Assembly (NCBI RefSeq): GCF_009646115.1
Contig: NZ_CP045720.1
Coordinates: forward strand, 3,534,001-3,598,000
Origin: Pantoea eucalypti
GTDB taxonomy: Bacteria > Pseudomonadota > Gammaproteobacteria > Enterobacterales > Enterobacteriaceae
DNA length: 64,000 nt
Direction: 5' to 3'
In this document: one piece after another, positions 1 to 64,000 of the stretch
How the letters are laid out: each line of letters begins with the position of its first letter
How positions within the stretch are numbered: the first letter of the stretch is position 1
Translations under genes and position numbers: made by a program
The notes under the pieces: generated by a model
What the model was told of the DNA's origin: nothing
Seen by the model: the letters and a program-made list of their open reading frames with translations, nothing else
Database searches by the model: none

Positions 1-84
1 CAGGATGGCACCTGGCAACGGCTCTATGAGAAATGGTTTCCCGGATCGCCGATGCCAAAACAGTATCTGCCTGGCGGCCAGTAA
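1..84 (+). CDS. 3' end of a polar amino-acid ABC transporter substrate-binding protein (partial)
   Basis: Only the last 28 codons are inside the window, in frame 1, ending at a TAA. The residues include WQRLYEKWF and end in PGGQ. This WxxLYxKWF pattern is typical of the C-terminus of periplasmic binding proteins of the glutamate/glutamine/histidine type. The permease and ATPase genes of a polar amino-acid importer follow directly, which supports the assignment. The ligand cannot be told from this fragment. Confidence 0.6.
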   Translation, partial: QDGTWQRLYEKWFPGSPMPKQYLPGGQ

Positions 85-145
85 AGAGGCGGACGTTCGC
101 GTCCTGAGTTAACCGGGGGAACCCCCGCCCTGCATGGAGACGGCG

Positions 146-952
146 ATGGACTTGCTCACCATTCTTTCCCGCACCTTCTTTGATTTTCCATCAATGATGG
201 AAGTGCTGCCGCAGATGCTGGCCACCGGACTGGTCAACACGGTGATTATCTCGCTGGCGGCAACGCTGCTCGGCACGCTGTTTGGTCTTCTGCTGGCGCT
301 GATGGGCATCTCGCCTTCACGCTGGCTGCGACTGCCTGCCCGGCTCTATACCGATCTGTTTCGAGGTCTGCCCTCTATTCTAACTATTCTTCTGATTGGT
401 CAGGGCCTGGCGCGAGTCAGCTATCAGCTGTTCGGTCCGACACCCTACCCACTGGGGATCTTCGCGCTTAGCCTGATCGCCAGCGCCTATATGGGCGAGA
501 TTTTCCGCGCCGGTATTCAGAGTGTTGAACGCGGCCAGATGGAAGCCTGCCGCGCGCTGGGGATGAGTTATGGACGGGCAATGCGACTGGTGGTGATCCC
601 GCAGGGGATCCGCCGCGTGCTGCCCGCCATCGTTAACCAGTTTATCGCCATCATCAAAGATTCCTCGCTGGTCTATCTACTGGGCCTGATGACCCAGCAG
701 CGCGAGCTGTTCCGCGTGGGTCAGGATGCGGCGGTACTCACCGGCAATCTCTCGCCCCTGATGCTGGCCGGACTGTTCTATCTGATCATCACCGTACCGC
801 TGACGCACATGGTCAACTATGTCGATGTGCGTTATCGCACTGGTCGCCGTCGCCTGACGGTTCCGCAAAGCGGCTTAAAAGAGGTGGATGAAGTCAGGCC
901 GCCCAGCGGCGTACTGATCACGCATCCCCGCATCGGAGGCAACCATGAATAA
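146..952 (+). CDS. Polar amino-acid ABC transporter permease (HisM/GlnP family)
   Basis: Inner-membrane permease of about 268 residues, normal for the HisMQ family. Hydrophobic segments cover roughly residues 25-45, 60-80, 90-110, 185-205 and 210-230. The cytoplasmic EAA loop that docks on the ATPase is visible as [20 protein letters not shown] followed by a conserved proline-rich IP(Q)G region. I chose the ATG at 146 because GGAG lies six bases upstream; an in-frame ATG at 134 has a poorly spaced purine run. It overlaps the ATPase gene by 8 nt, so the two are probably translationally coupled. Only one permease gene is visible, so it either forms a homodimer or has a partner outside the window. 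The substrate is unknown. Confidence 0.88.
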
Positions 953-1706
953 CCTGAGCAGCACAACGGACGCGACCTGGCACGGTGCCAGCCTGGAGCT
1001 GCGCGAGCTGACGCTGGCCTATGGCCCGATTGAGGTGCTGCGTAAGGTCTCGCTGCGGGTTGCGCCTGGCAGCACCACCTGCATCATCGGGCCATCAGGC
1101 TCAGGTAAATCGACACTGCTGCGCGGCATCAACCGACTGCATGAGCCGCAATCGGGAGATGTCCTGCTGGCTGACCGATCCGTGCTGCACGACAAGCCCG
1201 ATACGCTGCGGCTGCGGATTGGCATGGTGTTTCAACACTTCAATCTCTTCCCCGATCACAGCGCGCTGGAGAACGTGGCGCTGGCCCCGTGGCGGGTCAA
1301 AGGCCTGCCCAAAGCGCAGGCGATGGCGATAGCGCGTCAGCGGCTGGAAGAGGTCGGGCTGGGTCAGCGCGCAGACCACCGGCCACGCGATCTCTCCGGC
1401 GGCCAGCAGCAGCGTGTCGCGATTGCCCGTGCGCTGGCGATGGATCCCGAAGTCATGCTGTTTGACGAGGCGACCTCCGCGCTCGATCCCGAACTGGTGA
1501 AAGGTGTCCTGACGCTGATGGCGGATCTCTGTCGTCGCGGCATGACGATGGTAGTGGTGACACATGAAATGGGCTTTGCGCGCAAAGTGGCGGATCAGGT
1601 GGTGTTTATGGATGAAGGCGAGATTGTTGAAGCCGGGCCGCCGGGCGCCATTTTTGATGCACCGCAGTCACCGCGTCTGCAACGTTTTCTCTCTGAAGTG
1701 CTGTAA
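945..1706 (+). CDS. Polar amino-acid ABC transporter ATP-binding protein (GlnQ/HisP family)
   Basis: ATPase subunit of the same importer, 253 residues, a typical GlnQ/HisP length. Walker [10 protein letters not shown] lies near residue 50, the Q-loop [16 protein letters not shown] near 97, the ABC signature LSGGQQQR near 152, Walker [13 protein letters not shown] near 175 and the switch histidine in [11 protein letters not shown] near 208. GGAGG sits 6 nt before the ATG at 945, inside the end of the permease gene. The FAD oxidoreductase starts 19 nt downstream, which suggests that the imported amino acid or amine is oxidised by that enzyme (inference). Confidence 0.93.
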
Positions 1707-1725
1707 CTGAGTAAGGAACCTGATA

Positions 1726-2838
1726 ATGGCAGTAAAAACTGAAATGAACGTGGTGGTACTGGGTGGTGGCGTCATCGGTGTGTCGACGGCGCTGGAGCTG
1801 ACAAAACGCGGTGCCACCGTCACACTGGTGACCGAAGCCGCGCTCTGTTCCGGGGCATCGGGACGCTCGCTGTCGTGGCTTAACTCGGCGGGTGAACGCT
1901 CCCTGCCCTATCACGCGCTGCGTATGGCGGGCATTGATCGCTATCGCACCTTATTTGCTCAGCATCCTGACCTCGACTGGCTGCGTTTTGATGGCGGGGT
2001 CTGTTGGTTTAGCGACGATGAGGCCGGAACGCAGGCGCGGCATGCCTATGAAAAAGCACACGGCTACGACTCACAGCTAATAACCGCGGATACCGTGGCG
2101 CAGGCAGATGCGACGATCGATCCCGATGCGCTGCCGTCACAGGCGATATTCAATCCCGGTGAAGGCTGGGTCAGCCTGCCACACCTGACCGATTATCTGG
2201 TGAATCAGTTCCGGGCGCGCGGGGGTGAAGTGATAGAGCACGCCGGTAAAACCAGTGTGATCACCGGGCATGGCCGTGCCTGCGGCATCCGCAGTGATCT
2301 GGGAGAACTGCGGGCTGATGCGGTGGTAGTCGCCTGCGGCCCCTGGACACCGGATGTGGTTGCACCACTGGGCGTATCGATCCCCAACGGATCGCCCGTC
2401 TCAATGCTGGTGATCACTGAACCAAGCCAACATGAACTCAAAGCGGTGCTGAACACGCCACGCGCCGCTATCCGGCCCAACCCTGGCAACCGTTACGCTC
2501 TGGATCATGACTGGTATGAGGAAGATATCCAGCCACTGGCCGGAGGCGATTACCATATTGATAAGCAGGTGGTGGCGAAGCTGGCGGACGAAGCGAGCAG
2601 GCTATTACGTGGCAGCGAGTCGCTCAGCGTCCAGAGCTGGAAAATTGGCCTGAAGCCGATTCCCGGTGATGGCGATCCGGTGCTGGGCCAACTGCAGAAG
2701 GTGCCGGGCTGTTTTGTCGCGTTCACGCATTCGGGCGCAACGCTGGCGCTGATTGTCGGAGAATTACTGGCGGAAGAGATCGTAAGCGGTGAGAAGCATC
2801 CGATGCTGGCGAGCTTTGGTGCGGAGCGTTTCAGCTAA
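1726..2838 (+). CDS. FAD-dependent oxidoreductase of the DAO family
   Basis: Flavoenzyme of 370 residues. The N-terminal dinucleotide-binding fold is clear: VVVLGGGVIGVSTALEL (GxGxxG) at residues 7-23, followed by a second FAD-contact region CSGASGRSLSWLNS. The C-terminal part with WKIGLKPIPGDGDPVLG and FTHSGATLALIVGELLAEEI is the usual closing FAD motif of D-amino-acid oxidase/glycine oxidase-like proteins. AAGGAA lies 9 nt before the ATG. It is the last gene of the amino-acid transporter operon, so it probably oxidises the imported amino acid or a secondary amine. The exact substrate cannot be read from sequence. Confidence 0.85.
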   Translation: MAVKTEMNVVVLGGGVIGVSTALELTKRGATVTLVTEAALCSGASGRSLSWLNSAGERSLPYHALRMAGIDRYRTLFAQHPDLDWLRFDGGVCWFSDDEAGTQARHAYEKAHGYDSQLITADTVAQADATIDPDALPSQAIFNPGEGWVSLPHLTDYLVNQFRARGGEVIEHAGKTSVITGHGRACGIRSDLGELRADAVVVACGPWTPDVVAPLGVSIPNGSPVSMLVITEPSQHELKAVLNTPRAAIRPNPGNRYALDHDWYEEDIQPLAGGDYHIDKQVVAKLADEASRLLRGSESLSVQSWKIGLKPIPGDGDPVLGQLQKVPGCFVAFTHSGATLALIVGELLAEEIVSGEKHPMLASFGAERFS

Positions 2839-2868
2839 AAAAAGCCGGTCATTGCGACCGGCTGATTT
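2836..2868. terminator. Bidirectional Rho-independent terminator between convergent genes
   Basis: Stem AGCCGGTC / GACCGGCT at 2843-2850 and 2856-2863 with a five-base loop. A run of seven A on the left (T on the minus strand) serves the minus-strand gene, and GATTTTATTT on the right serves the plus-strand operon. Confidence 0.85.
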
Positions 2869-2871
2869 TAT

Positions 2872-3399
2872 TTAACCGCGGAAGAAGATATCGCCTGATT
2901 TACCCATGACGATTTTGCCGGTGTCATTGGTAATAAGAATGTAGTTGGCGTTGATATAGGCCCAGTGGGTATTTGCCTGCGGGGCGGGCAGATTACGCTT
3001 TTGCCACTCGGTGATGGTGTACGTTTTATCGGTGTACTTCTCTGGCACGATGTCACCGATTTTGTACTCTTTGTAGTCGATGATGATGGTGCTGAGTTCG
3101 TAATTAGGGCGTGCGCCGTTGGACGGTGCCGGAGAAGTCGGCGTCGTCGGCGTAATGCCATCATTAGATTGTGAGCTGGTCTGCGGCTGGTTTTGCGCGG
3201 CACCGGTGTCCGGCTGAGCGCTGCCCGTATCAGGCGTAGCGGGCTGGGCACCCGGGTTTGCAGGCTGAATCTGCGGTGGTGGCGGAACGCTATCCGTTGC
3301 TTCGCCAGCAGCCTGTACAGCGGGGATCAGGCTCAGTGAGCCAACCAGTAATCCCATTGATAAAAGTACACGTTGAGTCCTGCGCATAATGATTTCCAC
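2872..3399 (-). CDS. Secreted RcnB-family protein
   Basis: 175 residues. An N-terminal signal peptide (RRTQRVLLSMGLLVGSLSLIPAVQA, cleavage after AQA about residue 30) points to the periplasm. Residues about 30-100 are a low-complexity stretch rich in Pro, Gln, Thr and Ala. The last 75 residues (YKIGDIVPEKYTDKTYTITEW, LPAPQANTHWAYINANYILI) match the RcnB fold known from E. coli RcnB, a periplasmic protein needed for nickel/cobalt homeostasis. Whether this paralogue handles metal is not known. In-frame ATG codons at residues 1 and 5 are both possible starts. It is a single gene with its own terminator. Confidence 0.75.
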   Translation of the reverse strand: MEIIMRRTQRVLLSMGLLVGSLSLIPAVQAAGEATDSVPPPPQIQPANPGAQPATPDTGSAQPDTGAAQNQPQTSSQSNDGITPTTPTSPAPSNGARPNYELSTIIIDYKEYKIGDIVPEKYTDKTYTITEWQKRNLPAPQANTHWAYINANYILITNDTGKIVMGKSGDIFFRG

Positions 3400-3513
3400 G
3401 TTGAATTTTGACAGTCAGGCTAAAATTTATCGCACTTCAGTTCCGGTACGCTAATGCTATGTGTAAGGCAAAACAGCGCGATTCACTTTACTGCGCACAG
3501 CTCAGGTAACGGA

Positions 3514-4680
3514 TCACTGTACGACCACTTTATCCTGAGTTGCCAGATCGACCAACAACGCAATGCCTAAATAGTTGCTCCAGTTAAAGCCGTTCTGCAG
3601 CACCACAATCGCATTGCCATGACGTTTATCGTAGCCGATAAAACTGGCATAGCCGCCAATATAGCCCACCTGATAAGTGATCTGCTGTCCTTCAATGGTG
3701 TCGGTGACCCAAGCGATATTCTGCGCCTGCGCGCCCTGCTGATACCACGGCCGGTTCACCGCCGCAAAAGCCCGACCCTGCGCCGTATCATCGGTGGCAT
3801 TGAGGTGCGCGCGCAGATAGGCACTCAGATCGCGCGCATTGCTATAAAGACTGGCCGCGGCCACCATGTTGCCGTGAAAATGCCAGTCAGGCGTCAGCGT
3901 GCCACGGCGGATAAATTTTGGCTGATCGCCTGCATGGCCCAGCGCACGCAGCGGATAGCCTGGCAGCGTTTCCGGGACAAAACTGCTTTGACTCATCTTT
4001 AGCGGGGTAAAGATAAGCTGTGACGCCAGCGTCTGAATCTCCTGATGAAAACGGGTGCGTATGATAAAACCGAGCAGCGCATAGCCGAGATTGGAGTAGT
4101 GTGGCATGCGTACCGCAGGTGCAGAGAAGTCCGCCAGATAAGTCAGCAGTCTGTCACTGTCGAGATTGCCATAGAAATTCTCGCCAGTGCCCAGATAACC
4201 CACGAACTGCAACAGCATCGGCAGGTCCATATCCTGACGCGGCAGGCCTGAGGTATGCGTCACCAGTTGCAGCAGGGTGATGCGCTGCGCATCAGCACTA
4301 AGATGAACCTCTTTCGGTAGCAGGTCGGCCAGCGTGTCACTCCAGCGCAGCTTACCCTGTTCAACCAGCTGGATAATCACTTCAGCCGTCACGCCTTTAC
4401 TCAGCGAGCCCAGCGCAAACAGGGTATCGGGCGTGATCGGATAGCGATGCGCCCCATCAGTAACGCCGAAAGGATAATAGCGGGTCGGGCCGCCGCGATG
4501 AATCACCGCAATGCTGATGCCGGGAACCTGCTTCTGCTGCATGTAGTGCTGCACGATGTCATCGACATTTTCGTGAAAGGTGGCGTGCGTCAGATAAACG
4601 CGGTCGCCTAACGGCGCGGAGGTTTGCGACAGGGTTCCGCAGCCCGCCAGCAGGAAGATCATGACTGGCATAAATCGCAT
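3514..4680 (-). CDS. Class C beta-lactamase-related serine hydrolase, probable lipoprotein
   Basis: Serine hydrolase of the AmpC/EstB/low-molecular-weight PBP fold, 388 residues from the chosen start. The catalytic SxxK is visible in LGSLSKG and the YxN tyrosine in HYSNLGYALLG. The chosen ATG gives MRFMPVMIFLLAGC, a short signal with a lipobox (LAGC), implying an outer-membrane or periplasmic lipoprotein. An upstream in-frame ATG at 4767 would add 29 residues that bury the signal, and neither start has a strong Shine-Dalgarno. It is a lone gene, so it is not AmpC next to ampR; a peptidase or esterase role is as likely as antibiotic hydrolysis. Confidence 0.82.
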   Translation of the reverse strand: MRFMPVMIFLLAGCGTLSQTSAPLGDRVYLTHATFHENVDDIVQHYMQQKQVPGISIAVIHRGGPTRYYPFGVTDGAHRYPITPDTLFALGSLSKGVTAEVIIQLVEQGKLRWSDTLADLLPKEVHLSADAQRITLLQLVTHTSGLPRQDMDLPMLLQFVGYLGTGENFYGNLDSDRLLTYLADFSAPAVRMPHYSNLGYALLGFIIRTRFHQEIQTLASQLIFTPLKMSQSSFVPETLPGYPLRALGHAGDQPKFIRRGTLTPDWHFHGNMVAAASLYSNARDLSAYLRAHLNATDDTAQGRAFAAVNRPWYQQGAQAQNIAWVTDTIEGQQITYQVGYIGGYASFIGYDKRHGNAIVVLQNGFNWSNYLGIALLVDLATQDKVVVQ

Positions 4681-5008
4681 TATGACTCTGCCGATCCAAT
4701 GGCTGCTATCGGCCAGCCGTGCGAGGTATACAGCTAAAGCCTGGCTGACGGAAAATCCATTTTTCATTTAATAATCATCAGGTTAATTTTATTTACTACG
4801 CAGCAGCCTCTCTGTAGCGCAAAAATGTACCACAAAGTGCAGCAGGCTATCGCCTGCATAATGGGGTCAAAATGGTGTTAAACGCGGTTTAACCTCATGC
4901 CAGCGCCGGACAGGGTTAGCTGTGTTGAACGCCCACAAGGGTGTACACTGCTGCGGTTTTAAGGCTCAACGCCGCGCTGAAATTTTCACATGCCCGGGAG
5001 GCAACCGC

Positions 5009-5677
5009 ATGAAAGAAGGCCCACTGTCCGAGAAAGAGCTGCAATGGCTGGAAGATATGCTGGAAAAATATGGCAGCGAAGCGTCGATTATTGATGTCTC
5101 CGAGCTGGATGGTCTGCTGACTGCCGTTCTCTCCGGCCCCACTACCGTTGAACCCAGCCAGTGGCTGGTGGCCCTTTGGGGCGGCGAGAAGCAGATTCCA
5201 AAATGGAGCAACGAGCGTGAAATGACGCGCTTTATGTCGCTGTGCTTCCAGCATATGAATGATGTGGCTGATCGTTTATCTGAGTTCCCGGAGCAGTTTG
5301 AACCGCTGTTTGGCATCCGCGAGATGGAAGGTCTGGAATTTACCGTGGTGGAAGAGTGGTGCTTCGGTTACATGCGCGGTGTCGCGCTGACCGACTGGTC
5401 TGCCCTGCCTGCGGATCTGCAGCCTGCGCTGGACGCTATCGCTCTGCACGGCGTGGAAGAGAATCTCGAAAAGATCGACGCCATGACGCCAGACGAAATG
5501 GAAGCCAGCATTGAGGCGATCCGCCCTGCCGCCCTGGCGCTGCACGATCACTGGATCTCTCAGCCGGAAGCGATTCCCGTGCCTCAGAAACCGGTCGCGG
5601 CAGAGAAACTGCCTGGCCGCAACGATCCCTGCCCGTGCGGCAGCGGCAAAAAATATAAGCAGTGCTGTCTCCATTGA
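5009..5677 (+). CDS. yecA: YecA, UPF0149/SEC-C domain protein
   Basis: 222 residues, matching E. coli YecA in length and closely in sequence (for example [48 protein letters not shown]). The N-terminal part is the helical YgfB/YecA domain. The C-terminus [18 protein letters not shown] is a SEC-C zinc-binding motif like that of SecA, which in SecA contacts SecB and the ribosome. I chose the ATG at 5009 because GGGAGG lies 8 nt upstream; the open frame extends upstream to 4922 without such a site. E. coli YecA has been linked to SecA/ribosome binding; the role here is taken from that family. Confidence 0.92.
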
Positions 5678-5858
5678 TTGACTGCTTAGCCTCACGATCT
5701 GCCGGGCGGCTATTTGGCCCGGCATGCTTCTCTCACGATCCACGACAGTTTGACCTGCATCACTCTACCCATCCCCTTACCTGAATAGACTGCTCACGAC
5801 TTGAACAGCTTCACGCTTATCGCTAAGGTAAGCGCGATTTTACCCGTCAGGAATAACC

Positions 5859-6452
5859 ATGATCACCATCACGCTGATTGACGATCACCTCATCGTCCGC
5901 TCCGGCTTTGCCCAGCTGCTGAGCCTGGAATCTGATTTCCAGGTGGTGGCGGAATTTGGTTCTGGCCGTGAGGCACTGGCAGGTTTACCGGGCTGTGGCG
6001 TTCAGGTCTGTATTTGCGATATTTCGATGCCAGATCTCTCCGGGCTGGCGCTGCTGAGCAAGCTGCCGGCGGGCCTGGCCACCATCATGCTTTCAGTCCA
6101 TGACAGTCCGGCTCTGGTGGAACAGGCACTTAATGCCGGTGCGCGCGGATTTCTCTCTAAACGCTGTCGTCCCGATGAGCTGATCGCGGCGGTGCGCACG
6201 GTCTCCACAGGCGGCTGTTATCTGACGCCAGAGATTGCGATCAAGCTGGCCGCTGGTCGGCAGGACCCGCTTACCCGACGTGAACGTCAGGTGGCAGAAA
6301 AACTCTCACAGGGCATGGCGGTTAAGGAAATTGCCGTTGAGCTGGCGCTGTCACCGAAAACCGTACATGTTCATCGCGCGAATCTGATGGAGAAGCTCGG
6401 CGTCAGCAATGATGTGGAGCTGGCGCGCCGCATGTTTGATGGCTGGCAATGA
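5859..6452 (+). CDS. uhpA: Response regulator UhpA
   Basis: 197 residues with a receiver domain (DDH at residues 8-10, phospho-acceptor Asp in [11 protein letters not shown] near 55, Thr/Ser and Lys switch residues) and a C-terminal LuxR-type helix-turn-helix ([22 protein letters not shown] ... [18 protein letters not shown]). In the Uhp system UhpA-P activates uhpT when external glucose-6-phosphate is sensed. AGGAA precedes the ATG. Its stop codon overlaps the uhpB start (ATGA), so the two are co-translated. Confidence 0.95.
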
Positions 6453-7948
6453 GTCCTTTTGTTTCGCGGCTGATCTCCGTTGTCGCCAGCTTTTTTATCT
6501 TTTCGGCGGCCTGGTTCTGCCTGTGGAGTATCAGCCTGCATCTGGTGGAACGCCCGGAACTGGCGGTGCTGCTATTCCCGTTTGGCCTGCGTCTGGGGCT
6601 GATGCTGCAATGTCCACGCGCTTACTGGCCGGTGCTGCTGGCAGCTGAGTGGATCATGCTGGTCTGGCTGGCGAAGGTGGTCGCGCTGGCGCATCTGCCG
6701 CTGTTAATGGCGGGCAGTGTACTGACGCTGCTGCCAGTGGCGCTGATCTCCCATTACCGCCATCAGCGTGACTGGCGCACGCTGCTGAGCCAGGGTGCGG
6801 CACTGATCGCCGCGGCGCTGCTGCAATCTCTGGCGTGGGCGGGACAGCAGGAGATGCTGAACGCCCTGCTACTGACGCTCACCGGTGGTCTGACGCTGGC
6901 CCCGACCTGCCTGGTCATCTGGCACTATCTCACCAGCACCCGCTGGCAGCCGCTGGGGCCGTCGCTGGTCTCACACCCGGTCAACTGGCGCGCCCGGCAT
7001 CTTATCTGGTATCTGCTGCTGTTTGTCATCAGTCTCTGGTTGCAGCTTGGCCTGCCCGCTGAACTGTCGCGCTTTACGCCATTCTGTCTGGCGCTGCCGA
7101 TTATTGCTCTGGCCTGGCACTACGGCTGGCAGGGTGCGCTGATCGCGACGCTGATGAATGCAATCGCGCTGATCGCCAGCCAGACCTGGCACGATCATCC
7201 GGTCGATCTTCTCCTCTCACTACTGGCCCAAAGTCTGACCGGACTGCTGCTGGGTGCGGGTATCCAGCGGCTGCGCGAGTTGAATCAGTCGCTGCAGAGC
7301 GAGCTGGCGCGCAACCGGCTGCTGGCGGAACGGCTGGTCGAAACAGAAGAGAACGTACGCCAGGAGGTGGCGCGCGAACTGCACGATGATATCGGTCAGA
7401 CGATTACGGCAATCCGCACCCAGGCGGGCATTGTGCAGCGCCTTGCGCCGGATAATGGCCGGGTGATCCAGAGCGGCGTCCATATTGAGCAGCTCTCACT
7501 CGGTGTCTACGATTCAGTGCGGCGACTGCTGGGACGTCTGCGACCCCGCCAGTTAGATGACCTGTCACTTGAACAGGCAGTCCGCTCCCTGATGCGTGAG
7601 ATGGAGCTGGAGGATTGCGGCATCGTCAGTCACCTTGAGTGGCGTATTGATGAGACGCTGCTGAGCGAAGCGCAGCGCGTCACGCTGTTTCGCGTCTGTC
7701 AGGAGGGGCTGAACAACATTGTAAAACACGCCAGCGCCAGCGCCGTGATGCTGAAAGGCTGGCAACAGGATTGTCGCGTTTTGCTGGTGATTGAAGATGA
7801 TGGCTGCGGTCTGCCGCCAGGTTCCGGTCAGCAAAGCTTTGGTCTGGTCGGGATGCGCGAACGCGTGAGTGCGCTGGGCGGCTCCCTGACGATCTCCTGC
7901 ACCCATGGAACCCGCGTCAGCGTGCATCTGCCGCTGCGTTCGGCCTGA
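6449..7948 (+). CDS. uhpB: Membrane sensor histidine kinase UhpB
   Basis: 499 residues, the length of E. coli UhpB. The first 280 residues form about eight hydrophobic helices (MASE1-like sensor). The kinase part begins with the HisKA_3 box [22 protein letters not shown], whose His near residue 313 is the expected phosphorylation site. The ATPase domain shows the N box [18 protein letters not shown] and the G boxes [11 protein letters not shown] and [16 protein letters not shown]. It works with UhpC, which detects glucose-6-phosphate, and phosphorylates UhpA. The start overlaps uhpA by 4 nt. Confidence 0.95.
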
Positions 7949-7957
7949 GGAATCACC

Positions 7958-9286
7958 GTGTTTAACTTCCTGAAAACGCCCGCTAACGCCGCCCCGCTGC
8001 AGGACAAAGGTGAGATTGATAGCCGCTATCGCTACTGGCGACGGCACATCATGTCAACCATCTGGATCGGCTATGCCCTGTTCTACTTTACCCGCAAAAG
8101 CTTCAACGCGGCAGCACCTGAAGTGATCGCCAGCGGTGTGATGATGCGAACCGATATCGGCCTGCTGGCGACGCTGTTTTACATCACTTATGGCCTGTCG
8201 AAGTTCTTCTCCGGTATCGTCAGTGACCGCTCCAATGCCCGCTATTTTATGGGACTGGGGCTGATCGCTACCGGCGTGGTCAATATCCTGTTTGGCTTCT
8301 CCACCTCGCTATGGGCTTTTGCGCTGCTGTGGACCATCAACGCCTTTTTCCAGGGCTGGGGCGCGCCGGTCTGCGCGCGCCTGCTGACCAACTGGTATTC
8401 GCGTAACGAGCGCGGCGGCTGGTGGGCATTATGGAACACCGCGCACAACGTTGGCGGTGCGGTTATCCCGATCGTTATCGGCGCGGTGGCACTGCACTAT
8501 GGCTGGCGAACCGGGATGATGATTGCGGGCAGTTTAGCGATACTCGCCGGACTGTTTCTCTGCTGGCGTCTGCGCGACCGGCCTCAGACTGTCGGCCTGC
8601 CCACTGTAGGCGACTGGCGACAGGATGAGATGGAGATGGCGCAGCAGCAGGAAGGCGCAGGTCTGAGTCGCAAAGCGATCCTGACCCGCTACGTGCTTTT
8701 CAATCCCTATATCTGGCTGCTGTCATTGTGTTACGTGCTGGTCTATGTGGTTCGCGCCGCGCTCAATGACTGGGGGAATCTTTACATCTCCGACACGCTG
8801 GGGGTGGATCTGGTGACGGCCAACTCGGTAGTCACCCTGTTTGAGCTGGGCGGTGTGATAGGCGCGCTGGTCGCGGGATGGGGCTCGGACAAGCTGTTTA
8901 ATGGCAACCGTGGCCCCATGAACCTGATTTTTGCAGCCGGGATTTTGCTTTCCGTCGGCTCACTGTGGCTGATGCCCTTTACCAGTTACGTGATGCAGGC
9001 CGCCTGCTTTTTTACTACCGGTTTCTTCGTCTTCGGCCCGCAGATGCTGATCGGCATGGCGGCTGCCGAGTGTTCGCATAAAGAGGCGGCGGGCGCGGCA
9101 ACCGGCTTCGTCGGTCTTTTCGCCTATCTCGGCGCGTCACTCTCCGGCTGGCCGCTGGCGTGGGTAATCGACGTCTGGCACTGGAGCGGCTTCTTTGCGG
9201 TGATTGCCACGGCGGCGGGGATATCCGCCCTGCTGCTGTTGCCGTTTTTAAATGCTCAGGCGCCGAGATCCCTGCCTGAAGCGTGA
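7958..9286 (+). CDS. uhpC: UhpC, hexose-phosphate sensor of the MFS family
   Basis: 442 residues, a 12-helix organophosphate:phosphate antiporter fold related to UhpT. Typical signatures are YALFYFTRKSFNAAAPEV, GLSKFFSGIVSDRSNARYFMG and ALWNTAHNVGGAVIP. In E. coli UhpC acts as the receptor for external glucose-6-phosphate and stimulates UhpB, with little transport of its own. It starts at a GTG with GAGG upstream, 9 nt after uhpB, and ends in front of a strong hairpin. Confidence 0.94.
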   Translation: MFNFLKTPANAAPLQDKGEIDSRYRYWRRHIMSTIWIGYALFYFTRKSFNAAAPEVIASGVMMRTDIGLLATLFYITYGLSKFFSGIVSDRSNARYFMGLGLIATGVVNILFGFSTSLWAFALLWTINAFFQGWGAPVCARLLTNWYSRNERGGWWALWNTAHNVGGAVIPIVIGAVALHYGWRTGMMIAGSLAILAGLFLCWRLRDRPQTVGLPTVGDWRQDEMEMAQQQEGAGLSRKAILTRYVLFNPYIWLLSLCYVLVYVVRAALNDWGNLYISDTLGVDLVTANSVVTLFELGGVIGALVAGWGSDKLFNGNRGPMNLIFAAGILLSVGSLWLMPFTSYVMQAACFFTTGFFVFGPQMLIGMAAAECSHKEAAGAATGFVGLFAYLGASLSGWPLAWVIDVWHWSGFFAVIATAAGISALLLLPFLNAQAPRSLPEA

Positions 9287-9298
9287 TACGCCTCTCCT

Positions 9299-9320
9299 TT
9301 TTGCCCCAGGTGGGGCAAAA
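9299..9320. terminator. Hairpin between uhpC and uhpT
   Basis: Perfect inverted repeat TTTTGCCCC-AGGT-GGGGCAAAA. It could terminate uhpABC transcription and so separate the regulatory operon from uhpT. Confidence 0.7.
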
Positions 9321-9330
9321 CTAAGAAATT

Positions 9331-9386
9331 TTCCTGGTTTCGCCTGGATGCTGTCTCAGGCCAGTCTGGCGGCAAGTTTTTACAAT
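9331..9386 (+). promoter_or_regulatory. Probable uhpT promoter with UhpA-site candidates
   Basis: A TACAAT -10 element lies at 9381-9386 and has no good -35 box, as expected of an activator-dependent promoter. Two CCTGG motifs in the same orientation, exactly 10 bp apart (9333 and 9343), sit about 45-60 bp upstream of the expected start site. That is where UhpA binds at the E. coli uhpT promoter. Binding itself is an inference. Confidence 0.5.
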
Positions 9387-9438
9387 GCCAGCCATTAGCT
9401 GCCCATTGCAGCTATTCCAACCAGGAGAATCCCCTTAC

Positions 9439-10830
9439 ATGCTGGCATTCCTCAAACAGGTGCGCAGACCAACGCTGGATCTGCCAATCGAACTGCGGCG
9501 AAAGATGTGGTTCAAGCCGTTTATGCAATCCTATCTGGTGGTCTTTATCGGCTACCTGACCATGTATCTAATCCGCAAAAACTTCAATATCGCGCAGAAC
9601 GATATGATCACCACCTACGGACTGAGCATGACGCAGCTGGGGATGATCGGTCTGGGTTTCTCCATCACCTATGGCGTCGGGAAAACCCTGGTTTCTTATT
9701 ATGCTGACGGCAAAAACACCAAGCAGTTCCTGCCGTTTATGCTGATTCTTTCGGCCATCTGTATGCTGGGTTTCAGCGCCAGCATGGGCACAGGTTCCGT
9801 CAGCCTGTTCCTGATGATCGCCTTTTATGCTTTAAGCGGATTCTTCCAGAGTACCGGCGGCTCCTGTAGCTACTCCACCATCACGAAGTGGACGCCGCGC
9901 CGCAAGCGTGGCACCTATCTGGGGATGTGGAATATCTCCCACAACCTCGGCGGTGCCGGTGCGGCAGGCGTGGCGCTGTTTGGTGCCAATGTGCTGTTCA
10001 ACGGCCATGTGATTGGGATGTTTATCTTCCCGTCTATTATCGCGCTGATTGTTGGTTTTATCGGCCTGCGCTACGGCAGCGATTCCCCGGAGTCTTATGG
10101 CCTGGGCAAGGCCGAAGAGCTGTTTGACGAAGAGCTAAGCGATGAGGATAAAGAAGCTGAAGATGAGTCGATGACCAAATGGCAGATCTTTGTCGAGTAC
10201 GTACTGAAGAACAAGGTGATCTGGCTGCTCTGCTTCGCAAACATCTTCCTCTATGTGGTGCGCATCGGGATCGATCAGTGGTCAACGGTTTACGCCTTCC
10301 AGGAGCTGAAGCTCTCTAAAGAGGTGGCGATTCAGGGCTTTACCCTGTTTGAAGTGGGTGCACTGGTGGGTACGCTGATGTGGGGCTGGCTATCCGATCT
10401 GGCCAATGGCCGTCGTGCGCTGGTGGCCTGCGTCGCACTGGCGTTGATTATCGCCACGCTCGGGATCTATCAGCATGCCAGCAACCAGTATGTCTATCTG
10501 GCCTCGCTGTTCGCACTGGGCTTTCTGGTCTTTGGCCCACAGTTGTTAATCGGCGTTGCCGCGGTCGGCTTTGTGCCGAAAAAAGCGATTGGCGCAGCGG
10601 ATGGGATCAAAGGCACTTTCGCTTACCTGATTGGTGACAGCTTTGCTAAGTTAGGTCTTGGGATGATCGCTGACGGCACACCGATATTTGGCCTGACCGG
10701 CTGGGCTGGCACGTTCGCCGCACTGGATATCGCCGCTATCGCCTGTATCTGCCTGATGGCGTTGGTTGCGGTGATGGAAGAACGCAAGATTCGCCGCGAG
10801 AAACGACTACAGCGTTTGAAGATGGTGTAA
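9439..10830 (+). CDS. uhpT: Hexose-6-phosphate:phosphate antiporter UhpT
   Basis: 463 residues, the same length as E. coli UhpT, and nearly identical over long stretches ([55 protein letters not shown]). It is an inner-membrane 12-helix MFS antiporter that exchanges external sugar phosphates for phosphate. It is also the usual entry route for fosfomycin. The ATG at 9439 is preceded by AGGAGA and aligns with the known N-terminus MLAFL; the open frame extends 18 codons upstream without support. It is transcribed separately from uhpABC. Confidence 0.97.
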
Positions 10831-10842
10831 AGATAAAACTTG

Positions 10843-10864
10843 GCCCGGCGTAAGCCGGGCTTTC
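10843..10864 (+). terminator. Rho-independent terminator of uhpT
   Basis: Stem GCCCGGC / GCCGGGC with a GTAA tetraloop followed by TTT, 12 nt after the uhpT stop codon. Confidence 0.8.
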
Positions 10865-10996
10865 CCGCCAGGTTCTGCCCTCAGCAATTGATGTAGCCCC
10901 ACCAATCTGATCACTGCCAGTCAGCCCGGAAACCCTCCCATCCCCTTTCACATATTCTTTCACCTCGTCCCCGATTATTTCGAAAATTCCCTGTCA

Positions 10997-11047
10997 GGTG
11001 GTCAGTCTGACCACCAGGTTGTGGCCATGTTTTAATATTTACATGGC
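10997..11047 (+). promoter_or_regulatory. Two inverted repeats upstream of the PTS regulator
   Basis: A perfect 8+8 palindrome GGTGGTCA-GTC-TGACCACC lies at 10997-11015. A second inverted repeat, GCCATG-N12-CATGGC, spans 11024-11047 around an AT-rich core. Both lie within 110 bp of the regulator start at 11106. They are candidate operators for the PRD regulator encoded downstream or for a global regulator; this is inferred from symmetry and position. Confidence 0.45.
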
Positions 11048-11105
11048 TGAGGGCCTTTGTTTAGATGATAACTGACACCTCGAATAAAAAATTAAGCGGA
11101 ACCTG

Positions 11106-12623
11106 ATGATGATGAAGGCGCTGACTGAGCGGCAACTGACGATTATGCGACAGCTTATTTCTCATAACAGTTACGTGAGCCTGCAATTTATTTCTGAAAA
11201 AACAGCCATCACCAGCCGAACCTTACGCCGCGACATCGCTGACATTAATGAAAAACTGGCTGACTTGGGGATCAATATCAGCGGAAAAAGTGGGAGAGGG
11301 ATCACAATTAAATTCTCTGATGCCCAGGCAGAAATAGCTGCGCGCCGGATTTTTTCAACCGAGATAGATGATTTCAGCAGCAACTTCAGAATGCTAAAAA
11401 TAGCATCTGATTTATTAATGCTTTCACCAAAAAGTTCATCCATTAGCGAACTTGCGGATAAATACTTTATCAGCCGTGCGTCGATAGTGAATGATTTAAA
11501 AACACTGGAAGTCTGGTTGCATCAGTTTAATTTAACGTTATTGAAAAGTCGCGTCGGCACCAGTATTAAAGGCAGTGACCAGAATATTCGCATGGCGATG
11601 AAAGCGCTGGTATTAAAATCGATTTATAACCGTCAGGACATGATGGAAAGCCGCCTGGATGAAAGCACGCTGCAGGAGCTTTCAGAGAAATTTGGTCAGC
11701 AGGCTGTCCATTTTACCCTGCAACTCATCAATTTTATTGAACAGCAACTGCACTATACGATTAGCGATCCTTACTACATTAATTTGTTTACTCATATTCT
11801 GGTGCTGATTCACCGCAGTCACTCGCCGATGCCCAGGACCGACGCGCGCGCCGTGACCATGAGCCGGGTCAGCGATCATCACGCCTGGCAGGTTTCGCTG
11901 GCGGTGGTAGAGCGTATCGAGACCGCCTGTAACACGGTGCTGGTGGCTGAGGAGTCTCACTCTATCTATCAATATCTTGTTTCTTCCGGTAAAGCGGGCG
12001 GTGAGGTACCACTGCAGGATGAGTCACTGATTTCGGAACGTGAAACCCGCTTTGCGCAGGAGTTGATTAGCCGGGTGGCGCAGCGCATCAACATTGAAAT
12101 CACGACCGACCAGAACCTGCAGGCGTCCTTGTCCTCGCATATCAAGCCGATGCTGAACCGTCTGAGATATCACATCCGGATTAAAAATCCGCTGCTGCAT
12201 GATATCCAGACCGAACTGGGAACGGTGTTTACCGCCGTCAAAGCGGTGATCAACCAGCTGACGCAGGAGTACAGCCTGGATGAAATCAGTGACGATGAGG
12301 TGGCGTACCTGACGGTGCATATTCAGGCGGCCATTGAAAACAGCATCAAAGTTAAGCGGGTACTGCTGGTCTGCTCCAGCGGTCTGGGCACGTCGCAGCT
12401 GCTTTACGGGAGGATTATCCGCGCCTTTCCCGACTGGAAGATCATCGACATCGTACCTGGAAAAAATATCGCGGACTCCCTGAAACGCCATGAGTGTGAT
12501 GTGGTGATCTCCACCATCCGGCTGGAGCCGCTGGAAAAACCGGTGGTTTATGTTTCAGCCCTGTTTTCGGCGAAAGATATCGCAAGAGTCACAGAGTGTC
12601 TGGTATCGAATTCAATTAATTAA
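11106..12623 (+). CDS. PRD-domain PTS operon activator (BglG/MtlR/LicR family)
   Basis: 505 residues. The N-terminus contains two helix-turn-helix units (ALTERQLTIMRQLISHNSYVSLQFISEKTAITSRTLRRDI, split here by family convention, and a Mga-like region SISELADKYFISRASIVNDL). The middle holds two PTS regulation domains with His residues near HILVLIHRSHSP and in YLTVHIQAAIE. The C-terminal 85 residues form an EIIB-like domain with the cysteine in VLLVCSSGLGTSQLLYG. DNA-binding activators of this design are controlled by PTS phosphorylation. No EIIA domain is fused. It is encoded first in an operon with EIIA, EIIBC and an aldolase and so probably activates that operon. Three ATGs in a row (11106, 11109, 11112) are possible starts. 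Confidence 0.85.
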   Translation: MMMKALTERQLTIMRQLISHNSYVSLQFISEKTAITSRTLRRDIADINEKLADLGINISGKSGRGITIKFSDAQAEIAARRIFSTEIDDFSSNFRMLKIASDLLMLSPKSSSISELADKYFISRASIVNDLKTLEVWLHQFNLTLLKSRVGTSIKGSDQNIRMAMKALVLKSIYNRQDMMESRLDESTLQELSEKFGQQAVHFTLQLINFIEQQLHYTISDPYYINLFTHILVLIHRSHSPMPRTDARAVTMSRVSDHHAWQVSLAVVERIETACNTVLVAEESHSIYQYLVSSGKAGGEVPLQDESLISERETRFAQELISRVAQRINIEITTDQNLQASLSSHIKPMLNRLRYHIRIKNPLLHDIQTELGTVFTAVKAVINQLTQEYSLDEISDDEVAYLTVHIQAAIENSIKVKRVLLVCSSGLGTSQLLYGRIIRAFPDWKIIDIVPGKNIADSLKRHECDVVISTIRLEPLEKPVVYVSALFSAKDIARVTECLVSNSIN

Positions 12624-12638
12624 TAATGGAGAAGTAAC

Positions 12639-13112
12639 ATGACAACAGCCGTGGCGATTAATGAAGTGCTGAAAGAAGAGTGCATTATTCTCGATGTCGA
12701 TTGCCAGACGAAAGAGCAGATTATTTCTCAGTTGACTGACCTGCTCTGCCAGACCGGCGCGGTCACTGATAAAGCAGCATTCCTAAAGGATGTTTATCTG
12801 CGTGAAGAATTGGGCTCTACCGGATTTGAAAATCATATTGCGATTCCGCACGGTAAATCTGCTGCCGTAGCCAAAACCCGGATTGCCGTGGGCCGTTTAC
12901 GCCGCGATATTCCATGGGAAACCATTGACGGCACCAGTGTTCGTTTAGTGATTCTTTTCGCGGTAAAAGAGTCTGATAAAGATGTCGGCCATATCAAAAT
13001 GCTCGCCAGAATATCCATTGCGCTGGGCGATGAAGATGTCGTTGAACAGTTACTGACTGTCCCGCATCGTAAAGAGATGTTTCATTTGCTGTTATCCCGC
13101 TCGGGAGCCTGA
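12639..13112 (+). CDS. PTS fructose-family EIIA component
   Basis: 157 residues of the fructose/mannitol EIIA family. The phospho-accepting His is in HIAIPHGKS (about residue 70), and the family core VRLVILFAVKESDKDVGHIKMLARIS is clear. It is a cytoplasmic phosphoryl carrier between HPr and EIIB. GGAGAAG precedes the ATG. It starts 16 nt after the regulator and is followed by the EIIBC gene after a 108-nt gap. Confidence 0.92.
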   Translation: MTTAVAINEVLKEECIILDVDCQTKEQIISQLTDLLCQTGAVTDKAAFLKDVYLREELGSTGFENHIAIPHGKSAAVAKTRIAVGRLRRDIPWETIDGTSVRLVILFAVKESDKDVGHIKMLARISIALGDEDVVEQLLTVPHRKEMFHLLLSRSGA

Positions 13113-13220
13113 ATAAACCGGAGAGTGTAATGAGATAAAAAGCTTAAGGAGGTATTCCAGGTTGTAGCCATTCCTTCAGACCGAAAAACATAAATATAAA
13201 ATTTTCACTGGAGAACGTTT
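13113..13220 (+). other. Gap between EIIA and EIIBC with unused ribosome-binding-like sequences
   Basis: This 108-nt spacer has GGAGAG followed by ATG AGA TAA (a two-codon frame near 13130) and a perfect AAGGAGGT at 13146-13153 followed by TTG TAG (start-stop). No terminator-type hairpin is obvious. It may be a remnant of a lost small gene or a translational control site; neither is shown. Confidence 0.3.
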
Positions 13221-14645
13221 ATGAACATTATTGCCATTACCGCCTGTCCTACAGGTGTCGCCCACACCTACCTGGCCGAAAGTAATTTGAAAAAAGCGGC
13301 TAAAAAACTGGGCCTGAATGTATTAGTTGAAACCCAGGGCGCGATTGAAAGTGAATATATTTTCAGCGACGACGATATTCATCGGGCCGACGTGGTGTTA
13401 ATTGCCGCGGATAAGAAAGTAGAGATGGCGCGCTTCCAGCACAAAAACGTGATTGAGGTGCCCGTCACCCGAGCCGCAAAAGATGCCGAAGGCCTGTTAA
13501 ACGCCATCGTGAACGGTGAGCTGGCTCCCCGCCTGGTGGATTCAGCATCGCAGACGAATGCGTCTGAACCGGCTAACAGTGCCCGTGAAACGTCAGGTTC
13601 CCGCTCCTGGATGTCTGAGATTTATGTGCATCTGATCACCGGTGTAAACCTGATGATTCCGTTTGTCGTGGCGGGCGGCATTCTGATCGCCCTGAGCTTT
13701 TCATTCGGGATTACCGCGGCCACACCAGGGGACGCGAATTTCAGCCCGATAGCGAAGATGCTCTCTGATATCGGCGGCGGTTCGGCCTTTGCCCTGATGC
13801 TGCCGATTCTGGCACTGGGGATCAGCCAGTCGATCAGCGGCAAAGCGGGCATCGTGGCGGGTGCCGTGGGCGGGATGATGGCGATCCACACCGGCTCCGG
13901 ATTCCTGGGCGCACTGATTGCGGGATTCCTGGCCGGATACATCACGCTGTTGATCAATAACCATATTCACCTGCCTAAAGCCGTCGCCGGCCTGAAACCG
14001 ATTTTGATTGTGCCGCTGCTGAGTGTGCTGCTGACCGGTGCACTGATGGCGCTGTTGATTGGTGAGCCGATTAAAATGCTGCTCGGCTGGCTGACCGCCT
14101 TCCTGAGTTCTCTGGGTAACGCTAACGCCGCCCTCCTCGGTCTGCTGTTCGGCATGATGGTGGCCTTCGATATGGGCGGCCCGCTGAACAAAACCGTCTG
14201 TATGTTTGCGATTGGCCTGATGTCGAGCGGCATCTATGGACCGATTGCCGCCTGTATGGCGGCGGGCATGGTGCCGCCGCTGGGCATCGCGCTGGCAACC
14301 ACCCTCTTCCGCCGCAAATTCACAGAGCAGGAGCGTGAAACCGGCAAAGTCACTTACATCCTCGGCCTGTCGTTTATTACCGAAGGCGCGATCCCCTATG
14401 CGGTCGCCGATCCGTTGCACGTCATCCCGGCCATTGTGGCGGGTTCCGGCCTCGCAGGCGCCCTGTCGATGATGCTGGGTTGCGCTTCCCGCGCCCCGCA
14501 CGGCGGCATTTTCGTCATCTTCATTCCTAACGTGATCAGCCATGTCATGGCTTATCTGTTTGCGATCGCTGCAGGCAGTCTGCTGACAGCGCTGATCCTG
14601 CTGTTTCTGAAAAAAGATATCTCCGTTCCTGAACAACAAGGATAA
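13221..14645 (+). CDS. PTS fructose-family EIIBC component
   Basis: 474 residues. Residues 1-100 are the EIIB domain with the phospho-cysteine in AITACPTGVAHTYLA. A polar linker (about 105-133) follows, then the EIIC membrane domain with about eight to ten helices and family motifs (GVNLMIPFVVAGGILIALSF, FDMGGPLNKTV, FITEGAIPYAVADPL). EIIA is separate, as in the E. coli frv and frw types. The sugar is unknown. The adjacent class II aldolase suggests that the imported phosphosugar is cleaved after modification. TGGAGAA precedes the ATG. Confidence 0.93.
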   Translation: MNIIAITACPTGVAHTYLAESNLKKAAKKLGLNVLVETQGAIESEYIFSDDDIHRADVVLIAADKKVEMARFQHKNVIEVPVTRAAKDAEGLLNAIVNGELAPRLVDSASQTNASEPANSARETSGSRSWMSEIYVHLITGVNLMIPFVVAGGILIALSFSFGITAATPGDANFSPIAKMLSDIGGGSAFALMLPILALGISQSISGKAGIVAGAVGGMMAIHTGSGFLGALIAGFLAGYITLLINNHIHLPKAVAGLKPILIVPLLSVLLTGALMALLIGEPIKMLLGWLTAFLSSLGNANAALLGLLFGMMVAFDMGGPLNKTVCMFAIGLMSSGIYGPIAACMAAGMVPPLGIALATTLFRRKFTEQERETGKVTYILGLSFITEGAIPYAVADPLHVIPAIVAGSGLAGALSMMLGCASRAPHGGIFVIFIPNVISHVMAYLFAIAAGSLLTALILLFLKKDISVPEQQG

Positions 14646-14650
14646 AACCT

Positions 14651-15511
14651 ATGCTTTACAACATGAAAGACTTGCTCAGCGTTGCACAACAGCATCAGTT
14701 TGGTGTCGGTGCATTCAACATCGCCAGCGCGGAATTTGGACGGGTGGCGGTTGAGACTGCCGAGAGACTCGATTCACCGCTGATTCTGGAGATCCATCCT
14801 GAGGAAATGGCCTTCACCGGCCCGGAGTTTATCGGTTATCTGCGGACGCTGGCGATTCAGGCGCGGGTGCCGGTGGTGATCCATCTGGACCATGGCCGCT
14901 CGCTGGAAGAGGTGATGAAAGCGATCTACGCCGGTTTTACCTCTGTAATGATTGACGCCTCGTCTCACCCTTTTGAGCAGAACATTGCGCTGACGAAGAA
15001 GATTGTCGAGATAGCGCACACGATTAATGTCTCCGTGGAAGCGGAGCTGGGCACCATCGGTGTGGCGGAAGGCAGCGGTGAAGGCGGCAGTAACGAGATT
15101 CTCTATACCGATCCGCAGCAGGCCGAGACCTTTGTGCGCGAGACCGGCACCGATACGCTGGCCGTCGCCATCGGCACCTCGCATGGCCTCTATCCCAAAG
15201 GGAAGCAGCCGAAGCTGGATATCGAGCGCCTGCAGCAGATCCGTAAGGTGGTGGATATCCCGCTGGTGCTGCATGGCGGGTCAGGCAACAAAGACAGCGA
15301 GGTCGCGGAATCCATTCTTTATGGCGTCGGTAAAATCAATATCTCCAGCGATATGAAGAAGGCCTTCTTCGTGGCGCTGGAACAGGAACTGAAACAGGGC
15401 GGACACGAGCCTAATTCACTCTTCGTTAAACCGATGCAGGCGGCAGGTGAAGTGGTCGCAGCGAAGATGGCGCTGTTTAGTTCGGTGGGGAAAGCGGCGC
15501 TGTATCGGTAA
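14651..15511 (+). CDS. Class II ketose-bisphosphate aldolase (GatY/KbaY/Fba type)
   Basis: 286 residues, similar in length to GatY and KbaY. Zinc and catalytic residues are visible: VIHLDHGRSLEEV (Asp base and zinc His), EAELGTIG, AIGTSHGLYPKGK (zinc His) and LVLHGGSGNKDSE (zinc His with the phosphate loop). It cleaves a ketose 1,6-bisphosphate to glyceraldehyde 3-phosphate and a triose or aldose phosphate. It starts 5 nt after the EIIBC stop behind AAGGAT, so it belongs to the PTS operon. There is no kinase gene in the operon, so any second phosphorylation must come from elsewhere. Confidence 0.92.
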   Translation: MLYNMKDLLSVAQQHQFGVGAFNIASAEFGRVAVETAERLDSPLILEIHPEEMAFTGPEFIGYLRTLAIQARVPVVIHLDHGRSLEEVMKAIYAGFTSVMIDASSHPFEQNIALTKKIVEIAHTINVSVEAELGTIGVAEGSGEGGSNEILYTDPQQAETFVRETGTDTLAVAIGTSHGLYPKGKQPKLDIERLQQIRKVVDIPLVLHGGSGNKDSEVAESILYGVGKINISSDMKKAFFVALEQELKQGGHEPNSLFVKPMQAAGEVVAAKMALFSSVGKAALYR

Positions 15512-15550
15512 GCCAGTCGCCAATGACTAGTGGAACACGGCTGCGATTCA

Positions 15551-15580
15551 AAGAGACACTGAGGATTCGGTGTCTCTTTT
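15551..15580 (+). terminator. Terminator of the PTS operon
   Basis: Stem AAGAGACAC / GTGTCTCTT with a 10-nt loop, closed by a TTTT run, 40 nt after the aldolase stop. Confidence 0.8.
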
Positions 15581-15633
15581 GCTGCTATCACAACACTCAG
15601 CGCTCTGTGCGGCTGACTAAAATTCAGGGGCGT

Positions 15634-16218
15634 TTAGCGAGACGACCTGTTCAGCCACGGACGGTAATAAATGTGTTCAGCCTGGAAATCGACCGCGCCT
15701 TTATTACCGGTGAGACGCTGAGCCAGCGTTAATGCAAAATCGAAGGCGACACCCAGCCCCCGGCCACTGAGCAGATTGCCATCCTCCACCACATCCTCCA
15801 TTACATACTCGCCATCTTTGACGTCCAGCCCCAGCTCGCCTGAACAGGTATAGCGACGGCCTTTCAGAAGGTTATTGCCACCCAGCACCCGGGCGGCGGC
15901 AGAGCAGATAGGGGCAATCAACATGCCGGCGTCATCATGTCGCTGAATTAAAGCAGTAACAGCAGAGCTGGCGGCCAGATTCTTAGAACCCTCAGGCCCG
16001 CCTGGCATGATCAGCGCATCGAATAAATGTGCGTCCGCTAATTCTTCAATCAGCGTATCTGCTTTAATGACGGCACCGTGGTAGCTGACGATCTCGCGCT
16101 GAGGCTGACAGGCAACGGTGGTGACTTTGATGCCAAGCCGGCTGAGGATATCGAGAGTAATAAACGCTTCTGCTTCTTCAAATCCTGTGGCCAGGAGTAA
16201 TGCTGCATTTTTGGACAT
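15634..16218 (-). CDS. DJ-1/PfpI family protein (YajL-like)
   Basis: 194 residues of the DJ-1/YajL branch. The conserved acidic residue is in ATGFEEAEAF (about residue 15), the nucleophile cysteine in IAPICSAAARVL and the strand-turn DALIMPGGPEGSKNL is typical. Relatives are glyoxalase/deglycase-like or oxidative-stress chaperones, and the true activity of this clade is debated. I chose the ATG at 16218 because GGAGGC lies 6 nt upstream; the longer frame to 16251 adds 11 residues. It is a single gene convergent with the PTS operon. Confidence 0.85.
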   Translation of the reverse strand: MSKNAALLLATGFEEAEAFITLDILSRLGIKVTTVACQPQREIVSYHGAVIKADTLIEELADAHLFDALIMPGGPEGSKNLAASSAVTALIQRHDDAGMLIAPICSAAARVLGGNNLLKGRRYTCSGELGLDVKDGEYVMEDVVEDGNLLSGRGLGVAFDFALTLAQRLTGNKGAVDFQAEHIYYRPWLNRSSR

Positions 16219-16508
16219 ATTGCCTCCGATGATTTTCAATAAATGAAACACTGTTTCATTTTAGTGGCATTCTACCAGAAGTTTTCCGCTGTCGATGACT
16301 CTGTTTAAAAAAGGGAGGGTTTACAGCGTGTGCATGACAGGATGCCACTGGCAGCGCGCGGGGCCGCTGGTCTTTATTCATGCGTGAGCCATGAGCTGGT
16401 TTTTCTGCGCGGGTGATCTCGTCCTCTTCAGCCGGGTTCATGCTATCAGAGGGCTTAATTACAGCAGTGCGGTTGGGTTGGTTGAAGGTTCAGGGTGATG
16501 AAGATTGG

Positions 16509-17327
16509 TTACTCCCTGACTGAAACGTCAGCCGGCGGCGCTGAAAGAATAGCGCAGCGTTTATCCAGTAGCGACTCAACGGACGCCCGATTGCCCTTAT
16601 CCCAGCCGCGCCGGGTGGTTAGCAGGATAAATCCTTTTTCTCCCGAGAACGTCGTCGGGATAAGCGCCACGCCAGACTCCGCCAGCTGTGGCGGCGACAG
16701 ATGAAAATGGCGTGCCACGGAGGAGACAGGATAGATCCCCATCGCCGTGGGCTGCATAACGCGTCGGGCATAGTAGGTGTGATTCAGCAAACGGTCGGGC
16801 AAGGGTCGCCAGTCATCACCAATATAGGGCCTCTCGGCCTGAAGCTGGCGATAGACATCCTCCCGCAGGCAGGTCAGATGAATATGCAGTTGATTCTGGC
16901 TGCGGCCATAAGCGGAGTTCAGCGCCATACCGAGCCGCTCCTCAGGCACTTCAGCACCATAGGCCGCCATCAGACGATAACGCATTAACCAGGCGTAACC
17001 GAAATAATCGGGACGTCCGGGGCGCGTCAGCGCAATACTCTCAATGCCGGACATCGCCACTGTGGGCACCAGAATAAAGTGCAGCTTGTGGCGGGGATTC
17101 TGGATGATGCTGTAGCCCTGTGTGGCGTCCTGCGGAAGATAGACTTGCTGGCAGGGAGCCGGATCGCGACGGTAGTGATAGTTATTCATGCAGAGATTAT
17201 GCGTGACCGTCCATAGCGCGTCAGAGCGGGCGCATCCTGTCAGCAGCAGCGCGATGACCAGCGGCAGAGACCGGCATCGCCATAACCATTTCCCGTTTAG
17301 TGGATTCCGTCCGCTCAGGAGACTCAA
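16509..17327 (-). CDS. cdh: CDP-diacylglycerol pyrophosphatase
   Basis: 272 residues. It aligns with E. coli Cdh along its length (LHFILVPTVAMSGIES, GMALNSAYGRSQNQLHIHLTC, LNHTYYARRV). The HIT-like HxHxT motif HIHLT near residue 147 is the catalytic histidine region. The enzyme hydrolyses CDP-diacylglycerol to phosphatidate and CMP at the inner membrane. The N-terminus ends a hydrophobic run with LLTGC, so it may be a lipoprotein, whereas E. coli Cdh has a transmembrane anchor. The only plausible start is a TTG at 17327 with a distant GAGG; no ATG precedes the lipobox. Confidence 0.86.
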   Translation of the reverse strand: MSLLSGRNPLNGKWLWRCRSLPLVIALLLTGCARSDALWTVTHNLCMNNYHYRRDPAPCQQVYLPQDATQGYSIIQNPRHKLHFILVPTVAMSGIESIALTRPGRPDYFGYAWLMRYRLMAAYGAEVPEERLGMALNSAYGRSQNQLHIHLTCLREDVYRQLQAERPYIGDDWRPLPDRLLNHTYYARRVMQPTAMGIYPVSSVARHFHLSPPQLAESGVALIPTTFSGEKGFILLTTRRGWDKGNRASVESLLDKRCAILSAPPADVSVRE

Positions 17328-17387
17328 TGCAGGTATAACCTCATCAGCAAGGGTTTGTATTAGGGAAGTGTTTAGCTGAATGGCAAA

Positions 17388-17696
17388 TCAGCATTCAGAA
17401 AGAGATGCACTCACCTTTTGCTTCAAAAGCTTCAGGAATTCTGCAGGCGTCGTTTCCCATAAATCTGTAGAAAATTCCGCGCCATAGCAGCTTTCGAAAT
17501 CCTGCTCCAGATTGTCAGTCTCCCTCATAAATTGTTCAATATCACCTATCAAGCCATGCCGGGAGGCGGGAGTAGAATCTGCAATCCATGCGTTGATTTG
17601 AGCATCTACACTTTCACCACTACCGAACAGGTCATAATCCTGTCCAAAATAGATGGCGATAAGGCTATCCAGTCCGGCTATGTTAATGTTTTTCAA
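17388..17696 (-). CDS. Small acidic protein resembling CdiI-type immunity proteins
   Basis: 102 residues, acidic and without signal sequence. The pattern LDSLIAIYFGQDYDLFGSGESVDAQI with a following helical DIEQFMRETDNLEQDF resembles the CdiI_2-like family of contact-dependent growth inhibition immunity proteins (family recollection, not a search). No toxin gene lies next to it. It is downstream of two genes on the same strand that look like secretion-system accessory proteins, so it is probably an orphan immunity gene in the same transcript. Confidence 0.55.
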   Translation of the reverse strand: MKNINIAGLDSLIAIYFGQDYDLFGSGESVDAQINAWIADSTPASRHGLIGDIEQFMRETDNLEQDFESCYGAEFSTDLWETTPAEFLKLLKQKVSASLSEC

Positions 17697-17714
17697 AGTC
17701 GTAACCTCGGCGAC

Positions 17715-18140
17715 TCAATTATTCAGAACCTTGGTCAGCTCAACCTCACGGGTTATGGGATTAAAGTATAGATAGAACTGATCCCCATCCAACTGATCAG
17801 GCCTTGCCCATATTTCCTTCTCACCCAGACTGCGCTTTTGCTTCGCGTATCCCAGCTTTTCGAGATAAGCGCGCAGCGATGCAGTATCTGCAGCTCCTTT
17901 AAATACGATGCTATTTGTAGGAGAATAACCGTCACCAGGGTGCGACTCGAAATAGAACTCGTCCGTTATACGTGGTGCTTTTTCGATATCTGAGTCTGTC
18001 AGTGTATGGTATTTAAAAAAATCGTGTTGTGTGTAAACAGTCGCCTCATTTGAGCACGCGGCAACAAACCAGACAAACAGACCGCCACAAATAAGCACGG
18101 TAGCAACCATAAGCGCGGACCACTTAAACAGGTTTTTCAT
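17715..18140 (-). CDS. Hypothetical lipoprotein of an effector/immunity-type cluster
   Basis: 141 residues of unrecognised family. The N-terminus has a hydrophobic stretch ending in FVAAC (about residue 29), a plausible lipobox. The mature part is soluble and charged, with FKGAADTASLRAYLEKLGY near the middle. Its ATG overlaps the stop of the upstream gene by 4 nt, so the two are co-translated and likely act together. A periplasmic immunity or accessory role is an inference from this arrangement. Confidence 0.55.
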   Translation of the reverse strand: MKNLFKWSALMVATVLICGGLFVWFVAACSNEATVYTQHDFFKYHTLTDSDIEKAPRITDEFYFESHPGDGYSPTNSIVFKGAADTASLRAYLEKLGYAKQKRSLGEKEIWARPDQLDGDQFYLYFNPITREVELTKVLNN

Positions 18141-18838
18141 TGCTTCGTCCCCATGAATGAGAGTGATGTCCCATCATTGGTAACGACCTTAACAATTCCA
18201 GATGTGAAATCGTTCCACGGCCTGAGCCAGGTCATAAAATGCGGAAGATATACTTTATACGGCTGATGTCGCAGGCATTTATCATCCGGGTCGGGAAAAA
18301 GAATCGGACGGAATCCATGATTTTTATGGGAACCGATAGCCCCATAGTAGTCCCAGCGCCGAACAGCTGAATCATAGCTGACTGGCTTGAGACGATAGCC
18401 ATATCGGCCCGGTATGATAGCCCGATAAAAACCAAACAGATCGGAAACCAAATCCTCACCACTGAAACCGCTGTCTGTATACCATGAGAATGAACGCAGA
18501 CTTTGCAGGCTTTCGAATCTGGATGCGGTGTTCATCATCATCGCCAGCATGATTCTGTTAATCTCATCGGTGTCCCGGCCTCGCTTGATTTCCCAGTGAG
18601 AAAACTTCCCGACGCCAAACCGCGATTTGAACTTAAAAACGCCCATATCCTGCCGGTACATGACTGGATAAGATGGCTTGCTGCTACGCTCACCTTCAGC
18701 GAACTGACGCCTCAACGCAGCCACGTCATTGCCACGGGCATGGCCCATATCAATCCAGCCCAACACCTCGGTGTAAACTATGCCTCTGTCGAGTACGTCA
18801 AAGGATGCCCCATCCTTAATTTCTCTTCGGGTGCTCAT
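18137..18838 (-). CDS. Hypothetical protein with DUF4056-like motifs
   Basis: 233 residues. The motifs VLGWIDMGHARGND (residues 25-38) and SGFSGEDLVSDLFGFYRAI (about 123-141) resemble the GFIDIxHxR and SFSxEDLxSN blocks I associate with DUF4056. I hold this only as a weak match, because the function of that family is unknown. There is no signal peptide. It is the first gene of a three-gene minus-strand cluster (this gene, a lipoprotein and a CdiI-like protein). Composition is lower in GC than that of the core genes, which fits acquired DNA. Confidence 0.55.
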   Translation of the reverse strand: MSTRREIKDGASFDVLDRGIVYTEVLGWIDMGHARGNDVAALRRQFAEGERSSKPSYPVMYRQDMGVFKFKSRFGVGKFSHWEIKRGRDTDEINRIMLAMMMNTASRFESLQSLRSFSWYTDSGFSGEDLVSDLFGFYRAIIPGRYGYRLKPVSYDSAVRRWDYYGAIGSHKNHGFRPILFPDPDDKCLRHQPYKVYLPHFMTWLRPWNDFTSGIVKVVTNDGTSLSFMGTKQ

Positions 18839-18992
18839 ACTTACATCTCCTTATGTAGTTTGCTCGTGAATGGTATAGATGATTTTTCAGACAGTCCAGC
18901 CGGGAAGCTGTTTCATTAGCCTGCTTACCATTGATTAATATTCCAGGTGTGCTGCATGCCGGTTTGGGCAACAAAGCGGGCGCTCCGCCTTC

Positions 18993-19355
18993 TTATTCTT
19001 TGTGATAAGAGAAATCAGCTGTGACTAGATGCGAAACTGACTTAGCAGATTGAACCTCATAGGCGAAATAGTATCGTTCTCCCGTTGTGAATTTAAATCC
19101 GAACACAGGAAGGCACTCACCTTTTGGAACATAAACAGGCTTGTCATCAAAAACCCTGTGAAAGGATTCACTTTTATCGCTGTTGATTTGAATGGCAGTG
19201 ATACTTTCTTGTGGCTCCAGTGGCGACACTACACAAACTCGATTGTCTTTGAGAAACGCCGTTGTAGATACGCGCCCCACCATTCGATCGCCAGGCCCAG
19301 GACATCCCGTTAAGAGAAATACGACACCCAGCAATATTTTGTTTTTCATGTTCAA
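18993..19355 (-). CDS. Putative type VI secretion immunity-type periplasmic lipoprotein
   Basis: 120 residues. The signal MNMKNKILLGVVFLLTGC ends in a lipobox (LTGC), followed by PGPGDRM. That CPGPGDR start is characteristic of small lipoproteins annotated as putative T6SS immunity periplasmic lipoproteins. The rest is a short beta-rich domain (VCVVSPLEPQESITAIQI). No T6SS structural gene or recognisable effector is present nearby, so it is probably an orphan. Confidence 0.65.
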   Translation of the reverse strand: MNMKNKILLGVVFLLTGCPGPGDRMVGRVSTTAFLKDNRVCVVSPLEPQESITAIQINSDKSESFHRVFDDKPVYVPKGECLPVFGFKFTTGERYYFAYEVQSAKSVSHLVTADFSYHKE

Positions 19356-19504
19356 CGCTCCTTCCCTGTTACGACTTTATGGCAATGCGAGGGGCAAAAA
19401 ACTACTTCACTTATTATAAAATTCGTTTTTTTTATTCATCTTCTTCTCAATCACTCTGACTATGATCTGATAACCGTTGAGGGTTACCACTGTTCTGATG
19501 ACTA

Positions 19505-19684
19505 TTAGCGTAACCCCCACAAACCTTCAATATCGCGTTGATTGTATAGCTTTGCTAACGCTGTCCAAAAATTCTGCTCTCCCTCTGTAGATTGATCTGA
19601 TGGCTTTACCAGAAGGAAAGTTATTACGAGCAAGGTGACGGCGATAAGGATTCCATCCCTTGCCGGGACACGTTTCGCTTCCAT
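19505..19684 (-). CDS. Small predicted membrane protein, 59 residues
   Basis: Translating the minus strand from the ATG at 19684 to the TAA at 19505 gives 59 residues. One hydrophobic helix (GILIAVTLLVITFLLV, residues 11-26) follows a basic N-terminus (MEAKRVPARD), and an amphipathic tail follows (FWTALAKLYNQRDIEGLWGL). The charge pattern and single helix look protein-like, but the ribosome-binding site is weak. It may be a genuine small gene or the remnant of a larger one in the T6SS-like cluster. Confidence 0.4.
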   Translation of the reverse strand: MEAKRVPARDGILIAVTLLVITFLLVKPSDQSTEGEQNFWTALAKLYNQRDIEGLWGLR

Positions 19685-19880
19685 TTAACACCAACTCAAT
19701 TGTGCAAAAGACATTAGCCCGTTACGTAATTTTACCTGTGAGGTATAGAGTAATGTCTGCCGAATAGCCATGAAATCAGTTCGGTGTTGTAAAGTGATCC
19801 AGCATAAAGACACGCCGAGCGGCGCCGCGAAAATGCAGCCTGAAATTCCCTCGCTCTACATTATTCACCTTGATATTTAA
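19685..19880. other. Non-coding stretch between the small ORF and symE
   Basis: No supported gene, hairpin or repeat is visible here apart from the symE terminator that follows. Confidence 0.4.
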
Positions 19881-19910
19881 CCGCTCCCGATGTGATCTCG
19901 GGAGCGGCTT
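19881..19910 (-). terminator. Hairpin after symE
   Basis: Ten-base perfect stem CCGCTCCCGA / TCGGGAGCGG with a 7-nt loop, just past the symE stop. T-rich sequence follows on the minus strand only weakly (TTAAATAT). Confidence 0.65.
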
Positions 19911-19915
19911 TCCAT

Positions 19916-20245
19916 TCAAACGACTTTCTGTTTACCGGATATAACCTGAATAAACTCCTGAACCTGCTTTTGTTTCCGCGCCGACAGCTTGCATACCTGG
20001 CGCAGCGACTGCACTAGTTCGCTCTCCTGCCGGGCAGTGAGCACAATACAGCCTTCCATTACCTTTACCTCTACGGCTGTGCCAGTGACAAAGCCGGCTG
20101 CTTCCAGCCATTGTCCTTTCATAGTGATGGCGGGAATCCGGCTGTAATCCGGATAGCGGCTCGCGTAGCCAACCGTCAGCTGGCGGTTATTTGAAGGCGA
20201 GACTTCTGGTTCAGAGAGTTGTGCAATAGAATGGGCGTCAGTCAT
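19916..20245 (-). CDS. symE: SymE toxin of the SymE/SymR type I toxin-antitoxin system
   Basis: 109 residues, nearly the same as E. coli SymE across its length ([63 protein letters not shown]). SymE has an AbrB-like swapped-hairpin fold and is SOS-induced; in E. coli it has been described as an RNA-targeting toxin and later as a nucleoid-associated, DNA-binding protein. AAGGA lies 8 nt before the ATG. A LexA box lies upstream and antisense signals are present at the 5' end, as in E. coli. In E. coli symE also borders the mcr/hsd/mrr restriction cluster, and here it lies on the same side of an mrr-hsdM cluster. Confidence 0.93.
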
Positions 20246-20315
20246 GATTACTATTCCTTTTCAATAGTGATTGTGATTAGCGGCGCGGGTGTGTTGGCGC
20301 ACATCCGCACCGCGC
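20219..20315 (+). ncRNA. symR: Candidate SymR antisense RNA with its promoter
   Basis: On the strand opposite symE, TTGTGC (20219-20224) and CATGAT (20243-20248) form a possible -35/-10 pair with 18-bp spacing. Transcription would start near 20255 and run antisense over the symE ribosome-binding site. A strong GC hairpin GCGCGG / CCGCGC (20283-20288 with 20310-20315) could end the RNA, giving roughly 65-75 nt. The location matches SymR in E. coli, but the exact ends are inferred. Confidence 0.42.
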
Positions 20316-20320
20316 TAAAT

Positions 20321-20340
20321 ACCTGTATATATCATCAGTA
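20321..20340 (-). promoter_or_regulatory. LexA box upstream of symE
   Basis: The sequence CTG-TATATATCAT-CAG at 20323-20338 fits the LexA consensus CTG-N10-CAG with the usual AT-rich core. On the symE strand a TATATA -10 candidate lies inside the box, so LexA would block the promoter. This agrees with the SOS control known for E. coli symE. Confidence 0.75.
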
Positions 20341-21024
20341 AAGCGACAAAAAGTCCAGCTGAAAGCAGCGTGAAATAATCTGTTTATAAAATCATTTGAA
20401 TATAAATATTAATATTTATCTGGCGGTAAATAATAAGGCACGCACCGGCAAGGCGCGCAATAAAATAATAATCAGGATTTTTTATGTGTTGTTTTTTTAA
20501 CTATTCAGACTGTACGTTCGGATTTAATTTTTTCCAGTAATGCGGCAGCGCTGTTTTCTCCGCTGATTAATTCAGGGTTTACTGCCGCCACTGCACTGTG
20601 AGTTCCCCCTGGAATGCTTTCGCCAGGATTAGTTGTCGGGTTTATTGACGGACTGATAGTCGCGGCTTACGGCGATTCGGCGCAAACCATGGGTCCAGGT
20701 ACCACGCCAGGCTTATCATTTGATCTGGCTTGATAGTGAAGGGACTGATGTGGCTGGCGGAGCAGATTTTTCTTGTACCAGAGTATGTGTCTAAAGCAGC
20801 GGCGGCAGGGATTCGGCTGACAGTATCGATTACGGGCGGATCTATCAAAAAACACACGTGATGCAATCATTCCCAGCCTGACTGAAACAAACTGTTCAGG
20901 ATTTGCCTGCAGGCTATCAATAACTTTCGCTGGCAACATTTATGCTGTGAGAGACACTGTACATTGACTTTTCACTCCCCAGATAGTTTACTTTTTTTAT
21001 TATAGTTACACCCTGAGTAAATCT
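20341..21024. other. Intergenic region between symE and abiEi
   Basis: About 680 bp without a convincing gene. Short frames overlap on both strands: plus strand 20614-20733 (39 residues, hydrophobic start MLSPGLVVGFIDGL) and a minus-strand frame ending near 20505 (C-terminus EKIKSERTV). None has a ribosome-binding site or known family. They look like decayed ends of genes, as expected at an island recombination site. Confidence 0.35.
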
Positions 21025-21798
21025 ATGCCATCAAAAATAAACTGGCTATTGCAAAACACCTCTCCAGGAAGCCTGGTTTTGCAATCCTGGCTAACCCGGA
21101 ACAACATATCGCCTTCTCTGGCCTATAAATACGCGCAAAGTGGCTGGCTGAAAAAACTGCGGGCTGGCGTTTATGCGCGCGCAGGACGAGAACCGGACTG
21201 GAGTGATGCGCTATGGAGTCTTCAAAGCCAGCTTGACGCGCCAGTGCATCTGGCCGGACTGAGCAGCCTCTCCTGGCAGGGCCGTTCCCATTACCTGCAA
21301 CTTAAGCAGAGTCAATGCTGGCTTAGCGTTGAAAACAAAACAATATTGCCTAAATGGTTTAAAGAATTTCCCGGCGTTGAGTGGCTGATAGTATCAGCTC
21401 TGAAGCTTCCTCAACTGGATGAGAAGTTCCGAACCGAGCTCGACGTTAAAGGAAAAAAATTAACTGCCAGCGTACCAGAGCTGGCAGCCTATGAGCTGTT
21501 AAGCGCAGTCCCTCAGGTAATCTCATTCGAGCACGCTGCCGAGCTTTTTCAGGGACTGGTCAATCTCAATCCACGTAAAGTCGAGAAGCTACTTACGCTC
21601 AGTCAGTCCGTACAAACAAAGCGATTGTATCTGTTTTTCGCCAGTTTTTATGATCATGCCTGGTTCAGGCGCGTAGATACCAGCAAAATCGACCTGGGAT
21701 CGGGTAACCGACAAGTTGTTGTCAATGGCAAGCTGGACACGCAGTACATGATTACTGTGCCCGAAAATTTTAACAGGAAGGGAATAAGCCATGGATAA
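21025..21798 (+). CDS. AbiEi-type antitoxin (type IV toxin-antitoxin)
   Basis: 257 residues. The N-terminal winged helix-turn-helix (SPSLAYKYAQSGWLKKLRAGVYARAG, about residues 31-56) and the following AbiEi domain with LAGLSSLSWQGRSHYLQL are typical of AbiEi antitoxins. AbiEi represses its operon and counteracts the AbiEii nucleotidyltransferase. The stop codon overlaps the start of abiEii by 8 nt, the normal AbiE arrangement. The partner toxin is truncated, so this antitoxin is probably an orphan. Confidence 0.85.
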   Translation: MPSKINWLLQNTSPGSLVLQSWLTRNNISPSLAYKYAQSGWLKKLRAGVYARAGREPDWSDALWSLQSQLDAPVHLAGLSSLSWQGRSHYLQLKQSQCWLSVENKTILPKWFKEFPGVEWLIVSALKLPQLDEKFRTELDVKGKKLTASVPELAAYELLSAVPQVISFEHAAELFQGLVNLNPRKVEKLLTLSQSVQTKRLYLFFASFYDHAWFRRVDTSKIDLGSGNRQVVVNGKLDTQYMITVPENFNRKGISHG

Positions 21799-22003
21799 AA
21801 CCTCCCCCTACTACCGCCAGGTCTCCCTGCTGGTTAGAGCATTACCCTATGTCGCTAACGAGACCTGTTTTGCGCTGAAAGGGGGAACCGCAATCAACTT
21901 ATTCATTCGCGATTTTCCCCGATTGTCCGTTGATATCGATCTGGCTTATATCCCACTGGAAAGCAGAGAGGTCGCCTTACGCGCCCGTACTGAGACTGTT
22001 TGA
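21791..22003 (+). pseudogene. Truncated AbiEii/AbiGii nucleotidyltransferase toxin
   Basis: Only the N-terminal 62 or so residues are authentic: KGGTAINLF (the GG[ST] nucleotide-binding motif) and [18 protein letters not shown] (the DxD metal pair). AbiEii proteins are normally close to 300 residues. From about 21978 the sequence becomes the reverse complement of the 5' end of hsdM, and the frame stops at 22003. The catalytic C-terminal motifs are gone, so the toxin should be inactive. Confidence 0.85.
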
Positions 22004-22073
22004 AATCACCGCGCAGTAGGTCAGCGACAGACCAGATAAAGGCAGCCGTTTGCGAAAAATTAGTGTTAGTCAT
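21978..22073 (-). pseudogene. Orphan 5' fragment of a second hsdM gene
   Basis: Read on the minus strand, the ATG at 22073 begins [19 protein letters not shown] and continues to QYGRV, 32 residues. It is the same as the start of the intact hsdM at 27011 except for residues 2-4. At the DNA level the 96 bp differ at roughly one base in eight, so it comes from a related but distinct hsdM allele rather than a recent copy. It abuts the cut end of abiEii. Confidence 0.85.
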
Positions 22074-22273
22074 GAAATCCTCGGGGAGATCGCGGCCGTA
22101 GTGCAAATGTACAGCGGCATAAATTCAATATTGGAATGCAGTGCGCAAAATCATACCTGCTACAGTGACTATCGCAACCGGTATGGGACTAAGAAATGAA
22201 TACTGCGAGTGAGAAACAGTTGATGAGAGCGATGGGTGTGTCAGGTTAATGTCCATCTACATTCAATGAGACT

Positions 22274-22318
22274 AATAAACACTAGATGCCAGGCAAAAAG
22301 CCGTCCTTAGGCGACTTA
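22274..22318. repeat. Decayed copy of the leuX-downstream segment
   Basis: The run from AATAAACACTAGATGCC to AAAAAGCCGTCC and GGCGACTTA matches 27525-27573 next to leuX (GCAAACACCAAATCCC, AAAGCCGCCC, GAGCGACTT), including the hairpin terminator arms, which now contain a mismatch. No second tRNA follows. Together with the hsdM fragment at 21978-22073 it marks a duplicated leuX-proximal junction. Confidence 0.65.
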
Positions 22319-22344
22319 ATCATGCATCTTAACCGCTATCGAAA

Positions 22345-23358
22345 CTAAGTTTTGGCGGGAATGTAGGTTTTCTTGAGAGGCACCAGCAATTTAGTGTCAA
22401 TATCAACTTGCTCATAGTTTTCGATAAGCGCTCTAACAAGGTCATCCAGCGTCCAAAGCGTCAGCGGTATCGTTGAACGATCGGCTTCATATCGAGCGTC
22501 CTTAGTGAAACCACCTGTACTGACATAAAGCCCACGGTCGTCTTTATGACGGCCGCCAATAAAGCTACGGATTTGCTGACTTCCCATCTGTTCTCTGCGG
22601 TGTTTTACCTCAACGATAATACGCGGATTTTCAAAGCCAAATCCATCAGGAGAAGCGATGATGTCTTTACCCCGATCGGCTCCAGCAGGAGACACCTGAG
22701 TTTTATATCCCATGCTGCGTAAGACGCCGGCAACAAGGTCCTGCATCTCATCCCAGTCAAGTGAGTTGATGCGATCTTTAATACCCTCAAATGCAAGCAT
22801 TTCCATATCACGAAGCGGATCTGAAACAACTTCATCCTCATCCATTCGAACTGGATTATGAGTAATAACGTCTACTGTGGGTTTCTTATCCTGTAAAAGC
22901 TCTACTAACGCATACTCTGGAAGCTGGAAAACTGTCAGCGTAGAGCCTAGTGTATTTTTGGTCGAAACAGACAAACGATCGCGGTCGATTTCTTCAGTAT
23001 TCCATTTAACCTGCCGAGCAATCCCCATCCCCTCTTCTACCCATTCAGGATGATATTGGAAGTCGGAAGTAACTTTGCCTAACAGATAAGTACGATTGGC
23101 TGGCGAATAGGTAACAACCCAATCACCCTTTTTGATTTCATTCACAAAACGCCAGACCTGTGATGCACCAGAACGGGCACTTCCCAGCTTCGTTAAGGGA
23201 TCTACTTTCTGGTATAGGGCGAGTAACTGGGATCGGGACAGACCAGGTTTGACCAAAGGAGCCAGTTGCGACCAACCAATACCTATGATTTGTTTATCGC
23301 GAAAATCGTCATAAAGTTTGCCGCCATCGCCACGAATCATCCACATTCTGTTACCCAT
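22345..23358 (-). CDS. Mrr-like restriction endonuclease
   Basis: 337 residues. The N-terminal half (MWMIRGDGGKLYDDF, IIGIGW, EIKKGDWVVTYSPANRTYLLG, LSVSTKNTLGSTLTVF) is the EVE/PUA-like sensing region found in many Mrr homologues. The C-terminal half is the Mrr catalytic domain: DWDEMQDLVAGVLRSMGYKT, GADRGKDIIAS and IIVEVKHRREQMGSQQIRSFIGG, giving the PD-(D/E)xK residues Asp and ExK, then GLYVSTGGFTKDA. Mrr enzymes cut modified DNA (type IV restriction). It lies 114 bp downstream of the methylase-HEPN gene on the same strand, as mrr lies beside hsd genes in E. coli. Confidence 0.88.
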   Translation of the reverse strand: MGNRMWMIRGDGGKLYDDFRDKQIIGIGWSQLAPLVKPGLSRSQLLALYQKVDPLTKLGSARSGASQVWRFVNEIKKGDWVVTYSPANRTYLLGKVTSDFQYHPEWVEEGMGIARQVKWNTEEIDRDRLSVSTKNTLGSTLTVFQLPEYALVELLQDKKPTVDVITHNPVRMDEDEVVSDPLRDMEMLAFEGIKDRINSLDWDEMQDLVAGVLRSMGYKTQVSPAGADRGKDIIASPDGFGFENPRIIVEVKHRREQMGSQQIRSFIGGRHKDDRGLYVSTGGFTKDARYEADRSTIPLTLWTLDDLVRALIENYEQVDIDTKLLVPLKKTYIPAKT

Positions 23359-23472
23359 ATCTGTCCCTTATGCGAAAAAGAAATTTAGCTGAATAATAAT
23401 CTTGTTAGCTGCAGGCGCCAAAGCGCACTACAGCGGATACCCAGACATCCAAGAATAATTATTTTAGATGAT

Positions 23473-26400
23473 TCATCCCAGGCTATCTGTAATAACATTT
23501 TGTTCGAGAAATGTGTAAGTTGTCACGTTAGGATAAGGGCAAACAAAACGAATATTATCGTCAAAAATGTCACTATAGAAGTAAAAACCCATTATATCAC
23601 TTTCGAGTAAAATCTCTCTCATGACCATTAAAGGAAAAATTTTTGTTACGATTATATTTTCATTAGCCGCTAAATCACCATGTGCAAGATATAACTCCCC
23701 AGATATCATAGGATCAGAAGTTTTGAATTGCGTAGTTTTACTCGGATTAATTCCCAACCCTTTAAGAACCTCAACCTCATTCACAAACCCACTTCCATCG
23801 AACTTTGCTTGAATTGGTTTTATAAGAGTGGTCATTTCAAAAAACGCTCTACATTCTAGCTGCATACGATTAACTAAACGCTCAACAACCTCTTTCGTTG
23901 AATTTACAGCTATAGCAGACGGTAACCCTCTATGAGAAATGTCATTTCTTAGTTCAGTGGCTTCGCGGAGAATGTTTACGATCTCGTCACTACATATCAA
24001 ACTGACATTACCATCACTTAGATCAAATGTATTTTTATAATCGTTAATTCGATTATGACCAAATGCCATTGTAATATTCGGCAATTTTTTTGCTTTTTGC
24101 AAAAGTATTCTTTTGACGGTTTCCTGTGCCCAAAAATGAATGAAACAAAATACAACCCAAGATATTCAAAAAATTTAATATAAGCCTCACATCGTTCCCT
24201 ATTATTAAATTTTGACTCTGCTAACTCCCACAGAATGGCTAAAGGGGTTGGCAACATTGCTGAGAATTCTTGTTCATATCTATGCGCAACATTTTGATAC
24301 GGTAGTAATTGTTCTTGTGCTGAGTTGAAATCTGAAAAAACAGACTTTTTAAGTAAAGAGACTCGAGCTAGCACAGCCTCACACTCATTCCAAAATTCTA
24401 TTAACCCTGATTGATTACCTACAGGTGGAAGTGAGAACCTCGCATTTAGCCATGCTGGCATTGATATATTTCTTGAGAATGTATATGTGGACTTGAAATT
24501 ATTCCTAAGCCAGTCCACACCTTCTTCATGTTGTAAAAATATATTATAAAAATCAGTAAGAAGAGTTTCACTCTGGAAATCAAAGCGAGCTGGATTGAGT
24601 GCTATTCTCTTTTCACTTAAGGAAGAAAACTCATTTATTCTTCCAGTTGCATGATCCAATACATAAAGCCCAGAATTATTTATTTTCACTATTTCTTTTA
24701 GACGAACCGATTTTCCTTGAAGAAGCTTATCTCTATAGTGCTTTCGTTGGAAATAGGAATCAAAGTTGATCTCATACCCAACCACCCCGACATTATTATC
24801 TTTATTATCTTTCTTTTCAGCATTAATCCAAGAATCAGCCACCAATGGCAGCACTTCTGTTTTGAAGTAGTTTTCAGTCAGTTTGCTGGTGGATACTGAA
24901 GGATTCAGCGGAACGTTTTCGTTATCGCGCAGCTCACTGTCCTGCTCAAACTCAACAACCTTGCCTTTGTACTCAAACGTCCCGTACAGTGGCTGAGCGG
25001 CTTCATTCAGCACCTGCTTCACCACCGGTTCGGCATCCGGATTTTTAGTGGTGATTGCACCGATAAACTGCTTATGCTCTTTCGCATCCAGCTTCACGCC
25101 AGCGGTTTTAATGGCATCTTCCAGGGTCAGCTTGAACTGGTTGAAGTCATTGCTCACGCGCGTTTTACCGCCCGCCTGCAACCCCAGCGTCGTCTGAATC
25201 TGCTGTGTCTTTTCCATTAACTCACGCTGTGAAAGCCAGAGTTTGCTGTTAAGCAGGTCTTTAACCTGTTTCTCTTTCAGCTCAGCAAATTCAGCTTTGA
25301 TGACGGCGCGCGCTTCGGATTCCAGTTCGGAGAAATACCCGTAGGAACTCTCCTGCCACTGGGAGGCGAATTCTTCATACAGGCGTTCCATCGGTGCGTT
25401 AAACGGCTTCGGTGCAAAGCGCAAAGAAGCAATCGCTTCATCTGACACCTGTGCAGATAACCGAAGCGGACGTTCAATGGTCAGGCGACGATAGCCAAAG
25501 TCAGTGGTGTTCAAGCTTTTGCTGGCGAAGGTCTTCGGCGCTTCGGTTTTGGCAGTGACGGGCTGACGGCCAAGGCTGGATTTTTGCTCGGCAACATTTT
25601 CCAAACCAAGCTCTTCCAGAGTTGAAACATCCACCACCTTAAATTTACCGAAGGTCTGGGTGACCAGCTTGATATCGTCTTCGCCCATCAGGTTGCGCTT
25701 GGAACCCAGCGATTTACGCATCTTGCCGCACAGATTAGTGCCATCAATCAGCTGCACTTTGCCTTTACGCTCAGGCGCTTTCTTGTTGGAGAGGATCCAG
25801 ACGTAAGTGGCAATGCCGGTGTTGTAGAACATGTCCGTTGGCAGCGCGACGATGCCTTCCAGCAAGTCGGCTTCCAGAATGTAGCGTCGGATTTCACTCT
25901 CGCCGCTGCCCGCACCACCGGTAAACAGTGGGGAAGCGTTGAGGATAATCCCGATTCGCCCGCCGTTGCTCACGGTGCCATCCACATTGTGGTTGTCACG
26001 CATTTTGCTGATCAGGTGCATCAGGAATAACAGCGAGCCGTCGGAAACACGTGGCAGGCCCGGGCCAAAGCGGCCATTAAAGCCTTTCTGCATGTGTTCG
26101 TCGTTAATCTCGCCCTCAATCTTTTTCCAGTCCACGCCAAGCGGCGGGTTGCAAAGCATGTAGTCGAACTGATCATGTGGCAGCTGGTCGTTAGAGAGGG
26201 TGTTGCCCAGCTTAATACGGCTGACGTCCCGGCCTTTGATCAGCATATCGGCTTTACAGATAGCGTAGGATTCCGGGTTCAGCTCCTGACCAAAGGCACG
26301 CATGACCGCGTTAGGGTTCAGCTTGTGAACATATTCCATCCCCGCAGAAAGGAAGCCGCCTGTTCCGGCCGTCGGATCATAAATGGTGCGGATGATACCG

Positions 26401-27011
26401 TCCTGCGTCAGCGCATCATCATCTTCCATAAACACCAGCGAGGTGGTCAGGCGCACGATATCGCGAGAGGTGAAGTGCTCACCGGCGGTCTCATTGGAGC
26501 TTTCCGCAAAACGACGGATAAGCTCTTCAAACACCAGCCCCATTTCATGGTTGGGAATCGCTTTCGGACTAAGGTCCGTCTTGGCGAATTTCTTCACAAC
26601 CTTAAACAGCAGGTTGGCATCTTCAAGCAGGCCGATAAACTCACTGAATTTGAAGTGTTCGAAGATCTCACGCGCGTCTGATGAAAACGCCTGTACGTAG
26701 CTTTCCAAATTGGTTTTGATGTCGTGCTGATCCATCTTGCCCAGATCAATCTTCGAGGTGTTGAAGAAGGAAAATGTGCTGGTGCGCAGCAGAAACTTCT
26801 CTTTCGCATCTTCCGGCAGCGGACTGGTTTTTAATTCATCATATTTCGCCACAACCGCGTCTTTGGTCTCTGCTAATACACACTCAAGACGGCGCAACAG
26901 CGTAAAGGGCAGGATCACACGCCCATACTGCGACTGTTTAAAATCACCGCGCAGCAGATCAGCAACCGACCAGATAAACGCAGCCGTTTGTGAAAAATTT
27001 TTGTCAGACAT
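23473..27011 (-). pseudogene. hsdM: HsdM-type methylase fused to a TRD-like segment and a HEPN-like domain, split by one frameshift
   Basis: The frame from ATG 27011 runs 997 codons to 24018. Inserting one T in the T5 run (A5 on the plus strand, 24132-24136) joins it to the frame ending at 23473, giving 1179 residues. Residues 1 to about 750 are a type I N6-adenine methylase: [23 protein letters not shown] motif [10 protein letters not shown] near 217 and catalytic NPPL near 290. After [11 protein letters not shown] the usual HsdM tail is replaced by a region starting [11 protein letters not shown] and ending [11 protein letters not shown], resembling an HsdS target-recognition half. The last part holds ELRNDISHRG, a HEPN RX4H motif (codons at 23932-23949). 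The 3' third is visibly AT-richer. No hsdS or hsdR is nearby. It may be a broken gene, a sequencing slip or a programmed frameshift. The methylase part alone could still be made. Confidence 0.75.
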
Positions 27012-27546
27012 TGGAATTCCGGAAAAACGTTGAATACGCTACCTGCCGTATGCGGTTGACAGCCTGTTGAACCAGCAAACGGGAGATGCAACAAATGAGA
27101 TGGGAAAATCATACAGCGCATATACGGGAGCACAAGCAACAAATTTCGCAGGTGACAGATTCATCTATGTCAGTAATTTCCCCTGCGACTAAGCCTTGAC
27201 TCAATGAGATATATCGAAGTAACAGCCTGAAATACCGTCTGGTACAGTGAGAGTGATAGAGCAAATTTAAAAACCTAATGTGTGTCCACTAGTGACACTT
27301 CAGGAAATTTTATTAGCACCAAGGTATTCACTTTGCCGCTAAAGCAAAACGAAGCCACCAGTATGGCGGCGTTAAAGCGAGAACCGTGATAAGTACTCTT
27401 AAAGATTTTATGTGAGTATATCTATGACCGAACCGGGATATAGCCTTGGAAGCCCCTGTCTCATTCAGTTGATGCAAACTGAATCAGGGAGACTGAGAGT
27501 GATTAATAAAGCATAGAAAACCTTGCAAACACCAAATCCCAGGCAC
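27012..27546. other. Non-coding region between hsdM and leuX
   Basis: About 535 bp with no supported gene on either strand. It presumably carries the hsdM promoter. The part next to leuX (27525-27573) is the segment repeated at 22274-22318. Confidence 0.4.
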
Positions 27547-27573
27547 AAAAAAAGCCGCCCTTGAGCGACTTTA
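27547..27573 (-). terminator. Terminator after leuX
   Basis: On the minus strand the stem AGTCGCTC / GGGCGGCT (with G-T pairs) is followed by a run of seven T, 14 nt after the tRNA 3' end. Confidence 0.7.
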
Positions 27574-27584
27574 ATTTCCATACC

Positions 27585-27669
27585 TGGTGCCGAAGGCCGG
27601 AATCGAACCGGCACGCCTCGCGGCGGTTGATTTTGAATCAACTGCGTCTACCGATTTCGCCACTTCGGC
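27585..27669 (-). tRNA. leuX: tRNA-Leu (CAA), leuX
   Basis: An 85-nt class II tRNA on the minus strand. It begins GCCGAAGTGGCG and ends CCTTCGGCACCA, with the acceptor stem GCCGAAG / CTTCGGC and encoded CCA. The anticodon loop TTCAAAA gives anticodon CAA, reading UUG. The T arm GCCGGTTCGATTCCGGC is intact and the variable arm is long, as for leucine tRNAs. leuX is a classic island integration site in Enterobacterales; the island here lies on its 3' side. Confidence 0.97.
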
Positions 27670-27791
27670 ACTGAAGGGTATGCGGAAAACGTTGAGGATT
27701 ATACCGTTACCCCCTGTTTCCGCAACCCTTATCCGCAGACGAAGGTGCAACTGCTGAAAAAAACGTCTTTTTGGATCTCAGGTTCACCGGC

Positions 27792-28838
27792 TTAACCCGA
27801 AACAGGCTTCACATCCGTCACCAGCGTCGGCAGATCCCAGGTGCCGCCCGCATGGATATAACGACACATGCCGGTCCCACCATCATAACTTTTGCGGAAA
27901 GCCTTGCCATCCCATACCCAGTTTTCCTGGCTCATGCAGTCGCCGATGCCACGGCCTTTCTGCACGCTGGTAATCTCGCCCTTGTCGTAATCCGACCCGG
28001 AAATGGTCACCAGCTCAGGCTTGCCTTTTAGCTGGTTATCAATGACCCAGTAGCCATAGCCTTCGTTATACGCAGCCCGCCAGCAGAGCGATGAAAGCAA
28101 AGCATGTGTATCATCCAGTGGCGTAAGCGTAAGTCCGTCAGTTTCAGGATCGCTGTTTTCTGCCGGTGAATAGAGGCTGTCGCACGTGTCATCGTCATTG
28201 TGATTGACCGTTGCAAGCAGCCGGGTTTTCAGTGCGTCGCTTTCCGAAGCGGTCAGCAAACGGGGTTCGCCGCCGAGGGTTTTAGCCGCCTGAATAACCG
28301 GTGTAGGCACAGCCTTAGCCACGCTGCTTTCCGGTTTATTGCCCTTTTTAGTAAGCGCACCTGGCGTGCCGATACGGCCCTGCACGTCGTCCGCTTTCAG
28401 CAGCACAGCGTAAGCGCCCTCACCGGAAAGCAGAAATGGTTTGGTGCCGCCTTTAAACTCGACTTTACCGCTGCCTTTGACGGCGCTGATGACCGCTGAG
28501 GTCTGACTTGCCGACATTCGCCAGTTGTCGTCAGCCGCCACCAGATCACCTGCTGATTTCCCGTTAATCCAGAGCGTCAGCTTTTCCGCCGGTTCGCTGT
28601 CATCTTCGGTGTCGCCCAGCGTCACTTCTCCCACTGTCTCAGTTCCAGGTCCAGCGGCACGGGTGAGCAGGATGGAGCCGGAGGGATCCTCTTCTTTGCC
28701 ATAACCCGCAATGCGGCAGGTCAGGGTGTTATCACAGACAACTTCCCAGTCTTTGTGCTCAAGCGTTTTTCCGCTCTGGGCGGCCTGAGCCGACAGGGAG
28801 AGCATCGCCAGCACAAAAAGCATCGGTTTACAGTTCAC
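27792..28838 (-). CDS. DUF1176 domain periplasmic protein
   Basis: 348 residues with a signal peptide (MLFVLAMLSLSAQA, cleavage after AQA near residue 19). The mature protein shows DUF1176 features: HKDWEVVCDNTLTCRIAGYG, ISAVKGSGKVEF, CDSLYSP, WVIDNQLKGKPELVT and GMCRYIHAGGTWDLPTLV, with paired cysteines that probably form disulfides. The function of the family is unknown. It starts at a GTG (28838) with AAGGA 6 nt upstream. It sits alone on the far side of leuX. Confidence 0.85.
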   Translation of the reverse strand: MNCKPMLFVLAMLSLSAQAAQSGKTLEHKDWEVVCDNTLTCRIAGYGKEEDPSGSILLTRAAGPGTETVGEVTLGDTEDDSEPAEKLTLWINGKSAGDLVAADDNWRMSASQTSAVISAVKGSGKVEFKGGTKPFLLSGEGAYAVLLKADDVQGRIGTPGALTKKGNKPESSVAKAVPTPVIQAAKTLGGEPRLLTASESDALKTRLLATVNHNDDDTCDSLYSPAENSDPETDGLTLTPLDDTHALLSSLCWRAAYNEGYGYWVIDNQLKGKPELVTISGSDYDKGEITSVQKGRGIGDCMSQENWVWDGKAFRKSYDGGTGMCRYIHAGGTWDLPTLVTDVKPVSG

Positions 28839-28973
28839 TTTATTTCCTTATGTTTTATTTCTGACATCAGCACTGGTATCACTCTTACATCACGAGTGCG
28901 AGAAAACCAACAGCCATTGTTAATTGCCGCCAGGCTTTAACGAAAGGCTGAGCCACGTTCCTGGGCGATGCAG

Positions 28974-29360
28974 CTATAGGGTAACTCTCTCTTTTTTGTT
29001 ATGCGCTTCAACCAGCACACGGTGCAACTGGCCGACTGAAAGGTCGCGGATAACGGGCGCAGGAATGCCGCGCAGACGTCTGCAAAGATAAACAATGCCC
29101 AAGAAGTCGATGCCTTCACTATGGAAAAGATATTCGTTTTCTTTCAGAGAGAACGTCTTACGGAAATCCTCTTCTTCTGTAGAAAAACTCACGTCGAAAA
29201 TTTTTTCCGCTTCCTCCAGCAACTCAACACCATCATCGCCGGTAATCCCCAGATCCTTTTCCAACCAGGTATTTTCATTGATGGTTTCACGTTTACATCC
29301 TGCAAACTCGCGAACAAAAGCGATAACGTCCGCCATTGAGGGTTCCATATCATTGCTCAT
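28974..29360 (-). CDS. DUF1493 family acyl-carrier-like protein
   Basis: 128 residues, acidic. The pattern DVIAFVREFAG, WLEKDLGITGDDGVELLEEAEKIFDVSF resembles the acyl-carrier-protein fold. The usual phosphopantetheine serine (DSL) is replaced by DDG, a feature of DUF1493. In enterobacteria these proteins are usually found beside a small membrane protein, as here (29390-29851). The role is unknown. Confidence 0.75.
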   Translation of the reverse strand: MSNDMEPSMADVIAFVREFAGCKRETINENTWLEKDLGITGDDGVELLEEAEKIFDVSFSTEEEDFRKTFSLKENEYLFHSEGIDFLGIVYLCRRLRGIPAPVIRDLSVGQLHRVLVEAHNKKERVTL

Positions 29361-29389
29361 GCTAAAGCGCTCCGCGCTATCCTGCCAAT

Positions 29390-29851
29390 TTACAGTCGTC
29401 CTAAGGTCATTTCCTGCACCTCAGCCGCTGGATTGGCCTCTTTCACGGCGGCAAGAAAACCAGCAAACTCCCGATTAAAAAGGGTGTAGTTGTTCAGGAC
29501 TCTGAACTCCCTTTCGGTGCTATAAGACCCGGTAACGTAACGAACAAGCCATATCCGGCGATTACTGACTTCAGTTCCGCTGACTTTTATCCTGATAATA
29601 TTCTTCAGCGGAACTTTGCAAAGCGTTTCGCCTTCGCGCTGCTGATACAGGAAGTCGCAGTCATAGTAATAATCTTCCGTGTTCATGCCCAACTTTTTCA
29701 ATATCGGGGTGTTAGCCGAGATCTTTTTCATCATTCCTGGAGAAGGAGGGAGCCCTTTTTTAAGGGGCAAAGGCTTGAAGCAATACCAGATGAGCAAAAT
29801 GAAGAAAGCTAACGACAGAAGTGAGAAAATAAAATAAACAAACTGATGCAT
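29390..29851 (-). CDS. Hypothetical inner-membrane protein paired with DUF1493
   Basis: 153 residues of unrecognised family. One N-terminal transmembrane helix (FSLLSLAFFILLIWYCF, residues 9-25) is followed by a soluble domain predicted mostly beta (CKVPLKNIIRIKVSG, IWLVRYVTGSYSTEREFRV), like membrane-anchored PH-type domains. It is 29 bp upstream of the DUF1493 gene on the same strand and probably co-transcribed. No clear Shine-Dalgarno is seen. Confidence 0.6.
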   Translation of the reverse strand: MHQFVYFIFSLLSLAFFILLIWYCFKPLPLKKGLPPSPGMMKKISANTPILKKLGMNTEDYYYDCDFLYQQREGETLCKVPLKNIIRIKVSGTEVSNRRIWLVRYVTGSYSTEREFRVLNNYTLFNREFAGFLAAVKEANPAAEVQEMTLGRL

Positions 29852-30218
29852 TTAAATGACCCGACCTGTTCGGATAGCTCCTGATTATATCGAAGAAGAT
29901 ATGATGCCGTTATCCGTTTTTACTGCACTGCCAGCTCATCTTTCAGTGCACTACGATCTGTCTGACGAGAGACAGGGCCGAGCGCCAGCCCCACAACTGA
30001 GTTGCCTGAATAAATCCGGCTATGGCCCAACGTTTTAACCTGAGCATCCTCCCTCAACTTATCTCTTACGCTGATGTTGTCTTGATTGTCTTACAGCGCC
30101 TGTTCGCCTTTAAAAACTCCCAAATCCCTCCCCACCTTTACGGTTTACATTTACCTGCATTTGTTATGTGATCCTGTTACATGAATTTCTCGAGCTGTCT
30201 CGCAAAACAGGATCCTGC
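29852..30218. other. Non-coding region upstream of the HNH gene
   Basis: A plus-strand frame of 60 codons at 29856-30038 has no ribosome-binding site or family features. The segment near 29880 (TATATCGAAGAAGATATGA) is echoed weakly at 32121-32140, part of a set of decayed duplications in this area. Confidence 0.35.
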
Positions 30219-31232
30219 ATGCGCTTTTACCAGGCCGATCCCCGCCTCGAAAACTACTGGCGCGGCGTTATTCTTTTTGGCAAAAACGTCGCGTCCTATA
30301 AATTTGCTCTTGCCCATGCGCTATACGACCTGAAGCAGCCGGACAACGATTTGATTACGCTGGAAGCGCTGGCCGTGCCTTTTGTCCGGCATTTGTGCGC
30401 TCACCTGCGTCATGCGCCAAAGCAGATTACCAGCAAAAGCAGCGAGTTTCTGGAGGCGTGCAGGCAATTCAACGCAGGCGAAATCAACGAAGAACAGTTA
30501 ATCGCTATTACCGTTAAGCGCGGTTTTGCTAACGTCATCGATGCTTTTCATAATGTGAATCATGCCGAGATCGACAAACGCTTTTTCCTGGATGAACGGC
30601 GAAGTCATAAAGGCATACGACTTACGGATAATTTTTATCAGCTGACGGAAAACGAACAGTTCGCCAGTCTGGAAGCGGAAACGGATGCAAGATGGCGGCT
30701 GGTTGAAGAAGCCTGGGCGATGAATGTTTCACGCAACCTGATTGCGGTTGATTATGACGATAATGACAAAATGCTTTTCAGCCGCCAGAGTGGTCGCCGC
30801 GTCGATATTACCAGCTGTCGCAGCAGCCTGAACGGCTACCAGAAAGGACTGTGTTTTTACTGCTTCCGCGCCATTGGCGTGACGGGCGGCGAAGAGAACC
30901 TGGCGGATGTCGATCACTTTCTGCCGCTGATACTCAGCGAGCAAATCGGCAACCTCAACGGCGTCTGGAATCTGGTGCTGGCCTGCCAGACCTGTAATCG
31001 TGGCGCTCAGGGTAAGTTTGCGCGCATCCCGTCAATAGCGCTGCTGCAGCGACTGCATGATCGAAACGAATACTTTATTAACAGCCATCTGCCATTGCGG
31101 GAGACGTTACTCCGCCAGACCGGCGCAACGCCGATACTACGGCACAGCTTCCTGCAAAACAGTTGGGATACGGCAAAATTTTCCCTGCTCCACGAGTGGC
31201 AGCCAGCGGCACAGGGAGGCAGCCAGTTTTGA
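30219..31232 (+). CDS. HNH endonuclease
   Basis: About 337 residues. The C-terminal HNH fold is clear: GLCFYCFRAI (first Cys pair), DVDHFLPL (catalytic Asp-His), WNLVLACQTCNRG (Asn and second Cys pair). The N-terminal 220 residues are helical and of unknown function. I prefer the ATG at 30219 because AGGA precedes it; an in-frame GTG at 30168 adds 17 residues but has no ribosome-binding site. The stop overlaps the TTG start of the methyltransferase (TTGA). This suggests a two-gene nuclease/methyltransferase unit, perhaps for defence; that is inference. Confidence 0.82.
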   Translation: MRFYQADPRLENYWRGVILFGKNVASYKFALAHALYDLKQPDNDLITLEALAVPFVRHLCAHLRHAPKQITSKSSEFLEACRQFNAGEINEEQLIAITVKRGFANVIDAFHNVNHAEIDKRFFLDERRSHKGIRLTDNFYQLTENEQFASLEAETDARWRLVEEAWAMNVSRNLIAVDYDDNDKMLFSRQSGRRVDITSCRSSLNGYQKGLCFYCFRAIGVTGGEENLADVDHFLPLILSEQIGNLNGVWNLVLACQTCNRGAQGKFARIPSIALLQRLHDRNEYFINSHLPLRETLLRQTGATPILRHSFLQNSWDTAKFSLLHEWQPAAQGGSQF

Positions 31233-31903
31233 GCAACGAAGATTATTACCGTCAGAACGCTCAACAGTTTTTTACCGACACGGCAAGTGTGGATATGTCT
31301 GCGCTTTACCTGACATTTACCGGTTACCTGCCGCCAGGCGCTCGCATTCTTGATGCAGGCTGCGGTTCAGGTCGTGACGTCAAAGCCTTTAGTGAAATGG
31401 GTTTTGACGTCGAAGCCTTCGATGCATCAGCAGAGTTGGTTGCGCTGGCTCGTCAGTGGTCCGGAAAGCCTGTAGCGCAGATGCGCTTTCAGGATGTTGA
31501 TGCGGTTGAAAAATATGACGGTATCTGGTGCTGCGCATCGGTGCTGCATGTTTCCCACACTGAACTCCCTGACGTCATGGCAAAGCTGGCCACAGCGCTA
31601 AAGCCTGGTGGCGTCTGGTATCTCTCCTTTAAGCATGGTCACGGCGAACGGGAAAAGGACGGGCGCAGATTTACTGATATGGATGTAACTGGGTTTCAGA
31701 AACTGGTTGAAGGAATGAATACTCCCGGCAGGGCCCCCCTGGCTAAAAATAAGCTGGGGATCATAAAAGAGGCTGGATCTAAGGACGCAACGGGGAACAG
31801 GTTCGCTTTTGAAACGGCAAAAATCTGGCAGACCGGTGATGTACGTGCGGGACGCAGCAATGAGATCTGGCTGAATGCGATTATCAGGAAAAGTTTAATT
31901 TGA
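31229..31903 (+). CDS. Class I SAM-dependent methyltransferase coupled to the HNH gene
   Basis: About 224 residues. SAM motif I is ILDAGCGSGRDVKAF (about residue 35), followed by the acidic VEAFDAS, and WCCASVLHV and LKPGGVWYLSFKHG are motifs IV-V. There is no NPPY/DPPY motif, so it is not an obvious N6/N4 DNA methylase; a TehB-like small-molecule or tRNA methylase is possible. I chose the TTG at 31229 because GGGAGG lies 9 nt upstream and it overlaps the HNH stop codon. The open frame upstream to 31163 lacks such a site. Confidence 0.82.
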   Translation: MSNEDYYRQNAQQFFTDTASVDMSALYLTFTGYLPPGARILDAGCGSGRDVKAFSEMGFDVEAFDASAELVALARQWSGKPVAQMRFQDVDAVEKYDGIWCCASVLHVSHTELPDVMAKLATALKPGGVWYLSFKHGHGEREKDGRRFTDMDVTGFQKLVEGMNTPGRAPLAKNKLGIIKEAGSKDATGNRFAFETAKIWQTGDVRAGRSNEIWLNAIIRKSLI

Positions 31904-31959
31904 TAGCTGGCCTGGGAAATCCCTGACTCCTGCTACAACCTTAATCACTCACCCAGCCC

Positions 31960-32055
31960 CCAAACGCAAAAGAGCCAACCTCGCGGTTGGCCCTTTCTTG
32001 CATCTTGCATCTTGCATCTTGCATCTTGCATGCTCAGCATCGAGTATCAGCGGTG
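31960..32055. repeat. Repeat unit, copy 1: terminator hairpin plus TTGCATC tandem array
   Basis: Begins with the hairpin GCCAACC-TCGC-GGTTGGC flanked by A- and T-rich arms, usable as a terminator in both directions. Next come four full copies of TTGCATC plus TTGCAT (31998-32031), then GCTCAGCATCGAGTATCAGCG. A second copy lies at 33776-33853 with only one full 7-mer. The variable copy number resembles a VNTR locus. Confidence 0.75.
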
Positions 32056-32305
32056 CCCGTTTACAGTTCACTTTATTCTCTCGGGTTGTATTTCTTTCCG
32101 GCTAGCACGGATATTTTGTGACTATATCGAAGAAAACAGGTCACGGTTATCCGTAGAAACTTTACAGAAAGTTTTTACATAAAATCATTAGCAGCTGTCC
32201 TTTCAGTTCAGCCTGCACTGCCAAAAATTTGCCATGACCATTACAATATTTTAAAGTTAATTCATCAATGGACGCGATTTCCGGGGAAAAGCAACGGACG
32301 CAACA
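32056..32305. other. Non-coding region with a decayed copy of the DUF1176 leader
   Basis: The segment GTTTACAGTTCACTTTATT at 32059-32077 is the same as the start region of the DUF1176 gene near 28827-28846, including its GTG surroundings. The following bases are only loosely similar. No gene is visible. It appears to be duplication debris. Confidence 0.45.
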
Positions 32306-32584
32306 ATGTTCCCCAGCTCAGTCTTATCGGGCATGGTTTCAGTACCGATGGATTTATCTGGGGCTGGAGCGAACCCTAAGGGCGTAATTTCCCGCGCCTG
32401 TGAAGCCTCCAGACGACTTCAGAGGCAAAACCCTGAACTGTGGCGAAAACTGCGGATTAACGACTACGACATGCTCTATTTCATGTTCGAAGAACCTTTG
32501 CAGAACTTCATCAAAATGGGTGAAATGTTATGTAAAAACCCCTCAGCCTCCAGAGAATTTATTAATGCTATCGAAAATTATTAG
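32306..32584 (+). CDS. Hypothetical small protein, first of an overlapping pair
   Basis: Up to 92 residues; an internal ATG (residue 15, MDLSGAG) is an alternative start. It is hydrophilic, with a basic helix (SRACEASRRLQRQNPELWRKLRINDY) and an aromatic end (DMLYFMFEEP). No family is recognised and no strong ribosome-binding site is seen. Its end overlaps the start of a small membrane protein by 20 nt, an arrangement seen in small toxin/immunity or stress gene pairs. It may also be a remnant. Confidence 0.4.
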   Translation: MFPSSVLSGMVSVPMDLSGAGANPKGVISRACEASRRLQRQNPELWRKLRINDYDMLYFMFEEPLQNFIKMGEMLCKNPSASREFINAIENY

Positions 32585-32774
32585 ACTTCTTCGTAAGCTC
32601 ATCGCCGAAGTGTCCGGTAGTCTGGTATTAATGGCTATGGTGGTGGGCATTTTTTTGGCAGCCACGCTGAATGAAGGTGCCATGCGCATCATTGTTCCGC
32701 TGCTCGTTCTTGTCGCGGGACTGGTTGTATACGGCCTGACCTGGCTGATTGCTGAAAAGCCAGACCGTCGTTAA
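32565..32774 (+). CDS. Small two-helix membrane protein
   Basis: From the ATG at 32565 the frame gives 69 residues. A basic N-terminus (MLSKIIRLLRKL) precedes two transmembrane helices (SLVLMAMVVGIFLAATL and IIVPLLVLVAGLVVYGLTWLI). The last residues are charged (AEKPDRR). The longer frame to 32400 has an unlikely Cys/Thr-rich start and is rejected. Function unknown; possibly paired with the preceding gene. Confidence 0.5.
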   Translation: MLSKIIRLLRKLIAEVSGSLVLMAMVVGIFLAATLNEGAMRIIVPLLVLVAGLVVYGLTWLIAEKPDRR

Positions 32775-33333
32775 CCCTGCACTGACTTCAGCCCGGACAA
32801 CAAGCGTAAGTCGTCATGAGTTCAGACCAGATACCTAACGAACACGCTGTCTTTGCCTCTTGCACAATAGGTCAGACAGGACGTGAATATGGCGATTTTT
32901 GCAAGGCTGGATAGTAAAAACCTTCCATCCTCAATTTAATTACGGCATTAAATTCATCAACGCGATTATTATTTCCGGGATGATAAAAGTAAAAAAACAA
33001 TGAAGACCGTTCGTCAAATATAATTTTAAAGATAGACATTAACCAACCCCAGGCAATCGCTAATAAAATATACCGTAAGAAAAGCGGAAAATTTAATTTA
33101 AACCAGTATAATCCATGATAGAAGCAGCAAGGATATTAAAAAATTTATTATATGGGCGTCCTTATCACTGACTTCAGAAAATCACTTCACAGAATAATAA
33201 CACCCACAACCACCTGAATATCTTATCACTTTTATTACTGAAGATTCCCAAAGCGCTATTTAATGAAGAAAGTCAGGAACGTTCAGCTCCTCAGCTTTTT
33301 AGGAAAACTGAATAAGCACATAACGAGGTTGCG
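32775..33333 (+). repeat. Duplicated long leader upstream of the broken yjjA copy
   Basis: From about 32890 to the start at 33334 this sequence matches 35352-35838 upstream of the intact yjjA. Shared blocks include TCAATTTAATTACGGCA, AATTTAATTTAAACCAG, AATCACTTCACAGAATAATA and GAAGATTCCCAAAG. The region is AT-rich and has no gene. The similarity extends over 400 bp of non-coding DNA. Confidence 0.75.
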
Positions 33334-33555
33334 ATGGAACAAGCACAACGCCGTCCGTGGGGATGGGGACTGGCGGCACTTCTGGTCGCAGGCAGTGCAT
33401 CAGCGGCGAGCTGGCAGGATCATCAGCTGAGCAGTACAGCGTCGCAGCTCAGCACCGGCACCGGCACCGGCACCACACAGCAGAATAGCGGTATATCGCT
33501 CTCTTCTATCACCAGCAGGCAGCCCGGCCTCAATCAGCGCGGGCCACTCGGATAA
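33334..33555 (+). pseudogene. Truncated duplicate of yjjA (DUF2501)
   Basis: 73 codons. Residues 1-61 match the N-terminus of the intact copy at 35839: signal peptide ALLVAGSASA, then ASWQD, LSSTASQLS and GISLSSITS. Short repeats of GGCACC expand the Thr/Gly stretch (GTGTGTTQQ). After SSITS, near 33518, the reading becomes unrelated (RQPGLNQRGPLG) because foreign DNA joins there, so about 105 residues are missing. The ribosome-binding site and leader remain, so it may still be transcribed. Confidence 0.85.
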
Positions 33556-33770
33556 GGCACGGATCTGCCAGCGCGATACATTCAGTAAGCTTTCGCCAGC
33601 GATAGCGCTGAACGCCAGCATCAGCAGCGTCATGGTCAACAACAGTGTGGCGGCTGAAAAAGCTTTGGAATGATCGCCAGTCCGGTAAATGGCGGGCAGG
33701 CCAGAAACAGAATTGAGGCGACCGCGTGTAAAGGCAGCACCACGTTTACAAGCCGCAACCATAACCGCTC
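33520..33770 (-). pseudogene. Fragment of a predicted membrane protein gene
   Basis: Minus-strand frames carry convincing hydrophobic segments in two phases: LVNVVLPLHAVASILFLACPP in one, and FSAATLLLTMTLLMLAFSAI followed by a soluble stretch ESLLNVSRWQIRALSEWPAL in the other. A frameshift near 33670 would join them. The fragment is cut off at the junction with the yjjA duplicate. The parent family is not recognised. Confidence 0.45.
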
Positions 33771-33775
33771 CCCCC

Positions 33776-33853
33776 CAAACGCAAAAGAGCCAACCTCACG
33801 GTTAGCTCTTTCTTGCATCTTGCATGCTCAGCATTGGGTATCAGCGATACCCG
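33776..33853. repeat. Repeat unit, copy 2: terminator hairpin, short TTGCATC array and palindrome
   Basis: Same order as copy 1 at 31960: hairpin GAGCCAACC-TCAC-GGTTAGCTC, one TTGCATC plus TTGCATG, GCTCAGCAT, then the perfect palindrome GGGTATC-AGC-GATACCC. In copy 1 the palindrome has decayed to GAGTATC-AGC-GGTGCCC. The hairpin could terminate transcripts from the minus-strand YsnF genes. Confidence 0.75.
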
Positions 33854-33883
33854 TCAGCGCCTGTTGTTGTCAGGATGAGCGCC

Positions 33884-34876
33884 TCAATGTGAGTGATCAT
33901 GCAACTTACTTTCAACCTTGTCCTTCACTTCGCTGGCTTTCTCGCTCACCTTCTCAGTCAGGCTCTCTTTGTGGTCACGGTTATGTACCCCCGGTGACTG
34001 CGCGCCTGCTGCTGCGGTCGCAGGTTTTACGCCTGCAGTCGTACCCGGCAGTTCGCTCTCCAGACCGCCTCGTGCATGGTCGATATCCACTTCCTGACGA
34101 CGCACCGTGTCATTAATGGTCTCGGTACGATCGCTGCCGTCGGTACGCACCACCACTTCTTCTTTCACGTGGGTCGTTTTGTTGATCACCGGCTGCTCAT
34201 GGGTCTCAGCAACTTCGACGGTTTTCTCGGACCAGTCCACTTCTCCCGCCAGCGCCGGTTCATTCACCGAGCGACGGAAGATGTCAGCGTGCTGTTCATG
34301 CAATGAAATATTTTCAGAGACGGTATCGGTCACGGTATAGCGGCGTACGCGGGTGGAGCCTTCGCTTACCAGACGTTTACCCACTTCTACCTGCTCTTCG
34401 GCCAGACGCAGAATATCGGCTTCGCTCTCGTCACCGGTCAGTGAGGTGCGTCGCGGTTCAACCTGGCGGTCGTTGGTCTCACCGGCAAACTGCTTACCTG
34501 CTGTCGGGTTGATGCCCGGCGCGCTGCTGCCATTATTAACTGAGCTTTGCATACGTGACGGCACATCTACCGAGTCATGAGAATGGAGAATCGTCATGGC
34601 GCGGGCCAGTTTCTCCTCCTCAGTACGGATGGTCAGCACGACGCCGCCCTTATCCATGGCTCTGGTGTAGACATCCGCCTCATCTTTATCGACGTCGTGC
34701 CCAAACAGACGCTGCCACAGGCTCGGATGGCGGACAGACTGCCCTTCCTGCTGCAAACGTTCTCCACTGATAAGACTGATGTCCCGATCAGAAAAGCCTG
34801 CTTTCACGAGATTTCTTTTCGCGGCCTCTGCCTGAATTGCAGAATCGAACAGTGTTACGATTTTTTCCTGTGCCAT
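33884..34876 (-). CDS. YsnF/AvaK-domain (DUF2382) stress protein with a GSP17M-like N-terminus
   Basis: 330 residues, hydrophilic. Residues 1-95 (KIVTLFDSAIQAEAAKRNLVKAGFS, ISLISGERL, GGVVLTIRTEEEKLARAM) resemble the general-stress-protein 17M domain. Residues about 150-260 form a DUF2382/YsnF domain (LRLAEEQVEVGKRLVSEGSTRVRRY, EKTVEVAETHEQPVINK, VVRTDGSDRTETI). The tail is Lys/Glu-rich (ESLTEKVSEKASEVKDKVESK), like LEA-type repeats. I chose the ATG at 34876, which follows AGAGGAAC; the frame upstream to 34921 overlaps the neighbour. It probably forms an operon with the smaller DUF2382 gene. Relatives are linked to desiccation and general stress. Confidence 0.85.
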   Translation of the reverse strand: MAQEKIVTLFDSAIQAEAAKRNLVKAGFSDRDISLISGERLQQEGQSVRHPSLWQRLFGHDVDKDEADVYTRAMDKGGVVLTIRTEEEKLARAMTILHSHDSVDVPSRMQSSVNNGSSAPGINPTAGKQFAGETNDRQVEPRRTSLTGDESEADILRLAEEQVEVGKRLVSEGSTRVRRYTVTDTVSENISLHEQHADIFRRSVNEPALAGEVDWSEKTVEVAETHEQPVINKTTHVKEEVVVRTDGSDRTETINDTVRRQEVDIDHARGGLESELPGTTAGVKPATAAAGAQSPGVHNRDHKESLTEKVSEKASEVKDKVESKLHDHSH

Positions 34877-34892
34877 GATAGGTTCCTCTCTG

Positions 34893-35294
34893 TTAGCTAA
34901 TTTGATCGTCATCTCTTTCAACGTTCACCTGCTGCTTACGTCGGGTCACCACTTCCTGAAAAGGAACATTCTCCTGCACTTTTCGGATGTGGATCTCCTC
35001 TTTAAGCACCAGCTTTCTGACAATCTGGATTTCTTCCTCTACTACCGGGACAATCAGTACACCGTTCTCTTCCCTGATTTCGGGCATCGTTTCAACGGGA
35101 TGCGCTTTTGCTACATGCTCAATCTCAACCTTCTCCCGGTTAAGCAGTGTACTGATGACCTCGTCATGCTCAGTTGTGGAACGGGTAACACGGACATGTC
35201 CATCCACAATCTTTTGCTTCGTCAGGGCTATTTGCTCTTCAGCGAGTTTAAGCGTGACGTCTGCATTATTATTGTGCTCTGGCTGTCCAGCCAT
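34893..35294 (-). CDS. Small YsnF/DUF2382 domain protein
   Basis: 133 residues with a single YsnF domain: LKLAEEQIALTKQKIVDGHVRV, LNREKVEIEHVAKAHPV, ENGVLIVPVVEEEIQIVRKLVLKEEIHI and EVVTRRKQQVNVER. GGGAGC lies 7 nt before the ATG. It is 16 bp upstream of the larger DUF2382 gene on the same strand, so the two are co-expressed and probably paralogous. Such charged repeat proteins are common in stress-tolerant plant-associated bacteria. Confidence 0.82.
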   Translation of the reverse strand: MAGQPEHNNNADVTLKLAEEQIALTKQKIVDGHVRVTRSTTEHDEVISTLLNREKVEIEHVAKAHPVETMPEIREENGVLIVPVVEEEIQIVRKLVLKEEIHIRKVQENVPFQEVVTRRKQQVNVERDDDQIS

Positions 35295-35838
35295 AATATC
35301 GCTCCCGTTAAATTAAATAATTACCACAACTGCCTGACACAGTGATCAAGCATGAACACTCTGGCTGATTTCGCAAGCCGGAATAATAAAAAACTCCGCT
35401 AACTCAATTTAATTACGGCACAGACACTTGCATCAAAAACAAGCACCCCGGTTTAAATTACCGCTACGTTAAATATAAAAATTACATGAAACACATGATG
35501 TTATATTAAAATAGTTTCTCAGGTAAATATTACCAGCCCAGACGCAAGCGCTTAGAAAGCACTCTATAAGCAAAGCGGTAAATTTAATTTAAACCAGGAC
35601 GATTCCTGATAAAAAACGTGAGGATATTAAATAATGTTTCAGCGAGAGGCACTTATTACTGCCTTCAGCAAATCACTTCACAGAATAATAACACTAACAA
35701 GCATCTGAATATTTTATCGCTTCTATTACAGAAGATTCCCAAAGTGCTATTTAAGACGCTATTTATAAAAGGAAGTCAGGAACTTTCTGCTCGTCAGCCT
35801 CTCTTAGCAAAACTAAATAAGAAGATACTGAGGTTAAG
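35295..35838 (+). promoter_or_regulatory. Long AT-rich leader of yjjA, duplicated upstream
   Basis: About 540 bp between divergent genes, with no supported ORF (a 74-codon frame at 35618-35842 lacks family features). Most of it is conserved with 32890-33333 in front of the broken copy. Conservation of blocks over 400 bp suggests a promoter and long 5' leader that was copied with the gene. Confidence 0.5.
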
Positions 35839-36348
35839 ATGAAGCAGGCACAACGCAGTGCATGGGTTTTGGGCGTGGCAGCACTTCTGGTGGCAGGCAG
35901 TGCATCAGCGGCAAGCTGGCAGGATCAGCTGAGCAGTGCAGCGTCGCAGCTCAGCCAGCAGAACAACGGTAGCACCACCAGCACCACGCAGCAGAATGGC
36001 GGTCTGTCGCTCTCTTCTATTACCAGCATGCTGGGCGGCGGCGACAAAGCGGTCAGCGCCAACAGCATGACCAACGCGGCTGGTGTGATGCAGTATTGCG
36101 TCGAACACAACGTGGTGAAAAACAATGTGCAGTCGGTGAAAGATCAGGTGCTGAGCAAGCTCGGTCTTAACACCACCACCGCGCAGGAACAGAAAACCGA
36201 TTATACCCAGGGCGTGGCAGGCCTGCTGAATACCGGAAATGGCCAGCAGCTGAATCTGCAAAGCCTGAGCAACTCACCCATGGGTGAGAAGCTCAAAACC
36301 AAAGCCTGCGACGTGGTACTGAAGCAGGGTAAAAACTTTATCTCCTGA
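35839..36348 (+). CDS. yjjA: DUF2501 secreted protein YjjA
   Basis: 169 residues. A signal peptide ends in ALLVAGSASA (cleavage near residue 24). The mature protein follows the YjjA pattern: ASWQDQLSSAASQLS, a Gln/Asn/Thr-rich linker, GLSLSSITSMLGGG, MTNAAGVMQYCVEHNVV and a C-terminus MGEKLKTKACDVVLKQGKNFIS. Two cysteines may form a disulfide. The function is unknown. GAGG lies 6 nt before the ATG. A truncated duplicate lies 2.5 kb upstream. Confidence 0.86.
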   Translation: MKQAQRSAWVLGVAALLVAGSASAASWQDQLSSAASQLSQQNNGSTTSTTQQNGGLSLSSITSMLGGGDKAVSANSMTNAAGVMQYCVEHNVVKNNVQSVKDQVLSKLGLNTTTAQEQKTDYTQGVAGLLNTGNGQQLNLQSLSNSPMGEKLKTKACDVVLKQGKNFIS

Positions 36349-36363
36349 TCCCTCTATTCCTCT

Positions 36364-36387
36364 CTCCCCTCGCAGCACTGAGGGGAG
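36364..36387 (+). terminator. Hairpin after yjjA
   Basis: Perfect stem CTCCCCTC / GAGGGGAG with an 8-nt loop, 16 nt after the stop. The T-tract is weak (CTTAAA). Confidence 0.55.
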
Positions 36388-36477
36388 CTTAAACCCCGCC
36401 ATGCTGTGATGCCTGACATTCCCATAACCTGGGGTTGAGCGCTATAGTGTTGTTTTGGTTTCTACAGGACAGCACGC

Positions 36478-37113
36478 ATGAAAGGCATCAACATCGCACT
36501 TTACTTCGACCCCGATCAGATTCAGGCCTGCGTTCACGAACAGGATGACAGCTATCTCAGCAAAAAATTCGAGTATGACGATGGCGTGATAGAAGAGATC
36601 TACCAGTGGCTGGAGCAGTATGAACCCAAACGCACGCACATCTGCCTGATTGAGAACGAAACGGCCGAACTGCTGGCCGATGAGTTGGTCGACAGTGGAT
36701 TCCGCGTCCATCAGGTCACCATGCATCAGCTGCTGAGCTGGTTCGCCACCGAGCCGCCGTCCACGCCAGACGGCACGCCTATGCGCGCCATGCTGCGCTT
36801 CCTGGAAGATGAACATCCGCGTGAATATGAGTCGCGCACGCCGCAGACTGAAGCACTGATGGAGATGTTCGACGAGCTCGATGCACTGGAGATGGTCGAT
36901 GACGCCGACGACGAAGACACGCTGCCAGGCGATCTGCTGCGCGCCATGAAGAAGCACAAAATCACCGCCAGTGCTGCGGCTCAGCGTCTGTTGCCGGACG
37001 TCAACGAGCGTATCCGCGAACATCTGATGCAGTATCCCGAACTGATGACGCCAGAAATCCTGCAGGACTTCTTCCCGGAGCTGCTTGAGGCGCTGGAGCG
37101 CCCGAAACACTAA
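36478..37113 (+). CDS. Hypothetical acidic cytoplasmic protein
   Basis: 211 residues of unrecognised family. It is strongly acidic in the middle (DELDALEMVDDADDEDTLPGDL) with no signal or membrane segment. The N-terminus (INIALYFDPDQIQACVHEQD) and THICLIENETAELLADELVDSGFRVHQV look like an alpha/beta domain. AGGACAG precedes the ATG, and marC follows 15 nt after its stop, so the two are probably co-transcribed. Confidence 0.7.
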   Translation: MKGINIALYFDPDQIQACVHEQDDSYLSKKFEYDDGVIEEIYQWLEQYEPKRTHICLIENETAELLADELVDSGFRVHQVTMHQLLSWFATEPPSTPDGTPMRAMLRFLEDEHPREYESRTPQTEALMEMFDELDALEMVDDADDEDTLPGDLLRAMKKHKITASAAAQRLLPDVNERIREHLMQYPELMTPEILQDFFPELLEALERPKH

Positions 37114-37128
37114 TCAGGGAGTGCAGAC

Positions 37129-37797
37129 ATGCTGGAGCTGATTAAAGCCGTTAGTCTGGGGCTTGTCGTGATCCTGCCGCTCGCCAATCCACTCACCACC
37201 GTGGCGCTGTTTTTAGGGCTGGCGGGTGATATGAATTACCAGCAGCGGAACCGGCAGGCGCGCCAGGCGTCAATCTATGTTTTTGCCATCATGGTGGTGG
37301 CGTGGTACGCAGGCAGCGCGGTGCTGCATACCTTTGGCATCTCGATACCGGGCCTGCGTATGGCCGGTGGGCTGATCGTTGCCTTTATCGGTTTTCGGAT
37401 GCTGTTTCCGGCCAAGCCTGCGGGTCATTCGGTTGAAGCTAAGCAGAAACTGGATGAGCTGGATGAAGCCAAAGAGCCGGTGAATATCGCCTTTGTGCCA
37501 CTGGCGATGCCGAGCACGGCGGGACCCGGGACCATTGCGATGATCATCTCGTCCGCCTCGACGGTCAGAAGTGGCGTTGATTTTCCCGCCTGGGTGATTA
37601 GTGTGGCGCCGGTGCTGACCTTCCTGCTGGTAAGCCTGATCCTCTGGATCTCTCTGCGCAGTTCGGGAGCCATCATGAAGCTGGTGGGCAAAAGCGGCAT
37701 TGAGGCGATCTCGCGCCTGATGGGATTTTTGCTGGTCTGCATGGGCGTGCAGTTCATCATTAATGGCGTGCTGGAAGTGGTGCGCACCTTTCACTGA
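37129..37797 (+). CDS. marC: MarC family inner-membrane protein
   Basis: 222 residues with six predicted helices. It is close to E. coli MarC throughout ([88 protein letters not shown]). The family was once thought to export antibiotics; the true substrate is unknown and it is classed as NAAT. GGGAG precedes the ATG. It is not next to marRAB here. Confidence 0.92.
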
Positions 37798-37805
37798 GCC
37801 GGAAT

Positions 37806-37833
37806 GTCCCCTCTCCTGACCGGCAGAGGGGAC
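37806..37833. terminator. Inverted repeat between convergent marC and dehydrogenase operon
   Basis: Perfect stem GTCCCCTCT / AGAGGGGAC with a 10-nt loop. Flanking T-tracts are poor, so termination may be moderate. Confidence 0.55.
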
Positions 37834-37840
37834 TGCCTGA

Positions 37841-39103
37841 TTACTTCAGCGTTTTACGTACCTCTGCAACCTGATCTTTACTCACCGCTGGCGCGGTGTT
37901 GCTCCAGCCCTGGCGAATAAAAGTCGCCAGCTGCGCGACTTCATCATCGCTCAGACGCTGGGCAAAGCCCGGCATCGCCAGCTTAGACGGTGCTTTCGCC
38001 GTAGAAGGCTGCTGCGCACCGGCCAGAATGGTATGGATCAGACCGGTTGGATCCTTCGCATTCACGATGGTTGCCCCATCCAGCTCCGGGAAGATCGCGG
38101 GTGCGCCTTTGCCGGTCACGAAGTGACAGGCACCGCAGTTATCCAGATAGAGACGCTCCCCTTCGCTGAGGTTCTTCGCCGCCGTGAGCTTCGCTTCCGT
38201 TGCCTGCTGCGCCTGCACGCTGAACGCCTGCAATGGCGGATTGCCGCCCAGGAACTTCAGGTAGGCCGCGATGGCTTTCAGATCGGCATCGGTCATGTGT
38301 GAGCTGCTGTGCTCAACCACCGAGGTCATCTCACCACCCACTGCCGCTTTATCGTTGCGGCCGGTCTGCAGGTAATCCACGATCTCCTGCTCGCTCCAGT
38401 GCGGCACACCGCGCAGTGACGGCACATCCCAGTTGTTCAGGCTGCCGCCTGCCAGGAATTTATCATCACCGCTGTCCAGCGCTTTCTCGTTCATGCCCAG
38501 ACCGCGCGGCGTATGGCAACTGCCGCAGTGGCCCAGACTCTCCACGATATAGGCACCGCGGTTAACCTCGGCTGACGCGCCACCAATCGGCTGGAACGGC
38601 TTGTCAGACGCGAACGCCCAGTTCCAGAACCGCATGCCCCAGCGCTGGCTGAACGGGAAGCTCAGATCGGTTTCCGGCGGCTGTTCTGCGCTTGGCTGCA
38701 CGCCTTTCATGAAATAGGCGTAGAGCGCATGGATATCAGCATCGCTGATTTTGGCGTAGTCAGGGTAAGGCATGGCCGGATAGAGATGCGATCCGTCCGG
38801 TAACACTCCCTTGCGCACCGCGTCAGAGAACTGCTGCTCGCTGTAGTTGCCGATACCGTGCTGCTTATCGGGCGTGATGTTGGTGGAGAAGATGGTGCCA
38901 AGGTTCGACTCAATCGCCAGTCCGCCTGAATAAGCAGGCTTGCCGGGCAGTGAGTGGCACGCCATGCAGTCGCCCAGCCGGGAGAGATATTCGCCCTGCT
39001 TAATCAGTTGCGCTTCATCTTCGGCGTGAGCCGGCAGCGCAAATCCGCTGGCCAGCAGCACCGCGTTGGCAAAAATAAAAGACTTCAGTTTCAGCTTATT
39101 CAT
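37841..39103 (-). CDS. Cytochrome c subunit of a membrane gluconate-type dehydrogenase
   Basis: 420 residues with a signal peptide (FIFANAVLLASGFALPAHA). Three haem-binding CxxCH motifs are present: CMACH (about residue 47), CGSCH (about 194) and CGACH (about 323), with axial Met candidates in AMPYPDYAKI and LAMPGFAQ. It passes electrons from the flavoprotein to ubiquinone or a terminal oxidase at the periplasmic face. It is the last gene of a three-gene operon, 4 nt after the GMC subunit. Confidence 0.93.
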   Translation of the reverse strand: MNKLKLKSFIFANAVLLASGFALPAHAEDEAQLIKQGEYLSRLGDCMACHSLPGKPAYSGGLAIESNLGTIFSTNITPDKQHGIGNYSEQQFSDAVRKGVLPDGSHLYPAMPYPDYAKISDADIHALYAYFMKGVQPSAEQPPETDLSFPFSQRWGMRFWNWAFASDKPFQPIGGASAEVNRGAYIVESLGHCGSCHTPRGLGMNEKALDSGDDKFLAGGSLNNWDVPSLRGVPHWSEQEIVDYLQTGRNDKAAVGGEMTSVVEHSSSHMTDADLKAIAAYLKFLGGNPPLQAFSVQAQQATEAKLTAAKNLSEGERLYLDNCGACHFVTGKGAPAIFPELDGATIVNAKDPTGLIHTILAGAQQPSTAKAPSKLAMPGFAQRLSDDEVAQLATFIRQGWSNTAPAVSKDQVAEVRKTLK

Positions 39104-39107
39104 GCGC

Positions 39108-40877
39108 TTATGCCTGTACCAGTGGGCCGGGATTTTTCAGGTAGTGATCTTTGATCGCCTGCGCCGCCATCAGGGTAATTGCACCGATGGTATCGGTCGG
39201 GTTCGCCTGGAAGTTCTGCGGGAAGGCATTACCGCCCGGCACAAAGACGTTATGCACATCCCAGCTCTGCAGATACTTGTTGAGTGCAGAAGTTTTCGGG
39301 TTATCGCCCATCACTGCGCCGCCCACGTTGTGGGTAGAGACATATTTAGTGAGATCGAAATCAGCGCCCATCGGCAGGAAGCTCATACTCATGCTGTCCG
39401 GGTTCAGCTCTTTGGCGATATTGCCGACGATGCCTTTCAGATGCTGCTGCAGCTTCAGCTCGTTCTCTTTCCAGTTAAACGTCATGCGCAGCAGTGGCAG
39501 ACCACGGTGATCATTGTAGTTGGGATCGAGATCCAGATAGATATCGCGGTAAGACTGGCAGGTGGTGGTGATGCTGATCTTCATCGAATGACCGTACCAC
39601 TCTTCCAGACCTTCCTTGTAACCCATGCCCCAGGATGGCGTGCCTTTTGGCAGCGCAGTACTGATCGGCGTACCGGTCGCCTGTGAACTGTGGATCTTCG
39701 CGCCGCCCAGGAAGCCGAGCGAAGGACCGTCGAAGTTGCCTGGCGAGATATCGTTAAACATCTGGCCGGTCGCACCCGCGGTGGCGTACGGATTGAAGTT
39801 TTTATCTTTGAAGAACAGCGTCGCGCCGCCGTTCGACAGGAACGCGTAGTTACGCCCTACCACGCCCTCTTCGGTAATCGGGTTATAAGGCTTGCCGATG
39901 CCGGAGAGCAGCATCAGACGCACGTTGTAGAGCTGGAAGCTGCTCAGCACCACAATTTTCGCGGGCTGGAAGCACTCGTTGCCCTGCGCATCGATGTAGA
40001 TCACGCCTTTCGCGGTTTTCTTATCATCGTTCAGCACCACCTTGATCACTTCTGCGTTAACTTCATACGAGAAGTTCGGCATGCGCTTCAGCGAATCCAT
40101 GACTGCGGTCTGCGGCGACGCCTTGGAGTAGTTCAGGCAAGGATATTTACTGCAATAGCCGCAGTAGTTGCACGGGGCGATCTGGTTGCCGTACGGGTTT
40201 TTCCATGCACGCGACACACAGGCTGACGGGTTCGGGAACGGATGGTAACCGAGTCTGGTCGCCACCTCTTTGAACATCACGTTGTTCAGCGTGTCATCCA
40301 GTGCAGGCAGCGGATAAGGCTCTGAACGCGGGCCTTCAAACGGATCGCCGCCTTCCATGATTTTGCCGCGCAGGTTGCCAGTGTTGCCCGACTGGCCGCA
40401 AATCAGTTCGAATTTGTAGTAATAAGGTTCGATCTCTTCCCAGCTGAACGGGAAGTCCATTACCCGCATATCATCCTGCAGAATGCCCGGCTTATACGCC
40501 TCGTCGACATAGGTCTTCAGTTTGATATCGGTTGGCGTCGGACGGATCAGTACCGCTGTCCAGTGCAGGCCAGAACCACCTACGCCGGTGCCCGGTGCAA
40601 ACGCGCCCCATTTACGGGTGGGTAATGCGGTCTGGCTGCTGTTGTAGCGTACGGTGACCGCCACTTCGGCGGGCGTTGCAAACACTTTGTTGCGCACTGC
40701 ATAGGCGTATTCATCCGCCGGTTTTGGATAGGCGAACTCGTCGTAATCACGATCGCCGCCACGCTCCAGCGCGCGCACGTCCAGACCGGCCAGCGCCAGC
40801 TCGATGCTCATCAGCGAGCCTGCCCAGCCGAGGCCGCAGACCACGACGTCGACTTCTTTTTTAGTAACCTGTGCCAT
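39108..40877 (-). CDS. GMC-type FAD dehydrogenase subunit (gluconate 2-dehydrogenase-like)
   Basis: 589 residues, the length of gluconate, 2-ketogluconate and FAD-glucose dehydrogenases. The FAD fold is VVVCGLGWAGSLMSIELALAG (residues 11-31). The cysteine cluster CNYCGYCSKYPC near 237-248 resembles the cluster that holds a 3Fe-4S centre in bacterial FAD-glucose dehydrogenase. The catalytic GMC region is STHNVGGAVMGDNP with NPTDTIGAITLMAAQA at the end. No signal peptide is seen, so it is exported with its Tat partner. CAGGA precedes the ATG. The exact sugar acid or polyol substrate is open. Confidence 0.92.
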   Translation of the reverse strand: MAQVTKKEVDVVVCGLGWAGSLMSIELALAGLDVRALERGGDRDYDEFAYPKPADEYAYAVRNKVFATPAEVAVTVRYNSSQTALPTRKWGAFAPGTGVGGSGLHWTAVLIRPTPTDIKLKTYVDEAYKPGILQDDMRVMDFPFSWEEIEPYYYKFELICGQSGNTGNLRGKIMEGGDPFEGPRSEPYPLPALDDTLNNVMFKEVATRLGYHPFPNPSACVSRAWKNPYGNQIAPCNYCGYCSKYPCLNYSKASPQTAVMDSLKRMPNFSYEVNAEVIKVVLNDDKKTAKGVIYIDAQGNECFQPAKIVVLSSFQLYNVRLMLLSGIGKPYNPITEEGVVGRNYAFLSNGGATLFFKDKNFNPYATAGATGQMFNDISPGNFDGPSLGFLGGAKIHSSQATGTPISTALPKGTPSWGMGYKEGLEEWYGHSMKISITTTCQSYRDIYLDLDPNYNDHRGLPLLRMTFNWKENELKLQQHLKGIVGNIAKELNPDSMSMSFLPMGADFDLTKYVSTHNVGGAVMGDNPKTSALNKYLQSWDVHNVFVPGGNAFPQNFQANPTDTIGAITLMAAQAIKDHYLKNPGPLVQA

Positions 40878-40913
40878 GATAATCCTGTTTCAAATACCTG
40901 ATGTGGAAGCGCG

Positions 40914-41642
40914 TTATGCGCGTTCACCTTTGATGCTGACCGGGCCCAGCGGATAAGGCACGTTGTGCTGTTTCACCCATTCGGTGAAGCTGGCACGCGC
41001 GCCCGGGAATCCGATGGCGATCCAGGCTTTCATGCCTTTATTACCGCCGTACATCGGGTCGGCCAGGTAGCCATGCTTGGTATCTGAAAGCAGCTGGCTG
41101 AAGAAATGGGAAGGTTTAAGATCGGCTTCGCCCAGCGCGGCAAAATCGATCTCGTTTTTGTTGACCTGGGTCAGCACCGCATCTTTCTCTTCCAGCGTCA
41201 GTGCATGAAACGCTTTCTGATGTGTGTTCTGCGACCACTGATTAATCAGCCGGATACCGGTCTGATACATCTGCTGTGGGCGGAACGGAATCTGATAACC
41301 CATGGTGGCCGGCGCCTGGGTATTAAAAGGCCCCTGCAGGTAGATTTCGCTGCCAAACGCCTCGCTGTGCAGCTGCTGATCGATAAAGATTGGCACGTTG
41401 GTTTCCAGCGCGCCCGGCGCTTTGCCTTTGCCGCCCGCCGGAATCAGGCGGTCGGTAGCAGCCAGAATGAATTGCCACTCATCGGCGCTGAAAAAGATCG
41501 GTTTGTAATCGGTTAACTCGGGTGCAGCCATCTCTGCAGCCTGTGCCGCAGTCATGCCTTTCAGGACCAGCTCACTTAATGGCAACGCCAGCAGTGAACC
41601 GAGCAAAAATTTACGCCTGGTGGTGGGTTTTTCTAAAAGCAT
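40914..41642 (-). CDS. Gluconate 2-dehydrogenase subunit 3 (gamma), Tat-exported
   Basis: 242 residues. The N-terminus TTRRKFLLGSLLALPLSELVL is a twin-arginine signal. The mature part has family features (FFSADEWQFILAATDRLIP, QLHSEAFGSEIYLQGPF, FFSQLLSDTKHGYLADPMYGGNKGMKAWIAIGFPGARASF). In these dehydrogenases the small subunit carries the flavoprotein through the Tat pathway as a chaperone. It is the first gene of the operon and starts within a weak GAGAG context. Confidence 0.92.
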   Translation of the reverse strand: MLLEKPTTRRKFLLGSLLALPLSELVLKGMTAAQAAEMAAPELTDYKPIFFSADEWQFILAATDRLIPAGGKGKAPGALETNVPIFIDQQLHSEAFGSEIYLQGPFNTQAPATMGYQIPFRPQQMYQTGIRLINQWSQNTHQKAFHALTLEEKDAVLTQVNKNEIDFAALGEADLKPSHFFSQLLSDTKHGYLADPMYGGNKGMKAWIAIGFPGARASFTEWVKQHNVPYPLGPVSIKGERA

Positions 41643-42331
41643 ATCCGCACGACTCTCATCTGCTAAATACCCGTTTAATTTGTTATGTCGCTGAAAGGCT
41701 GAATAGAGTCAGGAAACTCCACGCAGAGATAAATGCAAACAGCACTGACGACGGCAAAACAGACAAGGGCGGGTAAAATTATGGTTCGGTGACTAACGGA
41801 ACTTATCGGTTAATAACCTGGCAATATTAGGGATATAAATATTTCTGAATGTAAAAATTGAATTAAAAAGATGTCGAAGTGAAAGTTTATCATGGTGTTG
41901 CAGAAGGGTTATCGAGAGGTAAAAGATTTACATCGCTGAAATCGGGGATAAAACCGCATAAACATCGGGTATTTGGCTGATTCGACGCAGAATGGAGGGC
42001 GTTATTTTCACTCTGTCATCATCACGTCTGCTAACCGATAAAAAAAAATCATACTTCCATACAAGAAAAGCGTTTCTGATCGTTAACACTATAGTGGCTT
42101 TATCAGCCGCACAATCAGACAGTGCGCAATTTGTGATCGCATGAGTAAAAGCGTATTAATTTTGTGCATTTTAAAGTAACGACGAAATAATTACTGACAG
42201 ACACTATCTTATTTTGTCTCTTTGCCCGAATCGCTACGCAAATATTTGTGCAAAGCTCATAACAAACCGGCATTTTGAGATTATCAGGCGCCCGATAGAG
42301 TAGAGCAATCAACGGCTCAGGATAATGCTCA
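41643..42331. other. Divergent intergenic region
   Basis: About 690 bp between the dehydrogenase operon and a binding-protein gene, AT-rich in the middle. It must hold both promoters. A half-match to a CRP site (TTGTGATCGCATGAGTAAA, near 42131) is seen, but the second arm is poor. No gene or tRNA was found. Confidence 0.4.
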
Positions 42332-43903
42332 ATGCGCAAAACACTCTTGTCACTGGTTACTGCTCTGGCACTGGTTCACCCGGCACATGCCGCCACGCCT
42401 GCTGACACTCTGGTGGTCGCTGTGCCACTCGATGGCATCATCAGTTTCGATCCGGCGGAAAGTTTTGAAACCGTCAGTAATAGCAGCCTGCGCAATATCT
42501 ACCAGACGCTGCTGGAGCCGGATCACCAGAACCCGCAGAAGCTCTCGCCACTGGCTGCCACACGCTGGCAGGCCGGGAAAACGCCCCACAGCCTGGTGTT
42601 TGACCTCAACCCGCAGGCTCATTTCGCCAGCGGTCATCCGCTCACCGCGCAGGATGTTGTTTTCTCCTTAACCCGCGCCGTCAGACTCAATAAAGCGCCC
42701 TCTTTTATCCTGGGCGAGTTTGGCTGGACGCCGGAAAATATCGATCAGCAATTCACGGTGATCAATGACCACCAGTTTGAGCTGCGCTGGCCCGCGGAGA
42801 TCGGCAGCGATCTGGCGCTGCGCCTGCTTACCGCGCCGGTCGCCTCCATCGTCGACAGTAAACTGGCGCAGGAACACGCCAGCAGCAACGATTACGGCAA
42901 TGCCTGGCTGAAGAACCACTCCGCTGGCAGTGCGGCTTATGCCATAAAACAGTTTGTGCCGCTACAGGCGCTGGTGCTGGAGGCCAATCCCCACAGCAGC
43001 CAGAAGCCGCATCTGAAGCGCGTATTACTCAAGGGCGTGGCCGATCCTGGCAGCCGCCGTCTGCTGATCCAGCAGGGTGATGTGGATGTCGCCTGTCAGC
43101 TCGGTCCGGATCAGATTGCCGCACTGAAAAATGTAGCGAATGTGCGTGTCGATGCCTTCCCGTCCAGCCTGCTTTATTACATCGGCTTTAACACCCAAAG
43201 TCCGCAGCAACCGGCGCTGGGGAATCCGGCTCTATGGCAGGCGGCTCGCTGGCTGGTTGACTATGACAGCCTGGCAAACCAGCTGTTGAAAGGTCAGTAC
43301 CGCATCCATCAGAGCTTCCTGCCGGACGGCTTTGACGGTGCGCTGAACAGCACGCCGTTCCATTACGATCTGAAAAAGGCGCAGGCGATACTGCAAAAAG
43401 GCGGCATTAAACCCGGCACGCATATCGCGCTGACAGTAGTGAACCAGCCGCCTTATATTGATGTGGCGCAGGCGCTGCAGGCGAGTTTTGCCAAAGCGGA
43501 TGTGAATCTCGATATCCAGCCGGTGGCGGAATCAGAGCTGTGGAGCAAAATGCGCAGCCGCGACTTTCAGGCAATCTTCACCTACTGGGGCGCGGACTAC
43601 ATCGACCCTAACAGTAATGCCAGCACCTTTGCCTCTAACGTGCCAGGCGGCGGTAAAACCCTGGCTTGGCGCGTCGGCTGGTCCATTCCGGAACTCAGTG
43701 CCCAGACCCGCGCCGCCGCCGGAGAGAGCGACGCCGTGAAACGCCGCAACCTCTATACCGGATTGCAAACCCGCATCCAACAGGATTCGCCGTTTGTTGT
43801 GCTGCTACAGAGTGCGGTCCAGGTGGCGGTACGCAGCAACCTTAATCACCTGCAGCAGGGCATCGGTGTCAGCCTGCTGAATTTTGAAGAGGTGCAGAAG
43901 TAA
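42332..43903 (+). CDS. ABC transporter substrate-binding protein, family 5 (peptide/nickel type)
   Basis: 523 residues with a signal peptide (LLSLVTALALVHPAHA). The family 5 signature is present: ISFDPAESFETVSNSSLRNIYQTLLEPDHQ and WQAGKTPHSLVFDLNPQAHFASGHPLTAQDVVFSL. The mid region LLYYIGFNTQSP is typical of DppA/OppA/NikA relatives. No permease or ATPase gene is adjacent, so it must use a transporter encoded elsewhere or be an orphan. A strong terminator follows. Confidence 0.88.
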   Translation: MRKTLLSLVTALALVHPAHAATPADTLVVAVPLDGIISFDPAESFETVSNSSLRNIYQTLLEPDHQNPQKLSPLAATRWQAGKTPHSLVFDLNPQAHFASGHPLTAQDVVFSLTRAVRLNKAPSFILGEFGWTPENIDQQFTVINDHQFELRWPAEIGSDLALRLLTAPVASIVDSKLAQEHASSNDYGNAWLKNHSAGSAAYAIKQFVPLQALVLEANPHSSQKPHLKRVLLKGVADPGSRRLLIQQGDVDVACQLGPDQIAALKNVANVRVDAFPSSLLYYIGFNTQSPQQPALGNPALWQAARWLVDYDSLANQLLKGQYRIHQSFLPDGFDGALNSTPFHYDLKKAQAILQKGGIKPGTHIALTVVNQPPYIDVAQALQASFAKADVNLDIQPVAESELWSKMRSRDFQAIFTYWGADYIDPNSNASTFASNVPGGGKTLAWRVGWSIPELSAQTRAAAGESDAVKRRNLYTGLQTRIQQDSPFVVLLQSAVQVAVRSNLNHLQQGIGVSLLNFEEVQK

Positions 43904-43916
43904 GTCCTGGTTTGAG

Positions 43917-43946
43917 GCCGTTGCTTCACGCAGCAACGGCTTTTTT
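43917..43946 (+). terminator. Rho-independent terminator
   Basis: Stem GCCGTTGC / GCAACGGC with an 8-nt loop followed by six T, 13 nt after the binding-protein stop. Confidence 0.9.
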
Positions 43947-44022
43947 GGTGAATAGTTCTCCTCCTGTGCCGCTCTGGCTTGCTATCCTTCAGGCATAACC
44001 TTCAGCCTGAGAGTGGAAAATC

Positions 44023-45525
44023 ATGACTTCCCCGCTACTGATTGCCCGTACGCCAGACGTTGAACTTCATCTGTTACCGCAAATGGCCAACCGCCATGGC
44101 CTGATCACCGGCGCGACCGGTACCGGTAAAACCGTTACGCTGCAGAAGCTGGCCGAATCGTTCTCTGCCAGTGGCGTGCCGGTCTTTATGGCCGACGTCA
44201 AAGGCGACCTGACCGGCGTGGCAATGGCGGGCCAGTCCAGCGAAAAGCTGCAGGAGAGGCTGGCGAAAATCGGCGTCACCGACTGGCAGCCGCAAAGCAG
44301 TCCGGTGGTGCTATGGGATATCTTCGGCGAGAAAGGTCATCCGGTGCGTGCCACTGTCTCCGATCTCGGGCCACTGCTGCTGGCGCGTCTGCTGAACCTC
44401 AATGAAGTACAGAGCGGCGTGCTGCAGATTATTTTCCGCATCGCCGATGACCAGGGTTTGCTGCTGCTGGACTTCAAAGATCTGCGCGCCATGACTCAGT
44501 ACATTGGTGACAACGCCAAAAGTTTCCAGACGCATTACGGCAACATCAACAGCGCCTCGGTCGGCGCAATCCAGCGCGGATTACTGACGCTGGAGCAACA
44601 GGGCGCGGAACACTTCTTTGGTGAACCGATGCTGGATATCGCCGACTGGATGCGCGTCGACAGCAATGGCAAAGGGGTGATCAACATCCTTTCCGCCGAG
44701 AAGCTTTATCAAATGCCAAAACTCTATGCCACCAGCCTGCTGTGGCTGCTGTCGGAGCTTTATGAGCATCTGCCGGAAGCGGGCGATCTCGATAAGCCAA
44801 AGCTGGTGTTCTTCTTTGATGAGGCGCATCTGCTGTTTACCGATGCACCCGCGGTGCTGCTGGAGAAAATCGAACAGGTGATGCGGCTCATCCGCTCCAA
44901 AGGCGTCGGCGTCTGGTTTGTCACTCAGAACCCAGGAGATATTCCCGATCGGGTGCTGGGGCAGCTCGGCAACCGCGTGCAGCATGCCCTGCGCGCTTTC
45001 ACCCCCAAAGATCAGAAAGCAGTAAAAACCGCCGCCGATACCCTGCGTGCCAACCCGTCATTTAACAGTGTTGAGGCGATTCAGGCACTGGGCACCGGCG
45101 AAGCGCTGATATCCTTCCTGGATGCCAAAGGCAGCCCGTCGGTAGTGGAACGCGCCATGGTGATTGCGCCCGGCTCGCGCATGGGTTCGGTTACCGGCGA
45201 TGAACGCAACGGCTTAATCAACCATTCGCCGCTGTATGGCAAATATGATACTGAAATCGATCGCGAATCGGCATTTGAAAAGCTGCAAAAAGGCGTCCAG
45301 GCCGCCAGCGATGAAGCCGGTGCACCACCAGCCAAAGGCGACGAGGTTGCGGCAGACGATGGCATTATCGGTGGTCTGAAAGAGATCCTGTTTGGCCGAA
45401 CCGGTCCGCGCGGCGGTAAGCACGACGGTGTGGTGCAAACCATGGCGAAAAGCGCCACCCGCCAGATCACCAGTCAGATCATTCGTGGGGTACTCGGCAG
45501 CCTGCTGGGTGGCCGTCGCCGATGA
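44023..45525 (+). CDS. yjgR: HerA-like helicase-domain ATPase YjgR (DUF853)
   Basis: 500 residues. Walker A is [14 protein letters not shown] (residues 26-39) and Walker B is [13 protein letters not shown] near 268. The sensor region [13 protein letters not shown] is typical of HerA/FtsK-type P-loop ATPases. The C-terminus has an Ala/Gly/Lys-rich linker and a basic end ([31 protein letters not shown]). The cellular role of YjgR is not established. In E. coli yjgR lies close to lptG and leuX. The ribosome-binding site is modest. Confidence 0.92.
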
Positions 45526-45551
45526 ACCCGGCTCTCTGCTAAGATCAGGTT

Positions 45552-46832
45552 ATGGATAAACAATACGAACTGAAACGGACGAAACGTCTGGCACTGTTGC
45601 TGTTACTGCTCGCCGCAGCCACTTTTATCGTCACCCTTTTTCTGCCTCCTGGCTTTTGGGTCAGCGGCGTCAAAGCGATTACGGAGGCCGCAATGGTCGG
45701 CGCACTGGCGGACTGGTTTGCGGTGGTGGCGCTGTTCCGGCGCGTGCCGGTGCCCTTTATCTCACGCCATACCGCCATCATCCCGCGCAACAAAGATCGT
45801 ATCGGCGAGAACCTCGGGCGCTTTGTGCAGGAGAAGTTTCTTGATACCGATTCACTGCTGAATCTCATTCGCCGTCACGATCCTTCAAACCTGCTGGCGC
45901 AGTGGCTGAATGCGCCGGGCAACGCGGACCGCATCGGCCGCCATCTGCTGCAGGTGATGCGTGGTTTCCTCGATCTGACCGATGACGCGCGGATCCAGAC
46001 CTTTATGCGTCGCGCCGTGCATCGTGCGATTGACAAGGTCGACCTCAGCCAGACCAGCGCCATGGTGCTGGAGAGCCTGACCAAAAATAACCGTCATCAG
46101 GCGCTGCTGGATGCGGCCATCGAACAGCTGCTGAAGTTATTGCATAAGCCCAGTACCCGCGAGTTTATTGCCATGCAGCTGGTGCGCTGGCTCAAACGCG
46201 AGCATCCGATCAAAGCCAAAATGCTGCCGACCGAATGGCTGGGCGAACACAGCGCCGAGCTGGTGTCGAACGCGGTCGATTCGCTGCTGGATGATGTGGC
46301 TCTGGATCAGGGCCATGAGCTGCGTCTCGGCTTTAACCGGGCGGTAGACAAGCTGATCGTTAAGTTGCAGAACGATCCGGAAATGGCCCAGCGCGCCGAA
46401 GAGATCAAAGGCTGGCTGAAAGAGGATGCCTCATTCAACCGCTATATCGGCGAGCTGTGGAATGACATGCGCAACTGGCTCAAAGCCGATCTCAGCAGTG
46501 ATGATTCGCGGGTGCAGGAGAAAGTACGCGGTGCCGCGATGTGGCTGGGTGAAACCCTGGCGGCCGACCCGGCGCTGCGGGACTCAATGAATCAGCATCT
46601 GGAGCAGGCGGCGCGCAGCGTGGCGCCGGAGTTTGCCAGCTTCCTGACGCGTCACATCAGCGACACCGTCAAGAGCTGGGATGCACGCGACATGTCGCAG
46701 CAGATCGAGCTGAACATTGGCAAAGACCTGCAGTTCATCCGCATCAACGGCACGCTGGTGGGCGGCACCATCGGGTTGATTCTCTATCTGCTGTCGCAGC
46801 TACCCCAGTTAATCCCGCTGCTGAGCCGCTAA
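45552..46832 (+). CDS. yjiN: DUF445 inner-membrane protein YjiN
   Basis: 426 residues. The N-terminal helix ([18 protein letters not shown]) is followed by the DUF445 hallmark [26 protein letters not shown] and [29 protein letters not shown] long helical region fills the middle and a C-terminal membrane hairpin ([28 protein letters not shown]) closes it. The function is unknown. It begins 26 nt after yjgR and may share its transcript. Confidence 0.92.
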
Positions 46833-46841
46833 CCGCCTGGT

Positions 46842-47750
46842 TTAGCCGGATGCAGGTGGATAGAGGCCAAACCCGGTGATGATGGCCTTAACAAAGCTGC
46901 GGATTTTCACCGTCTGGCGACGGCCCGCTGGGATTAGCACATGCATGGGACGTGCTGGCCCGGCATAATCGGGCAGCACCTGGACCAGCCTGCCCAGCCT
47001 GATCTCTTCAGACAGAATGGTGGCGGGTCCCAGGGTAATGCCGTAGCCCTCCAGCGCTGCGTGCAGGAGCGCTTTCCAGTCATTCGATCGCATTCTTCCC
47101 TGCGGATGCACTTCTTCGACTTTCCCGGCCTGAGTAAACACCCAGCGGCAGGGTTTTGAAGGCGACCATATCCCATAAACGAGACAGGCGTGGTTCTCCA
47201 GATCTGCTGGCGTGGCAGGAAAACCGTGCCGCGCCAGATAGGCGGGTGACGCGCAGGCTATCAGCTCATAGGGCTGCAACGGATGGGCGATAATCGAACT
47301 ATCGGGCAGCGCACCAATCCGGATCACCACCTCATATCCCTCTTCAAACGGATCAACCAGCCGATCGCTGAGTTCAAGATCAACCTGCGTATCAGGAAAC
47401 CGATCAAGATAGCGGGTGACAAACGGTGCCAGGCTAAAAGAACCAAAGGTGACCGGCGCGCTGACCTTTAGCGTACCGGACGGACGCTGCTGCATATCCA
47501 GCGCAATTGCATCTGCTTCCTGCACGTCTGCCAGCACGATTTTGCAGCGTTCGTAATAATTGCGGCCCACATCCGTCAGGCTTTGTCGTCGCGTGGTGCG
47601 ATGCAGAAGTAGCGTGCCGAGATGCCTCTCCAGCGCCGCGATATGCTTCGCCACCATTTGCGGTGAGATGAGCAATTTCCCGGCGGCGGCGGCAAACGAA
47701 CCTGATTCCGCGACGGTAACAAATACGTTCATGCTGGTAAGTCGATCCAT
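46842..47750 (-). CDS. LysR-type transcriptional regulator
   Basis: 302 residues. The N-terminal winged helix (MNVFVTVAESGSFAAAAGKLLISPQMVAKHIAALERHLG, residues 6-44) and the linker LHRTTRRQSLTDVGRNYYERC are typical of the family. The effector domain shows GTLKVSAPVTFGSFSLAPFV and LELSDRLVDPFEEGYEVVIRIG, as in the AaeR/DmlR/YhjC subgroup. I chose the ATG at 47750 because AGGAGGG lies just upstream; the longer frame to 47801 is unsupported. It is divergent from the reductase-like gene at 47853 and probably regulates it. Confidence 0.9.
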   Translation of the reverse strand: MDRLTSMNVFVTVAESGSFAAAAGKLLISPQMVAKHIAALERHLGTLLLHRTTRRQSLTDVGRNYYERCKIVLADVQEADAIALDMQQRPSGTLKVSAPVTFGSFSLAPFVTRYLDRFPDTQVDLELSDRLVDPFEEGYEVVIRIGALPDSSIIAHPLQPYELIACASPAYLARHGFPATPADLENHACLVYGIWSPSKPCRWVFTQAGKVEEVHPQGRMRSNDWKALLHAALEGYGITLGPATILSEEIRLGRLVQVLPDYAGPARPMHVLIPAGRRQTVKIRSFVKAIITGFGLYPPASG

Positions 47751-47852
47751 GATTCCCTCCTGTTGGTTGTTTATATTGCGTCCGTTTGTCGGTTTATTCA
47801 CCTCCTGTTTTTAATTAAGGTCAGGACGTGAAAACTCATTGAGGAACAACCC

Positions 47853-48482
47853 ATGAAAATAGGCATTATTGGCGCAGGTTTTGTTGGCCGGGCGATAGCA
47901 AAACTGGCAATTAAAGCGGGACATGAGGTGATGCTCAGCAACTCGCGTGATCCACGAACGCTGTTCAGTCTGAAACCGATGATTGGTTGCGAAACCGGTA
48001 CTGCCACCGAGGCTGCAAACTTCGGCGAAGTGGTCGTGATCGCTGTGCCGCTCACGGCAACTGAGCAACTTCCGGCAGCGGAGTTACGGGGAAAAATCGT
48101 GCTTGATGCGGTCAATTACTATCCCGACCGCGATGGCGACATCGAAGAGCTACTTAGTGGTGGCATCAGCACCAGTGAACGGCTTGCCCGCCAGTTTCCC
48201 GGCAGCCGGATCACCAAGGCATTTAATGCCATCCGCATGACCGATCTGGAAACCCAGGGCCTGCCCCCGGGCGATGCGAACCGTCAGGCGCTACCGCTGG
48301 CGGGAGATGACAGCGAAGGAAAGGCTATCGTCACGGCGCTTTATGATGCCTTTGGGTTTGATGCGGTGGATGCGGGCGCGTTAGCGGAAGGCTGGCGTTT
48401 CGAGCGTGCGACACCCGCCTATTGTGTCGCACTCAGCAGAGAACAACTTATCAGGACACTTTTGGAGACCACCCGGCGCTAA
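47853..48482 (+). CDS. NADPH-dependent F420 reductase-family oxidoreductase
   Basis: 209 residues. The N-terminal Rossmann motif is IGIIGAGFVGRAIAKLAIKAGH with SNSRDPRTL after strand two, which suggests NADP preference. VVVIAVPL, KIVLDAVNYYPDRDGD and ITKAFNAIRMTDL follow the pattern of the F420-dependent NADP reductase-like proteins. Since enterobacteria lack F420, the substrate is probably another small molecule or flavin. GAGGAA precedes the ATG. It is divergently transcribed from the LysR gene, with 102 bp between the start codons. Confidence 0.85.
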   Translation: MKIGIIGAGFVGRAIAKLAIKAGHEVMLSNSRDPRTLFSLKPMIGCETGTATEAANFGEVVVIAVPLTATEQLPAAELRGKIVLDAVNYYPDRDGDIEELLSGGISTSERLARQFPGSRITKAFNAIRMTDLETQGLPPGDANRQALPLAGDDSEGKAIVTALYDAFGFDAVDAGALAEGWRFERATPAYCVALSREQLIRTLLETTRR

Positions 48483-48797
48483 GCATAAACAGCCTGTGGG
48501 TATAGAGAAAAGCGGCTGAAACCGTCATTCGCAGACGGCTAATAAACGTATGCTCCCTGAGCTGGCACGGTTAGCCAACTAAAAAGGCCGCTTTCGCGTA
48601 ATGCCGATCAGTTAAGACAGAAATGATCGGTTGAACGATCCAGTGGCTGAGTGAAAATCCTTAAAGAAGCATTATCCGCGGGCGGTAAAAAAGAAACCGC
48701 AGCGTTACCCGCTGCGGCGTTCTTAAAAGCTTAACTGACAAGCATTACGCCTCATCAGCAGGGTTTTTTGTGGTCTGCGCCAGGTGATAAACGGTGG
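48483..48797. other. Intergenic region with a minus-strand terminator
   Basis: 315 bp between convergent genes. Apart from the hairpin at 48697-48717 no gene or repeat is seen. Confidence 0.5.
48686..48717 (-). terminator. Terminator for the BtpA/SgcQ gene
   Basis: Stem CCGCAGCG / CGCTGCGG with a 5-nt loop. On the minus strand it is followed by TTTCTTTTTTACC. Confidence 0.82.
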
Positions 48798-49643
48798 TTA
48801 AGCCGGATCCAGCGCAGCCTGTGCGATCGCCATAAAGTGTTTTACCCTCTCGCGATCCACATCGTTCCACCAGACACCATCCACCTTAAGTGCACTGGCC
48901 ACAATTACGGCCTGCGTGCGGCCCAGAATCTGGCAGACGTTAGCGGGTGTGACGCCCGACCCCACCAGCAGGGGTAAGGTGGTGGCGGCGCGGATCTCGT
49001 CGATTTCCTCCAGTGTGGCGCTGTCACCGGTGCGCTGTCCGGTGGCGATAACTGCATCTGCTTCAAAGAAATCAACATCGCGTGTCAGTTCCTGAATGGA
49101 GCGATCGGCCACTATCGCATGGCTGCCGTGTTTAACGTGACTGTCGGCAAACACCCGAATATGTTCGGCGCGCAGCTGGCTGCGGTAGCGCAGCGCTTTC
49201 GCGGCAGCCCCTTCAATAAAACCTTCGTTGGCGATATAAGCATTGGCCCACTGATTGACGCGGATAAAATCCGCCCCGCCCGCCAGCGCGGTGGCAAAAG
49301 CAGGTAATGCAGCGTTCGCCAGCACATTAATACCCAGCGGCACGCCGAAACGTTCGCGTACTTTTTCCGTAATCACCGCCATCAGCGCCGGCGTTTCCGG
49401 GCCGATATCCTCAGGTTTGGAAAAAGGAATATCGCCATGATTTTCCACAATCAGGCCGTGAACGCCGCCCAGAATATAGTTTTCCGCATCACGTAATGCT
49501 CGATCAATTATCGCGCTGACGGGTTTACCGCGATATTTAGGCGAACCCGGAAAAGGGTCACAGTGAATAACACCAATAACAGCTTTAGGACGGGAAAATA
49601 TCGCTTGTATTGCATCAATTTTTTCTGCTGATATAGCAACCAT
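48798..49643 (-). CDS. BtpA/SgcQ family protein
   Basis: 281 residues, a TIM-barrel-like cytoplasmic protein. Typical motifs are VIGVIHCDPFPGSP, GLIVENHGDIPF, GINVLANAALPAFATALAGGADFIRVN, VFADSHVKHGSHAI and TLPLLVGSGVTPANV. E. coli SgcQ belongs to a sugar PTS cluster of unknown substrate, and BtpA is needed for photosystem I stability in cyanobacteria. Neither activity is solved. It is divergent from the PfkB kinase with only 29 bp between the start codons, so both are likely under shared control in a sugar or nucleoside catabolic locus. Confidence 0.88.
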   Translation of the reverse strand: MVAISAEKIDAIQAIFSRPKAVIGVIHCDPFPGSPKYRGKPVSAIIDRALRDAENYILGGVHGLIVENHGDIPFSKPEDIGPETPALMAVITEKVRERFGVPLGINVLANAALPAFATALAGGADFIRVNQWANAYIANEGFIEGAAAKALRYRSQLRAEHIRVFADSHVKHGSHAIVADRSIQELTRDVDFFEADAVIATGQRTGDSATLEEIDEIRAATTLPLLVGSGVTPANVCQILGRTQAVIVASALKVDGVWWNDVDRERVKHFMAIAQAALDPA

Positions 49644-49672
49644 CGCTTCTTAATCCTGTTCAGGAAAACACT

Positions 49673-50554
49673 ATGCGTGTTTATGTGGCTGGTAATATTA
49701 CTGTCGATGAAACCTGGTCTGTTACCGATATTCCAGCTAAGGGCGCCTCTGTTCACGGTTATCAACGTTCGCAGGATATCGGCGGCAAAGGCGCGAACCA
49801 GGCGATCGTATTATCCCGCTGCGGCATCGAGACCTGTTTACTTGCCGCGACCGGTCATGACAGCAATGGAAAATGGATCCGTCAGCAGCTCATGAACGAG
49901 CCCGTGACGTTATTGCCCACGCAGTCCATTACCGCGTTGAGCGACACCTCACTTATTCTGCACAGCGCCGATGGCGATAACGCCATTATTACCAGTAAGA
50001 CGGCGGCCGAGGCGCTGGATATTGATACGCTTCGCCACCATCTTGCCAGCGCGCGTCCAGGCGATCTGCTGGTGCAGCAGGGCAATTTCTCCCCTGAGAA
50101 AACCCATGCGCTGTTCAGTCTGGCTAAGTCCCAGGGACTGATTACCGTCTTTAACCCCTCGCCAGTGCACGCCGGTTTTGCCGCATGCTGGTCGCTGGTG
50201 GATATCGCCGTGGTCAATCAGCACGAAGCGCAACAGTTACAGCCCGACGCAGTAAACACAGTGGTGACTACGCTCGGAAGTGCAGGTGTCTGGCTCACTC
50301 AGGGCGACCAGCGAATATTCTGCCCGGCGCACCCCGCCGATGCAGTAGATACCACCGGCGCAGGCGATACTTTTCTGGCCGTGATGCTGGCTTCCGCGAT
50401 CCTGCGCGAGGGTGACATTGATGCATTAGCACTCGCGCATGCCAGTCAGGCTGCTGCGCTGACCGTCAGCCGTTATGGCACACGTCAGGCCTTTCCCACT
50501 GCAGAAGAGCTCGCCGCACTGCTCCAGTCAGGCGGCGAGTCAGCGATTACTTAA
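49673..50554 (+). CDS. PfkB-family carbohydrate kinase
   Basis: 293 residues of the ribokinase fold. The N-terminal motif DIGGKGANQAIVLSRCGIETCLLAATGHDSNG and the C-terminal motif DTTGAGDTFLAVMLASAI (with the catalytic Asp in GAGD) are clear. It phosphorylates a sugar or nucleoside; the substrate is not known. CAGGAAAA precedes the ATG. Its 3' end overlaps the convergent binding-protein gene by 8 bp. It probably acts after uptake by the ABC system encoded nearby. Confidence 0.9.
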   Translation: MRVYVAGNITVDETWSVTDIPAKGASVHGYQRSQDIGGKGANQAIVLSRCGIETCLLAATGHDSNGKWIRQQLMNEPVTLLPTQSITALSDTSLILHSADGDNAIITSKTAAEALDIDTLRHHLASARPGDLLVQQGNFSPEKTHALFSLAKSQGLITVFNPSPVHAGFAACWSLVDIAVVNQHEAQQLQPDAVNTVVTTLGSAGVWLTQGDQRIFCPAHPADAVDTTGAGDTFLAVMLASAILREGDIDALALAHASQAAALTVSRYGTRQAFPTAEELAALLQSGGESAIT

Positions 50555-51497
50555 ACATCGCGCGGTAGCTGTCCACGTTAGCTTTGGTTACCACTGTGGC
50601 CGGCACCAGAATGGTTTTTGCCACCGTTTTGCCCGACGTAAGCGCGTTCAGCGCTTTTACTGCCTCTTCACCCATCTTTTTCGGATCCTGCTGCAGCACG
50701 GCCGTGACATAACCGCCATCAATGCCGCTGATGGCTTTTGAGGTCAGATCCCAGCCAAAGACTTTGATTTCCTTCTGGCGCCCCTGATTTTCAACGGCAG
50801 CAATCGCACCCAGCAGAGCGGGTTCACCGGTCGCGTAGATAGCCGTTAAATCCGGGTTACCGGTAATCAGGTTTTCTGCTGCTGTCATCGCAGTATCCTG
50901 CACGTTCTGACCATCAACCACATCCGCCACGGTGATACCCGGATTGCTCTTGATGGTTTCTTCAAACCCTTTCTGACGCTGGTTCTGTACGGCCGAATTC
51001 AGTGCGCCCACAATGCCCAGCCGCGCTTTGCCGCCCATATCTTTCGCCACGTAGTCGACAAAATATTTACCAATAATTTTGCCGCCTTCCAGGTTATCCA
51101 CGCCTACCTGTGCTGCCTGCGGCCCCGCTGGTAATACCGCATCAATGGCAATCACCGGTATTTTAGCTGCCGCTGCTTCTTTTATGGCTGGCATAATGCC
51201 GTTGACGTCAATTGCATCCACCATAATGCCCTTCACGCCCTGCTGAATATAATTTTCTATCGCATCGTTCTGCGACACGGGATTATCGTTGGCATTGAAG
51301 ATCACTAAATTTTTACCACTTGCTTTCGCTGCTTCCTGGGCGCCCTTGTTCATCTGATTAAAAAACAGGGCCTGCTGATTAATCTGAACCAGCGCATATG
51401 TGGAAGCGGCTTGCGCCAATGAAAATAACGAACCCGCAGACAGTAAGCCGGTTGCCAGTGCAACAGCGCGCAGTTTTCTGGTGTTAAATGCCATCAT
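50547..51497 (-). CDS. Sugar ABC transporter substrate-binding protein (RbsB family)
   Basis: About 316 residues from the chosen start. The signal peptide is AVALATGLLSAGSLFSLAQA. The mature protein follows periplasmic-binding-protein-4 features (YALVQINQQALFFNQMNKGAQEAAK, ENYIQQGVKGIMVDAIDVNG, IPVIAIDAVLP, VGVDNLEGGKIIGKYF, DLTAIYATGEPALLGAIAAVENQG). I chose the ATG at 51497 because GAGGA lies 8 nt upstream; ATG 51494 is equally possible. It is transcribed away from the ATPase and permease genes but is the only binding protein in the locus. Confidence 0.88.
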   Translation of the reverse strand: MMAFNTRKLRAVALATGLLSAGSLFSLAQAASTYALVQINQQALFFNQMNKGAQEAAKASGKNLVIFNANDNPVSQNDAIENYIQQGVKGIMVDAIDVNGIMPAIKEAAAAKIPVIAIDAVLPAGPQAAQVGVDNLEGGKIIGKYFVDYVAKDMGGKARLGIVGALNSAVQNQRQKGFEETIKSNPGITVADVVDGQNVQDTAMTAAENLITGNPDLTAIYATGEPALLGAIAAVENQGRQKEIKVFGWDLTSKAISGIDGGYVTAVLQQDPKKMGEEAVKALNALTSGKTVAKTILVPATVVTKANVDSYRAMFK

Positions 51498-51821
51498 CTT
51501 AAAATTCCTCGTCGGGAATGAGAGATAACCAGTCGATCTCCGCATCGAAATGCAGAGGGATTATTGTTGGCGGGCAAATATCGTCTGAATGGCTGCTTCA
51601 GCCAGGACCTGAATAATCGACTTTCTGCACACCGTCCATTATGGTGCACGTATGAAAGAGAGTAATCGGGCTTGGGAGTGACTCCCGGGTAATGCGGTAA
51701 ACTGCCTCTAACATTCGCTTCTGCTTAAATTTTGTCAAGCGATTATTTTATCGTCAGCGGTCAGGGAAAAAACTGTATTCGCTGCGCGCAACTGTGTTAC
51801 TGATAGCCGATTCCGGGCAAG
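51498..51821. other. Divergent promoter region between binding protein and LacI gene
   Basis: About 325 bp with no gene. The GTAAACCGGTTTAC palindrome found downstream of lacI is not seen here, so the binding-protein gene may be regulated differently or by a weaker site. Confidence 0.4.
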
Positions 51822-52844
51822 ATGGCAGATGATATGAGTAAAAAACGGGTGCTGTTATCCGATGTTGCAGCGCTGGCCGGACTGTCAAAAGCGACCGTTT
51901 CCCGCTATATGAATCAAAGCATTATCCTGCCGCAGGAGACGATCGACCGCATTGAAGCGGCGATTCGCCAGCTGGATTATCGCGGTAATAGCCTGGCTCG
52001 TCGCCTGAGCAAGGGCGGCAGTGAAACCCTGGGGCTGGTGCTACCCGATATTACCAACCCCTTCTTTGCCGAACTGGCGGATGCCGCCGAAGAAGCCGCC
52101 TCTGCCCATGGCTACAGCCTGGTGCTCTGCATTACCCGAAACCACCCTGGCAAAGAGAGTCAGTTTATCCGCTGGCTGGATACCTGCCAGGTGGACGGCC
52201 TGCTGTTTACCACCAACCATCCTGATAACGGCCTGTTACGTAAAGAAATTAACCGCCACCAGCGCATCGTGCTGCTGGATGAAGATATTCCGGGTAGCGT
52301 GGTGCCTAAGGTCTTTGCCGACAACGTTCAGGGAGGCCGGATTGCTACCGAAAACCTGATCGCCGCAGGTCACCGGCACATTGCCTTTGTCGGCGGTCCG
52401 GATGAACTGATGAGTGTGCGTGAACGCTACCAGGGCTTTTGCACCGCCATGGAGCAGGCTGGCCTGCATGTCCTGCCTGAATGGGTGATGTATGGCGAAT
52501 ACCAGCGCGAGTTCGGTAAACAGGCGCTGGAACGGCTGTTTAGCTGCGCTGAGCGCCCTACCGCCGTCTTTGCTGCCAGTGATTTTCTCGTGCTGGGATT
52601 GATGGATGGCCTGCGCGCGCGCGGACTCAAAGCACCCGAAGCGCTGTCGCTGGTGGGCTTTGATGACGCGACCTATGCCGACTTCACCCTACCCCGTATT
52701 TCAACCATCCGCCAGCCCGCACGCGAGCTGGGCCGCACGGCGGTAGAGATTATGTTGCGTATTCTGAATGATGACCTGTCGATCCCTGCCGAAACCCGCC
52801 TGCCGGTAGAGTGGGTGGCGCGTGACTCGATCCAAATTTGTTAA
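51822..52844 (+). CDS. LacI-family transcriptional regulator
   Basis: 340 residues. The helix-turn-helix and hinge (VLLSDVAALAGLSKATVSRYMNQSIILPQETIDRIEAA, RGNSLARRLSKGGSETLGLVLPDITNPFFAELADAAEE) are typical, and the effector domain has the periplasmic-binding-protein fold (VFADNVQGGRIATENLIAAGHRHIAFVGG, LVGFDDATYADFTLPRISTIRQP). It lies between the binding protein and the transport operon. The two identical palindromes just downstream are its likely operators. ATG 51834 is an alternative start. Confidence 0.93.
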   Translation: MADDMSKKRVLLSDVAALAGLSKATVSRYMNQSIILPQETIDRIEAAIRQLDYRGNSLARRLSKGGSETLGLVLPDITNPFFAELADAAEEAASAHGYSLVLCITRNHPGKESQFIRWLDTCQVDGLLFTTNHPDNGLLRKEINRHQRIVLLDEDIPGSVVPKVFADNVQGGRIATENLIAAGHRHIAFVGGPDELMSVRERYQGFCTAMEQAGLHVLPEWVMYGEYQREFGKQALERLFSCAERPTAVFAASDFLVLGLMDGLRARGLKAPEALSLVGFDDATYADFTLPRISTIRQPARELGRTAVEIMLRILNDDLSIPAETRLPVEWVARDSIQIC

Positions 52845-52921
52845 CAACGTCCCAGAATGGCGCAAAAGCGCACAGCTTTGGCGCAAATAATGAGCTTTTT
52901 AATTTCTCAGGTTTATAGTAA

Positions 52922-52935
52922 GTAAACCGGTTTAC
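52922..52935 (+). promoter_or_regulatory. LacI-type operator, copy 1
   Basis: Perfect 14-bp palindrome GTAAACCGGTTTAC with central CG, as is usual for LacI-family sites. The same 14 bp recur at 53094-53107, centres 172 bp apart. Confidence 0.75.
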
Positions 52936-53093
52936 CTAAAGTAAAATGTTAAATGCATTTTATTACAGTTAGTTAGACCGCGAGTGTAGCGCCTGTTCAC
53001 AGGCTGGCACGGAAGCTGCAATGTCGTACCTGGCAAACAAATATCGTTGTAGCGTGTTGTTCTGTGTGTTGAGACAAAGGTTTTATCCTGCAG

Positions 53094-53107
53094 GTAAACC
53101 GGTTTAC
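53094..53107 (+). promoter_or_regulatory. LacI-type operator, copy 2
   Basis: Second GTAAACCGGTTTAC palindrome, 76 bp before the ABC ATPase start at 53184. A half-site TGTAAACCG follows at 53113. Binding by the regulator encoded at 51822 is inferred from position and symmetry; repression by looping between the two copies is possible. Confidence 0.75.
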
Positions 53108-53183
53108 AAGGGTGTAAACCGTGCCGGATAACCCCTTTTACATGCAGATTGACAGTCCTGTTAGCGGTGATGGGAGTAATCAC

Positions 53184-53966
53184 ATGCAGCAAGCACAAAC
53201 TGCCCAGACACGGGTAGAGATGGTGAATATTACCAAGACCTACGGCGCGATACGGTCGCTTCGCGGCGTAAACCTGCAACTGGCTAAAGGTGAAGTGCTG
53301 GGGCTGGTGGGCGACAACGGCGCGGGCAAATCGACCCTGACCAAGGTGCTGTCAGGGGCTGTCGTGCCAACCAGTGGTACGATTCGTATTGATGGTGAGG
53401 ACCAGCATTTCAGTAACCCGGCGGATTCTCGCCGCTGCCATATCGAGATGGTTTATCAGGACCTGTCGCTGTGCGATACCGTCGATGTGGCAGGCAACCT
53501 GTTTATGGGACGTGAGCCGATGAAGTCCATTCTCGGCATTCCGTTTCTGGATGAAGAGAAAATGCACGCTGATGCACGGGAGATGCTGAAAGGGCTGGGG
53601 ATTTCTATCCCGGATACCCGGCTGCTGGTGCGCAATTTATCCGGCGGGCAGCGCCAGGCGATTGCCATTGCGCGCGCGGCCGCTTTCGATCCCAAAGTGC
53701 TGATCATGGATGAACCTACCGCCGCGCTGGCCGTCGCCGAAGTGGAGGCGGTACTGGAGTTGATCCGCCGGGTGTCAGCACGTGGCGTGAGCGTCATCCT
53801 GATCACGCATCGCCTGCAGGATCTGTTCCTGGTCTGCGATCGCATCATGGTGATGTACGAGGGCACCAACGTGGCGGAACGCCGGGTGGCCGATACGGAC
53901 CTGACTGAGATCGTCAATTTGATCGTGGGTGAAAAATTTGTCGCCCGCTCGGCCGCAGCGCACTGA
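53184..53966 (+). CDS. Sugar ABC transporter ATP-binding protein, single domain
   Basis: 260 residues from the ATG at 53184, which has TGGGAG 7 nt upstream; the frame is open to a GTG at 53121. Walker A is LVGDNGAGKSTLTKVLSG, the signature is LSGGQRQAIAIARA and Walker B is VLIMDEPTAALAVAEVE, with a switch His in ILITHRLQDLF. RbsA-type sugar ATPases usually have two ABC modules in about 500 residues. This one has a single module, as in FrcA-like proteins, and would work as a dimer. It starts the transport operon under the putative LacI operators. Confidence 0.9.
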   Translation: MQQAQTAQTRVEMVNITKTYGAIRSLRGVNLQLAKGEVLGLVGDNGAGKSTLTKVLSGAVVPTSGTIRIDGEDQHFSNPADSRRCHIEMVYQDLSLCDTVDVAGNLFMGREPMKSILGIPFLDEEKMHADAREMLKGLGISIPDTRLLVRNLSGGQRQAIAIARAAAFDPKVLIMDEPTAALAVAEVEAVLELIRRVSARGVSVILITHRLQDLFLVCDRIMVMYEGTNVAERRVADTDLTEIVNLIVGEKFVARSAAAH

Positions 53967-53979
53967 GCGAGGTAACAGG

Positions 53980-54990
53980 ATGACTATTATGAATCTGAGC
54001 AGTTCCCGTATGGCACAGCACTCGCTGCCGCGTCGCCTTCTGCATAACCACTCTGGCGTAGTCAGCATCGCGCTGTTTTTCGTATTCTGCTGCGTGGTGT
54101 TTTCCCTGATCACCGGCAACTTTCTCAGTAGCGCTAACTGGCTGAATATCATCCGTCAGAGTGCGCCATTGCTGATCGTCGCCACGGCGATGACGCTGGT
54201 GATTACCACGGGTGGGATCGATCTTTCCGTGGGGTCAACACTGGCCCTTGTCGGCGCCTTGTCAGCCATCGCCCTGAATAACTGGGGCCTGCCCTGGCCG
54301 GTGGTCTTGCTGGGCGGCCTGCTGCTGGGTGCGCTGGTCGGTGCTATCAACGGCTTTTTTATCGCCTATGAAGGCATTCCTGCCTTTATCGTCACGCTGG
54401 CGACGCTGGCGGTGGTGCGCGGCGTGGCGCTGCTGATCACTCAGGGTTACTCCATTCCCATCCCCGCTGATAGCCTGTTCGCCTTTATGGGACGCGCATG
54501 GGTGCTGGGTGTGCCGATGCCTGCGCTGATTGGCATCGTGGTGCTGGTGGTCGGCCATATCGTGCTGAACCATATGCGTTTTGGTCGCTATGTCACGGCC
54601 ATTGGCGCAAATGCAGAAGGTGCGCGCCGTAGCGGGATTAATACCAAAGCCGTCACCATGAAAGTTTACATCATCAGTGGTATGGCGGCGGCGCTGGCGG
54701 GCATGATCATCACTGCTCGCCTGGGCAGCGGCTCTTCTAACCAGGGCGAAGGCTTTGAGCTGCAGGTCATCGCTGCGGTGGTGCTGGGCAGTACCAGCCT
54801 GTTCGGCGGCTTCGGCACCGTTGTTGGCACGCTGTTAGGCGCGCTGTCGATTGCCATCATCCAGAACGGCCTGATTTTGTCGCATATCTCCCCGTTTTAT
54901 ACGCAGATCGCCACCGGTACGATTATTCTGCTGGCCATCTGGCTGAACACCCGCATTCTCAACCCGACGCGGTCGGCGGCGAAAGGATAG
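53980..54990 (+). CDS. Sugar ABC transporter permease (RbsC family)
   Basis: 336 residues from the ATG at 53980 (GAGG 9 nt upstream; the frame extends upstream into the ATPase gene). Eight or more hydrophobic segments are seen. Family motifs are MTLVITTGGIDLSVGSTLALVGALSAIAL, GFFIAYEGIPAFIVTLATLAVVRGVALLIT, AIGANAEGARRSGINTKAVTMKVYIISGMAAALAGMI and GTVVGTLLGALSIAIIQNGLIL. It imports a monosaccharide or a nucleoside-like compound. It is 13 nt after the ATPase stop. Confidence 0.92.
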   Translation: MTIMNLSSSRMAQHSLPRRLLHNHSGVVSIALFFVFCCVVFSLITGNFLSSANWLNIIRQSAPLLIVATAMTLVITTGGIDLSVGSTLALVGALSAIALNNWGLPWPVVLLGGLLLGALVGAINGFFIAYEGIPAFIVTLATLAVVRGVALLITQGYSIPIPADSLFAFMGRAWVLGVPMPALIGIVVLVVGHIVLNHMRFGRYVTAIGANAEGARRSGINTKAVTMKVYIISGMAAALAGMIITARLGSGSSNQGEGFELQVIAAVVLGSTSLFGGFGTVVGTLLGALSIAIIQNGLILSHISPFYTQIATGTIILLAIWLNTRILNPTRSAAKG

Positions 54991-54993
54991 CGC

Positions 54994-56073
54994 ATGAAAC
55001 ATTCTATTTTTCGCCATCCCGATCCGCTGCCACTGGGTATCAGTAGCGGCTATGTGATGACCGTGCTCGGCCCATTGCCGGTGAGTGAAATGGGCGTAAC
55101 GCTGATGCACGAACATATCCTGCTGGATGCCTCAGGCAAATGGGTGCCGCCCTGCTGCTGCGGCGATCGTCATCTGGCGGAAATGCCGGTCAGCATTGAA
55201 AACCTGGGCGAACTGTCACTCAACCCGCTTATCAGCCGCGACAACTGTCAGCTGTTTGATGTGGATTTGGCGATTGAAGAGCTGATGAAGTTCCGGGCGC
55301 TGGGCGGCGATACGGTGGTGGATCCCACGAATATCGGCATTGGCCGCGATCCCAAAGCCCTGCAGCGGATCGCGCGCCTGACCGGGCTGAATATCATCAT
55401 GAGCACCGGGCTGTATCTGGAACCGTCACATCCTGACTGGATGAAAACGATCAGCATTGAAGCCCTGACCGACAAGCTGATTTACGACCTGGGCGGCAGA
55501 GAAGATAAACCCGACGTGCTGGCAGGTCTTATTGGTGAGATCGGCGTTTCCAGCCGCTTTACCCCCAATGAAGAGAAATCCCTGCGGGCTGCAGGCCGCG
55601 CCAGCGCTGCGACAAATGTGCCGATTGAGGTGCATCTGCCCGGCTGGGAGCGTCTGGGTCATCGTGTACTGGATATTCTTGAAGAAGAAGGGGCTGACCT
55701 GCTCCATGTCGTGCTGTGCCATATGAACCCCAGCTTTGCGGATAAGCGTTACCAGCGCGAGCTTGCACAGCGCGGAGCCTTCCTGGAGTACGACATGATC
55801 GGCATGAGTTATTACTACGCCGATGAATCTGCGCAGTCGCCGTCCGATGAGGAGAATGCCCGCGCCATTCGCGAGCTGATTGATGACGGCTTTATTGAAC
55901 AGGTGTTGTTGTCGCAGGACGTGTTCCTGAAAACCATGCTGACCCGCTACGGCGGTCATGGCTATGGCTACATCCTTAAACATTTTGTTCCGCGCCTGAA
56001 ACGCCATGGCGTCAGCGGCGAACAACTTGAAACCTTACTGATTGCTAACCCACAGCGCGTTTTTGGTGGGTAA
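54994..56073 (+). CDS. Phosphotriesterase-family metal hydrolase
   Basis: 359 residues of the amidohydrolase superfamily. Metal ligands are visible: LMHEHILLD (HxH), LIGEIGVSS (bridging Glu position, as in Php rather than the carbamylated Lys of PTE), IEVHLPGW (His), VLCHMNPS (His) and VLLSQDVFLK (Asp). Members act as phosphotriesterases, lactonases or deacetylases. AAAGGATAG precedes the ATG, 4 nt after the permease stop. In this operon a lactone or sugar-ester hydrolase role is plausible (inference). Confidence 0.9.
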   Translation: MKHSIFRHPDPLPLGISSGYVMTVLGPLPVSEMGVTLMHEHILLDASGKWVPPCCCGDRHLAEMPVSIENLGELSLNPLISRDNCQLFDVDLAIEELMKFRALGGDTVVDPTNIGIGRDPKALQRIARLTGLNIIMSTGLYLEPSHPDWMKTISIEALTDKLIYDLGGREDKPDVLAGLIGEIGVSSRFTPNEEKSLRAAGRASAATNVPIEVHLPGWERLGHRVLDILEEEGADLLHVVLCHMNPSFADKRYQRELAQRGAFLEYDMIGMSYYYADESAQSPSDEENARAIRELIDDGFIEQVLLSQDVFLKTMLTRYGGHGYGYILKHFVPRLKRHGVSGEQLETLLIANPQRVFGG

Positions 56074-56085
56074 GGGAGAACCGTA

Positions 56086-56844
56086 ATGCAGAAGAAAATT
56101 TTACTGGTCGGTGAGTCCTGGACCAGCACGTCCGTTCACGTCAAAGGCTTCGATCAGTTTGCCACTGCTACCTGGCATAATGGCGCAACCGACTTTATGG
56201 CAGCGCTGGCCGACAGTGATTATGCCATCACCTATATGCCCGCTCATGCTGCCGCCACCGAGTTTCCACTCACGCCTGATGGGCTTTCGCAGTGGGACGC
56301 GATCATTCTGTCCGACATCGGTGCGAATACGTTGCTGCTGCACCCGGATACCTGGCTAAAGAGCCAGCGCACAGCGAACCGCCTGACACTGATCCACGAC
56401 TATGTGGCCGCAGGCGGCGCACTAATGATGATTGGCGGCTACTTTAGTTTTCAGGGTATCAATGGCGGTGCGCGCTATCGCAACACGGCCGTGGAGAAAG
56501 TCTTACCAGTGCGCTGCCTGGCCTGGGATGACCGCATTGAAACGCCAGAAGGGGCTTATCCCAGCGTCACGGAATCTCACCCGCTGTTTAGTGATATCCC
56601 CAACGAATGGCCATGGTTACTGGGTTATAACGAGGTGGAAATGCACCCTGAAGGCAAACTGCTGGCGACCATTGCCGGCACGGAACATCCGCTGCTGGCG
56701 GTGCGCGAATATCAGCAGGGCCGTTCACTGGTCTGGACCAGTGATATGTCGGCGCACTGGCTGCCGCAGGAATTTGCACAGTGGCCGGGTTATCGCCAGC
56801 TGTGGATCAACTGTCTGGACTGGTTAACGGTGCGTGGCGAATGA
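56086..56844 (+). CDS. Putative glutamine-amidotransferase-like protein
   Basis: 252 residues. It has the class I glutamine-amidotransferase-like flavodoxin fold: ILLVGESWTSTSVHVKGFDQF, WDAIILSDIGANTLLLHPDTW, LIHDYVAAGGALMMIGGYFSFQG and SLVWTSDMSAHWLPQEFAQW. The usual nucleophilic cysteine at the elbow (GGYFSF) is replaced, as in other members of this trimming-type family, so classical amidotransferase activity is unlikely. AGGGAGAA precedes the ATG. It overlaps the M20 gene by 4 nt. Confidence 0.82.
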   Translation: MQKKILLVGESWTSTSVHVKGFDQFATATWHNGATDFMAALADSDYAITYMPAHAAATEFPLTPDGLSQWDAIILSDIGANTLLLHPDTWLKSQRTANRLTLIHDYVAAGGALMMIGGYFSFQGINGGARYRNTAVEKVLPVRCLAWDDRIETPEGAYPSVTESHPLFSDIPNEWPWLLGYNEVEMHPEGKLLATIAGTEHPLLAVREYQQGRSLVWTSDMSAHWLPQEFAQWPGYRQLWINCLDWLTVRGE

Positions 56845-57950
56845 GCCAGAGCCTGATACTGGCGCAGCAACTGCTGCGTTTTGACACCATTAATCCCCCG
56901 GGCAATGAAGCAGCCTGCATGCAGTTCCTGGCAGACTGGCTGACGCAGCGTGGCTTCGACGTCACCCTGTCGACCTTCGGTGAAAACCGCCTGAACCTGA
57001 TTGCCAGCCTGCCTGGCAGCCTGCCTGGACCGAAGTTAGCGTTTACCGGCCATCTGGATACGGTTCCTCTCGGCAACGCCGACTGGCAGTACGATCCGTT
57101 TGGGGAAGTTGTGGGCGACAGGCTATATGGGCGGGGATCGAGTGACATGAAGGCCGCCGTCGCGGCTTTTGCCGTCGCCTGCGTGACGCATCAGCAGGCA
57201 ATTCAGCAAGGGTCGGGTGTTGTCCTGTTGATCACAGGCGGGGAAGAGACGGGGTGCGACGGCGCGCAAGCACTGATTGATACCACCGACCTGCCCGAGG
57301 TTGGCGCATTGATTGTCGGCGAGCCTACCAGCAACTATCCGGTTATCGGCCACAAAGGCGCACTCTGGCTACGCTGTGAAACCCGGGGCAAAACAGCGCA
57401 CGGCGCGATGCCTGAGCTGGGTATTAATGCCATTTATCTGGCGGCGGAGGCACTGGGCAAGATTCAGCACTTCTCACCCGGCGCACCTCATCCGCTGATG
57501 AAGCAGCCAACCATTAACGTCGGACGCATTGCCGGCGGTCTGAACATTAATTCCGTGCCCGATCGTACGCAGTTTGACGTGGATATCCGTAGCGCGCCCA
57601 ATCTGCATCACGCAGCAATTCGTCAGCAATTGACAACATTACTGGGAGAGAGCGTCACGGTGACGACGCTGGTGGATCTGCCAGCGGTGTTGAGCGAAGA
57701 GAATCAGGCCTGGATTCAGTCGGTTTATCAGCACTGTCAGGCATTACATGACGCCCCGCTGACACCGCGCATTGTGCCCTACTTTACCGATGCATCATTA
57801 CTGCTGCCCGCGCTGGGCACGCCGCCCTGTATTATCCTGGGTCCCGGCGAGCCCTCAATGGCACATCAGACCGATGAGTATTGCCTGCTGACTCGGTTAG
57901 CAGAAGCGGAAACGCTGTATGGTGCAGTGATAAACGACTGGATGCGTTGA
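56841..57950 (+). CDS. M20-family metallohydrolase (ArgE/DapE type)
   Basis: 369 residues. Zinc ligands are LAFTGHLDTVPLG (His and catalytic Asp), GRGSSDMKAAVAAF (bridging Asp), ITGGEETGCDGA (catalytic Glu pair), IVGEPTS and the C-terminal LGPGEPSMAHQTDEY (His). The family removes acyl groups from amino acids or amino sugars. The ATG at 56841 overlaps the previous stop (ATGA); the frame is open to 56781 but within the previous gene. It is the last gene of the operon and could deacylate the product of the phosphotriesterase-like enzyme. Confidence 0.9.
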   Translation: MSQSLILAQQLLRFDTINPPGNEAACMQFLADWLTQRGFDVTLSTFGENRLNLIASLPGSLPGPKLAFTGHLDTVPLGNADWQYDPFGEVVGDRLYGRGSSDMKAAVAAFAVACVTHQQAIQQGSGVVLLITGGEETGCDGAQALIDTTDLPEVGALIVGEPTSNYPVIGHKGALWLRCETRGKTAHGAMPELGINAIYLAAEALGKIQHFSPGAPHPLMKQPTINVGRIAGGLNINSVPDRTQFDVDIRSAPNLHHAAIRQQLTTLLGESVTVTTLVDLPAVLSEENQAWIQSVYQHCQALHDAPLTPRIVPYFTDASLLLPALGTPPCIILGPGEPSMAHQTDEYCLLTRLAEAETLYGAVINDWMR

Positions 57951-58013
57951 TGCATTAATGAAGGGATTTATGACACTGCGGGATGACTGAAATGGCACAG
58001 GGTGCGTGCCATG

Positions 58014-58043
58014 AAAAAGGCCGCCCTGAGAGGCGGCCTTTTT
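58014..58043. terminator. Bidirectional terminator between the M20 gene and lptG
   Basis: AAAAAGGCCGCC-CTGAGA-GGCGGCCTTTTT, a perfect 12-bp stem with A and T tracts on both sides. Confidence 0.92.
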
Positions 58044-58054
58044 GCGGCTGACTG

Positions 58055-59131
58055 TTAGCGCCGCTTAATCAACATAAACATACTGATCGCGAAGAACGCA
58101 AAGCTCGGCAGAATCGCGCCCAGAATCGGCGGCAAGCCGTAAACCAGGCTTAGCGGGCCGAAAATCTGGTCCAGCACGTAGAACAGGAAGCCAAAGCTGA
58201 TACCGGTGACGACACGCACACCCATCGACACGCTGCGCAGCGGACCAAAGATAAATGACAGCGCCATCAGCATCATCACCGCGACGGACAGCGGCTGGAA
58301 GATTTTGCTCCACATATTCAGCTCATATCTTCCCGCTTCCTGACCACTCTGCTTCAGATATTTACTGTAGCTATGGAGACCGCGAATCGATAATGCGTCT
58401 GGATCCAGCGCGACGACACCCAGCTTATCTGGCGTCAGATTCGTTTTCCATTCGCCAGTCAGGCTCTGTGAACCGGTAATCTGCTTTGGATCGGTGAGGT
58501 TCGACTCATCGACCTGGGAGAGCAACCAGCGTTTTTTGTCTTTGTCCCATGTGGCCGTCGCCGCGTAACGTACACTCTGCAGACGACGCTGGTCATTGAA
58601 GTTGTAGATGCTGACGCCATCAATTTCGTTGTCGCCTTTAATGCGCTCAATATAGATGAAGCTATTGCCATCTTTCGCCCACAGACCATTCTGCGTCGAG
58701 ACCAGTGCGCCACCGTAAAGCTGCTGCGCCCGGTAGTTACGTGCCATCTGCTCGCCCGACGGCGCGACAAACTCGCCAATCGCCATGGTCAGCAGCACCA
58801 GCGGAATCGCTGTTTTCATGACTGACAGCGCCACCTGCATACGGGTAAAGCCCGCCGCCTGCATCACCACCAGCTCACTGCGCTGCGCCAGCGCGCCCAG
58901 TCCCAGCAGCGCACCCAGCAGCGCCGCCATCGGGAAGAAAATCTCAATATCTTTAGGCACGCTCAGCAAAGTGTAATAACCGGCGCTCAGCGCGCTGTAG
59001 CTGCCCTGGCCGGTTTTACGCAGCTGGTCCACGAACTTGATGATGCCGGAAAGCGACACCAGCATGAACAGCGTCAGCATGATGGTATTGAAGATGGTTT
59101 TACCAATATAGCGGTCAAGTACGCGAAACAT
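58055..59131 (-). CDS. lptG: Lipopolysaccharide export permease LptG
   Basis: 358 residues. It starts MFRVLDRYIGKTIFNTIMLTLF and shows the YjgP/YjgQ-family layout: helices near residues 15-35, 60-80 and 100-120, a periplasmic jellyroll (about 130-265), and three C-terminal helices. With LptF and LptB2 it extracts LPS from the inner membrane. Its ATG shares one base with the lptF stop codon (TGATG), so the two are translationally coupled. The frame runs upstream to 59191 but only inside lptF. Confidence 0.96.
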   Translation of the reverse strand: MFRVLDRYIGKTIFNTIMLTLFMLVSLSGIIKFVDQLRKTGQGSYSALSAGYYTLLSVPKDIEIFFPMAALLGALLGLGALAQRSELVVMQAAGFTRMQVALSVMKTAIPLVLLTMAIGEFVAPSGEQMARNYRAQQLYGGALVSTQNGLWAKDGNSFIYIERIKGDNEIDGVSIYNFNDQRRLQSVRYAATATWDKDKKRWLLSQVDESNLTDPKQITGSQSLTGEWKTNLTPDKLGVVALDPDALSIRGLHSYSKYLKQSGQEAGRYELNMWSKIFQPLSVAVMMLMALSFIFGPLRSVSMGVRVVTGISFGFLFYVLDQIFGPLSLVYGLPPILGAILPSFAFFAISMFMLIKRR

Positions 59132-60231
59132 CAGACCGACCCTCCGCGGGTAAAGCGGGCGCGAATCCGACGCATCGGCACCGTATCCCACAGGTTAAGG
59201 AGCACCGCCAGCACCAGATAGCTGATATTCACTACCCACATCCAGAGCGCCGGATCGAGCCGCCCTTTCGCCCCGCTCGACTTCAGCGAGCTCTGCAGCA
59301 GGAAGAAAATCAGATAGAGCAGCATCGCAGGCAGCATTGACAGCACGCGCCCCTGACGTGGATTCACCACACTGAGCGGCACGACCATCAGCGCCATCAC
59401 CAGCACCGCGAACACCAGCGTCAGACGCCAGTGCAGCTCAGCCTGGAAATCAGGTGTTTTATTCGCGACCAGGTCGCTCAGGCTCGCCTGCTCTGAATCG
59501 TTAGGGTCAAGCGTTGCCGCTTTATAGCCCACAATCGCCTGATAGTTGGTGAAGTCGGTAATACGGAAATCACGCAGCAGTGCGGTGCCCTCAAAGCGGG
59601 TGCCTTTATCCAGCGTCACCACCTGCGAGCCATCTTTACGCTGTTCCATGTGGCCGCTGTCAGCCAGCACCACCGAAGGGCGCGCGTTGCCTTTTGGCCG
59701 TAACTGCGCCAGGAAGACGTTACCAAAGTTGTTGCCCTTCACATTCTCGACAAACAGCACGGCGCTGCCGTCGCCGGAGGTCTGGAACTGTCCGGCGGCC
59801 ATGGCTGCCGCGCCTGGATTGGCTTTGGCGTTCTGCGTCACCTCATCCTGATAACGGGATGACCATGGTCCCAGCCAGATGACATTAACCGCTGCCACCA
59901 CGGAGGTGAACAGCATCAGTATCATCGCGGCTTTCACCAGGACGGCCTTACTCAGGCCGCAGGCGTGCATCACGGTAATTTCACTTTCCGTGTAGAGACG
60001 CCCCAGCGTCATCAGAATTGCCAGAAACAGACTTAAGGGCAGTATAAGTTGTGCCATTTGAGGCACACCGAGTCCTAACAATGTCAGAACGAGGTTTGTC
60101 GGCACTTCGCCATCCACCGCGGCACCCAGGATCCTTACTAACTTCTGACAAAAGAAGATGAGTAACAGGATAAACAGGATAGCCAGCTGGCTTTTGAGCG
60201 TTTCCCGAACCAGATATCTAATGATGATCAC
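59131..60231 (-). CDS. lptF: Lipopolysaccharide export permease LptF
   Basis: 366 residues, the same length as E. coli LptF, and very similar (MIIIRYLVRETLKSQLAILF, LYTESEITVMHACGLSKAVL, VVPLSVVNPRQGRVLSMLPA). It is a six-helix inner-membrane protein with a periplasmic beta-jellyroll and partners LptG. It starts at a GTG (60231), as in E. coli. It is divergent from pepA, with a 268-bp shared promoter region. Confidence 0.97.
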   Translation of the reverse strand: MIIIRYLVRETLKSQLAILFILLLIFFCQKLVRILGAAVDGEVPTNLVLTLLGLGVPQMAQLILPLSLFLAILMTLGRLYTESEITVMHACGLSKAVLVKAAMILMLFTSVVAAVNVIWLGPWSSRYQDEVTQNAKANPGAAAMAAGQFQTSGDGSAVLFVENVKGNNFGNVFLAQLRPKGNARPSVVLADSGHMEQRKDGSQVVTLDKGTRFEGTALLRDFRITDFTNYQAIVGYKAATLDPNDSEQASLSDLVANKTPDFQAELHWRLTLVFAVLVMALMVVPLSVVNPRQGRVLSMLPAMLLYLIFFLLQSSLKSSGAKGRLDPALWMWVVNISYLVLAVLLNLWDTVPMRRIRARFTRGGSV

Positions 60232-60484
60232 GCTTAGTACGCCTGTGAAAACTTGTCTTTTTGCAGGAAAATCGCTAGTTTCAACGCTTATCAGCCATTT
60301 TTCTTCATCAATGGCCGTCGCCGTAGCTAAATTTGTATGAAAAACGCGTCCGGGTGGTGAAAAAACAACATCTTGTCACCCTGATTCATTATGACCTCCA
60401 GCGGCAGAATGTCATGCTGCGACAATGAATAAATGGGTCATGAGCGCGCTACATTCTAGCGGCAGCAGCGGCCGTTGTCTTTAA

Positions 60485-62011
<1,527 letters not shown>

Positions 62012-62031
62012 GCGCCCTCTTTTCTGACAGC

Positions 62032-62055
62032 AAGGGCGGATCTGATTCCGCCCTT
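62032..62055 (+). terminator. Hairpin between pepA and holC
   Basis: Perfect stem AAGGGCGGA / TCCGCCCTT with a 6-nt loop. The following T-tract is weak (GATCTTCT), so read-through into holC-valS is likely. Confidence 0.55.
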
Positions 62056-62076
62056 GATCTTCTGATGAGCAAACCG

Positions 62077-62535
62077 ATGAAAAACGCAACCTTCTACGTG
62101 CTGGAAACCGATGCAACGAGCGATGGCCTTAGCGCCGTTGAAGCGCTGGTGTGCAATCTGGCGGAAACACGCTGGCGGGCCGGAAAGCGGGTGTTGATCG
62201 CCTGCGAAGATGAGCAGCAAGCCATTCGTCTTGATGAAGCACTGTGGCAACGGCCAGCAAATGCTTTTGTGCCGCACAATCTGGCGGGCGAAGGCCCGCG
62301 CTACGGTGCGCCGGTCGAACTGGCCTGGCCCCAGCGACGCGGCAGTTCACAGCGCGACCTGCTGATTAGCCTGCTGCCCCACTTCGCAGATTTTGCTACT
62401 GCTTTCCATGAAGTGATAGACTTCGTTCCTTACGAAGACGCTCTCAAACAACTGGCGCGCGACCGCTATAAAGCGTATCGCAGCGTTGGATTCCAATTGA
62501 ATACGGCAGCGCCACCACAGCCGCAAACGACATAG
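62077..62535 (+). CDS. holC: DNA polymerase III chi subunit
   Basis: 152 residues from the ATG at 62077, which aligns with the E. coli HolC start (MKNATFY). An in-frame ATG four codons earlier (62065) is possible. Conserved blocks are [62 protein letters not shown] and [23 protein letters not shown]. Chi links the clamp loader to SSB. It is 5 nt before valS, the usual pepA-holC-valS order. Confidence 0.95.
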
Positions 62536-62540
62536 CAGAA

Positions 62541-64000
62541 ATGGAAAAGACATATAACCCGCAAGATATCGAGCAGCCGCTTTACGAGCATTGGGAAAAG
62601 CAGGGCTACTTCAAACCGAATGGCGATACCAGCCAGGAAAGCTTTTGCATCATGATCCCGCCGCCGAACGTCACCGGTAGCTTGCACATGGGTCACGCCT
62701 TCCAGCAAACCATCATGGACACCATGATCCGTTACCAGCGCATGCAGGGGAAAAATACCCTGTGGCAGGCGGGTACTGACCACGCGGGCATCGCCACGCA
62801 GATGGTGGTTGAGCGCAAAATTGCGGCTGAAGAAGGCAAAACGCGCCAGGACTATGGCCGCGATGCATTCATCGACAAAATCTGGCAGTGGAAAGCAGAA
62901 TCTGGCGGCACCATTACCCGTCAGATGCGCCGTCTGGGTAACTCCGTCGACTGGGAGCGCGAGCGCTTCACCATGGACGATGGCCTCTCCAATGCCGTTA
63001 AAGAAGTGTTTGTTCGCCTCTATAAAGAGAACCTGATCTACCGTGGCAAGCGCCTGGTAAACTGGGATCCTAAGCTGCGCACGGCGATCTCCGATCTGGA
63101 AGTGGAAAACCGCGAGAGCAAAGGCTCAATGTGGCATATCCGCTATCCGCTGGCTGACGGCGCAAAAACCGCTGACGGCAAAGATTACCTGGTGGTCGCC
63201 ACTACCCGTCCGGAAACCCTGCTGGGCGATACCGGCGTGGCGGTTAACCCGGAAGATCCACGTTATAAAGATCTGATCGGCAAATTTGTGATGCTGCCGC
63301 TGGTGGGTCGTCTGATTCCGATCGTGGGCGATGAACATGCCGACATGGAAAAAGGCACCGGCTGCGTCAAGATCACGCCGGCGCATGACTTCAACGACTA
63401 CGAAGTCGGTCGTCGTCACAAACTGCCAATGATCAACATTCTGACCTTCGACGGTGATATCCGCGACCGCGCTCAGGTGTATGACACCAACGGCGAAGCC
63501 AGCGATGCCTGTTCCGATGAGATCCCGGCCGCTTTCCAGCACATGGAGCGCTTTGCCGCGCGTAAAGCGATTGTCGCCGCCGTCGATGAACTGGGCCTGC
63601 TTGAAGAGATCAAACCGCATGACCTGACCGTGCCTTACGGCGACCGTGGCGGTGTGGTTATCGAGCCGATGCTGACCGATCAGTGGTATGTGCGTACCGC
63701 GCCGCTGGCGAAAGTGGCGGTTGAAGCCGTTGAGAATGGCGACATCCAGTTTGTGCCGAAGCAGTATGAAAACATGTACTTCTCCTGGATGCGTGATATT
63801 CAGGACTGGTGTATTTCCCGTCAGCTCTGGTGGGGTCACCGCATCCCGGCGTGGTATGACGACAACGGTAACGTCTACGTTGGCCGTACCGAAGAGGAAG
63901 TCCGCGCTGAGAACAACCTGGCCGCCGATGTGGCGCTGCGTCAGGATGACGACGTGCTGGATACCTGGTTCTCATCCGGTCTGTGGACCTTCTCCACCCT
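62541..64000 (+). CDS. valS: Valyl-tRNA synthetase, N-terminal half (partial)
   Basis: The frame from the ATG at 62541 runs to the window edge without a stop, about 486 of the expected 950 or so residues. It begins [20 protein letters not shown]. The class I HIGH motif is [16 protein letters not shown] near residues 41-56. The CP1 editing domain is visible ([55 protein letters not shown]), and the second half of the catalytic fold begins with [18 protein letters not shown]. The KMSKS loop lies beyond the window. Confidence 0.97.

Follow-up and report, generated by a model that had tools for sequence, protein, structure and literature searches.

The window analysed here, a 64,000-nucleotide stretch of a Pantoea eucalypti genome, carries a broken, frameshifted member of a small natural protein family in which a type I methylase (HsdM) head is followed by half of an HsdS-like specificity subunit, a HEPN domain and an OB-like end. 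We put at about even odds (a probability of roughly 0.5) that the members read in one frame act as guards that sense DNA or anti-restriction proteins, with the HEPN RNase as effector. The chimera is a variant of the already known R-M-coupled HEPN defence, probably an alarm that shuts down virus-attacked cells, with a predicted RNA-cutting domain. As a compact case open to experiment, it illustrates how a suicide RNase may stand guard over an R-M enzyme and how a modification enzyme may have become a sensor. The coordinates of the features are collected in Table 1.

Table 1. Features of the chimera locus and its surroundings in the window.
Feature	Position	Strand	Remark
Whole chimera locus	27011-23473	(-)	HsdM head, then TRD plus helix, HEPN (RNDISH), OB-like end
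HsdM head, residues 1-754	24750..27011	(-)	HsdM_N + N6_Mtase; motif IV CNPPL
Predicted TRD-like alpha/beta domain (half HsdS)	24423..24722	(-)	mapped from L005 model residues 25-124
Predicted long helix after the TRD, resembling the HsdS conserved helix	24336..24422	(-)	model residues 125-153
Predicted HEPN domain, spanning the frameshift	23833..24245	(-)	
ExxxK motif, second conserved HEPN feature	24174..24188	(-)	kept in 35/35 aligned relatives
A-rich run where the frames part	24080..24095	(-)	frameshift; contains the gene's only homopolymer of at least 7
RX4H motif RNDISH	23932..23949	(-)	R, N and H in 35/35 aligned relatives
Predicted C-terminal beta domain, first part OB-like	23500..23829	(-)	
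Mrr-type restriction endonuclease gene	22345..23358	(-)	Mrr_cat E 1.5e-24; PADLOC PDC-S02 E 1.4e-82
Canonical hsdM remnant, first 32 codons	21978..22073	(-)	beyond mrr; cut at junction with truncated abiEii
tRNA-Leu(CAA)	27585..27669	(-)	just upstream of the chimera gene; likely island insertion site

A preliminary description of this DNA had read the locus as a methylase joined to a TRD-like segment and a HEPN domain with an RX4H motif, and each of these parts was recovered by Pfam, by structure modelling or by residue conservation. The upstream 997-aa ORF contains both domains of a type I HsdM above cut-off (HsdM_N, E 9e-27; N6_Mtase, E 7e-52) and head residues 2-757 match the PADLOC MTase_I model PDLC03029 (E 2e-260), while the HsdM equivalog NCBIfam TIGR00497 scores 72.7 bits, far under its curated cut-off of 242.75 bits. 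In the chimera, other sequence takes the place of the final 32 residues of HsdM. In the model of the Pantoea sp. A4 protein (L005), the TRD part matches BsaXI S, the HsdS 3okg, PacII S, EcoKI S and 7eew (VIA-align; modest Z), and alignments to HsdS-type chains extend to residues 150-156. Of these, 7eew (with Ocr) is a Vibrio vulnificus methyltransferase, probably with M and one TRD in a single chain; no HEPN match was seen in it, and it matches the chimera head weakly by sequence (E 0.003). An HsdS-type specificity domain consists of a TRD fold with a long helix behind it, and the modelled segment has both. PF01420 (Methylase_S) was absent from the window's two chimera pieces at E up to 1 and from the 25 of 28 Pfam families listed for 37 rows, and a profile comparison of the middle segment with 12 HsdS sequences gave a weak signal (P 0.002; L013 left out, its hsdS being split). 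The middle segment is thus HsdS-like by its predicted structure and not by Pfam.

The HEPN assignment rests on three features of the superfamily, the two sequence motifs among them as given in section 6 of PMC3710099. First, the model contains a domain with the HEPN fold, an all-helical unit of about 100-120 residues in the superfamily. Second, the RX4-6H motif with a polar residue after R appears as RN....H in 35/35 relatives (L005 plus 34 proteins) and, apart from these rows, in the window, whose 209-aa ORF carries ELRNDISHRG; since none of R, N and H varies among the 35 aligned relatives, the motif in the window is more than a chance match. Third, the upstream acidic residue, often within Ex3[KR], is present as E203 and K207 of the tail in the same 35 rows. 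The helical part containing RX4H finds its best structural match in the known HEPN protein 1wwp (modest Z; predicted model), which agrees with the proposed HEPN fold. The preliminary description would have been refuted by an RX4H not placed on a HEPN bundle, and the match speaks against this in part, at the level of the fold and not of the two residues. PF18735 (HEPN_RiboL-PSP) stays below its curated cut-off of 28.4 bits (16.6 bits in L005; 15 in the window piece, E 0.023), with a best E of 1.2e-4 among the 37 rows. Searching solved structures by sequence, with the tail as query, gave no meaningful match, Foldseek alone gave no E under 0.001, and no other HEPN structure was recognised by name among the structural matches listed, a result that excludes nothing.

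Homologues of full length and free of the frameshift were found. A protein search returned relatives of 1174-1198 aa at 96-99% query coverage, together with many 786-aa HsdMs (best 120 of 7999 matches). Searching with residues 770-1179 of one relative (P0001) gave 34 proteins; of these, 33 (1039-1198 aa) carry the two HsdM domains, while a 648-aa partial (P0121) was excluded from trees and head counts; tail identity among them goes down to 35%. The chimera of Pantoea sp. A4 likewise reads in one frame. The single chain envisaged in the preliminary description therefore exists in these 33 relatives and in Pantoea sp. A4, but not in the window copy, which is frameshifted. The family is rare: among the genomes sampled, the HEPN piece was found in 1/394 of the order, and the tail in 2/61 of the genus, 3/392 of the family and 1/369 of the class (the window's own genome being included in each count). 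The tail had no match in phage or plasmid collections and no confirmed relative in one viral-contig scan. It is not a common free-standing protein either: when the C-terminal 292 residues of L005 served as query and lengths were limited to about 0.55-1.75 times 292 aa, four short proteins came up.

We compared what is conserved in the two halves of the chain. The catalytic motif IV of the methylase is NPP(Y/F/W), as given in PMC3874165. In the 35 chimera heads (window, L005 and 33 proteins) it reads SNPPF in 25, CNPPF in 1, CNPPL in 3 (window, P0001, P0002), SHPPF in 5 and SAPPF in 1, so that NPPF is retained in 26/35, and 9/35, the window's CNPPL among them, depart from NPP-aromatic. In contrast, all 111 close canonical HsdM rows are SNPPF (0/111 departures; 770-800 aa, from the best 120 matches, later searches and nine loci, 108 of them distinct), these rows being the nearest matches and hence less diverged. 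Also, 31 more distant HsdM-like proteins have NPPF or NPPY (0/31 departures; two further loci, L028 and L030, were dropped for wrong ORFs). The departures require at least six changes on the head tree, built with the motif columns kept in, and at least seven on the tail tree. Where estimable, dN/dS between L005 and either L025 or the window was 0.08-0.17 for each domain, with dS near saturation for L025 and no estimate for the TRD part of the L005-L025 pair. The TRD-like part also diversifies far less than HsdS: at 90-99.9% head identity it averages 92.7% (12 chimera pairs, mostly within a few clades) against 38.5% for whole canonical HsdS at the same HsdM identity (35 pairs), and at 70-80% head identity 56.9% (109 pairs) against 36.1% (29 pairs); 12 canonical loci were used, and 508/528 chimera pairs lie inside the identity bands given. 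With RX4H kept in 35/35 relatives and motif IV altered in 9/35 heads, selection seems to keep the predicted RNase more than methylation. Together, the motif counts, dN/dS and TRD identities suggest that methylation has been preserved less well than the RNase motif and the slowly evolving recognition part.

Heads and tails have separate histories. On a tree of 19 of the 35 chimera heads and 22 of the 111 canonical HsdMs, which also served for topology tests of clades chosen after earlier trees, the chimera label needs 4 changes, 3 of them forced by well-supported branches, compared with 13.8 in shuffles; as judged from these sequences, chimera heads are clustered yet not one group. The P0006 head falls among Edwardsiella canonical HsdMs, and its grouping with the head of P0010 (Paramixta) is rejected (p-AU 1.7e-6) although the two tails are sisters with support 100. 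A single clade for the 12 Enterobacterales chimera heads is rejected as well (p-AU 9e-5). The head of P0007 (Yersinia kristensenii) is 92.5% identical to a Y. enterocolitica canonical HsdM versus 91.1% to its closest chimera among the matches listed, and P0001 and P0003 share 97.6% of their tails and 91.5% of their heads. This conflict implies either that the tail rides on different hsdM heads or that other hsdM genes overwrite the heads, for which a resident hsdM may be the donor. Recent gene conversion between the chimera and the neighbouring hsdM was considered for L027 and rejected, as no near-identical blocks occur in the first 0.9 kb.

The genes around the chimera were compared across loci. 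As noted in the preliminary description, no hsdS (PF01420) or hsdR (PF04313) match is present in the window, which therefore lacks the two genes that would complete a type I R-M system; matches to these families in the genome fall either on contig C3 or at 633-639 kb of C1, a contig of which the window covers 3534-3598 kb, and no other close HsdM was found. The same description had overlooked a second, canonical hsdM, of which a remnant persists beyond mrr along with its upstream stretch. The gene order in Pantoea sp. A4 is chimera-mrr-hsdM-hsdS-hsdR (hsdS 450 aa, hsdR 1082 aa), where hsdM begins at a contig end and the rest of it, with hsdS and hsdR, lies on a second contig; the join between the two contigs is deduced from complementary pieces. 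Given this complete set beside the chimera, the missing hsdS and hsdR of the window look like a local loss. Canonical loci examined have the order hsdM-hsdS-hsdR, with an hsdM of 758-802 aa; these members of the 786-aa HsdM group, covered by PADLOC PDLC03029, share the head with the chimera and differ in having hsdS and hsdR downstream. Varied extras then follow: an AAA ATPase with McrC (L030, L031), DUF4433 with macro (L028), or mrr (L013). Mrr, which had been named as the neighbour, adjoins the chimera in the window and in L005/L027 (2/4 loci) but is absent within 18-19 kb in L025 and L026, and no hsd gene accompanies the E. coli relative of mrr (L032) in the stretch examined. These loci point to Mrr as an island companion and not a fixed partner. 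The low GC at 22-26 kb (43-45%, against 46-61% in the other 2-kb steps of the window) and the tRNA-Leu(CAA) just upstream suggest an island. This tRNA gene is also found in L013 and L026, and not in L005, L025 or L032; in L026 (genome G696, 3891-8338), a chimera split by transposase-like ORFs adjoins the tRNA gene and an integrase, at the same type of insertion site as in the window.

These neighbourhoods, and the head tree, bear on a rather unlikely alternative in which the chimera is an accessory module of the adjoining type I R-M system: it would replace one HsdM in M2S(R2) and be silenced as PrrC is by EcoprrI, the HEPN domain acting only upon inhibition of the enzyme. The order in Pantoea sp. 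A4 is what this reading expects; P0001 and P0075 probably share a contig, as do P0004 and P0060, and chimera heads group with particular canonical lineages, as seen in the rejected Enterobacterales clade. However, the type I system next to the one-frame chimera of genome G521 (HsdR, HsdS and GmrSD-type genes) is unrelated, and that genome has no close canonical HsdM. The head exchange may also be plain homologous recombination, and the chimera lacks the native end of HsdM.

As for the window copy itself, the two overlapping minus-strand ORFs are in different frames, 24018-27011 and 23473-24102, and probably no full-length protein is made from them. The 33 one-frame relatives rule out a gene-calling artefact. 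A frame split that is programmed (slippage), or due to an assembly error, such that the full protein is made after all, is unlikely: it would fit the location of the split at the gene's only long homopolymer, and the short HEPN ORFs P0137 and P0139 start near the same point, but this position lies within a single frame in L005 and L025, and the assembly, of 4 contigs, is rated 100% complete. P0137 and P0139 are separate ORFs that may be further broken copies.

Could the family consist of solitary methyltransferases, each with its own half-S, in which the HEPN-like domain is merely structural or RNA-binding? The NPPF of 26/35 heads would suit such an enzyme, and PMC6158711 describes an engineered HsdM-half-HsdS fusion that dimerises, methylates, and restricts once HsdR is added; this fusion has the M-half-S order of the chimera but is man-made and lacks HEPN. 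We consider this quite improbable, because motif IV is off in 9/35 heads, requiring at least six changes on the head tree, and RX4H and ExxxK never vary among the aligned relatives. Least probable is a dying, functionless fusion hitch-hiking in a defence island, for although the window copy is frameshifted, L026 is split and the chimera is rare (4 genomes in all among those sampled, two in the window's genus), there are 33 one-frame relatives with tail identity down to 35%, low dN/dS and invariant active-site residues.

The guard reading that we prefer would work as follows. Two chains would pair via their half-S helices into an M2S-like clamp, much like the engineered fusion of PMC6158711, and a resident canonical HsdM may be a further partner of the chimera. 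The clamp would read DNA or meet a DNA-mimicking anti-restriction protein, and the trigger would be an altered clamp state, whether caused by unmodified invader DNA, by inhibitor binding or by loss of the partner R-M enzyme. This would free or pair two HEPN domains in the complex, which would cut host or phage RNA, and the resulting cell arrest would stop the infection; the OB-like end may hold RNA. Sequences or predicted models are the source for the single-chain layout, the folds, the conserved RX4H, the motif IV changes, the slow TRD, the split histories of head and tail, and the complete type I system next to the chimera in one species; from these we infer the dimer, the metal-independent RNase activity expected of a HEPN domain, the trigger, the RNA target and the abortive outcome. 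More tentatively, and with odds somewhat against it, the family may form a distinct class of abortive infection, where M plus half-S has turned sensor, with catalysis no longer needed and lost several times, a fixed recognition site, and a head renewed through recombination with the methylases of resident R-M systems; the HEPN RNase in that chain would fire upon disturbance of the R-M complex or of its DNA state.

One of the closest known parallels is PrrC, an anticodon nuclease that is held by the type IC R-M enzyme EcoprrI and released when phage T4 inhibits it, according to PMC3710099 and PMC3874165. There too a HEPN RNase is coupled to HsdM, HsdS and HsdR, with a proposed guard logic; but PrrC is a separate ABC-ATPase-HEPN protein, whereas in the chimera the HEPN lies inside the methylase chain. 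The ABC-ATPase plus HEPN combination that defines PrrC/RloC was not found in the chimera: neither the two window pieces nor the 25 of 28 families listed for the 37 rows include an ABC domain. The nuclease domain of a Type IIG/IIB R-M enzyme is equally missing from the families listed for the window pieces and from the same 25 of 28. In the BREX-related HEPN-fused DUF499 ATPase systems, as outlined in PMC12839542, a HEPN RNase is also covalently tied to an R-M-like system, but through the ATPase and not the methylase. AveC4I of Aeromonas veronii was considered as a candidate for the same fusion and set aside, PMC10569733 presenting its hsdM and hsdS as separate. The 2013 HEPN survey (PMC3710099), in its account of R-M-linked HEPN domains, names nucleases, helicases and ATPases as their fusion partners, states that methylases are not among them, and rests an argument on this; a table in the survey lists HEPN-M as occasionally fused to methylase domains. 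The chimera, with at least 33 one-frame members, is an exception to the survey's statement. In the open-licence PMC literature, no title or abstract start among the matches listed describes an HsdM-halfS-HEPN protein.

Other observations concern the flanks. The window's mrr is 96% identical to that of L005; its dS between the two is 0.15, whereas that of the adjoining HsdM part of the chimera is 0.55. A transfer or recombination of mrr later than any of the chimera may account for the lower value. Downstream, abiEi (21025-21798) is complete, and at 21791-22073 a truncated abiEii (a 70-aa ORF, named by its position after abiEi) runs into the hsdM remnant; the boundary between the two is a deletion or recombination junction. 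At 30168-31232, an HNH-like protein with weak PADLOC PtuB/PDC-M01B matches and no Pfam match resembles by eye the product of L013 6394-7407, beside the Trabulsiella hsdM island. Near the one-frame chimera of L005, a 507-aa PIN-domain protein (PF13638, E 1e-6) is encoded at 5414-6937.
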